Below, in pieces: positions 1-34,367 of a DNA stretch of 34,367 bases (position 1 is its first letter; each line of letters starts with the position of its first letter). Source of the stretch: a virus; IMG/VR virus record IMGVR_UViG_3300010392_003162, positions 1-34,367 of that record. The stretch is one strand, 5' to 3'. The notes below the pieces were generated by a model. It searched no databases and was not told the origin of the DNA. It worked only from the letters and a program-made list of their open reading frames with translations. The position numbers and the translations under genes are program-made.

Positions 1-88
1 GGTATTTTTTATGAACTAAATACAGCATTTCTTAGGACCACAGAGCTCAGTTATTGCAACTGGTTCACGAAGCCTAAAGAACATATAG

Positions 89-126
89 AACCCAAGGATT
101 CAGGCCCTTGGGTTTATTTTTATTTT
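89..126 (+). terminator. Rho-independent terminator of the upstream unit
   Basis: A 9-bp perfect stem, AACCCAAGG at 89-97 with CCTTGGGTT at 106-114, encloses an 8-base loop and is followed by TTATTTTTATTTTTT. It would end rightward transcription from host DNA before it reaches the integrase gene, which runs the other way. Confidence 0.75.
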
Positions 127-175
127 TTGATAATTATTCTAGATTTTAACCATTTGATTCGAAATTAAACTAGTT

Positions 176-225
176 GGTGCCCGAAAAAGTGCCCGAGTAA
201 CATAGATGTGACAAAAGGTGCCCTA
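176..225. repeat. Candidate integrase arm-type sites (GTGCCC repeats)
   Basis: Three near-identical copies in the same orientation, GGTGCCCGA at 176-184, AGTGCCCGA at 188-196 and GGTGCCCTA at 217-225, lie just beyond the stop codon of the integrase. Tyrosine integrases of phages and Tn916-like elements bind short direct repeats beside the attachment core with their N-terminal domain, and position and repetition fit that role. The core itself cannot be placed without the right junction. Confidence 0.45.
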
Positions 226-241
226 ACAAAGGTCACCTTTT
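213..241 (-). terminator. Hairpin at the integrase stop codon
   Basis: AAAAGGTG at 213-220 pairs with CACCTTTT at 234-241 around a 13-base loop. Read on the minus strand the hairpin covers the integrase TGA stop and ends in four T residues, so it would be a weak terminator that may work in both directions. It overlaps the third GTGCCC repeat. Confidence 0.45.
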
Positions 242-1387
242 AAAAATACTATCTATGGAATCTGAAGCAAGTTTGTCAGATTCTTTTAACTCATGACTGT
301 AGATCTTTCTTAAAGTATTTGTATTGGCATGACCAAGACGATCAGAGATAGTTCTTTCTGGTACTGTGGGATCATGAATTAATAAAGTAGCCATCGTGTG
401 TCTCAGCCCATGTAACGTTATCTTAGGTAATTCATTTCTTTTAATGAACTTCGTAAACCATTTGGATAAACTATCAGGAAAGCATTCTCTCCCAAAATCA
501 TCAACTAATAAATAGCCTGAATCACTCCATTTATCCCCTAAAAGTTCTTCTTGTACTTCAGAATGGGATTTATATGCAATTAATTGATCTCTTAAGACTG
601 AAGGAATTGAGACTGTTCTAAATGAGTCTACCGTTTTAGGAGTATCAATAATAATGCCTATTTTCGATATGTACTTTCTAGTTCGTCTAACATGAATTAA
701 ATTATTTGTAAGATCAATATCATTCCACATTAAACCTGAAATCTCAGCAAGTCTTAAACCAGTCATTAATGCAATGTAGCATCCCGTTGCCCATTTAATT
801 TCAAAATCCTCAACAACATCCAAAGCATCCATAAGATTTGATACCTGGTCCACATTGTAAAAATTAGGTGCAGGCTTAGCCCTTTTAGGTTTTGGTATTC
901 TATCTATAGGATTATCCAGGATATACTGCCATCTAACTGCATCTGTAAAGATTTTGTGGAGTATACTGTGGATATGTGTGATTGTAGTAGGAGATAGAAG
1001 ATCACCTTTTTCATTCTTAGGTGTTTTTCTTATCTTACTGTACATATTCAATATAGTAGTTGGATTAATTTTCTCAAGCTTTAACTTTCCTATATGAGGA
1101 AGTATATACTTATTAATTAGATCTTTGTAAGTTCTTGCTGATTTAGCTTTAAGTTCAACATTACCATAATCTCTAAACCATATTTGAGCAAACTGTGAGA
1201 ACGATAGATTAGATTGCTTAACCGATCCCATCTCCATTACTAATTGATTTTCTAATTTGATTGCAGCAGTCTCTGCATCTTTTCTGGTACCATAGAAAAC
1301 AACTTTCTTTCGCTTGCGTATGCCATCTACTGTCTTTGATGCAATAATATTATATTTTTGTCTATCTAATTTCTTAACTTGTGCCAT
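233..1387 (-). CDS. int: Tyrosine site-specific integrase
   Basis: Phage integrase of 384 residues, usual length for the Tn916/phage tyrosine recombinase group, which inserts and excises the prophage by strand exchange at att sites. Residues 1-50 look like the AP2-type arm-binding domain (YNIIASK, RKRKKVVFYGTRKDAE), about 60-160 form the SAM-like core-binding domain, and 180-384 the catalytic domain. The full catalytic set is visible: Arg212 in TGLR, Lys251 in TPKT, His326 and Arg329 in HGLRH, His353 in LGH and the nucleophile Tyr363 in KIYSH. The ATG has GAGGTG six bases upstream. It starts 22 bases after the protease gene with no terminator between, so the two are probably one operon driven by the SOS-type promoter near 1990. 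Lying at the element's end beside repeated arm-like sites fits its role. Confidence 0.95.
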   Translation of the reverse strand: MAQVKKLDRQKYNIIASKTVDGIRKRKKVVFYGTRKDAETAAIKLENQLVMEMGSVKQSNLSFSQFAQIWFRDYGNVELKAKSARTYKDLINKYILPHIGKLKLEKINPTTILNMYSKIRKTPKNEKGDLLSPTTITHIHSILHKIFTDAVRWQYILDNPIDRIPKPKRAKPAPNFYNVDQVSNLMDALDVVEDFEIKWATGCYIALMTGLRLAEISGLMWNDIDLTNNLIHVRRTRKYISKIGIIIDTPKTVDSFRTVSIPSVLRDQLIAYKSHSEVQEELLGDKWSDSGYLLVDDFGRECFPDSLSKWFTKFIKRNELPKITLHGLRHTMATLLIHDPTVPERTISDRLGHANTNTLRKIYSHELKESDKLASDSIDSIFKR

Positions 1388-1409
1388 GAATTCACCTCAC
1401 TTCATATTA

Positions 1410-1961
1410 TTATTTCCGTCCATATAAAGCTTTAGCTTTTGATTCGATATTCGCATCAAGGAAACGAGTAATGTAAATTGAGGGCAAATTTGAGAGACAT
1501 AAATAGTATTTTTCACATACTTCATAGTACTCTTGTTTAGATGCCATATGCTGCAATTTTTTCATGAGGAACTCCTCTGGTACCTGGAAATGATCAATAA
1601 GATCTTGTAGAATAGCATACTTATGATCTGCAAGGTAATCTAATAATTCATCATCAGGAATAACATGATTAGTTGCCCAGCGCAGAGCTTTTTCTTCTTC
1701 TTTATCAATTCTACATCTTCTCTGATATGTATCATTTACTTTAGGTGTTGGATCATCAATCATAGTATAGTAATGACCAAGCTCTTCAGCTAAGACAGTT
1801 TTGTGAAGTTCCTGATCATCAATGAGCTTTGCATCTAAGAGGATATAATACTCATCTCCATCCTTTACGCACATTCCATTTGCTTTGTTGTTTAGGTCTA
1901 CATAGTCATGTGATATTTCTTCTTCTTTTAGTTTGTTTGTAAGTGTATTTATTGTTTCCAT
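1410..1961 (-). CDS. ImmA/IrrE-family metallopeptidase (predicted repressor-cleaving antirepressor)
   Basis: A 183-residue protein of the ImmA/IrrE type; in ICEBs1 and related elements ImmA cleaves the short HTH repressor ImmR to cause induction. The zinc site reads A-E-E-L-G-H (Glu59, Glu60, His63) followed by the typical third-ligand helix, Glu-rich KEEEKALRWA, and a P-x-x-E-L segment at about 95-105. The usual HExxH first histidine is Glu here, a variant I believe occurs in related clostridial phage proteins; His53 lies just upstream. SD GGGAGG lies three bases before the ATG. A LexA box covers the transcription start, so expression should rise on DNA damage. The short repressor at 3111-3434, which has no autocleavage domain, is the obvious substrate. 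Placement in the family is sound; target and activity are inferred. Confidence 0.8.
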   Translation of the reverse strand: METINTLTNKLKEEEISHDYVDLNNKANGMCVKDGDEYYILLDAKLIDDQELHKTVLAEELGHYYTMIDDPTPKVNDTYQRRCRIDKEEEKALRWATNHVIPDDELLDYLADHKYAILQDLIDHFQVPEEFLMKKLQHMASKQEYYEVCEKYYLCLSNLPSIYITRFLDANIESKAKALYGRK

Positions 1962-1971
1962 AAACCTCCCA

Positions 1972-1985
1972 AGAACGTATGTTCG
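1972..1985 (-). promoter_or_regulatory. LexA (SOS) box over the protease-integrase promoter
   Basis: On the minus strand the sequence is CGAACATACGTTCT, which matches the Bacillus-type LexA consensus CGAACRNRYGTTYG at every position except the last; GAAC-N4-GTTC is intact. It begins about six bases after the -10 element, where bound LexA would block polymerase. No other GAAC-N4-GTTC site was noticed in the window by eye. Confidence 0.8.
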
Positions 1986-1990
1986 TTATA

Positions 1991-2019
1991 ATAATATCAT
2001 ACATACAATTTTGGAACAA
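1991..2019 (-). promoter_or_regulatory. Promoter of the protease-integrase operon
   Basis: On the minus strand TTGTTC (-35, 2019-2014) and TATTAT (-10, 1996-1991) are separated by 17 bases, giving a start near 1984 and a leader of about 22 bases before the protease ATG. A terminator hairpin directly upstream insulates it from the exonuclease gene. Confidence 0.6.
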
Positions 2020-2020
2020 T

Positions 2021-2051
2021 AAAAAAAATGTCAAATCAATGACATTTTTTT
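2021..2051. terminator. Bidirectional terminator between exonuclease and protease genes
   Basis: ATGTCA at 2028-2033 pairs with TGACAT at 2040-2045 around six bases; the stem is extended by A-tract/T-tract pairing on both sides, so either strand ends in a long U run. On the minus strand it ends the exonuclease transcript before the SOS-type promoter. Confidence 0.8.
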
Positions 2052-2110
2052 ATTGTTCTTCTTTGAAGTAGTTTATAAAGGCAGAACAAGACATTAAAAT
2101 ATACTATCTC

Positions 2111-3028
2111 CTACAAAACTAAATCGTAAAATACACTTTCTGGAATGATCATTAAATCCTGACCATTTATAATTAGATTTTCTGCTTTTTTCTGTTTTGA
2201 ACTTTTACCATCTTTTATACTTGCACAATAGTCATTATTGCCAAGAATAAGATAGTTGGTTTTTTTTGTTACGTTATTACCAATCAAACCACCTAAATCT
2301 ACAACTAATTGCATAGCATCTTTTCTTGGCATTTTATCAAGTTTACCAGTAAAAACGCAAGTGCGTCCATATAAGATATGAGTTTCGTCAAACTCCATAT
2401 TATTAGTTGTAATCGAGCTAATATCGAACTTGTAATTACTATTAACTTTCTTAAATATTTCATCTGTGGTTAAGTTTTCGTTAATCATGTATTCTTGCAA
2501 AGCTTTTAGGCAAGCAAATGTTATGTGGCAGTCTTTTAAAGCACGATGATTTCCTAACGTTTCAATTTCATAATAACTAGCGATTGTAGAAAGCTTGTGA
2601 TTCTCTAAATCTTTATTTATTCTTCTAGAGAATCGAAGAAGATCTATAAAGTTGTTTTCAAGTTTGATGTTATTATGTCGAAGATTATCATATAAAAAGT
2701 TAATATCAAAATTGACATTGTGTCCAACTAAAGTATGATCTTTAATAAACTCCATGAATGTATTAGTGATTTCATTGAACTGAGGCTTGTTGAGCAACAT
2801 CTCATTAGTTATACCAGTAAGATCAGTTATAAAGTCATCAACTTTATATTCTGGTTTGATAAGTTGTTGATATTCTCTAATGATTTTATTATCTTTTATA
2901 TGCAAAGCCCCAATTTCTATAATTTCATCCCACTGGGGCATTAATCCTGTAGTCTCAATATCAATCACAATATACTCATCAACAAAATGAGTTAAACTTT
3001 TTCCTTTGAATTCACGAATTTCTTTCAT
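2111..3028 (-). CDS. DnaQ-like 3'-5' exonuclease with C-terminal BRCT domain
   Basis: A 305-residue protein. Residues about 15-185 are a DEDDh exonuclease of the Pol III epsilon type: DIETTG, GHNVNFD and the late H-R-A-L-K-D motif are all present, so it should be active on DNA or RNA 3' ends. Residues about 220-305 read as a BRCT domain (GRTCVFTGKL, then an LVVDLGGLIG segment and TKKTNYLILG), the pattern seen in NAD-dependent ligase and in Firmicute exonuclease-BRCT proteins. I chose the ATG at 3028 because GGAAGG sits just upstream; an ATG five codons earlier has no site. The gene lies between repressor and protease, fenced by hairpins on both sides, so it looks like a gene expressed in the lysogen (moron). 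Role unknown; repair, nucleotide scavenging or attack on invading DNA are all possible. Confidence 0.85.
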   Translation of the reverse strand: MKEIREFKGKSLTHFVDEYIVIDIETTGLMPQWDEIIEIGALHIKDNKIIREYQQLIKPEYKVDDFITDLTGITNEMLLNKPQFNEITNTFMEFIKDHTLVGHNVNFDINFLYDNLRHNNIKLENNFIDLLRFSRRINKDLENHKLSTIASYYEIETLGNHRALKDCHITFACLKALQEYMINENLTTDEIFKKVNSNYKFDISSITTNNMEFDETHILYGRTCVFTGKLDKMPRKDAMQLVVDLGGLIGNNVTKKTNYLILGNNDYCASIKDGKSSKQKKAENLIINGQDLMIIPESVFYDLVL

Positions 3029-3084
3029 ATTACATCCTTCCATTAATCACATATTAATTACATAGATTACCATTTTGTTGTGAA

Positions 3085-3110
3085 ATAGAAACACTGCAAT
3101 CTCTGCAGTG
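3085..3110 (-). terminator. Terminator of the repressor gene
   Basis: CACTGCA at 3092-3098 and TGCAGTG at 3104-3110 form a 7-bp stem with a 5-base loop directly after the repressor's TAG; on the minus strand it is followed by TTTCTATTTC. It separates the repressor from the exonuclease gene downstream. Confidence 0.65.
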
Positions 3111-3434
3111 CTATTTTTGATTTTTTTTCTTCAGATTCTCAATTAGACCTTTTATCATTTTAATATCATCATCATTTAAACCATCTGTTGATAAGGTATT
3201 CATAGCTATTTTAATTTCAGAATCTTTTCTATGTTCACTTCTTCCTAATAAGTAATCTAAAGATACATCAAAGTATTCCGCCATTCGAGTAAGCATATCT
3301 GCCTCAGGCATCTGAGTGCCTTTTTCATATCTAGATATAGAACTTTTATTCAAAAAGAATACATCTGCAAATTGTTCTTGTGTTAATTTTTTTTCTTTTC
3401 TAAGTTCTTTTACTCTTTGTTGAAAATTAGCCAT
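3111..3434 (-). CDS. Short CI/ImmR-like repressor (HTH XRE)
   Basis: A 107-residue repressor with an N-terminal Cro/C1-type HTH (residues about 6-62: LRKEKKLTQEQFADVF, NKSSISRYEKG, LDYLLGR) and a short charged helical tail. It lacks the S24 peptidase domain of lambda CI, so it cannot cleave itself; like ImmR of ICEBs1 it would need a partner protease, and one is encoded at 1410-1961. The ATG at 3434 is preceded by GGAGG; an upstream TTG at 3446 would place that site inside the gene. Transcribed away from the Cro-like gene, with GTTGC-type operators overlapping its own promoter, it probably shuts off the early operon and regulates itself. Confidence 0.85.
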   Translation of the reverse strand: MANFQQRVKELRKEKKLTQEQFADVFFLNKSSISRYEKGTQMPEADMLTRMAEYFDVSLDYLLGRSEHRKDSEIKIAMNTLSTDGLNDDDIKMIKGLIENLKKKNQK

Positions 3435-3450
3435 TTTTACCTCCAAATTA

Positions 3451-3495
3451 ATTATACTATTAGTTGCAGTATAAACAACAAAAGTTGCAACTAAA
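3451..3495 (-). promoter_or_regulatory. Candidate promoter(s) of the repressor gene
   Basis: On the minus strand TTGTTT (3478-3473) and TATAAT (3456-3451) are 16 bases apart, but would start transcription almost at the ribosome binding site. A second choice, TTTAGT (3495-3490) with TATACT (3473-3468), also spaced by 16, gives a more normal leader. Both are overlapped by the GTTGC operators, so binding would govern the repressor's own expression. Confidence 0.45.
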
Positions 3496-3500
3496 GAAAC
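3463..3500. promoter_or_regulatory. Operators O1 and O2 of the lysogeny switch
   Basis: Two 17-bp sites with the form GTTGC-N7-(G/A)(C/A)AAC: GTTGCAGTATAAACAAC at 3463-3479 and GTTGCAACTAAAGAAAC at 3484-3500, centred 21 bp apart (two helical turns). Each has one good and one weaker half. They overlap the repressor promoter and lie upstream of the early promoter's -35. Confidence 0.65.
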
Positions 3501-3517
3501 TTTTTTTATTAAATCTA

Positions 3518-3545
3518 TTGACGAAAGTAAATAATTTGATATACT
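3518..3545 (+). promoter_or_regulatory. Early rightward promoter (PR-like)
   Basis: TTGACG at 3518-3523 and TATACT at 3540-3545 are spaced by 16 bases, and TG one base before the -10 makes it an extended -10 promoter. Transcription would start near 3552 and run into the Cro-like gene. Operator O3 lies just downstream, where a bound repressor would block it. Confidence 0.8.
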
Positions 3546-3555
3546 TGTATCATAA

Positions 3556-3572
3556 GTTGCGCCAAATGCAAC
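3556..3572. promoter_or_regulatory. Operator O3 (perfect GTTGC-N7-GCAAC)
   Basis: GTTGCGCCAAATGCAAC is a perfect inverted repeat of 5-base arms, placed at about +5 to +21 of the early transcript and directly before the Cro-like gene's ribosome binding site. It is the most symmetrical site in the switch region and so the likely strongest operator for early repression. Confidence 0.7.
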
Positions 3573-3586
3573 AGGAAGGAGGTATA

Positions 3587-3820
3587 ATGAAATCTAACGA
3601 ATTGAAATCAAAGCGCATAAAATTCGGTTATACTCAGACTGATGTTGGACAAGCTCTGTCAATTTCTAAATCTTCTTATAGTAAAAAAGAAAATGGAGTT
3701 CAAAATTTCTCGATTGCTGAAATAAAGCTTTTAAGGAAGATTCTAGAGATAAACGACTTAGAGTTAGTTGATATTTTTTTTAATGACTCAGTTGCGTTTG
3801 ATGCAACATTTATGCCGTAA
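3587..3820 (+). CDS. Cro-like HTH regulator
   Basis: A 77-residue HTH protein, first gene of the rightward operon and divergent from the repressor, so in the Cro position. The HTH reads RIKFGYTQTDVGQALSISKSSYSKKENG (residues about 10-36). The ATG at 3587 follows AGGAAGGAGGT; the frame is open further upstream, but that extension runs through the promoter and operators and cannot be translated from this transcript. The last 30 bases of the gene contain a perfect copy of the operator (3791-3807), which suggests feedback or repressor looping. Function is inferred from position and fold. Confidence 0.8.
   Translation: MKSNELKSKRIKFGYTQTDVGQALSISKSSYSKKENGVQNFSIAEIKLLRKILEINDLELVDIFFNDSVAFDATFMP
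3791..3807. promoter_or_regulatory. Operator O4 inside the 3' end of the Cro-like gene
   Basis: GTTGCGTTTGATGCAAC is a second perfect GTTGC-N7-GCAAC site, 235 bp downstream of O3 and within coding sequence, close to the start of the next gene. It may be an auxiliary operator for DNA looping or a roadblock to polymerase. Confidence 0.6.
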
Positions 3821-3892
3821 TTATAAGTTTATTATGTGAATAATAAGCATAGTAATTATTTGAAAACTGAATATCTAAGGGAGGATTATGAA

Positions 3893-4408
3893 TTGATACA
3901 AGAAATTTTGAAACAAACTAGGTTAGCAGCTGGTATGACTCAAAGAGCATTGGCTAATGAAGTAAATGTTGCTCAATGTAGAATATCATCTTATGAAAAT
4001 GGTGAAGATATACCTATTGATATTGCAGTTAAGATATCTAGAGTACTTAAGTCACCTAGATTGAGGCAGGCAATATCCTGTGCTGAAAAAGATCAGATAA
4101 TTAGTATACCAATTCTCAATAATGTGAATGATGATCCAGCAGTAATTCTAGATTCACTGGTTGAAGAAGCTGGTGAGATGATTGAGTCAAGTATGAAGCT
4201 AAAGAAGATTATTCGAAATAGGAATACTCTTGATGATTTAACAGAAGTAGAACTAGAAAATGTAATGGCTTTTGAAGAACAGATAGCTGATATTATTCCA
4301 GCAGTACAATTGCATTTCATTAGAATGGCTGAAATCTTTGGTTTAGATATAAGCCGTATTGAAAAAAGAATGATTATGAAGTTAAAGAAAAAGAAGTATT
4401 TAGTTTAG
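3893..4408 (+). CDS. HTH (XRE) regulator fused to a MazG-like helical domain
   Basis: A 171-residue protein. Residues 1-55 are an XRE-type HTH (AAGMTQRALANEVNVAQCRISSYENG). The C-terminal half, about 83-165, resembles the all-alpha MazG-like pyrophosphohydrolase fold often found in phages: EEAGE (91-95), then EEQIAD (128-133), then a FGLDISRIEKRMIMKL tail. The second motif normally has Glu three residues before the Asp; here it is Gln130 with Glu at 128-129, so catalysis may be lost. I chose a TTG start at 3893 because GGGAGG lies eight bases upstream and the HTH begins right there; a GTG at 3836 has no binding site. It is second in the early operon. A regulator that senses a nucleotide is one reading; the domain match is by eye only. 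Confidence 0.6.
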   Translation: MIQEILKQTRLAAGMTQRALANEVNVAQCRISSYENGEDIPIDIAVKISRVLKSPRLRQAISCAEKDQIISIPILNNVNDDPAVILDSLVEEAGEMIESSMKLKKIIRNRNTLDDLTEVELENVMAFEEQIADIIPAVQLHFIRMAEIFGLDISRIEKRMIMKLKKKKYLV

Positions 4409-4417
4409 GAGGTTTCG

Positions 4418-4705
4418 ATGGAAGCAGCAGTAAAGAAAGTACGAAAGATTCCTACTAAGGCTGAAATCATGAGTAGACATCGAGTATCGACAATAGATGT
4501 TGAAGAAGCAGCAGCTTACTTAGGAATATCTATTTCTACATTGAGAAAGTATTACTCAGATGGTGTTTTACCATTCATAAGAGTAAGAAAGGGTGGAAGA
4601 ATATTATTCAGAACAAAATCACTTGATCAGTGGATGGATAAGATGGAAGAAGATTCATATAGAACATTTTATGATATACCAGCGGATGTAGACTATATAG
4701 AATAG
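4418..4705 (+). CDS. xis: Excisionase-like MerR-type HTH protein
   Basis: A 95-residue protein with the helix-turn-helix 17 (excisionase/MerR-like) pattern: TIDVEEAAAYLGISISTLRKYYSDGVLPFIRVRKGGRILFRTKSLDQWMDKM spread over residues about 24-78, where a short helix pair is followed by a wing and an arm helix. Small proteins of this kind act as excisionases or as DNA-bending accessory factors for tyrosine integrases. SD GGAGG sits eight bases before the ATG. Its place early in the rightward operon suits Xis, which is needed on induction, but I cannot exclude a transcription factor role. Confidence 0.65.
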   Translation: MEAAVKKVRKIPTKAEIMSRHRVSTIDVEEAAAYLGISISTLRKYYSDGVLPFIRVRKGGRILFRTKSLDQWMDKMEEDSYRTFYDIPADVDYIE

Positions 4706-4714
4706 GGGGTTAAT

Positions 4715-4981
4715 ATGTTTAGAGTTATTGAGCATTTAGATCTTGTTAAAGGTGATTTAAGAGATAATATTTTGGACAAGACAGTTGAAAATGCACATTT
4801 AGAAGAGATGATTCTTGAGTGTGAAGATCATTTGGAAGTAAAAAAAATAAAAAGGAGTTTTGCATCAAATAATGATGTTATTAATGATTCTAAAGCTGCA
4901 TTGAAAGAAGTAGATGAGGCTATAGAGATATTAAAAGTTTGTTCAGAAGATAAAAAAAAGACCCTAGCCTGGCAGCAATGA
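4715..4981 (+). CDS. Hypothetical early protein
   Basis: An 88-residue protein I do not recognise. It is charged and mostly predicted helical, with an acidic middle (HLEEMILECEDHLE) and a lysine-rich stretch near the C-terminus; no membrane segment or metal motif. It has a GGGGG-type ribosome site and follows the excisionase-like gene by nine bases, so it is co-transcribed with the early genes. Confidence 0.65.
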   Translation: MFRVIEHLDLVKGDLRDNILDKTVENAHLEEMILECEDHLEVKKIKRSFASNNDVINDSKAALKEVDEAIEILKVCSEDKKKTLAWQQ

Positions 4982-5037
4982 GTCAATTTCTAATACAGCC
5001 ATTATATCAGAGTATGGTGGCCATATCAAGGAGGTAA
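4978..5037 (+). CDS. Possible 19-residue coupled micro-ORF
   Basis: The stop of the preceding gene overlaps an ATG (ATGA), opening a 19-codon frame (begins MSQFLIQPLYQ) whose TAA directly follows the AGGAGG ribosome site of the next gene. The tight geometry at both ends suggests a translational coupler, but nothing in the peptide itself supports coding, and chance is quite possible. Confidence 0.2.
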   Translation: MSQFLIQPLYQSMVAISRR

Positions 5038-5038
5038 C

Positions 5039-5164
5039 ATGGAGAATCCTAATCTAATTCAGATTGTTGGATATAAAGACAAAGAGAGGCGTTCAATCGT
5101 TAAGGTAGTAATAGCAACATTTATTGCTCTGATTACATATGTCTTAACAACTCCTTTCATATAG
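5039..5164 (+). CDS. Small single-pass membrane protein
   Basis: A 41-residue protein with AAGGAGG six bases before the ATG. Residues 1-19 are polar and charged (KDKERR just before the membrane), residues 23-41 are a hydrophobic helix (VVIATFIALITYVLTTPFI), so the N-terminus should face the cytoplasm by the positive-inside rule. I do not recognise a family. Small membrane proteins in early phage operons often change host envelope functions, which is only a guess here. Confidence 0.6.
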   Translation: MENPNLIQIVGYKDKERRSIVKVVIATFIALITYVLTTPFI

Positions 5165-5203
5165 GTGGGAGCTTATGCTCCTGCCAATTTAAACGGGGTG
5201 CTG

Positions 5204-6157
5204 ATGAACTATATAAACGAAATTAATGGATTTAGAAAATATTTAACAACAGATCCTTTAGCAGCAAATGCTCAATCACTTTGGTACTTATTGATGCATA
5301 TTAATAACACTTGTGGTTGGATAGAATGGTTTAAAGTTTCTAATTCTAGACTTGCAAATGAACTTTGTGTAAGTGATAAAACTATAAGAAATTTAAGAAC
5401 TGTTTTAGTAGAAAGAGGGATTATTTTATACCAATCCCAACAGAGAAAAAAGAATTCAGGACTCTATAAAATGGTTAGCTTTAGTCATATTTTAGATCAT
5501 GAATCTACTAAAACTGCGGTAATGATTACCGCAGAATCGGAAAACGAGAACAAAACTGCGGTAATGGTTACCGCAGAATCGGAAAACGAGAACAAAACTG
5601 CGGTAATAGATTCCCCAGTTTCAGAAACTGCGGTAAAATCTGCGGTAATAGATTCCCCAGAATTGCAAACTGCGGTAACAGTTACCGCAGAATCAGCAAA
5701 AAATCAAAAAACTGCGGTAACAGTTACCGACATAAATAAACATTATTATTGTTCTAATAATATAACAACAATAACAAGGGATGATGATTTTAAAAACCTG
5801 ATTAGTTTTTACTCAAAAAATATTAGACCAATAACACCATATGAAGGTGAAGAATTAAAATCGTGGTTAGAACATTTTCCAACAGACGTGATTTTACATG
5901 CACTAAAAACTGCTGTAGAAAATGGAGCTGGAAATATTAAATACATCAATGGTATTTTGAGAAACTGGTTGAATAAGAATTTGTTAACCATGGATGCTGT
6001 TAATGCAGATCAAAGAAATTTTGAAGAATCAAAGCAAAAAGTAACTCAGTCAAAAGTTGTTGATATGAAGTCTAAAAACAAGTTTCATGCTTTTGATCAA
6101 CGAGAGAGCAATATGACTAATGATGAGTTAGAACGTAAATTAGGGATTAGAAAGTGA
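5204..6157 (+). CDS. Replication initiator (winged helix plus DnaD-like domain) carrying the origin
   Basis: A 317-residue phage replication protein. Residues about 15-95 form a winged-helix domain like that of O-type initiators (SRLANELCVSDKTIRNLRTVLVERGII). Residues about 100-175 are a low-complexity linker of TAV/TAES repeats, which exists because the DNA beneath it is the iteron array. Residues about 185-250 are a DnaD/DnaB_2 domain with the YINGILRNW signature, which would contact host helicase or its loader. I start at ATG 5204, preceded by GGGG; an upstream in-frame GTG at 5165 overlaps the previous stop and lacks a site. No separate helicase loader is visible in the operon. As in lambda O, the protein probably binds repeats inside its own gene. 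Confidence 0.85.
   Translation: MNYINEINGFRKYLTTDPLAANAQSLWYLLMHINNTCGWIEWFKVSNSRLANELCVSDKTIRNLRTVLVERGIILYQSQQRKKNSGLYKMVSFSHILDHESTKTAVMITAESENENKTAVMVTAESENENKTAVIDSPVSETAVKSAVIDSPELQTAVTVTAESAKNQKTAVTVTDINKHYYCSNNITTITRDDDFKNLISFYSKNIRPITPYEGEELKSWLEHFPTDVILHALKTAVENGAGNIKYINGILRNWLNKNLLTMDAVNADQRNFEESKQKVTQSKVVDMKSKNKFHAFDQRESNMTNDELERKLGIRK
5514..5729. other. Replication origin: iteron array inside the initiator gene
   Basis: Seven forward copies of CTGCGGTAA start at 5514, 5556, 5598, 5628, 5640, 5670 and 5712, spaced 42, 42, 30, 12, 30 and 42 bases. Copies at 5514, 5556 and 5670 are followed after 3 bases by the inverse TTACCGCAG, making 21-bp palindromes; the copy at 5712 has a partial inverse, and decayed inverses (TTCCCCAG) follow 5598 and 5640. 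All spacings are multiples of three and six, so the protein frame is kept. An A+T-rich stretch at about 5730-5775 directly beyond would be the unwinding element, as in lambda ori. Confidence 0.85.
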
Positions 6158-6164
6158 GGTAATT

Positions 6165-6536
6165 ATGAATCGACAAATTTTAGATTGGTTACAAAGAAAT
6201 CCACAATGGGTTCTCAGATCAGAGTTTGTGAAAGGGATGATTGACTATAAGTTGTCGATGAAAGCACTCAATAATTGCCAAAGAGCTTTTATAACTCTTG
6301 ATGGAGAGTTTTATGGATCTCTTAAAGACGTTCCTACTTTTGTTGGTGTAAGTGAGGTTATAAGGCTAGATAGTATTTTTACTGACAAAGAATTAAAACG
6401 GATGGAAGAAGAGTTATCTCAGTTTGAAAGTCCTGATTTAATTAGGGAACTGAAAAGGACTAGAGAAGTTGCAATATCAAAGACCATGAGCTTTATTAAA
6501 GTGTGTGATATGCGTCTTAAAGAGATTGAAAACTAA
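6165..6536 (+). CDS. Hypothetical early protein
   Basis: A 123-residue protein without a family I can name. It is helical with a charged, coiled-coil-like second half (KELKRMEEELSQFESPDLIRELKRTREV). A GAGG ribosome site precedes the ATG, and it starts eight bases after the initiator. Its place suggests a replication accessory, yet no ATPase motif is present, so it is not a DnaC-type loader. Confidence 0.65.
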   Translation: MNRQILDWLQRNPQWVLRSEFVKGMIDYKLSMKALNNCQRAFITLDGEFYGSLKDVPTFVGVSEVIRLDSIFTDKELKRMEEELSQFESPDLIRELKRTREVAISKTMSFIKVCDMRLKEIEN

Positions 6537-6551
6537 AAATAAGGATGGGTA

Positions 6552-6809
6552 ATGAGTAAATTAATAACAAATAAACAGCAGAAAATACTTGAATGTATTA
6601 AAGATCATATTAAGGTCAAAGGATTTCCACCTAGTATTAGAGAAATTGGAAAACTGACCAGTATTAGTTCAACATCTACTGTTTCAGGGCATCTGAACAG
6701 ATTAGAGAAAAAGGGTTACATCAAGAGAGAACAATCGAAACCAAGGGCTATTCAAGTATTGAATAGAGATGAGTTTGTAACTGAATATAGAGAAATGGAG
6801 AACAAATGA
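6552..6809 (+). CDS. LexA DNA-binding domain without the protease half
   Basis: An 85-residue protein that matches only the N-terminal winged helix of LexA: TNKQQKILECIKDHIKVKGF, PPSIREIG, the recognition helix region SSTSTVSGHLNRLEKKGYI, and KPRAIQVL at the domain boundary. Full LexA is about 200 residues; the S24 autocleavage and dimerisation domain is absent and the frame stops cleanly, overlapping the SSB start, so this is a defined short gene and not a recent truncation. It would keep the SOS-box reading residues but could not be cleaved after DNA damage. A LexA box exists in this phage at 1972-1985. Likely roles are competing with host LexA or damping the SOS response; without the dimer domain binding may be weak. 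Confidence 0.8.
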   Translation: MSKLITNKQQKILECIKDHIKVKGFPPSIREIGKLTSISSTSTVSGHLNRLEKKGYIKREQSKPRAIQVLNRDEFVTEYREMENK

Positions 6810-7258
6810 ACCAAGTGAATTTAATAGGCCGGTTAACGAGAGATCCTGAACTTAGATATATTGCATCTTCAGGTATGCCAGTGTGTAGACTTGCCCTTGC
6901 AGTAAACAGAGAGTTTAAAAGAGAAGGTCAGCCTGATGCAGATTTTATTATTATTAAGTGTTTTAGTAAGACAGCAGAGAATGTAGCGAATTATCTTAAA
7001 AAGGGATTATTAGTAGCTATAACAGGTAGGTTGCAGAATAACAATTATGAGGATAAGAACGGTGTAAAACATTATGGTATGGAAGTTATAGCATCAAGAG
7101 TTCAATTTCTTGAATGGAAAGAGAAAGGACCGAGTAATCAACATAATACACAGGGATATCAACAGAAAAATCAAAATCAAGTGAATAGTCAGCAAACTTA
7201 CCAACAAGATATGAATGGTTTCCAAGCTATTGCAAATGATGATGATATTCCGTTTTAG
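6806..7258 (+). CDS. ssb: Single-stranded DNA-binding protein
   Basis: A 150-residue SSB that coats single-stranded DNA at the phage fork. The OB fold spans about 1-108 (MNQVNLIGRLTRDPELRYIASSGMPVCRLALAVNR, then FFKTAENV-like and GLLVAITGRLQ segments), followed by a Gln/Asn-rich linker and the acidic DDDIPF tip that recruits host replication and repair proteins. Length and layout are normal for Firmicute phage SSBs. The ATG overlaps the previous stop (ATGA), so translation is probably coupled to the LexA-like gene. Confidence 0.95.
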   Translation: MNQVNLIGRLTRDPELRYIASSGMPVCRLALAVNREFKREGQPDADFIIIKCFSKTAENVANYLKKGLLVAITGRLQNNNYEDKNGVKHYGMEVIASRVQFLEWKEKGPSNQHNTQGYQQKNQNQVNSQQTYQQDMNGFQAIANDDDIPF

Positions 7259-7267
7259 GAGGATATG

Positions 7268-7636
7268 ATGGCAGTTATATATAATTATGAGTTTGTAAAA
7301 GAGAAGATAAATAGTGAGCTGAAAGAAGCGTCAAAGAGTAGTGATAAGAAAATAAGAGCTATAGCGAAACCAGTATCAGAAAGATTGATCTTGTTTTCTA
7401 AGAATAAGACTTTTGGTTTAGTAATCCAAGCTAGTGAAAAGACCTTATCAGATTGTTGTAAGGAGATTCTAAAAGATGTAGGTGGCTCTATATCTGATAT
7501 TGAAGTGTTTAGAAGAGCAGCAAAGTTTTATTTTCCAACAGCTGAGGTTGAGTTTACGATGGATATTAAGTTGTCTGATGAAGAATTAAAATCAGATAAT
7601 CAAAAAATTAGTATATCATTTGATGATTTATTTTAG
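7268..7636 (+). CDS. PcfK/AcrIIA9-like protein (candidate anti-Cas9)
   Basis: A 122-residue protein. The central pattern, A-K-P-V then L..F, DCCKEIL, ISDIEVFRRAAKFYFPTAEVEF and MDIKL, agrees with my memory of the PcfK family of conjugative elements, some members of which (AcrIIA9) inhibit Cas9. A PcfJ-like gene lies two genes downstream, and PcfJ and PcfK are neighbours on plasmid pCF10, which supports the call. ATG 7268 is preferred over 7265 for its spacing to AGGAGG. Whether this copy blocks Cas9, or has the unknown original PcfK role, cannot be told from sequence. Confidence 0.55.
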   Translation: MAVIYNYEFVKEKINSELKEASKSSDKKIRAIAKPVSERLILFSKNKTFGLVIQASEKTLSDCCKEILKDVGGSISDIEVFRRAAKFYFPTAEVEFTMDIKLSDEELKSDNQKISISFDDLF

Positions 7637-7650
7637 AGAATGGAGGAAGT

Positions 7651-8652
7651 ATGAGTAAAATCGAAGTTCAAAGAGATGCAGGTATGATTGCATATGAGAT
7701 AAACATTATTAAAGACCAGGCTAACAAATTCCTGCTTCAAAGTTCCATAGAAATTGGTAGAAGACTAAAAGAAGCTAAGGAGATGGTTGGTCATGGGAAC
7801 TGGTCAAAATGGTTAAAAGATGAAGTTGATTATTCTCAAAGAACAGCTTCAAATTTGATAAAAATAAATGATGAATATGGTCCGCAGCTACTAGAAAATT
7901 CAAATTCGCAATCAATTGCCAATTTGGGTTACACACAAGCAGTTGCACTGCTTAAGCTAGATATGGAATCTAGAGAAAATTTCTTGATTGTTCATGATGT
8001 AGATGATATGACTATAAAGGAAATTAACTCAGAGGTTAAGAAGCAAAACGATATTAAAGAATCGAAAGAAGAGCTCCTTAAGCAGATTGAAGATCTTAAA
8101 GGTAGCAATTCTAATCTAGAGAATAAACTTGATGCTAAAGCTAAAGACATTGAATCAAAAGAGTCTGATATCAAGAAGAAAATTGCTGAAATTGATGCCT
8201 TAGGTAAAAAGGTAAAAGCAATTGAGCTAGAAGAGAAAAAGTTAAAAGAGAAAATAAAAGACAGTGAAGTTCAAAACAAAAAAGTTGATTCGAAGGTTGT
8301 AGATTCTGCTACTGAAGAAGAACTAAAAGCATTGAAAGATGAAATAAAGTTAAAGAAACAAAAAATAGTTGAGCTTGAGAATGAACTTACTGTTAAGCCT
8401 AGAGAGATAGAGACAAAACAGATTGAATATATGATTCCTGAAGATGTACAAAAGGAACTAAATGATTTAAGAAATAGCAAGCAATCATCTGAAAATGCTA
8501 TTAAGTTTAAGAGCACTTTTGATATGTTAATGAGTCAGTTTAACCAATTACTAAACGTGGTTGGAGATATAAAAGAAAATGAACCGAGTGAGTATGAAAA
8601 ATATAAAGGTGCAGTTAATAAGCTTCTTACCAAGCTGGCAATAAGTGAGTAG
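7651..8652 (+). CDS. DUF3102 protein with long coiled coil
   Basis: A 333-residue protein. Residues about 10-75 match DUF3102, a phage and mobile-element domain (EIGRRLKEAKEMVGHGNWSKWLKDEVDYSQRTASNLIKI), which looks like a ParB/KfrA-type DNA-binding region. Residues about 125-260 are a long charged coiled coil, and 280-333 a final helical part. The biochemical role is unknown. It sits between the PcfK-like and PcfJ-like genes in one operon, with a GGAGG site at normal spacing. The long coil suggests a dimeric DNA-binding or scaffold protein. Confidence 0.75.
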   Translation: MSKIEVQRDAGMIAYEINIIKDQANKFLLQSSIEIGRRLKEAKEMVGHGNWSKWLKDEVDYSQRTASNLIKINDEYGPQLLENSNSQSIANLGYTQAVALLKLDMESRENFLIVHDVDDMTIKEINSEVKKQNDIKESKEELLKQIEDLKGSNSNLENKLDAKAKDIESKESDIKKKIAEIDALGKKVKAIELEEKKLKEKIKDSEVQNKKVDSKVVDSATEEELKALKDEIKLKKQKIVELENELTVKPREIETKQIEYMIPEDVQKELNDLRNSKQSSENAIKFKSTFDMLMSQFNQLLNVVGDIKENEPSEYEKYKGAVNKLLTKLAISE

Positions 8653-8660
8653 GTGTTCTT

Positions 8661-10271
8661 ATGGCAAAACGATTTAAACAACATGAGATAGATGAGGTGA
8701 TGAGAGATGTCTCTGAATTACCTAAGGGTTTTACTAACTGGATTATAAGTGCACCTTTTAAGGATCGAAATTATTTGTTCTACAAATGTAAAAACAATAA
8801 GAAGTCAGGTTTATGTAGTAAGTGCGGAAACTTAATGACTCTTAAGGATAAGAAGAAACATAATGATAGTGGCAGGTGCCCAAGTTGCAAAGCTAAGGTA
8901 ATCTACAAAGCAATAAATAAGGCAAAGTCATATAGAGATGATGAAATTGTTTCGATAATGCAGAAGATGCCGGAAGGTTATATAGTTAGATATCTTAAAG
9001 TAAGAAGGATATTTAAAACAGTGAATCACGACACTAGTAACTTTCCAAATTCAATATTAGAGACTTTATACAATCCATTTATTGAGAGCTATGAAGGGTC
9101 AAGAGTCTATATAAGTTTTGGTAAACGAGGCGGTACTCAGTATAGGAATTTTGAAAAAGATTGGTCATATTCGAATGGAGATTACAGGTGGGTCAATGAA
9201 AGAAGACGTGGTGGATTTAACAATACGGAACTACTCAGAGCGTCTAACCCTGTCTTTTACAAAAGAAACATTAAGCATATTTTGAAAGACTCAAAATGGA
9301 AGTATTGTGGGCTGGATCACTATAAAGGTCGATTCATGAATATCGATGATTATCTCAGTACCTATGAGGAATATCCAGCCATCGAAATGCTTAGTAAGTT
9401 GAATTATCAAACCTTGCTCAATCAAATAATCTATGGGTCATGCTATTGGGGTGGGATTGGTGGCATTTTAAAGATGAATGAAAAAAGACTTGGCCTAAGC
9501 AGTCAAGTATTTAGTAAGGCAAGAGAACTTGACTTGAATATAGAAGAAATTGAGTTTATATGTACACTCGAGGATTGTGAGAAAAATATAAGTGATGATC
9601 ACATTAGATGGGCGATAAAGCATACTAACACAGAAACATTTGTACAGTTGATGAAGTGGGTTAGTCCGCAGCGAATAATCAATTATGTTGAAAAGTACAC
9701 AGATGAGAAGGGTAGTAAAGACATAAATAGTAATAGTCCTTATATATACAGAGGTCATTTTACAACTATTTGGAGAGACTATCTTCAGATGTGTGAGAGT
9801 CTTGAAATTAAACTTACCAAAGATATTCATTTGTTTCCGAAAAATCTTAAAGAAAAGCATGATGAATATTCTACAATTCTTAAGGTGAAAGCTAATAAAA
9901 AGTTAGATGAAGGTATTAAAGTTCAATACGACAAATGGAATGATCTACTAAGTTATAAGAATGGATTACTTAGGATTGAAGTTGCATCTAGTCATCAGTT
10001 GATTTTAGATGAAAGCAAAGCTTTGGATCATTGCGTAGGTAGGTCAAGAGCTTATGCTACAAGAATGACAGAAGGTAAACAATTAATTCTCTTTATCAGG
10101 AAAAATGATAAACCATATTATACTGTTGAGTTGGATGTTGAAAACTTGAAGGTGCTTCAAAACCGAGGATATGATAATAAAGGAACCAATAACGAAGTTA
10201 AGAAGTTTATAAGCAAATGGAAAGTAAAAAAACTGTTAGTCCTTAGAGGTATGGAGAGTATGGCGATATAG
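8661..10271 (+). CDS. PcfJ-like protein
   Basis: A 536-residue protein of the PcfJ type known from conjugative plasmids and phages. Residues about 50-75 carry a zinc ribbon (CSKCG and CPSCK). The signature is near the C-terminus, about 445-515: SHQLILDESKALDHCVGRSRAYATRM, a segment with a conserved His-Cys-Val-Gly, followed by LFIRK, PYYTVELD and the LQNRGYDNK stretch. The function of PcfJ is not established. It starts nine bases after the DUF3102 gene with AGGTG upstream. Together with the PcfK-like gene at 7268 it reproduces a plasmid transfer gene pair inside a phage early operon. Confidence 0.8.
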   Translation: MAKRFKQHEIDEVMRDVSELPKGFTNWIISAPFKDRNYLFYKCKNNKKSGLCSKCGNLMTLKDKKKHNDSGRCPSCKAKVIYKAINKAKSYRDDEIVSIMQKMPEGYIVRYLKVRRIFKTVNHDTSNFPNSILETLYNPFIESYEGSRVYISFGKRGGTQYRNFEKDWSYSNGDYRWVNERRRGGFNNTELLRASNPVFYKRNIKHILKDSKWKYCGLDHYKGRFMNIDDYLSTYEEYPAIEMLSKLNYQTLLNQIIYGSCYWGGIGGILKMNEKRLGLSSQVFSKARELDLNIEEIEFICTLEDCEKNISDDHIRWAIKHTNTETFVQLMKWVSPQRIINYVEKYTDEKGSKDINSNSPYIYRGHFTTIWRDYLQMCESLEIKLTKDIHLFPKNLKEKHDEYSTILKVKANKKLDEGIKVQYDKWNDLLSYKNGLLRIEVASSHQLILDESKALDHCVGRSRAYATRMTEGKQLILFIRKNDKPYYTVELDVENLKVLQNRGYDNKGTNNEVKKFISKWKVKKLLVLRGMESMAI

Positions 10272-10281
10272 GAAGGTGATG

Positions 10282-10473
10282 ATGGTATTGATAAATAGAA
10301 TCTTATGGAACAATGAAATGACATTAGCTATATGTTTGAACACAGAATTAGATGAAAGTGAGTTTGAAGAAGAAGCATTGAGTACACATTTAGAGTTAAC
10401 AGGTGATTCTCTTGAAAAAGATGAGTATTTTGTTGCTTCTGACACGATGATAAGAAGGCTAGAACTTATATAG
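10282..10473 (+). CDS. Hypothetical small acidic protein
   Basis: A 63-residue protein that I do not recognise, strongly acidic in the middle (ELDESEFEEEAL). Three starts compete (GTG 10276, ATG 10279, ATG 10282); the last gives the best distance to GGAAGG at 10271-10276. It follows the PcfJ-like gene directly in the same operon. Confidence 0.55.
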   Translation: MVLINRILWNNEMTLAICLNTELDESEFEEEALSTHLELTGDSLEKDEYFVASDTMIRRLELI

Positions 10474-10480
10474 GAGTGGG

Positions 10481-10666
10481 ATGAAGAAAGAAATTGAGAA
10501 ACTAATTGATGCAGGATTTACAGTAGAAGAACTCATAGATGCACTTAAAGCCTTTAGAGGTGATGATCAGATTAGATGTGAAAATTGCAATAGGAGATTA
10601 TGTGATTTTGAGAACGGAACTGTAGTTATCAAGTGTAGATGTGGAGAATTGAAAGAAATAATATGA
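10481..10666 (+). CDS. Com-like zinc-finger protein
   Basis: A 61-residue protein with an N-terminal helix and a C-terminal zinc site, IRCENCNRRL...VIKCRCGELK, that is C-x2-C about 16 residues before C-x-C. The IRCxNCN start strongly resembles Com of phage Mu, a zinc-finger protein that activates translation of the mom mRNA. No mom or other modification gene follows, so the target here is unknown; the ending CRC instead of CPRC is slightly irregular. It is the last gene before the early terminator. Confidence 0.6.
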   Translation: MKKEIEKLIDAGFTVEELIDALKAFRGDDQIRCENCNRRLCDFENGTVVIKCRCGELKEII

Positions 10667-10675
10667 CAGAGAGCC

Positions 10676-10717
10676 CAGAGCTCCAGTGGCGTTATGCTTA
10701 CTGGTGCTCTGTTTTTT
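10676..10717 (+). terminator. Strong terminator of the early operon
   Basis: CAGAGCTCCAGT at 10676-10687 pairs with ACTGGTGCTCTG at 10700-10711 (one mismatch in 12 bp) around a 12-base loop and is followed by six T residues. It is the only strong hairpin terminator between the early promoter and the late regulator. Confidence 0.85.
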
Positions 10718-10732
10718 GATTATGGGGGTTAA

Positions 10733-11203
10733 ATGAAATTAAAGAAAGAATATAAAGAGAGTATCATCAGTACACTAAAGTGTTATAATTTACTATTAGC
10801 ACATATTGAAGAGCTTAAAAAACAGCTAGGTGAAGTTTTTATGAATGATGGTGTCACAGCAATAGATTATGCTGGAGATGGTATAAAGACAGGTAATATC
10901 AACAAACTTGTAGAGAATACAGCTCTAAAGAATATAGATGATATTGAAGAGTTGAAGCGTCAGTTAGATATGGCAAAATCAAAACTAAACCGTTTAGATT
11001 CAGCTATCGGTTCACTCGAAATGAATGAAAGGCAGGTTGTCATATTAGGATATTTGAAAGGCTATCAGTGGCAAGAAGTAGCTCATGAAATGAATTATAC
11101 TGATAGAATGATAAGAAATTTGAAGAATTCTGCTATTAGCAAACTATCTTATGTATTCTATGCAGATAGAGCATTTCAAGAAGAATCTATAAAAGTTATT
11201 TAG
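10733..11203 (+). CDS. ArpU/sigma-region-4-like late transcription regulator
   Basis: A 156-residue protein. The first 100 residues are helical and coiled-coil-like; residues about 103-150 form a sigma70 region 4-type HTH (LEMNERQVVILGYLKGYQWQEVAHEMNYTDRMIRNLKNSAISKL). This is the layout of the ArpU/RinA/DUF1492 group that sits between early and late genes in Firmicute phages and activates packaging and structural genes. It has its own GGGGG ribosome site right after the early terminator, so it depends on read-through or an unseen promoter. Two ATTTCCG repeats lie directly behind it. Confidence 0.75.
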   Translation: MKLKKEYKESIISTLKCYNLLLAHIEELKKQLGEVFMNDGVTAIDYAGDGIKTGNINKLVENTALKNIDDIEELKRQLDMAKSKLNRLDSAIGSLEMNERQVVILGYLKGYQWQEVAHEMNYTDRMIRNLKNSAISKLSYVFYADRAFQEESIKVI

Positions 11204-11207
11204 AATC

Positions 11208-11228
11208 ATTTCCGGTTGATTTCCGTTA
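11208..11228. promoter_or_regulatory. Tandem ATTTCCG repeats, candidate late-activator site
   Basis: ATTTCCGGTT at 11208-11217 and ATTTCCGTTA at 11219-11228 are direct repeats spaced 11 bases, one helical turn, starting five bases after the ArpU-like gene. A -10-like TATTATGATAAT follows at 11239-11250 with no good -35, the arrangement expected of an activator-dependent promoter. Assignment to the regulator is inference. Confidence 0.4.
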
Positions 11229-11273
11229 TTTAGAAAAATATTATGATAATTTGATAACATGGAAGAAATAAAG

Positions 11274-11301
11274 CCAGTGACATTTAGTTGCTGGTATTTT
11301 T
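11274..11301 (+). terminator. Weak hairpin terminator
   Basis: CCAGTGAC at 11274-11281 can pair with GTTGCTGG at 11287-11294 (two G-U pairs) around ATTTA, followed by TATTTTTA. It lies between the ArpU-like gene and the next small gene and may be an attenuator. Confidence 0.4.
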
Positions 11302-11313
11302 ATGGAGATAAAT

Positions 11314-11481
11314 ATGGAAAAAATAGTTTTTAAAAATGACAAAGAAAAGATTGCTATGAAATTGGCAATGAGAAAAGAAGTAGTCCACGAGATTATTGAA
11401 GAATGCAAATGTCGAAGATGTCCATACTTCAATAAATATATTCGTAAACATGGAGTAAAGATTGAAAATAAGAGGAATTAA
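11314..11481 (+). CDS. Hypothetical small cysteine protein
   Basis: A 55-residue basic protein with GGAG six bases before the ATG. It has C-x-C-x2-C (ECKCRRCPYF, residues about 30-38), which could be half of a zinc site. The family is unknown. Its last 20 bases overlap the next gene in another frame, a normal tight phage arrangement. Confidence 0.5.
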   Translation: MEKIVFKNDKEKIAMKLAMRKEVVHEIIEECKCRRCPYFNKYIRKHGVKIENKRN

Positions 11482-11839
11482 TCGTCTTAAGCTATTTGAG
11501 TTAAGAAATGAGATTGATATGATCATTGAAATGACAGAGCAATTTAGGGATATAAGTGTTGCCAAAGATGATGAAACTATTCGGGCTTTATATTTGGAAT
11601 TAGGAAACATAAACGATATCATTGTGGCATTAAATGCAAGTGATTTTAAGATTAAGACAAATCGGGGATTTAGAAACTATAAAGCCAGTGATATTTCATC
11701 TATTCTAGAAAGTGATGATTATACCGACTTGGGGAAAATTGCAAAAAAGTTCTATCATTACAACAAAAATAAATGTGGATGGAAGTCTCTAATCACATTA
11801 ATAAAATCTATAAAAGGAGCTCAGAATGAACACTGTTGA
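11462..11839 (+). CDS. Hypothetical protein, TTG start
   Basis: A 125-residue protein I cannot place. It begins with TTG, six bases after GGAG located inside the preceding gene. It is mostly helical, with no metal or membrane motifs. Its end overlaps the recombinase gene by 14 bases, which ties it to that transcript. Confidence 0.55.
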   Translation: MKIRGINRLKLFELRNEIDMIIEMTEQFRDISVAKDDETIRALYLELGNINDIIVALNASDFKIKTNRGFRNYKASDISSILESDDYTDLGKIAKKFYHYNKNKCGWKSLITLIKSIKGAQNEHC

Positions 11840-12371
11840 TCCAATTAGAGATTATAGAAAACTAAAAGACATTGAAGAATATTTGAAGAGAACTTCTGAA
11901 AGAAACTGGTTACTCTTCATTACTGGTACAAATACAGCTTTGAGAATATCTGATATATTGCCATTGAAGGTTAGAGATGTGAGAAATAAACAGACTCTCA
12001 CTATAAAGCTTGAGAAGACTGAAAAGGTCCATACTATTCAGTTAAATAAGAAGTTGAGAAAAGCATTCAGAATGTATTGTAAGGATAAACCTCCGGATGA
12101 GTATGTCTTCAAATCGAGAATAGGTAAGAACAATCATATAAAAAGAGGACAAGCCTATAACATCATCAATGAAACTTGCCTAATGTTTGGGCTTGATAAT
12201 ATAGGCACTCATACTCTTAGAAAGACATATGGTTATCATTTTTATGAACTTACAAAAGATGTTGCTACACTTCAAGCTATACTTGGCCATAGGTCGCCAA
12301 CTGAGACTCTTGTTTACATTGGAAAACATCAAGAGAGTGTAAATAAATCAATGGATAGCTTTGAGTTATAG
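11826..12371 (+). CDS. Second tyrosine recombinase, catalytic domain only
   Basis: A 181-residue stand-alone catalytic domain of the tyrosine recombinase family without arm- or core-binding N-terminal domains. All active residues are present: Arg40 in ALRISD, Lys64 or Lys66, His129 and Arg132 in HTLRK, His155 in LGH and Tyr164 in TLVYIG. It is clearly different from the 384-residue integrase. Similar small recombinases sit just upstream of HNH/terminase genes in other Firmicute phages; their job is not settled, and resolving multimers, inversion or helping packaging are possibilities. AAAGGAG precedes the ATG. Confidence 0.85.
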   Translation: MNTVDPIRDYRKLKDIEEYLKRTSERNWLLFITGTNTALRISDILPLKVRDVRNKQTLTIKLEKTEKVHTIQLNKKLRKAFRMYCKDKPPDEYVFKSRIGKNNHIKRGQAYNIINETCLMFGLDNIGTHTLRKTYGYHFYELTKDVATLQAILGHRSPTETLVYIGKHQESVNKSMDSFEL

Positions 12372-12548
12372 CTTTTTTTTAGCCTTGTAGTGTACATAAT
12401 TGCAATTGTGTCAGTAGAAAAGCGTAAGAAAAATTAAGCAAGTAATATCAATGGTTTGAGACTATCCACGAATTAGACACACTCTAGGATATGTACAATT
12501 CGAGGGAAATGGACTCTAGCCCTTATATTGCAATAGTTAGGAGTGAAT
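12372..12548. other. Unexplained intergenic stretch before the HNH gene
   Basis: The longest gene-free stretch inside the element (177 bases). It holds a perfect palindrome AATTGCAATT (12398-12407), two TGTACA hexamers in similar settings and two ACTCTAG copies about 40 bases apart. No tRNA or good terminator is visible. Being next to a recombinase and the HNH gene, it could be a recombination or terminase-binding site, or the leader of the late transcript. Confidence 0.35.
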
Positions 12549-12911
12549 TTGCCAAAGAAAATATGTCACGGTAAAAACTGCAAAAATCTTGTGCCGATGA
12601 AAGGAAAATATTGTCCTCGGTGTGTAAAAGCTGCAGCTATGGATAAACATGAAAAGAATAAACGATATGACCACAAGGTGAGAGATCCAATGTTAGTTAA
12701 GTTTTATCATTCTAGTGAATGGAATAGGATAAGAAATGCTGCATTAGTAAGAGATAATCATCTATGTCAGGAATGTTTAAAGCATAATGTCATTAAATCT
12801 GCTGAGATTGTACATCATATCATTGAGATAAAAGATGATTGGTCAAAGCGGTTACAGCTTGATAATTGTCAAAGCGTTTGCAAAAGTTGTCATAATAAAT
12901 TGCATATCTAA
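12549..12911 (+). CDS. HNH endonuclease (packaging partner)
   Basis: A 120-residue HNH nuclease. An N-terminal zinc ribbon (CHGKNC, CPRC) precedes the HNH core: CQEC, VHHIIEI, LDNCQSVCKSCHNKLH, with both cysteine pairs and the catalytic His present. HNH proteins next to terminase in HK97-type cos phages are needed with TerL for cos cleavage. I start at TTG 12549, five bases after AGGAG; the in-frame GTG at 12543 overlaps that site. In most relatives TerS follows at once, but here two unrelated genes come first. Confidence 0.85.
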   Translation: MPKKICHGKNCKNLVPMKGKYCPRCVKAAAMDKHEKNKRYDHKVRDPMLVKFYHSSEWNRIRNAALVRDNHLCQECLKHNVIKSAEIVHHIIEIKDDWSKRLQLDNCQSVCKSCHNKLHI

Positions 12912-12952
12912 CTTCTTATGTGATATCCTATATTTGGATATTGGAGGAGAGT

Positions 12953-13924
12953 ATGAAACTAAACAAGAGTGCAGAGTTGAGATACTTTAAATTTTATAAC
13001 ATTGACGAAACTGAGTATGATTCATCAGTATTTAACCTTTTCAAGAATATAAAGTTTGAAGATTTTAAGAAAATAATCACTAAGAATATTGATTTAATCA
13101 AGGCTACTAATTTTTTTGAAGAGAATCTATTCAGTGATACTTTAGAACCATTCATTAAAGCATTAGTAGATAATCATGAGAATCATGTATTCTGGACGTA
13201 TGATATTGATTTAATGGGAATAACTCCTGATATGATACTTGCATTAAGTAATCAAAAGTATGTTAAAGTTAACAGTATTATTGTTGGCTATAAAGAAAAA
13301 CCGTATCAAAATACTCAATATAAATGCAATGAAACATTTAAGAATGACCTTATTTCCGAACTTGTTTCTGATATGACTGATAATCATTTGAATCAAATAA
13401 AAGACTTATATTGGAATACTAATCTTATTGGAAAGACAAACCTTGTATCTGTTTCAAAAGAGGAAGATTTCAAATACTATTTGATTTGCTTTTACAGTTA
13501 TTTTGAAATGTCGTTAGTACTTTCGCCATATTGTTCGTTTGATATTAAAGAAAAAATGATATATAAAAATTATAATTATAAAATTAAGGATTTAACATCT
13601 GTTAATGAACAACTGGTTAAAAATACAAAGAGATTGGAAGGGATTGTTAGCGATTTCAATAAGAACATTATTTCGATTATCTCTCTCTTGATTGCTGCAT
13701 TTTCTATTATAGGACTTAATATTAATAATGTAAGCAATATGATAAGTCTTGAAGCAATTGTTGTTACTAATTTAAGTCTAGTTTATGCATTACTGTTTAT
13801 CTTTTGGATAGTGGACAGAATAGTCCTTAGAAGTAAAGATGATAGAATTTCTGGAGTATTGCTTGCATTTACAATAGGCATTTCAGTAGCTGTCGTAGTT
13901 AATTTTGTAATGAAGTTTTTATAG
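12953..13924 (+). CDS. Unknown protein with three C-terminal membrane helices (candidate defence/exclusion effector)
   Basis: A 323-residue protein of no family I recognise. Residues 1-212 are soluble, A/T-rich in codons and rich in Phe, Asn and Lys; 213-238 look like a short coiled coil (LTSVNEQLVKNTKRLEG); hydrophobic helices follow at about 239-256, 265-290 and 299-320. The run SIISLLIAAFSIIGLNI after a coiled coil is like membrane modules of abortive-infection proteins, an impression only. GGAGGAG precedes the ATG at 12953. The gene lies where TerS would be expected, between HNH and a cos-like sequence, and composition is visibly more A+T-rich than the packaging genes, so it looks like acquired cargo. 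The KAP NTPase across the cos-like site may be its partner, because KAP proteins often work at membranes. Confidence 0.6.
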   Translation: MKLNKSAELRYFKFYNIDETEYDSSVFNLFKNIKFEDFKKIITKNIDLIKATNFFEENLFSDTLEPFIKALVDNHENHVFWTYDIDLMGITPDMILALSNQKYVKVNSIIVGYKEKPYQNTQYKCNETFKNDLISELVSDMTDNHLNQIKDLYWNTNLIGKTNLVSVSKEEDFKYYLICFYSYFEMSLVLSPYCSFDIKEKMIYKNYNYKIKDLTSVNEQLVKNTKRLEGIVSDFNKNIISIISLLIAAFSIIGLNINNVSNMISLEAIVVTNLSLVYALLFIFWIVDRIVLRSKDDRISGVLLAFTIGISVAVVVNFVMKFL

Positions 13925-13937
13925 AATTTATATTAGA

Positions 13938-14008
13938 CAGGGGGTCTCATTAAGTTTTTGAGAGAATGTAAATGACCGCAGCCCCCGTGCAAAAATAATT
14001 TTTTTCGG
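13938..14008. other. Cos-like site
   Basis: In an A+T-rich surrounding, GGGGG at 13940-13944 faces CCCCC at 13982-13986, with TCTC/GAGA (13945-13948, 13960-13963) inside, then ACCGCAGCCCCCGTGC at 13975-13990 and an A-run/T-run ending in TTTTTTTCGG at 14008. A GC-rich core followed by A and T tracts is what I remember upstream of TerS in HNH-containing cos phages of Firmicutes. Alternatively it is only a poor terminator of the membrane-protein gene: the loop is 37 bases and the T run is 12 bases away. Confidence 0.5.
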
Positions 14009-14032
14009 TTTTAGATAAGTTAGGGGGATTTA

Positions 14033-15667
14033 ATGGAAGTTGAACAACTTAAAGAGAGGGATTATTACTTTAAAAATACACATTCGATTTTAACTCAAAA
14101 AGGCGACGGATACTCTAATGATTACTTTGATCTAACACCAAAAATACATGTTGTAAATAAACTGTTAGCTAATAAGAAGTTTTTAGAACACCATAGAATG
14201 ATTGCAATTTATGGACCATGGGGTTCAGGGAAAAGTACTTTAATTAGTACTGTGGCAAATGATATGAAAGATGACTTTAGGTTTATTTTTTTCAATGCCT
14301 GGGAGATGGAAAATGATGAAGACATAGCACTTTCTTTTTTTGAAACTGTATTACATGAATTAGCAGATGAAAGAACATTGTTTGATGATTTATTGAATCG
14401 TGCTGTTGCAGAAGGCAAATCTCTTTTATCACTTGTTAAGCATATTACTAGGAATACGAATCTTGGTATAGTAAATATTGGGAAGGTGTATGATGATGTT
14501 TCTGAAGAAACTAGTAATATGGAACATTCGAAATCTTATTTATCAACTTTAACTGCTTTTAAACTAATGTTTTCAAGTATTGTTGATAGATATTATGATA
14601 ACTATGGCAAACGCATAGTAGTTGTTATCGATGATCTTGAACGATGTGAACCTGATAAAGTTTTATTTTTAACTTCAAGAGTAAAGCAGTTTTTTACTTA
14701 TTCATCGAATATGACAATTATAACTAACATAGATAAAGAAGCTGTAAAAAATGCAGTTGAACTAAGATTTAGTGGAATAATTAAAGCAGAAGATTACCTA
14801 GAAAAAATTTTTGACTTTAGCCTAAAAATTCAACCTCCTACAAGATGTGATTTAATTCTAGAGGAGTTTTCTATAAGAATAATGGAAAGAAAAAACTTGA
14901 ATGAAGTTTACTTGATTGAGCAAGTCACTAAAGTCCTAAATGATTTTTTGTTACGTGTTAATTATCTAAATCCACGAAGTTTAATAAAAGTTTTAAATAA
15001 GTATATGGCTATTTATGAACTGGAGATTCATAAGAATTGTTTTAACATTTATACTATGATTGTAGATTTGTTTTTCATTATATTAGATGAATCATATCCA
15101 AATGTAATGAGAAATATTATGCAATATATGCAGAATATCCTCAATTTCTTTTTGAGCAATAAAAAATATATTACTATTCAATATCAATATGGAAGCGATA
15201 ATTCGACTGGAAAATCAGTTCAAATATTAAAAAAAGCTGGGGAAAGTAGTAATTTAATTGTGGAAAAGTTCTTTTTAGAAAAGGGATGTGGGCAACCAGA
15301 TTATAACGAACTATTTCAGTTTAATTATCTTCCAATAAAAAATAATTTAGATTTTGCTATGAAGATGATTATGTCAATCATTCCTTTTATTGATTCAGAG
15401 ACTTATGATTATTTATTTGAGATAGGTACAACTGTATCAGATAATAAAAATAATAGAAGTTATAATAGTTTTGAAGAGTTTTTATCAGGATTTCATAATG
15501 AAAATAAAATATTACGCGATTTTTTTAGTTTCGTGATTTATCATTATGGTAAGGTGTTTATGACGATAGAAGGTGAGGAGAGTTTTGTAACTCTTGATGA
15601 AAAGCTTATTAACTATGATAATCAAACATTCATTGATAGGCTAGAGTTTATTGAGAAATACTTATGA
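14033..15667 (+). CDS. KAP-family P-loop NTPase (candidate defence/exclusion protein)
   Basis: A 544-residue KAP (Kidins220/PifA-type) NTPase. Walker A is GPWGSGKST (61-69), the family's FFNAWE segment follows at about 87-92, and Walker B is IVVVIDDLERCEPDKV (195-210). TNIDKEAV near 232 is the usual sensor-like stretch. Residues 250-544 are a helical C-terminal region without clear motif. Most bacterial KAP proteins have membrane helices between the Walker motifs; here none is clear, and a membrane protein is encoded on the other side of the cos-like site. KAP relatives include PifA of plasmid F, which excludes phage T7, and QatA. The gene has GGGGG upstream, is very A+T-rich, and separates the cos-like site from TerS, so it looks inserted. 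An anti-phage role is inferred, not shown. Confidence 0.8.
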   Translation: MEVEQLKERDYYFKNTHSILTQKGDGYSNDYFDLTPKIHVVNKLLANKKFLEHHRMIAIYGPWGSGKSTLISTVANDMKDDFRFIFFNAWEMENDEDIALSFFETVLHELADERTLFDDLLNRAVAEGKSLLSLVKHITRNTNLGIVNIGKVYDDVSEETSNMEHSKSYLSTLTAFKLMFSSIVDRYYDNYGKRIVVVIDDLERCEPDKVLFLTSRVKQFFTYSSNMTIITNIDKEAVKNAVELRFSGIIKAEDYLEKIFDFSLKIQPPTRCDLILEEFSIRIMERKNLNEVYLIEQVTKVLNDFLLRVNYLNPRSLIKVLNKYMAIYELEIHKNCFNIYTMIVDLFFIILDESYPNVMRNIMQYMQNILNFFLSNKKYITIQYQYGSDNSTGKSVQILKKAGESSNLIVEKFFLEKGCGQPDYNELFQFNYLPIKNNLDFAMKMIMSIIPFIDSETYDYLFEIGTTVSDNKNNRSYNSFEEFLSGFHNENKILRDFFSFVIYHYGKVFMTIEGEESFVTLDEKLINYDNQTFIDRLEFIEKYL

Positions 15668-15671
15668 TAAT

Positions 15672-16169
15672 ATGAAAAAAAACATGTCTATTGAATCAAT
15701 CCTTGAAAATGGTAACAAAGCACATTTGACTAAAGAAGAGATTCGAATAAGGAAAAAGCAAGAAGAACAACTAAATAATTTAAGGACCGACAAGATAAAG
15801 CCTCCTACCTGGTTAGGTAAAGAAGCTAAGAAAATCTTTAAGAAAATAGTTTTGGAGCTCGAGGTTATCGGGCTCCTTTGTAATGTGGACATTTATACTT
15901 TAGCAGTATTGGCTGATGGTATTGAGAAGTATATCATGTGTGTTATTTCTCTGCATGGTGAGGAATTGTCAGTTGAGTATACTAATAAGGCTGGATTTAC
16001 TAATTATATTGAGAATCCTGTGATTAAGACTCAGTTGAAGTACGCTGAACTTATTAGAAAGTATTCTTCTGACTTTGGATTGTCACCAGTTGCTCGTCTT
16101 AAGATCATGCATTCAACTGCTGAAGAAATGTCAGACGATGAAATTGATTTTGAAGGAGAGTTTGGTTAA
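15672..16169 (+). CDS. terS: Terminase small subunit (P27 family)
   Basis: A 165-residue terminase small subunit that recognises phage DNA for packaging. The P27-type core is visible at about 48-150 (PPTWLGKEAKKIFKKIVLELEVIGLLCNVD, then LAVLADGIEKYI and KYSSDFGLSPVARLKI). No good ribosome site precedes any start: ATG 15672 begins five bases after the KAP stop and is the likeliest by translational coupling; TTG 15651 and ATG 15684 are alternatives. The missing SD is unusual here and may be a scar of the KAP gene's insertion. Its stop overlaps the TerL start (TAATG). Confidence 0.85.
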   Translation: MKKNMSIESILENGNKAHLTKEEIRIRKKQEEQLNNLRTDKIKPPTWLGKEAKKIFKKIVLELEVIGLLCNVDIYTLAVLADGIEKYIMCVISLHGEELSVEYTNKAGFTNYIENPVIKTQLKYAELIRKYSSDFGLSPVARLKIMHSTAEEMSDDEIDFEGEFG

Positions 16170-17899
16170 TGTTCAACACGATTCTAGAAGAATTGATGAC
16201 ATACTCTTATTCTATTATCTATGGTGAAATTGTAGCTGGTAAAAAACATATAAAAGCGTGTGAAAGATTTCTTAATGATCTCCAAAGGATGGAGACTGAG
16301 GAGTCTTTTTTATATTACTGGGATGAAGATGAAGCTAGAAAAATTGTGAAATGGTATACCTTTATGAAGCATAGTAAAGGTGTATTAGCTGGTAAGCCTA
16401 TTCACTTAACAACTTATCAAAAATTTGTTATATGTAATATATATGCCTGGAAACATTTTGAGACAGGATACCGTAGATTTAGATACGGTTATGTTCAAAC
16501 TGGTCGTAAGAATGCTAAGTCTCAGATGGAAGGTGGAATGGCCTCTTATGAAGCTGGAGGTCGTGGTGTTAAGGCTGCTGAAATTTATACTTTAGGTGTA
16601 GAACGAGAACAGGCTAAGATTGTGTTTGATGAAATAGATCTTATGTGTGGTCCAGTGGTCAAAAGAAGATTTAAGTTTAACCAGAAAGAGATCACTCATA
16701 GAAAAAGTAAGTCTTTTATTAAACACTTGTCTAAGAAAGCTGGTAAGACTGGTGATGGTAAGAATCCTCAATTAGCAATTATAGATGAATATCATGCTCA
16801 TCCTACTAGTGAGCAATATGATGTTATGGTTTCAGGTATGATGGCTAGATCAGAACCACTTATTATGATCATTACAACTGCTGGATCAGACTTTGAAGAT
16901 AAGCCATGTTATATCGAGTACAAATATTGTAGCGATATCTTAGATGGTGTTATTGATAATGATGAATACTTTGTCATGATATGCGAATTAGATAAAGATG
17001 ATGATCCTAAAGATGAGTCGGTTTGGATAAAAGCTAATCCAATAGTATGTACTTATCCAGAAGGATTAGATTCATTAAGAGCAGAGTGTAAACGTGTATT
17101 TGGTTCAGGTGATGAAGAGAAGATAAGAAACTTCCTCACAAAGAACTGTAACATCTGGGTTAAGTTTGGTGAAAATAAGTTTTTGAATATTGATTACTGG
17201 CATTCATGTGTTAATGATATCAGTTTTGAGACTTTCAGAGGTGGCGATTGTTATATAGGCATGGACCTATCTAAGTCAGGAGACTTAACAAGTATCTCAT
17301 TTGAGTTTCCATTCTTAGATGGTGAAGTTAGAAAGTATGCTTTCTTTAGTCATAGCTTCTTACCAATAGGAACTTTGGAAGAAAAAAAGAAAACAGATAA
17401 GATTCCATATGACTTTTGGATAAAAAGAGGATGGTTAACAGCCACTGAAGCCAATGAAGGTATGATAGTTGACTACTGGGCGATGATAAATTATATTGAA
17501 GCAGTTGTCTTAGAATATGATTTAAGAGTCATGGAGGTCTGTTTTGATGCTCATAATGCAGCTATTACTGTAGCCGAACTTGAAAGAAGGGGATATGAGT
17601 GTGTACAGATACCACAATCATGTGCAAAACTTGATGAACCTACTAGAAACTTTCAGGATCTCGTTAAAGTTGGTCAGATTGTCCATGATGGCAATAAACT
17701 TTTAGCCTGGTCAATTAACAATAGTGAAAAAGATACAAACTCATTTGGTGAAATAAAGATTTCAAAGAAATCGAGGTTTAAAAGAATAGATCCAGCTGCT
17801 ACTTGTATCTTTGCACATAAAAGAGCCATGACCTATTGGGGTGGTGTTGGTAAAAAAGAAATTACAGAAGAGTATTTAGAGGAGTTGTGGGGAGGTTGA
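16169..17899 (+). CDS. terL: Terminase large subunit
   Basis: A 576-residue packaging motor and nuclease of the HK97 type. The ATPase half has the variant Walker A GRKNAKS (112-118), Walker B LAIIDE with Asp206-Glu207, and the coupling TTAGS motif near 236-240. The nuclease half shows Asp366 in GMDLSKSGD and Asp460 in VCFDAHNA, two of the RNase H-like metal ligands. Length is normal. With the HNH protein and TerS it should cut cos and drive DNA into the prohead. Confidence 0.95.
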   Translation: MFNTILEELMTYSYSIIYGEIVAGKKHIKACERFLNDLQRMETEESFLYYWDEDEARKIVKWYTFMKHSKGVLAGKPIHLTTYQKFVICNIYAWKHFETGYRRFRYGYVQTGRKNAKSQMEGGMASYEAGGRGVKAAEIYTLGVEREQAKIVFDEIDLMCGPVVKRRFKFNQKEITHRKSKSFIKHLSKKAGKTGDGKNPQLAIIDEYHAHPTSEQYDVMVSGMMARSEPLIMIITTAGSDFEDKPCYIEYKYCSDILDGVIDNDEYFVMICELDKDDDPKDESVWIKANPIVCTYPEGLDSLRAECKRVFGSGDEEKIRNFLTKNCNIWVKFGENKFLNIDYWHSCVNDISFETFRGGDCYIGMDLSKSGDLTSISFEFPFLDGEVRKYAFFSHSFLPIGTLEEKKKTDKIPYDFWIKRGWLTATEANEGMIVDYWAMINYIEAVVLEYDLRVMEVCFDAHNAAITVAELERRGYECVQIPQSCAKLDEPTRNFQDLVKVGQIVHDGNKLLAWSINNSEKDTNSFGEIKISKKSRFKRIDPAATCIFAHKRAMTYWGGVGKKEITEEYLEELWGG

Positions 17900-17902
17900 T
17901 AA

Positions 17903-19153
17903 ATGGGATTAAAAGATTGGTTTCGATTCGGTAACACCAGAAGTGTTATGGAACTTAATAAAGATGATGATGCTATATTAAAGGCATTAGGAATCTCTGA
18001 AACAAAGAATGCAAAGGAAGCAACATATTTCACTTGCCTTAGAATACTATCTGATAGTGTTTCAAAGATTTCACTAGAAGTTATTCAAAGGTCAGGCGAT
18101 GGCATAAAGAAACACTGTGGCCATAAACTTGAAAGAATCATAAATTTAAAACCTAATCCTTTCATGAGTGCTAATGACTTCTGGAAGGCTGTAGAACATC
18201 AAAGAAATGAGAAGGGTAATGCAATTGTATTACCCTTTTACAATGTAAAAAATGGTGTTTTAGAGCATCTGTATCCAGTGGACTTTTCCAATGTAGAACT
18301 ATGGATGGATAACAAAGGTATCCTTGGTGATGCTAATCAGTTTTACTACATCATTAAAGACAAACTTGGTAATAGGTATAAGTATCATCCGGATGATGTG
18401 CTGCACTTTAAAGGCGTAACTTATGATGGCTTGATTGGAGTGCCAGTTAAAGTTGTATTAGCGAGTTTGATAGAGGGTAACAAAGGAGCTCAAGATTATG
18501 TAAAAAACTTTATGGAAAACGGTATGTTTGGTAGTGGTGTTATTCAATATACCGCTGATCTATCAGATAACAGTGCCAAAAATTTAGCTGAGAAACTATT
18601 TGAAAAAGTAAAGTCAGTTAAAAATGCAGGTAACATCTTACCAATGCCAGTAGGATTTCAGTATCAGCCTATTAAACTTACAATGGCTGATGCACAGTTC
18701 TTAGAACTAAGTCAATTATCCATTAGACAGATTGCTGGTGCTTTTGGTATTAAGCTTCACCAGGTAAATGATTTATCGAAGTCTAGTTTTTCTTCTATTT
18801 CAGAACAGAATAGAGAATTCTATATTGATACATTGCTGGCCATCTTTAAGATGTATGAATGTGAAATGAATTATAAGTTATTTCATGATCATGAGATAGA
18901 TGCTGGTTATCGTCTTAAGTTCTCTGTAGACAATATTCTTAGAGCTGATATCAAAACAAGGTATGAAGCTTATAGAATTGCAATCAATGCAGGATTTAAA
19001 ACACCTAATGAGTGTAGAAAACTAGAGGGTGATCCATTATTGCCAGAAGGAGATGATCTTATCTGTAATGGCAATATGCAAAAGGTTAAGGATATAGGTG
19101 TATTTTATAAAAACAAGGAGGGCAAATCGAGTGGAAAAGAAGAAAAAGAGTGA
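17903..19153 (+). CDS. Portal protein (HK97 family)
   Basis: A 416-residue portal, the dodecameric ring through which DNA enters the capsid. Family marks are the N-terminal ATYFTCLRILSDSVSKISLEV, GNAIVLPFY, DDVLHFKG, and the FGIKLHQVNDLSKSSFSSISEQNREFY segment. GGAGG precedes the ATG, three bases after the TerL stop. The C-terminus overlaps the protease gene by 23 bases in another frame. Confidence 0.95.
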   Translation: MGLKDWFRFGNTRSVMELNKDDDAILKALGISETKNAKEATYFTCLRILSDSVSKISLEVIQRSGDGIKKHCGHKLERIINLKPNPFMSANDFWKAVEHQRNEKGNAIVLPFYNVKNGVLEHLYPVDFSNVELWMDNKGILGDANQFYYIIKDKLGNRYKYHPDDVLHFKGVTYDGLIGVPVKVVLASLIEGNKGAQDYVKNFMENGMFGSGVIQYTADLSDNSAKNLAEKLFEKVKSVKNAGNILPMPVGFQYQPIKLTMADAQFLELSQLSIRQIAGAFGIKLHQVNDLSKSSFSSISEQNREFYIDTLLAIFKMYECEMNYKLFHDHEIDAGYRLKFSVDNILRADIKTRYEAYRIAINAGFKTPNECRKLEGDPLLPEGDDLICNGNMQKVKDIGVFYKNKEGKSSGKEEKE

Positions 19154-19745
19154 TGATTTAGAACATCGTTCAGTCATTGGCCATGTAGAAATACGAGCCG
19201 ATTCAGATGAGGAAACAGATTCACGATTGTTAACCGGTTATGCAATTACTTATAATGTTCAATCTCAAGTAATGCGTGATTGGTGGGGTGATAAGTTTGT
19301 TGAAGTCATCGCAGAAGGTGCTTTTGATAAAAGCCTTCAAGATAGAGGTGTTCTAGCTTACTGGAACCATAATAAAGACATTCTACTAGGGAACACTGAG
19401 AGTGAAACACTTGTATTGGAAAGTGATTCAACGGGTGTTCGTTTTGATTTAGATCTTCCTAATAGCTCATGGGGAGATAGTGTTCTTGAAAGTGCCAGAC
19501 GTAAAGATGTTAGAGGTACAAGTTTTGGTTTTAGAGTTGTAGATGATTTAATTTCTAAAATTGAGATTGATGGTGAAGAAGTCTATAAGAGAACAGTTGT
19601 TGAAGCTGAGCTTTATGAGATTAGCCCAACACCTAAACCAGCTTATGTGGATTCAGAATGTCATGTAAGAAGTATTGATGAGCTAAGAGATAATAATTTG
19701 GATATAGAGGCGAGAGCCTTAGTATTAGAACTTGAAATCATGTAA
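19131..19745 (+). CDS. HK97-type prohead protease
   Basis: A 204-residue U35 protease that matures the capsid by removing the capsid protein's N-terminal delta domain. Likely catalytic residues are His80 (AYWNHNKDILLGNT) and Ser131 (GTSFGFRV), followed by the ELYEISPTPKPAY strand typical of the family. Start is GTG 19131, eight bases after GGAGGG, inside the end of the portal gene; the frame opens earlier, but no site supports an earlier start. Confidence 0.92.
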   Translation: MEKKKKSDDLEHRSVIGHVEIRADSDEETDSRLLTGYAITYNVQSQVMRDWWGDKFVEVIAEGAFDKSLQDRGVLAYWNHNKDILLGNTESETLVLESDSTGVRFDLDLPNSSWGDSVLESARRKDVRGTSFGFRVVDDLISKIEIDGEEVYKRTVVEAELYEISPTPKPAYVDSECHVRSIDELRDNNLDIEARALVLELEIM

Positions 19746-19756
19746 AGGAGATGTTC

Positions 19757-20935
19757 ATGAGCAGAAAATTAAGAGAAGCACTTTCAAAAAAAGAGGAATT
19801 AAGAGGCAAAGCACTTGCTTTAGTTGAAGAAAGAAAACTTGATGAGGCAATGACTGTTAAAGATGAAATGAAAGAATTAGATAAAGAAATCAATCTTTTA
19901 AGAGATCTTGAAGATGAGGACGATGAGCATCGTTCAATGGAGCCAACTTCTGGTGCTAAAAAAATTGAAACAGGAGGTTCTGAGGAAAGATCACTTGAAG
20001 AGAGATACAACGATGTCTATCTAAAGGCATTAAGAAACAAAAGTATTTCTATGGATGAGAGAAGTACTGCTCACGAGTACGGTCAAGAGCATAGAGCTTT
20101 AACTGAAGGTACCGGCGAAGATGGTGGTGTTTTAGTTCCAGTTGATCAGCAAACAAAGATTAACGAACTTAAAAGAACTGATGATGATTTATCTCAATAT
20201 GTAAATGTTGAGCCAGTAACAACTTTATCAGGTTCAAGAGTTGTTGAAAAGTTAGCAGATATGGTACCATTCCAAGATTTAGATGCAGAAGGAAATATCA
20301 AGAAAACTGATAATCCAAAGTTTAAGACTGTAGCTTATACTATCGCTCAAAAATATGGTATTTTACCAATCTCAAATACGTTAAAGAAAGCTGGAGATAA
20401 GACTTTAACTAGCTATGTAAATAAGTGGTTAGCTAAGAAGAAAAGAGCAACACATAATGCTGGTATTTTAGCAAAGTTGGCTACTCTTACTAAGAAAGCA
20501 ATAACTTCATTTGATGATATTAAGAGGATTTTCAATGTTGATTTAGATCCAGCGATTACTGCTAGTTCAATTGTTCTTACGAACCAAGATGGTTTCAATC
20601 ACTTAGATACAATGAAAGACACTGATGGTAAGTATATTATGCAGCCAGATCCAAAGGATGCAACTAAAATGCAAATCAAAGGACGTAGAGTTGTCATGAT
20701 TTCAAACAAGGTTTTAAAGACAACTGGTACAACAACTAAGAAAGCGCCAGTAATCATTGGTGATTTAAAAGAAGCAATTACATTGTTTGATTTTGAGACT
20801 ATGGAACTTCTTTCTACTAACGTTGGTGGTGATGCATTTACTAGAAATACAACTGATACAAGAGCTATTTTAGGCTTTGATACGCAAATGGTTGATGATG
20901 GTGCTGCTATTTATGGCGAAATCACATTAGCATAA
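19757..20935 (+). CDS. Major capsid protein (HK97 fold)
   Basis: A 392-residue capsid protein. Residues about 1-100 are a charged coiled coil (LREALSKKEELRGKALALVEERK), the scaffold-like delta domain, expected to be cut by the protease near 95-112; from TGEDGGVLVP on, the HK97 fold follows, with P-domain and A-domain segments such as VEPVTTLSGSRVVEK and MVDDGAAIYGEI at the end. ATG 19757 lies six bases after AAAGGAG; ATG 19751 abuts that site and is unlikely. Confidence 0.95.
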   Translation: MSRKLREALSKKEELRGKALALVEERKLDEAMTVKDEMKELDKEINLLRDLEDEDDEHRSMEPTSGAKKIETGGSEERSLEERYNDVYLKALRNKSISMDERSTAHEYGQEHRALTEGTGEDGGVLVPVDQQTKINELKRTDDDLSQYVNVEPVTTLSGSRVVEKLADMVPFQDLDAEGNIKKTDNPKFKTVAYTIAQKYGILPISNTLKKAGDKTLTSYVNKWLAKKKRATHNAGILAKLATLTKKAITSFDDIKRIFNVDLDPAITASSIVLTNQDGFNHLDTMKDTDGKYIMQPDPKDATKMQIKGRRVVMISNKVLKTTGTTTKKAPVIIGDLKEAITLFDFETMELLSTNVGGDAFTRNTTDTRAILGFDTQMVDDGAAIYGEITLA

Positions 20936-20948
20936 GTAGGTGATGTCA

Positions 20949-21224
20949 ATGATTACTTTAGCACAAGCTAAAGAGTTCTTACATTTGGATGTTGAGGATA
21001 CTGATGAGGATGGTATCCTCAATATCATCATTGGTGCAGCTGAAGAATATCTGATAGAGGCTACTGGAAAAACATTTGAAGTATCGAATAATCGTGCAGT
21101 ACTGCTTGTTATGGTTCTAGTGACTGATTGGTATGAAAACAGAGAAATGATCGGTAAACCAACTGACCAAGTGCGTAAGACTGTTACCAGCATAATATAT
21201 CAGCTCAAGTATGGAGGTGATTAA
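20949..21224 (+). CDS. Head-tail connector (gp6-like)
   Basis: A 91-residue head-tail connector of the HK97 gp6/Phage_connect_1 group: ITLAQAKEFLHLDVEDTDED then I..AAEEYLIEATGK, and a helix with TDWYENRE. It forms the ring beneath the portal. ATG 20949 has AGGTG at good spacing; GTG 20940 and ATG 20943 are alternatives. Its stop overlaps the next start (TAATG). Confidence 0.85.
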   Translation: MITLAQAKEFLHLDVEDTDEDGILNIIIGAAEEYLIEATGKTFEVSNNRAVLLVMVLVTDWYENREMIGKPTDQVRKTVTSIIYQLKYGGD

Positions 21225-21544
21225 TGCGTGTAGGTAAGATGAAAAAGCTTGAAGTTTGGAGCAAGGTAGAAAAAGTAAACGAACTCAAAGAAAAAGATTT
21301 TGTACCAGGTAAAATCAAATCTGTGTATTTAGAAATGATACCAATGACTGGATCCGTTTCCTCTTTAGCTGGTAATACTAAAGTGAGTGGTACTACTCAT
21401 AAGTTTAAAGGACGTTATATTACTTGTAAGTTTATTAAAGATGATATGTGGTTCATTAGAAATGGTATTCAATATGATATCAAGTTCATTCTTAATCCAT
21501 TTGAAGCCAACAAGGAGCTTGAGTTCTTCTGTGAGGTGACATAA
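21224..21544 (+). CDS. Head closure protein
   Basis: A 106-residue beta-rich protein matching the SPP1 gp16/HK97 gp7 head closure group: RVGKMKKLEVWSKVE at the start, GTTHKFKGRYI and the FIRNGIQYDIKFILNPFE region. It seals the head and gives the tail its docking face. GGAGG precedes the ATG, and the stop overlaps the next gene (TAATG). Confidence 0.8.
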   Translation: MRVGKMKKLEVWSKVEKVNELKEKDFVPGKIKSVYLEMIPMTGSVSSLAGNTKVSGTTHKFKGRYITCKFIKDDMWFIRNGIQYDIKFILNPFEANKELEFFCEVT

Positions 21545-21999
21545 TGGCTGATTATGATTTTAGTGATAAGGAACTGCTAAAGCTTGCAGATGATCTTGAG
21601 AAAATGTCTGAAGCAGTACCAAAACTAACTAAGAAGTTTCTGAATAAAGAAGGTACTAAGCTCAAATCTGCTGTAAAAAAACTTGCTAAGACAAGGCTAA
21701 GAGTTGACTCTGGGAACTATATGAAACACCTAAAGCGCGGTAAACCTTATCAGTACAAAGGTGTGGATTGGTCTATAAGAGTCTATAATGCTGCAAAACA
21801 TGCTCATCTTCTAGAAGATGGACATGATATTCTTGCAAGAGGTAAGAAAGGCAAGAAGCAGAAAAAGGGTACAGGTAAGAAGGTAGGCTATAAGAATGGC
21901 TATCATATTCATGCTGATGCCGAGAGACGTTTTGTAAATACTTATGTAAAAGATGCTATGGATTTTCTTGATGATGTTTTAGATGAGGGAAAGTGGTAG
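21544..21999 (+). CDS. HK97 gp10-like neck/tail-completion protein
   Basis: A 151-residue protein of the HK97 gp10 type: helical start (LADDLEKMSEAVPKLTKKFLNKEGTKLKSAVKKLAK), then RVDSGNYMKHLKRG, AKHAHLLEDGHD and a basic insertion before HADAERRFV. It joins head closure to the tail terminator. The order connector-closure-gp10-terminator is kept. Confidence 0.85.
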   Translation: MADYDFSDKELLKLADDLEKMSEAVPKLTKKFLNKEGTKLKSAVKKLAKTRLRVDSGNYMKHLKRGKPYQYKGVDWSIRVYNAAKHAHLLEDGHDILARGKKGKKQKKGTGKKVGYKNGYHIHADAERRFVNTYVKDAMDFLDDVLDEGKW

Positions 22000-22003
22000 G
22001 TGT

Positions 22004-22435
22004 ATGAATTTAAAAGAGATTAAGGTGGCCATAAATACTTTGCTAGAAAAGAATATTCAAGCTGAAGTAATTGCTTATCGAGTTGAGGAAGATATTCCTA
22101 GACCATCTCTAAAAGTATTCTTTAGTGATATTAAGTCTTCTCCTGGTATGTGTGGTACTGCAGAAAAGAATGTGATTGTCAGGATATATTATTATCCAAC
22201 GGATCCTGATGATTGCGATATAGAAATATTAGAGGTTCGAGATAAACTTTCGGACCTCTTTTCTAGTTACACCAAAATAGGTGAAGAAGTATTGAAATTT
22301 AATGAGTATGAAGATGATGCCATGGTCGATATGATCCAGGCATCTTTTGAAGTAAATTACTCAAGTACTTCTAGTGAAGAAACTGTTTATCCTAATATGG
22401 ATATAATAGAGTTCGAATTGAAAGTAGGTGAATAA
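22004..22435 (+). CDS. Tail terminator family protein
   Basis: A 143-residue protein resembling the DUF6838-type tail terminator of PBSX-like phages: a helix (MNLKEIKVAINTLLEKN), the PRPSLKVFFSDIKSS strand, YYYPTD, and a C-terminal MDIIEFELKVGE strand. It would cap the tube and sheath and join them to the neck. ATG 22004 is chosen over 21983, which would overlap the previous gene; AGGTG before it is very close. Confidence 0.7.
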   Translation: MNLKEIKVAINTLLEKNIQAEVIAYRVEEDIPRPSLKVFFSDIKSSPGMCGTAEKNVIVRIYYYPTDPDDCDIEILEVRDKLSDLFSSYTKIGEEVLKFNEYEDDAMVDMIQASFEVNYSSTSSEETVYPNMDIIEFELKVGE

Positions 22436-23487
22436 TGGGAAAACCCGATATTTCCATTGAATTTAAGAAATTAGCACAATCGGCTATAGAAAGATCTTCA
22501 AATGGTATCGTTGTATTAATTTTAAAAGATGATACAGATACATCCTTTAATACTGTATCGTATACCCCAGCAGATGTTATAGGAGATAATATCTTTACAT
22601 CTGAAAATAAAGGTTATATTCAAGATGTTTTAAAAGGTGGCGTTGCAAAAGTTATCGTATCAAGAGTTGATTTAGCTGCAGTTACTCCAGTTGTATCAGC
22701 AATTAATAATATTGGAAATGTTCAATATAACTGGATTGGTATAGCAAGCGGTTCAGCTGAAGAGCAGGCAAAACTTGTTGAAGTGATTAAGGCGAACTCA
22801 AGTGTATCTGCGGTTGTTTATAACAATGATGCAGATCATGAAAGAATTGTAAACTTTGCAAATACTCAAGTAACACCAAGAGGAAAGGCTGCAGTTGATG
22901 GTGATAAATACGTTCCGCGAGTATTAGGTTTAATTGCTGGTTGTCCGATGACTAAATCTACAACATATAGAGTGTTGGAGGATTTAGAGTCTGTAATTGA
23001 GCCAGTTGATGTTGATGCGGCAATTGATTCAGGTAAGTTTGTTTTATTTAATGACGAAGGTGTTGTAAGAGTTGCAAGAGGAGTAAATTCCCTTGTTACC
23101 TTAGGGGACACCAAGTATGAGGATATGAAAAAGATTACCATAATGGATACTCTAACAATGATTAGAAGAGATGTTTTTACAATGTTTAAAGAACATTATG
23201 TAGGTGAGTTTAAAAATAGTTATGATAATCAGTTGATATTCTTTATTTCAGCGGAAGGCTATTTCCAGCAATTATCGTTCGAAGGTATTTTAGATCCGGA
23301 TTCTCCAAATGTTGTTTCGACCAACATTGAAAAACAACGATTAGAGTTGATAAAAACTAACCCTGAAGCTTCTACTTGGTCAGAGAAGCAAATCAAAGAT
23401 AACCCAGTTGGCTCAAAGGTATTTCCTAAAACAATTATTAGGGTAAATGATGCAATGGAAGATCTCGAGTTCGAGATTTTTAATTAA
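22435..23487 (+). CDS. Tail sheath protein (XkdK-like)
   Basis: A 350-residue contractile sheath, which makes this phage a myovirus. Family marks are IEFKKLAQSAIERSSNGIVVLIL at the start, GGVAKVIVSRV near 60-70 and the C-terminal KTIIRVNDAMEDLEFEIF strand that forms the sheath mesh. Length is a little below PBSX XkdK (about 460), with a shorter outer domain. It overlaps the terminator stop (TAATG). Confidence 0.92.
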   Translation: MGKPDISIEFKKLAQSAIERSSNGIVVLILKDDTDTSFNTVSYTPADVIGDNIFTSENKGYIQDVLKGGVAKVIVSRVDLAAVTPVVSAINNIGNVQYNWIGIASGSAEEQAKLVEVIKANSSVSAVVYNNDADHERIVNFANTQVTPRGKAAVDGDKYVPRVLGLIAGCPMTKSTTYRVLEDLESVIEPVDVDAAIDSGKFVLFNDEGVVRVARGVNSLVTLGDTKYEDMKKITIMDTLTMIRRDVFTMFKEHYVGEFKNSYDNQLIFFISAEGYFQQLSFEGILDPDSPNVVSTNIEKQRLELIKTNPEASTWSEKQIKDNPVGSKVFPKTIIRVNDAMEDLEFEIFN

Positions 23488-23502
23488 GCGAGGTGATAAG
23501 AA

Positions 23503-23931
23503 ATGAAAACAGATATCGCTAATAAGATTATGAATGGTACCTTTGGTACTGTCTGGGTGAACAATGAGAAATGGCAGGACATAAAAGCTTTTGAAGCAAA
23601 AGCAACTGCTGAGTATGAAGATGTGAATGTTCAAGGTGTTCTTGGTAAAGGCAGAAAGTATATTGGCTTTGAAGGTGCTGGTAGTATTACGACTCATAAA
23701 GTTTATTCTAGAGGAGCTAAAATAATTGGTGATGCTTTTAAAACTGGTATCATGCCTGATATAAAAATTATCTCTAAACTAGATGATCCAGCTGCTTTTG
23801 GAGCTGAACGAGTTGTTTATTATGGTGTTACTTTTGATGAGATTACATTATCTAAGTTTGAAGGTAAGACACCAGGCGAAGAAGAGCTACCATTTAAGTT
23901 TGTAGATTTTGAGTTTAAAGATTTAGTATAA
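23503..23931 (+). CDS. Tail tube protein (XkdM-like)
   Basis: A 142-residue inner tube protein: MNGTFGTVWVNNEKWQDIKAFEAKA, the tube-loop segment around KGRKYIGFEGAGSITTHKV, and a final beta region FKFVDFEFKDLV. It follows the sheath as in PBSX (XkdK-XkdM). A hairpin terminator covers its stop codon, which would raise tube and sheath over downstream genes. Confidence 0.9.
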   Translation: MKTDIANKIMNGTFGTVWVNNEKWQDIKAFEAKATAEYEDVNVQGVLGKGRKYIGFEGAGSITTHKVYSRGAKIIGDAFKTGIMPDIKIISKLDDPAAFGAERVVYYGVTFDEITLSKFEGKTPGEEELPFKFVDFEFKDLV

Positions 23932-23954
23932 GACCAGAATACCTGGTCTTTTTT
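23931..23954 (+). terminator. Terminator after the tube gene
   Basis: AGACCAG at 23931-23937 pairs with CTGGTCT at 23943-23949 around AATAC, followed by a T run. The tube gene's TAA lies at the foot of the stem. Partial read-through would lower expression of chaperone and tape measure genes relative to sheath and tube. Confidence 0.85.
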
Positions 23955-23968
23955 CATAGGGAGGAATC

Positions 23969-24403
23969 ATGGGAGAGTCAAAAGTGAATAAAGTATTAAC
24001 CCTTCAGCAAATAATTGCAAAGAAGAGTCAGAGAGATCAAGCAGTTTTAGAGTACAAGAGTTTGTATTTAGAATCATTAGATGGAGAATTAGTTGCTAAA
24101 AAGCCTGATAGAGAAACTGCAATTGAGTATTTAGATGAAATGACAAGAAGTACAGAGAGCGAGTCAGTTAAAGACATCTATAAGATATGTAAAACTGCAA
24201 TTTATGATTGTATAAAAACATTAAGAGAAGAAGAACTTCATAAAGCTTATGAATGTGTTTCGCCAGATGAGATAGTAGACAAATTATTTGAAATTGAAGA
24301 AGTAATTGATTTGGGTACAAAAATCATTGATTGGAATGAGAAAAATGTTGATCAAGCAAAAGCTGAACTTCAAAGAGAGGTTGAGGAAGATATAAAAAAC
24401 TAA
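23969..24403 (+). CDS. Tail assembly chaperone (XkdN-like, G part)
   Basis: A 144-residue helical, acidic protein in the XkdN position between tube and tape measure (LQQIIAKKSQRDQAVLEYKSLYLESL; IDWNEKNVDQAKAELQREVEED at the end). Such chaperones coat the tape measure while the tube is built. The last codons are ATA AAA AAC before TAA and form a perfect slippery heptamer, so a minority of ribosomes should shift to -1 and make a 196-residue fusion with the 52 codons that follow. This is the G/GT arrangement of lambda. Confidence 0.88.
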   Translation: MGESKVNKVLTLQQIIAKKSQRDQAVLEYKSLYLESLDGELVAKKPDRETAIEYLDEMTRSTESESVKDIYKICKTAIYDCIKTLREEELHKAYECVSPDEIVDKLFEIEEVIDLGTKIIDWNEKNVDQAKAELQREVEEDIKN

Positions 24404-24422
24404 TTGCCTCCGATGTGGAGGC
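24394..24422 (+). promoter_or_regulatory. Programmed -1 ribosomal frameshift site
   Basis: The heptamer A AAA AAC (24394-24400) is in the correct phase, with zero-frame codons AAA and AAC, right before the stop TAA. After a 5-base spacer a hairpin follows: GCCTCC (24406-24411), loop GATGT, GGAGGC (24417-24422). Shifting back one base reads CTA ATT GCC onward to the TAG at 24556-24558 with no stop. The stem also hides the GGAGG ribosome site of the ATG at 24427. Confidence 0.85.
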
Positions 24423-24426
24423 TAAC

Positions 24427-24558
24427 ATGATTAGTTTTTATTTGCTTAAGGGAATCTCTCATGAAACCTTAATTAAGTTAACTCCTTATGAAAAAGCATT
24501 TTATCGTGTAACGATGAATAACTATATTGAACAGATGAACTCGTTAATGGATAAGTAG
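24427..24558 (+). CDS. Tail assembly chaperone T part (frameshift extension, 43 codons from its ATG)
   Basis: A 43-codon frame (starts MISFYLLKGISHETLIKL) that lies in the -1 frame of the chaperone and is open from the slippery site on. It is expected mainly as the C-terminal end of the 196-residue fusion, which binds the tape measure. GGAGG five bases before the ATG could allow separate translation, but that site is in the frameshift hairpin. Short helical proteins here are usual in myophages. Confidence 0.75.
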   Translation: MISFYLLKGISHETLIKLTPYEKAFYRVTMNNYIEQMNSLMDK

Positions 24559-24568
24559 AGGAGAGTAT

Positions 24569-26461
24569 ATGTCTAAGAAAGTAGTCCAAACGGTACTGCA
24601 ATTGAAAGATAAATTTTCTCAACCTATTTTAAAATCATCAAAGAATACCAGGTCTTTTCAAAGACAAGTAAAGAAAACTAAAAATAGTATCAAAAAATTC
24701 AAGAATGGCGCAGTTAGCGACTTTAAATCAGTCGCTAAAAGCGCCATTGGTCTTGGTGCTGCATATGTTGGATTTAATGCAATGAAAACTGGTCTATCAG
24801 ACTGTGTAACAGAAGCTAAAAACATGATTGAAGCTGAGACTAAATTAACTGCGGTATTTAAAGCTACTGGAAAGGCAACCGCAGAAGAAGTTGCAGCCTT
24901 ATCTGCACATTCAGATGCACTTGAGAAGCAAGGTGTTATTGGTGCAGATGTTACTACATCTTTTCAGCAACAGTTGGCTACATATAATTTAACTGCTGAG
25001 AGTGTTAAGGCATTATCTGAGGGTTCTTTAGATCTAATTGCTCAGATGAAAGGTGCCAATGCAGCTCAAGCTGATGGTGTCAATGTTGGTAATATGCTTG
25101 GTAAAGTAATGTCAGGTCAACTGGGTGCATTATCCCGTGCTGGTATTTCTTTTGATGAAGCGCAGGAAAAAGTTTTGAAGTATGGTACAGAGCAGGAAAA
25201 AGTCGCCACACTTGCAAAAGTTCTTGAGCAGAATGTGGGTGGTGTTAACAAATCACTCTTAGAGACTGATGATGGTAAGATTGTTGCAATGAATCATAAG
25301 TTTGGTGCTTATAAAGAAATGATAGGTAGAAAGATTTTACCTTTACAAGCAAAGTTTTCATCATGGTTTGCTACAAAAATTCCAGCAATCGAAGCTATTA
25401 CTTTAAAGTTGTTTAATGCTGCAGAAAAAGCAGTTGAGAAACTTGTGCCGCAGATTAGAAAACTATGGGCTTGGTTAAAAAAGGCATTTAAATCTGATGC
25501 TATGAAGACTTTTAATAAAATTCTTTTAAAAGTCAAAGAAATCATTTTGAAAGTAGCAAAATCAGCTTATGAGATGGCGAAGTATTTCATAGAAAACTGG
25601 AGAAAATTTGAACCAATTATCTATGGTATTGTTGGAGCTTTTGCAGCATATAAGGCGATTATGCTTGTATCTAAAACTGTGATGGTAGCTGTTAAGATTG
25701 CACAACTTGCAATTAATGTAGCTATGGGAGCTAATCCAATTGGGTTAGTAATTATAGCCATTGGCGCATTAATCGCTATAGGTGTCGCACTGTACAGAAA
25801 TTGGGACACAATCAAACTTAAAGTTGCTGAATTATGGGATAAGTTCAAGGGCTTTATTGCAGATATATCTGATAAGTTCCCTTTATTAGGCATCGTCATA
25901 GAAAACACCATAGAAAAGTGGAAAGGCATCTTTGAGGGGGTGAAAACCACCTTCCAAGGTATTGTTGATTTTGTCGCAGGAGTATTTACTGGTGATTGGG
26001 AAAGGGCATGGGAAGGTGTTAAGAATATCTTTAAAGGGATATTTGATACATTCTATGCGATAGCAAAGACACCTATTAATGGTGTCATTGATTTGATGAA
26101 TCTTTTAATCGAGAAATTGAATGGTTTTAGCTTTGAAGTGCCTGATTGGTTTGGTGGTGATATAGGAGGAAAGAGTGTAGGCTTTAGTATTCCTAAAATT
26201 CCTAGACTAGCACTTGGTACCACTTTTTCAAAAGGTGGACTCACTGAGATTCATGACGGCGCTCATGGTGGCGAGATTGTAGATCTCCCTAATGGTTCTC
26301 GAGTAATACCAGCTGATAAGAGTAAAAAAATAGTTGAGAAATCTGGTGGCATTACGGTTTATGTCACTATAGAAGGCAATGTCATTGGCAATGAACAGTT
26401 TGTTAATGATGTTGGTAATAAGGTCGCTAAGAAGATAAAAGAAGCGATAGACAATGTATAA
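24569..26461 (+). CDS. Tape measure protein (XkdO-like)
   Basis: A 630-residue tape measure that sets tail length. It begins with a basic helical region (VLQLKDKFSQPILKSSKNTRSFQRQVKKTKNSIKKF), has a long hydrophobic section at about 350-415 (IYGIVGAFAAYKAIMLVSK to GLVIIAIGALIAIGVALY, then W-D), W-rich repeats (EKWKGIFEGVKTTFQGI, WERAWEGVKNIFKGIFD) and a Gly-rich end. From the usual 1.5 A per residue I expect a tail of about 95 nm, short for a myovirus. No lysozyme or peptidase domain is seen. Confidence 0.92.
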   Translation: MSKKVVQTVLQLKDKFSQPILKSSKNTRSFQRQVKKTKNSIKKFKNGAVSDFKSVAKSAIGLGAAYVGFNAMKTGLSDCVTEAKNMIEAETKLTAVFKATGKATAEEVAALSAHSDALEKQGVIGADVTTSFQQQLATYNLTAESVKALSEGSLDLIAQMKGANAAQADGVNVGNMLGKVMSGQLGALSRAGISFDEAQEKVLKYGTEQEKVATLAKVLEQNVGGVNKSLLETDDGKIVAMNHKFGAYKEMIGRKILPLQAKFSSWFATKIPAIEAITLKLFNAAEKAVEKLVPQIRKLWAWLKKAFKSDAMKTFNKILLKVKEIILKVAKSAYEMAKYFIENWRKFEPIIYGIVGAFAAYKAIMLVSKTVMVAVKIAQLAINVAMGANPIGLVIIAIGALIAIGVALYRNWDTIKLKVAELWDKFKGFIADISDKFPLLGIVIENTIEKWKGIFEGVKTTFQGIVDFVAGVFTGDWERAWEGVKNIFKGIFDTFYAIAKTPINGVIDLMNLLIEKLNGFSFEVPDWFGGDIGGKSVGFSIPKIPRLALGTTFSKGGLTEIHDGAHGGEIVDLPNGSRVIPADKSKKIVEKSGGITVYVTIEGNVIGNEQFVNDVGNKVAKKIKEAIDNV

Positions 26462-26482
26462 GTGGGGGCAACCCCACTTTTT
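26461..26482 (+). terminator. Terminator after the tape measure gene
   Basis: AGTGGGG at 26461-26467 pairs with CCCCACT at 26472-26478 around the GNRA tetraloop GCAA, followed by a T run to 26482. It overlaps the last base of the tape measure gene. Confidence 0.85.
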
Positions 26483-26496
26483 AAGTAGGTGATAAT

Positions 26497-26907
26497 ATGA
26501 TTATTCTTTCAATAAACAATAATGAAGAGAGTATAACACTTCCTATTCATCCACTAGGAGTAGGACCGAGTAGAACAAAAACACCAATAGAGTTTAAGAC
26601 ATTTAAAAATGGCACTATCTTAATAGATAAGAAAGGGGAATTGAGAACACTATCAATTGAAAGTATGTTTCCTGAAACTGCGGGTAAGTATCCATTTCAA
26701 GAGAATAACTCATTAGATGCTACTGAATATGTTGAAAAATTAAATAAGTGGTTTGATATAGGTATTCCGCTTAGAATCAAGATATTTAATAAGGGATTAA
26801 TGACTCTCAATATGTCGTGTACAATTACAGATTTCACTGCAGTACCGGACAAAGTGAATGATATTAATTATACACTTGGAATCAAAGAATTTCCTGTAGG
26901 TTTCTAG
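26497..26907 (+). CDS. Baseplate hub-tube connector, XkdP-like without LysM
   Basis: A 136-residue beta-rich protein in the XkdP position. The stretch GELRTLSIESMFPETAGKYPF, followed by EYVEKLNKWFDIGIPLRIKIF and NYTLGIKEF, resembles the N-terminal half of XkdP and the tail tube initiator gp53 of T4. The C-terminal LysM domain of the family is missing, so binding to peptidoglycan is not expected from it. The next gene starts straight after its stop. Confidence 0.7.
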   Translation: MIILSINNNEESITLPIHPLGVGPSRTKTPIEFKTFKNGTILIDKKGELRTLSIESMFPETAGKYPFQENNSLDATEYVEKLNKWFDIGIPLRIKIFNKGLMTLNMSCTITDFTAVPDKVNDINYTLGIKEFPVGF

Positions 26908-27885
26908 ATGAATTTTAGTTTGAACATAATCAAGGATGACAATATGATAGATATTTCAAATCAATCCGGTAATCTATCATGGTCCTATCAATTTCAAACA
27001 TTAGGTGTGAATCTCACCTTTGATTTTGCAAATGTTAATAGCAATAAAGTTGTACCTGGTTCGATTGTGATTTTAAAAGACGAAGCAGATCAAGAAGTTA
27101 TATTTATCGGAATCGTTGTTACAAGCTCAAGAAAAGGAGTAATATATTCCTTTTCAGCATATGATTTTGCGTGGTACTTGAATAAGTCAGATATCATTAT
27201 TCAGTTTAATAAAACCAATGCTACAACTGCCATTGAGCAACTGTTAAAAAAGTTAGGCATCGAAGCTGGTGACATTCCCTACATGAAAACATTAATTACA
27301 AAAATCTATATAGATGCTAAGCCTAGCGAGATTCTATATGACATCATAGATCAAGTGTTTTTAGAAACAGGCAGTAAGTATTTCTTTGAGATGAATGGTT
27401 CAAAGTTAGATGTAAAAGAAGTTGGATCAGAGATTATAGATGCATCGTTTAAGCTTGCTGATAATCTTGCTCCAGTTAAAATCGAAGATGTTATTGGAGA
27501 AGATTTTACATTTAATGAGTCTATAGATAACATGAAAAATTCTATTATTGTGGTATCCAGTGAGTCTGATTATATCAGAATACTTGAGTCTGTTAAGGAT
27601 GATGAATCAATTCATAGATATGGACTTCTTCAGGAAGTAATTAAAGTAGATCAAAAAAATGAAGCTCAATCGAGAAACATTGCACTCAATACTTTAAAGG
27701 AATTAAACAAGGTAATGACCTCAACGAGCATACCTACTTTAGGTCATAAAGACTTAAAGCATTATAGGAAGCTGAGAATCAATTCTTCGGAAGCTGGTTT
27801 AGTAGGAGAGTATTTAATATTGTCCGCTTCGCATACATACTCTGAGGATACATATATGGCTACTATTGCAGTGGAGGTGATGTGA
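26908..27885 (+). CDS. Baseplate hub protein (XkdQ-like)
   Basis: A 325-residue hub protein of the XkdQ/late control D type: beta-barrel N-terminus (GNLSWSYQFQTLGVNLTFDF, PGSIVILKDE), FSAYDFAWYLNKSD, the helix ATTAIEQLLKKLGIE and a C-terminal GEYLILSASHTYSEDTYMATIAVEV. It forms the central trimer below the tube. It begins immediately after the XkdP-like stop with no strong SD, so coupling is likely. Confidence 0.85.
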   Translation: MNFSLNIIKDDNMIDISNQSGNLSWSYQFQTLGVNLTFDFANVNSNKVVPGSIVILKDEADQEVIFIGIVVTSSRKGVIYSFSAYDFAWYLNKSDIIIQFNKTNATTAIEQLLKKLGIEAGDIPYMKTLITKIYIDAKPSEILYDIIDQVFLETGSKYFFEMNGSKLDVKEVGSEIIDASFKLADNLAPVKIEDVIGEDFTFNESIDNMKNSIIVVSSESDYIRILESVKDDESIHRYGLLQEVIKVDQKNEAQSRNIALNTLKELNKVMTSTSIPTLGHKDLKHYRKLRINSSEAGLVGEYLILSASHTYSEDTYMATIAVEVM

Positions 27886-28235
27886 TGGATTCAATTATAG
27901 ACTTGGCTAAAGAATTTAGAAAAAGAGATCCTAAAAAGATTCTTGGCCCAATAGTAGGAAGAGTTTTATCTCCACTTCCTGATTTACAAGTTTCAATATT
28001 ATCAGACCAAGTTGTTTTATCTGCAGATAAATTATATATCACAGAGAAACTTTACAAAGATACTGAAACAGTCTTTTTAAACGGTGATTTGATACTTGAT
28101 GATATTACAAAGTCTGTTAATGGTGAATTAACCATGACTAAAGAGATCCTAAAAAAAGATGAAAAAGTTATGCTCGTTCCTACAGAAAACGGACAAGAAT
28201 TTTTCATAATTGATAAAGTAAGAAAGGCAAAATGA
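27885..28235 (+). CDS. DUF2577 baseplate protein (XkdR-like)
   Basis: A 116-residue protein in the XkdR position with the DUF2577 pattern: an N-terminal helix, then GRVLSPLPDLQVSILSDQVVL, LTMTKEILKKDEKVMLVPTENGQEFFIIDKV. The OB-fold-like beta region suits a hub-spike adapter. ATG 27885 overlaps the XkdQ stop, with GGAGGTG at good spacing. Confidence 0.8.
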   Translation: MDSIIDLAKEFRKRDPKKILGPIVGRVLSPLPDLQVSILSDQVVLSADKLYITEKLYKDTETVFLNGDLILDDITKSVNGELTMTKEILKKDEKVMLVPTENGQEFFIIDKVRKAK

Positions 28236-28660
28236 TGTTACCAATTGTACCTAATGTTAAAACTGAAAAGAAAAGCGTTTCTGATCAGAAAGGAATTGTA
28301 TATAAATTTGATTTTAAATTGGGTTCTTATGTTTTGGAAGAAGGACAATTAGTAGAGCTAACCTCAGTAGAAGATCAAGTAAAACAGTGGTTACAATTCT
28401 TCATTAATACTGATTTAAATATTTATCCAATATACAAAGGTTTAGACTATGGTTTAAATCTTAAAAAATATATTGGACACAAGACTATACCACTTGGTCT
28501 AATAGCTTCAGAGATTTCCGATCAATTAGAATTAGGAATTAAATTGAATGATGGTATCAAAGAAGTTATAAGCGTTAGAGCAACAAAAGAAAATGAAGTT
28601 TTGAAACTATCTATAAATGTTAAAATTTCAAATGATGAAATTGTGGAGGTGATTCTATAA
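28232..28660 (+). CDS. DUF2634/gp25-like baseplate wedge protein (XkdS-like)
   Basis: A 142-residue protein of the XkdS group, related to T4 gp25, which starts sheath assembly: VYKFDFKLGSYVLEEGQLVEL, VKQWLQFFINTDLNIYPIY, YGLNLKKYIG. It overlaps the preceding gene (ATGA); ATG 28235 is an equal alternative. The stop overlaps the next start (TAATG). Confidence 0.82.
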   Translation: MMLPIVPNVKTEKKSVSDQKGIVYKFDFKLGSYVLEEGQLVELTSVEDQVKQWLQFFINTDLNIYPIYKGLDYGLNLKKYIGHKTIPLGLIASEISDQLELGIKLNDGIKEVISVRATKENEVLKLSINVKISNDEIVEVIL

Positions 28661-29727
28661 TGTCTGAGACTGTGTTAAATGAACTGCTTGGAGGTATGTC
28701 TGATAAGTATGATAAAAGACCAGGACACCTGGTAAATGATTTTATGGCTGCGGTGGCAAATGCAGTTGAAAAAAGAGACAAAAAGATTGATGTTGTAGAA
28801 TCAAAATTAGATGTAAGAAATCTTAAGGACGAAGAGTTAGATCTTTATATAACACAAAATAGTGACAAGACTAGACATCTAGCAACATATGCTTCTGTGA
28901 TTGTAATCATTGTCGGTAATTGCAATTTTGTTAAAGGTGATATTGCAGAAACATCTTCAGGTATTCAATTTGAGTTTGTTGAGAGTATCGATGTTGTTGA
29001 TACTGCAGAAACAACTTTAAAAGCAGTGATACCTGGTTCAAGTGGAAATGTTAGAGCAAATACAATTACTCAATTGCCTGTTACAGTTCAAGGCTTAACA
29101 AGCATTAATAATCCTTTAGATGCACAAGGTGGATATGATAAGGAAGAAGATCAACATTATCTAGAAAGATTCTTAGAAAGTGAACAGGTCGAGGAAACTC
29201 AAGGAAACAAAGCTCAACACAAATCTTGGGCGAAATCTATACAAGGTGTTGGTGATGCAAAAGTATTTCCTCTTCAAAATGCTGAAAGTGTAACAACTGA
29301 AAATAGTGTTTTAACTGTCATAGTTGATAGTAACATACTACCAGCTTCGGTAGAGCTGATTAATACTGTACAAGAGATTATTAATCCACTATCAGAAAAT
29401 GGTCATGGCTCCGGCCTTGCACCTTTGGGATGTTATGCCTATATAAAGAGCGCTGATGCATTAAATCTGAATATAACCTTTGTTGGAGTGTTAGCTCAAG
29501 GGGCAATTAATGAATCCGTTAAAACAAGCGTTTCGTTAAAGATTAAAGAATATTTGAAAGATGTCTATAAGAATAACAAGACAATCTCTTTTGCCAAAAT
29601 GGGCGTGGCAATTTTAGCTGCAGATGGTCTTGAAGATTATACAAATCTTATGATTAATGGAAGTACTGAAAATATTCTTGTTCCTGATAAATCAGTAGCA
29701 GTGTTAGAGAGTGTGGTGATTTCATGA
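28660..29727 (+). CDS. Baseplate J-like wedge protein (XkdT-like)
   Basis: A 355-residue wedge protein of the Baseplate_J/gp47 family. Typical parts are LDLYITQNSDKTRHLATYASVIV, GIQFEFVES, the PGSSGNVRANTI segment, INNPLDAQGGYDKEEDQHYLERFL and TQGNKAQHKSWAKSIQGVGDAKVFP. With the XkdS- and XkdU-like proteins it builds the baseplate wedges. Position and length agree with PBSX. Confidence 0.9.
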   Translation: MSETVLNELLGGMSDKYDKRPGHLVNDFMAAVANAVEKRDKKIDVVESKLDVRNLKDEELDLYITQNSDKTRHLATYASVIVIIVGNCNFVKGDIAETSSGIQFEFVESIDVVDTAETTLKAVIPGSSGNVRANTITQLPVTVQGLTSINNPLDAQGGYDKEEDQHYLERFLESEQVEETQGNKAQHKSWAKSIQGVGDAKVFPLQNAESVTTENSVLTVIVDSNILPASVELINTVQEIINPLSENGHGSGLAPLGCYAYIKSADALNLNITFVGVLAQGAINESVKTSVSLKIKEYLKDVYKNNKTISFAKMGVAILAADGLEDYTNLMINGSTENILVPDKSVAVLESVVIS

Positions 29728-30281
29728 CAGATACGCTTTTAGTGATGTTAAGTGAAATTCCTCCAATTATGAGAAGTGATATTTTACTAAATGAGTTATA
29801 TAAATCAATAGATCAAGTTTTAAGTACCTTAGATTCAAGAATTGATGTTGTCTTTAATGAAAGATTTGTGGATCATGCTACTGGACTTGGATTAGTATAT
29901 CTTGAAGAGCGATTAGGAATAACAACTGATTTAAACAAACCATTGGTTCAAAGGAGATCACTTATAAAAGCTAGGTTGAAGGTTAAAGGAAAAATTAATC
30001 TAGCTAAGATAGATAATATTTGTGATTCATGGATTAATGGCCAAGTAGATACATCGATATCGGGCAATACGATAAATGTTAAATTTGTAAGTGTTGGTGG
30101 TATTCCTCAAGGAGTTTCGGATTTAGAAAAAACCCTTCTAGAGATTATACCATCACATCTTAAAATAAACTGGCAATACTCGTTTATGACTTGGGATATG
30201 TTTGAATCTCATAATTGGACATATGATGAGTTTGAATCTCAAAATCTAAATTGGGATGAACTAGAGAAGTTTGTTTCATAG
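29724..30281 (+). CDS. DUF2313 baseplate protein (XkdU-like)
   Basis: A 185-residue protein of the XkdU/YmfQ (DUF2313) type: a helical start (LNELYKSIDQVLSTLDSRIDVV), GLVYLEERLGI, LVQRRSLIKARLKVKGKINLAKI, and the end with aromatic repeats (WDMFESHNWTYDEFESQNLNWDELE). It links wedge and fibre. It overlaps the baseplate J gene (ATGA). Confidence 0.85.
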   Translation: MTDTLLVMLSEIPPIMRSDILLNELYKSIDQVLSTLDSRIDVVFNERFVDHATGLGLVYLEERLGITTDLNKPLVQRRSLIKARLKVKGKINLAKIDNICDSWINGQVDTSISGNTINVKFVSVGGIPQGVSDLEKTLLEIIPSHLKINWQYSFMTWDMFESHNWTYDEFESQNLNWDELEKFVS

Positions 30282-30295
30282 AAAGGATGTGAATA

Positions 30296-32038
30296 ATGGG
30301 AAGTACAAATAAAACTACCAAGATTGGATTAAATCAATATATTGGTTCTGATTATCCCAAACGAGAAGATTATAATCTTGATATGAGTATAATCGATGCA
30401 GTTTTAAAGCAGTTAGATGAACCGATTATACCAATCTATAATGGGCGAGAGTTAATTATTACTGCTAGCTCTGTACTTAAAACAATAAAGTTGAAGATTG
30501 ATCAAAATGTAACTGGTGGAGCAATCACTATAAAGAAAAATGGTGAGGTTGCAAAATCTTTGTTATTACCAAACGGTGATCCAGTCATAGAGTTGTTAAT
30601 TGAAACAACTTTTTATCTAGTTGTTGAGGAAACCGAGGCTTTTATCTTAGCCCCTACAGGGGCTAAATTAATTGGGAATGCTCCACCTCAATATGTATTG
30701 TCGGGATATGGCTACATGAATGCTGAAGGTGAACAGGTTGGTACAATGTCTAATAAGACAGGAACAGTTGTTCAAGGCACTTGGGTTAATGGGGACAGAA
30801 ATAATGAAGTAGAAGTATTCGTACCCACTGGATTTTATCCAGGAGGGGAACAGAACCTAACAATGTTAGAAGTAAATTTAATATCTGCCAATATCAAAGC
30901 AGGGGCTAAAATATTTAACGTAGTAGGAAAGTCTACTGTTGTGGATACAGAAGATGGATTTATAGATAATACTAGCAGAATTGTATCTGGCTTTGCTGGA
31001 TATGCAGATGGCGTTAGGTATCAAGGGACGCTTAAAAATAATTGGGACGGTGACCATCCAGCTTCCACGCTAGTCAGCAGTGGAAATCACGTGTATTTAA
31101 CCATACCGGAAAATGCTAGGTATTCACCTTCAGCTAGAATAAGGGGTTATGATGCTGACTTTGACGCAGCAAACATCAAAGACAAAGTTAGTATATTTGG
31201 AAAGACTGGTACTTTCACATCAGATGCAGACGCGGATGGTGGTAGTATTATGGCTGGAAAAACCGCGTATGTTAAGGGGGCTAAAGTCACTGGTACTATG
31301 CTAAAGAGAGTAAGCGGTGATTATGCGGCAGATTACGTCGCAAAAGTAGGTAACACATTGAAATTAGGTATACCGGACTCGGGTTACTATAATGATGCTG
31401 TTAGAATACAAGCTGTTGATAATGATTGGATTGAATCTAATATAAAAAAAGATGTTAACATATTCGGCAAGCTAGGGACATACAATCCTAGTCATATAGA
31501 GTCTGTTCAATTTATGAATGAACAAGCAGTTTCATCCCCAACTTATCGCTTGAAAAATATACCTGTACCAGTTGACCCTACACGGTCAATTGTTGAAGCT
31601 ACTTGGAGGTCAGCCGCAAATGGCACTGCATTTGTAAACGGAATTACTTCTACTGTTTCGTTTCATGATATGGTAGGTGATAAAGTTTCATGTCATTATT
31701 TATATAATGAATCAGAGTACCCCATCTTTGATATAACGGTTACTCAATATAGAGCAGATGCAGTAAGGCGTAAGCAAGATAAAGAAGTCACTTTTTCTGC
31801 GGGAGAAACTAATAAAGTTAATAAACAATTTACGATACCAATTACAGCTTTATATGATATTGAAAAAACAAAGTTAGTATTAACTTGGAGATTGTCAGAT
31901 GGCTCAGCATATACAGTAGGTTTAACTCAAATGAAGTATCATTTAACCACTAATAGTATTATTGTCAATGTGGGTTCAACTGGTGGGTCGACTTTAGATG
32001 AGTACATATTTAATGTTCAAATAGTTGAATTTTGGTAG
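30296..32038 (+). CDS. Tail fibre / receptor-binding protein with duplicated module
   Basis: A 580-residue tail fibre. Residues 1-25 hold the attachment start common to PBSX-type fibres (TKIGLNQYIGSDYPKREDYNLDM). The middle repeats one module twice, around 31080-31220 and 31348-31490: G-N-x-x-x-L-x-I-P, then a YS/YY-x-x-A-x-x-I segment and NIK-x-x-V-x-IFGK-x-GT. The C-terminal 200 residues are beta-rich and would contact the host surface. Codons here are less A/T-biased than in neighbouring genes, pointing to exchange of host-range parts. No separate fibre chaperone is recognised. Confidence 0.82.
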   Translation: MGSTNKTTKIGLNQYIGSDYPKREDYNLDMSIIDAVLKQLDEPIIPIYNGRELIITASSVLKTIKLKIDQNVTGGAITIKKNGEVAKSLLLPNGDPVIELLIETTFYLVVEETEAFILAPTGAKLIGNAPPQYVLSGYGYMNAEGEQVGTMSNKTGTVVQGTWVNGDRNNEVEVFVPTGFYPGGEQNLTMLEVNLISANIKAGAKIFNVVGKSTVVDTEDGFIDNTSRIVSGFAGYADGVRYQGTLKNNWDGDHPASTLVSSGNHVYLTIPENARYSPSARIRGYDADFDAANIKDKVSIFGKTGTFTSDADADGGSIMAGKTAYVKGAKVTGTMLKRVSGDYAADYVAKVGNTLKLGIPDSGYYNDAVRIQAVDNDWIESNIKKDVNIFGKLGTYNPSHIESVQFMNEQAVSSPTYRLKNIPVPVDPTRSIVEATWRSAANGTAFVNGITSTVSFHDMVGDKVSCHYLYNESEYPIFDITVTQYRADAVRRKQDKEVTFSAGETNKVNKQFTIPITALYDIEKTKLVLTWRLSDGSAYTVGLTQMKYHLTTNSIIVNVGSTGGSTLDEYIFNVQIVEFW

Positions 32039-32059
32039 AAAGGAAAGTGTGATACGAAT

Positions 32060-32476
32060 ATGAAAAGAATAATAACAGTAAATGAATATGGTAAAGTTAT
32101 TTCAATTGAGTATACTGCTGATGAGAGTTTTGAGTTAACAAGTAATCAGTTCATTTGTGATATAGCAAAGATAGGTCAATTAAGAACTCAAGATGGTAAT
32201 TATGAGAATGACCCGAAAGCCGAGATAGTGAATAAGTTCGGAAGAGCATTTCGTAATAAAAAAGAAGCATATGAAGAATTTATAGAAGCAGAAAAAATGC
32301 TTGGCGTTGATAGTGCAGAAGCTGTGGCAGCTAAAGAAGCATATTTGAGAATCTCGACAACGAATCCGGATAAAAGTAGATATGAGCTAGAACAAGAAGT
32401 TAAAACTACACCAAGTAAAATTAATGAAGCCAAAGATGAATTGATGCTTGAATTGATTGAAGGAGGTTTAATTTAG
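32060..32476 (+). CDS. Hypothetical protein in the XkdW position
   Basis: A 138-residue protein between fibre and XkdX, where PBSX has xkdW, but I see no clear sequence match. The first half is beta-like (IITVNEYGKVISIEYTAD), the second acidic and helical with an Ala-rich stretch (DSAEAVAAKEAY). It may help fibre assembly. The SD (AAAGGAAAG) is far from the ATG. Confidence 0.6.
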   Translation: MKRIITVNEYGKVISIEYTADESFELTSNQFICDIAKIGQLRTQDGNYENDPKAEIVNKFGRAFRNKKEAYEEFIEAEKMLGVDSAEAVAAKEAYLRISTTNPDKSRYELEQEVKTTPSKINEAKDELMLELIEGGLI

Positions 32477-32601
32477 TGAAAAGTTATGTTGAATCATTTA
32501 AAAGGTTATATAGATCAAAAAGGATTAATAAGAGCTTCTTAGACGCAAAGTTAAATGAAAAGAAAATAACTCAAGAAGAATATGACTACATCATTTTATA
32601 A
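32476..32601 (+). CDS. xkdX: XkdX-family protein
   Basis: A 41-residue protein with the XkdX pattern: a short helix with aromatic residues, then LDAKLNEKKITQEEYDYII, the K-I-T-x-E-E-Y end of the family. GTG start overlaps the previous stop (TAGTG), and GGAGG lies eight bases upstream. Function in PBSX is unknown; it always follows the fibre genes. Confidence 0.75.
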   Translation: MKSYVESFKRLYRSKRINKSFLDAKLNEKKITQEEYDYIIL

Positions 32602-32631
32602 TGGTGTATTTTTTTATTTAAGGTGGTGAAC

Positions 32632-32952
32632 ATGACAATAGAAGTTGCTTTAGTAATTTCGGTTATATCAGTTATGTTTGGTGTTTATCAAGGTCTTTCA
32701 AATTTAAAAAGAAATGAAAAGGCAGATACTAAAAGGGATGCATCTCAGTTAACAACAGTTATTGTGAAACTTGAGAGCATAAGCACCGGTATAACAAGAA
32801 TCGAAAATGAGATGTCTAGTATTAAAGAAGATGTCAAAGAAGATCATGAGCGATTGGTGAGGGTTGAAGAATCTTCGAAACAGGCTCATAAAAGGTTAAA
32901 CGAGTTGGAAAAAAGATTGCAAGGAGCAAGTTTTGAGGAGGTGACAAAATGA
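32632..32952 (+). CDS. Membrane-anchored coiled-coil lysis accessory (XhlA/holin-associated)
   Basis: A 106-residue protein with one N-terminal membrane helix (VALVISVISVMFGVYQGL, residues about 5-22) and a long coiled coil (IVKLESISTGITRIENEMSSIKEDVKEDHERLVRVEES). It lies directly before the endolysin like XhlA in PBSX, though XhlA has its helix at the C-terminus; the layout is closer to BhlA-type proteins. ATG 32632 is preceded by AAGGTGG; two GTG codons just before it belong to that site. It may be a holin or holin helper. Confidence 0.7.
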   Translation: MTIEVALVISVISVMFGVYQGLSNLKRNEKADTKRDASQLTTVIVKLESISTGITRIENEMSSIKEDVKEDHERLVRVEESSKQAHKRLNELEKRLQGASFEEVTK

Positions 32953-34367
32953 TTAAACCATTAACGATTATAGATGGTATTATCCAGGATAAGTCGATAG
33001 ACGGGATTCCTATCAAAGTACAAATAGTTAATCCTAGAGGTCTAAGAAATGTTAGGACGTTGATTCCTATGGATGATCCTATTGGTGGGACAATTCACAA
33101 TACTGGAAATAGTGCTGTATCTGCAGGTGATGAGATGCACGCTGACTGGCTTCAAAATGTAGAGAATGCAGATAGACTTTATATATCACCACATATATTC
33201 GTTGATCATGATTCAATTACATTAGTTATTCCACTTAATGAAGTTGGTTATCATGCCGGTGATGGTAAAGGTGATGGTAACTATAGAACAATTGGTATTG
33301 AGATTTGTGAGAACATCAATATTGAAAAAGCTGAAGAAAATGCTAAGAAATTATGTGCAGCATTAATGATGACATTTAAGAATTTTAAGCTATTCAAACA
33401 TCAAGATTGGTCGGGTAAATATTGTCCTCATATCATTCTTGATAGAAAGATTGGGTGGACTAGTTTTGTTAATGATGTAATGAGTTATGTAGAAAATGAA
33501 CTGATTAAACTGGTTTATACTCCTGATCAAAAGGAAAATATAATCATTTCGACATCAAAGCCTATGTCAATTGATGATCTTATTAAAGCTTTAGAAAGAA
33601 ATCAAATAGAAGCTTTAGAACCAAAAGTATATACAATTGCAGAATTACAAGAAACTCTGTATTACTTAGGTTATGATTGTGGTCCATTTGATAATTCTAA
33701 AGGACCAACAACTACTGCAGGCTTTAAAGCTTTTCAAAGACTTAATAGTTTAGATGATACTGGTAATATGGATCCAGAATCTATAAGAATCATGGAAGAG
33801 TTAAAGACTTCTGATTCAGAGTATAAAACATACTGGTTTAATGGTAGTGAGATTCATGTATTCTATGGCGACTTAGATAAATACGAACCTCATTTGAATC
33901 TAGGTCAATATGGTAAATATGAAGTTTTATCTGAATTAGATAATGAATATGTTGCAGCCATCAACGGACAATTCTTTGGTGGTGGACGAGAAGGCCTTGG
34001 CTTGTTAATAGCTAACGGTCTTTATTATTATGCTGGACATCATGAGAAGTTTGCAAACTGGATCCAAAACAAAGATGGCACTACTGAGATTAGAGATGTA
34101 GATAAATCTGAATATTGGAAGCTACAGTACAATGCTCATTTCGCTATTGGGACATCATGGCCATTAATCATAGAGGGTGAGTATGTAGATATAGTAGATT
34201 CTAGTATCAGTCATTTTGATGAAAGACATCCTAGATCAATATTAGCTCATTCTATGACTCATAATACTTTATGTTTGATAGCCATCGATGGAAGAAGAAG
34301 AGATTCGATAGGAATGACTGCAAATGAAACTCAAGAAGCGTTAATGTTCATTACAGAAATAACAGAA
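32949..34367 (+). CDS. Modular endolysin, cut by the window end: amidase + PG-binding + phosphodiester glycosidase
   Basis: At least 473 residues, open at the window end. Residues about 40-185 are a zinc N-acetylmuramoyl-L-alanine amidase (Amidase_2, T7 lysozyme type) with ligands His50 (IHNTG), Cys159 and His161 (HQDWSGKYCPH). Residues about 228-283 match a PG_binding_1 repeat (AELQETLYYLGYDCGPFDNS, then TTAGFKAFQRLN). Residues about 333 to the end look like a NAGPA-type phosphodiester glycosidase: AAINGQFFGGG, GLLIANG, HFAIG, HPRS, CLIAIDGRRRDSIGMTANE. Amidase with peptidoglycan binding is standard for lysis; the third domain is unusual in an endolysin and may act on wall polymers. GGAGG lies before the ATG, which overlaps the preceding stop (ATGA). 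Confidence 0.88.
   Translation, partial: MIKPLTIIDGIIQDKSIDGIPIKVQIVNPRGLRNVRTLIPMDDPIGGTIHNTGNSAVSAGDEMHADWLQNVENADRLYISPHIFVDHDSITLVIPLNEVGYHAGDGKGDGNYRTIGIEICENINIEKAEENAKKLCAALMMTFKNFKLFKHQDWSGKYCPHIILDRKIGWTSFVNDVMSYVENELIKLVYTPDQKENIIISTSKPMSIDDLIKALERNQIEALEPKVYTIAELQETLYYLGYDCGPFDNSKGPTTTAGFKAFQRLNSLDDTGNMDPESIRIMEELKTSDSEYKTYWFNGSEIHVFYGDLDKYEPHLNLGQYGKYEVLSELDNEYVAAINGQFFGGGREGLGLLIANGLYYYAGHHEKFANWIQNKDGTTEIRDVDKSEYWKLQYNAHFAIGTSWPLIIEGEYVDIVDSSISHFDERHPRSILAHSMTHNTLCLIAIDGRRRDSIGMTANETQEALMFITEITE

Follow-up and report, generated by a model that had tools for sequence, protein, structure and literature searches.

The last gene of the window, by which we mean the whole stretch of 34,367 nucleotides analysed here (IMG/VR virus record IMGVR_UViG_3300010392_003162), encodes a putative phage endolysin with three Pfam domains in the order Amidase_2, PG_binding_1 and NAGPA (DUF2233, PF09992). 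All three lie above their gathering cut-offs, in agreement with the family and order that an earlier note had proposed from the letters; the strings AINGQFFGGG, HPRS and IDGRRRDSIGMTANE, which that note had quoted as a phosphodiester glycosidase pattern, are located in this ORF. The C-terminal part belongs to the NAGPA/DUF2233 family by profile, fold and motifs, and its activity is predicted. We lean slightly towards reading the protein as a two-enzyme endolysin whose NAGPA domain would hydrolyse phosphodiesters of wall polymers, likely at the LCP-made anchor; from these features we infer its activity, its substrate and the advantage for lysis. The gene, its domains and its upstream neighbours are as follows.

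28660..32476, + strand: baseplate J, a Mu Gp48-like tail protein and two unassigned proteins, of which one is probably a tail fibre; all lie upstream of the lysin
32623..32952, + strand: small protein (phrog_1863) that has a hydrophobic stretch at its N-terminus, a coiled coil and a weak XhlA-like match; overlaps the lysin start
32949..34367, + strand: endolysin gene, ATG start, truncated at its 3' end by the end of the record so that 473 codons out of about 519 remain
33090..33431, + strand: Amidase_2 (N-acetylmuramoyl-L-alanine amidase), residues 48-161, Pfam 7e-14
33636..33794, + strand: PG_binding_1, residues 230-282, Pfam 6.6e-9
33813..34367, + strand: NAGPA/DUF2233, structural domain from about residue 289

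Residues H50 (33096), H151 (33399), K157 and C159 (33423) of the amidase domain are invariant across the lysin clade, and we take them to be the Zn ligands and catalytic Lys of the T7-lysozyme family. The ORF is open at its 3' end because the viral record stops at 34367, and in this contig-cut form the NAGPA Pfam match covers residues 333-466 (8.9e-13, profile positions 2-125 of 169), with N339 (33963), R429 (34233) and D447-G448-R449 (34287-34295) inside the window. An NCBIfam search of the protein gave no match close to any cut-off. In PHROGs the amidase part corresponds to endolysin, and the NAGPA part finds only a weak match, to a family of unknown function.

The missing C-terminus could be read in complete relatives. 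Three are IMG/VR contigs (L003 5080-6639, 519 aa; L004 3613-5172, 519 aa; L009 5001-6557, 518 aa), and a fourth, L002, carries a partial lysin of nearly full length. A further copy of 519 aa, 76% identical to the L003 protein and surrounded by phage tail and lysis genes, is found on a contig of Acidaminobacter sp. JC074 (L025 6001-7560), a member of the Clostridia, family Acidaminobacteraceae. The L004, L009 and L025 lysins are 69-76% identical to that of L003, and by alignment every relative keeps the domain order of the window lysin. In those read through to the stop, the C-terminal end is formed by NATNLDGGGS and the conserved region ER-V-G. NLDGGGST (481-488) and R506, which lie beyond the end of the window contig, are thus present in complete relatives, and the full domain is matched in the L003 protein (P0001) and in P0002 (7.4e-24 and 8e-25, profile positions 2-168 of 169); neither outcome named by the earlier note as overturning its assignment, a failed domain search or the loss of key residues past the window, was observed. 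The JC074 copy was found with the full-length alignment as query against genome contigs, where the NAGPA part as a single-sequence query gave no match. Among 41 family genomes and 394 order genomes, JC074 was the only one with a match over positions 1-518.

The fold agrees with the family assignment. We modelled PG_binding_1 and NAGPA of the L003 protein (P0001 residues 223-519) with AlphaFold2, using an alignment with 48 other viral NAGPA domains; this 49-row alignment replaced one of 5 rows that gave a pLDDT of 33, and yielded a mean pLDDT of 92.8 and a pTM of 0.91. The top solved match is 3ohg (BACOVA_00430; Z 25.2, 240 residues), followed by 6pku, the guinea pig uncovering enzyme (Z 25.0, 219 residues), and Foldseek gave an E of 4.6e-14. 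The N-terminal part of the model resembles the domains with which lysins and transglycosylases bind peptidoglycan. All 49 diverse viral NAGPA domains have A479 and N481-G486, and each of N339, R429, S487 and R506 is found in 47 or 48 of them; all of these residues are retained in P0001 and aligned in the solved NAGPAs. The family motifs ING, R, DGR, NLDGGGS and the C-terminal R are all found, the last two in relatives, past the window. BFVD entries with this fold carry names such as cell wall hydrolase autolysin, CHAP domain protein and PlyB-like endolysin.

The window lysin sits in a lysis cassette, and the gene order around it is the usual tail-then-lysis arrangement. The overlapping phrog_1863 protein (32623..32952) is probably a lysis accessory protein; in L009 a Phage_holin_4_1 gene stands in its place, directly upstream of the lysin. 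Downstream of the lysin, L003, L004 and L025 encode a protein of 106-112 aa with one hydrophobic stretch, and similar TM genes (106-116 aa) follow short, NAGPA-less prophage lysins (L029-L032). Domain content, clade-invariant residues and cassette position together point to an Amidase_2-type phage endolysin, for which host lysis is predicted.

What might the second enzyme do? In the mechanism that we propose, a temperate phage of Acidaminobacter-like Clostridia would make a lysin carrying two enzymes: the N-terminal amidase would cut the MurNAc-L-Ala bond, PG_binding_1 would keep the protein attached to peptidoglycan, and NAGPA, at the C-terminus, would hydrolyse alpha-glycosyl phosphodiesters (sugar-1-P-O-R) of wall-attached polymers. 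The most likely bond would be the LCP-made anchor joining GlcNAc-1-phosphate to MurNAc C6, and once the polymer is stripped off, peptidoglycan would be exposed, which would favour lysis or release. The NAGPA family reaction, known from the human uncovering enzyme, is hydrolysis of GlcNAc-alpha-1-P-6-Man, and wall polymers are attached to MurNAc at C6; we suggest the anchor as substrate because its bond resembles the one cut by the uncovering enzyme. That enzyme is known for releasing terminal GlcNAc, so the active site would have to be open to admit a bond beneath a long polymer. It (6pku and relatives) and BACOVA_00430 (3ohg) share fold and conserved motifs with the lysin NAGPA but have no lysin fusion, and the animal enzyme takes terminal GlcNAc off GlcNAc-P-Man; on this substrate, according to what Das et al. 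reportedly found in 2013, BACOVA_00430 has ~1% of the human enzyme's activity. The fold, the conserved motifs and the repeated fusion to peptidoglycan hydrolases fit the earlier note's suggestion that the domain could open teichoic or phosphopolysaccharide polymers of the wall.

On the host side, wall polymers are linked by LCP enzymes to the MurNAc of peptidoglycan by way of GlcNAc-1-phosphate (PMC8807736), and LCP genes were present in all six host-family genomes searched. Acidaminobacter sp. JC074 carries a polysaccharide cluster (L154 1-19501) with LCP, sugar-1-phosphate transferase, flippase-like and glycerophosphotransferase genes, from which the substrate of the lysin may come. A correlation between the NAGPA lysin and the teichoic glycerophosphotransferase, tempting in 6 genomes, was dropped: Glyphos_transf occurs in 4 of 41 host-family genomes and one host is known, so that its presence in JC074 is not significant.

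The fusion of NAGPA to lysins is already known, and the order Amidase_2, PG_binding_1, NAGPA is a new version of it. We scanned viral contigs for the motif A-x-NLDGGG[ST] and obtained 91 stretches. Pooled with loci collected before, they amount to 57 non-redundant ORFs, 54 with a NAGPA match. Their partner domains are PG_binding_1 (12), Amidase_2 (6), Amidase_3 (6), SPOR (6), SH3_3 (5) and, more rarely, SLH (2), an Rv2525c-type glycosidase-like domain (2) and Peptidase_M15 (1), counts that take in four complete members of the window lysin clade and, since the ORFs were selected by motif, give no frequency estimate. One-by-one Pfam reading confirmed the architectures of ten viral ORFs. Among uncultured phage lysins, L135 (NAGPA-Amidase_2-SLH) and L020 (NAGPA-Amidase_2) combine the same two enzymes as the window lysin in a different order, whereas L114 and L075 (NAGPA-Amidase_3) and L100 (NAGPA-SH3-Amidase_3-SH3) differ in the hydrolase. 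L084 (4136-5428, - strand; Peptidase_M15-PG_binding_1-NAGPA) matches the window lysin in having hydrolase, binder and NAGPA in that order, but its hydrolase is unrelated. All six show low sequence identity to the window lysin. Tail genes and a Phage_holin_4_1 gene precede the lysin in L135; in L114, tail genes precede it and a small TM gene follows.

Named phages and published surveys contain such proteins as well. The endolysin of Flavonifractor phage Chenonceau (ON453904, WAK79829.1), annotated merely as endolysin and adjoining holin and hemolysin genes, is likewise NAGPA plus an amidase, but its NAGPA domain is N-terminal and the amidase, Amidase_3, is of a different family. A 2026 survey lists four CHAP-NAGPA-SH3_3 endolysins of human gut phages, although the words 'phosphodiester' and 'teichoic' are absent from its main text (PMC13284279). 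Like the window lysin, each of these joins NAGPA to a peptidoglycan hydrolase and to a domain that binds the wall; they differ in having CHAP for Amidase_2, SH3_3 for PG_binding_1 and a central NAGPA (PMC13284279). In Bacillota proteins, NAGPA occurs with prok-TelC and sometimes NlpC/P60 (PMC12419801). Our literature search, mostly outside subscription journals, returned no paper joining 'endolysin' with 'phosphodiester glycosidase' and no description of the Amidase_2, PG_binding_1, NAGPA order. The earlier note did not know this domain order as an established type of endolysin, a point that needs softening in view of the survey, the named phage and the viral contigs.

Two other sets of proteins came up in these comparisons. 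The lysins of Flavonifractor phages Cormatin and Castelnaud (L155 2548-4047 and L157 2548-4044) are SH3_3 plus Amidase_2; we ruled them out as NAGPA-Amidase_2 proteins, as the N-terminal stretch gives no NAGPA Pfam match. In Cormatin this stretch is NAGPA-like with a degenerate motif, LDAGSSS, and is possibly a catalytically dead NAGPA; catalysis by NAGPA would thus not be universal among lysins. In SPO1-like phages (L005 and L006, both 2578-3891), the gene that directly follows the one for a NAGPA protein is annotated as tailspike (Goe2), and the SP8 NAGPA protein is annotated as an amidase/S-layer protein, with NAGPA its only Pfam domain above cut-off.

A broader idea, possible but in our view doubtful, is that phage lysins widely carry NAGPA as a second, largely overlooked enzyme, which would cut the sugar-1-phosphate anchor joining LCP-attached wall polymers to peptidoglycan and be the direct phage counterpart of LCP ligases. 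If the domain acts as we propose for the window lysin, a single protein of some phages would strip wall polymers and cut peptidoglycan, and a function could be assigned to a module present in many phage lysins. It would also offer a reagent to free wall teichoic-type polymers at their anchor, for which mild acid is used today (PMC8807736).

The NAGPA domain could instead be catalytic on repeats or side groups of capsule or exopolysaccharide and serve mainly in receptor destruction or in releasing progeny from debris once lysis has happened, more than in breaking the wall. The tailspike neighbourhood in SPO1-like phages, the annotation of SPbeta yomE as a phosphodiester glycosidase and the glycerophosphotransferase in the JC074 cluster are in line with such a role, as are Curtobacterium prophage NAGPA-like proteins interpreted as receptor-acting depolymerases (PMC9862828). 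We nevertheless regard it as unlikely for the window clade, where NAGPA has an amidase and PG_binding_1 as fusion partners, not a tail protein, and the gene lies in a lysis cassette. Still less probable, to our mind, is a wall-binding module that recognises a polymer and leaves it uncut: although NAGPA occupies the C-terminus, the usual site of lysin binding domains, where short sister lysins carry other small domains, and although the Cormatin lysin lends a binding role some weight, the window lysin already has a PG_binding_1 domain, the NAGPA-wide motifs are intact in its clade and the domain is under purifying selection.

The same selection analysis bears on whether the fusion is real. The amidase and NAGPA domains are both under purifying selection, with rough pairwise NG86 dN/dS values, several with saturated dS, of 0.05-0.28 for NAGPA against 0.06-0.18 for the amidase. 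The linker between the domains is less constrained, as it should be if the multidomain protein is real. Because the window ORF is itself cut by the record end, one might suspect an artefact of assembly or annotation, but the continuous frame of 518-519 codons in L003, L004, L009 and L025 makes this explanation practically negligible, the independent full-length copies already contradicting it.

As for the origin of the two-enzyme lysin, the closest amidases to the window clade, 51-59% identical, belong to prophage lysins of Peptostreptococcales, the same bacterial order. These short endolysins (L029-L033 from the host family, L048 from the wider sample) resemble the window lysin in amidase and lysis position but lack PG_binding_1 and NAGPA, having instead a short C-terminal region that in L031 and L048 is SLH-like by eye. 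In the amidase tree the NAGPA lysins group together with modest support (86/72) beside the short lysins, within a clade supported at 100/95. The simplest reading of these sequences is that NAGPA was gained once in this phage lineage.

At the other end of the window, a gene on the - strand (2111-3043) encodes a DnaQ-like exonuclease (RNase_T) fused to a BRCT domain, near genes for an integrase (233-1387) and an IrrE-like peptidase (1410-1961).
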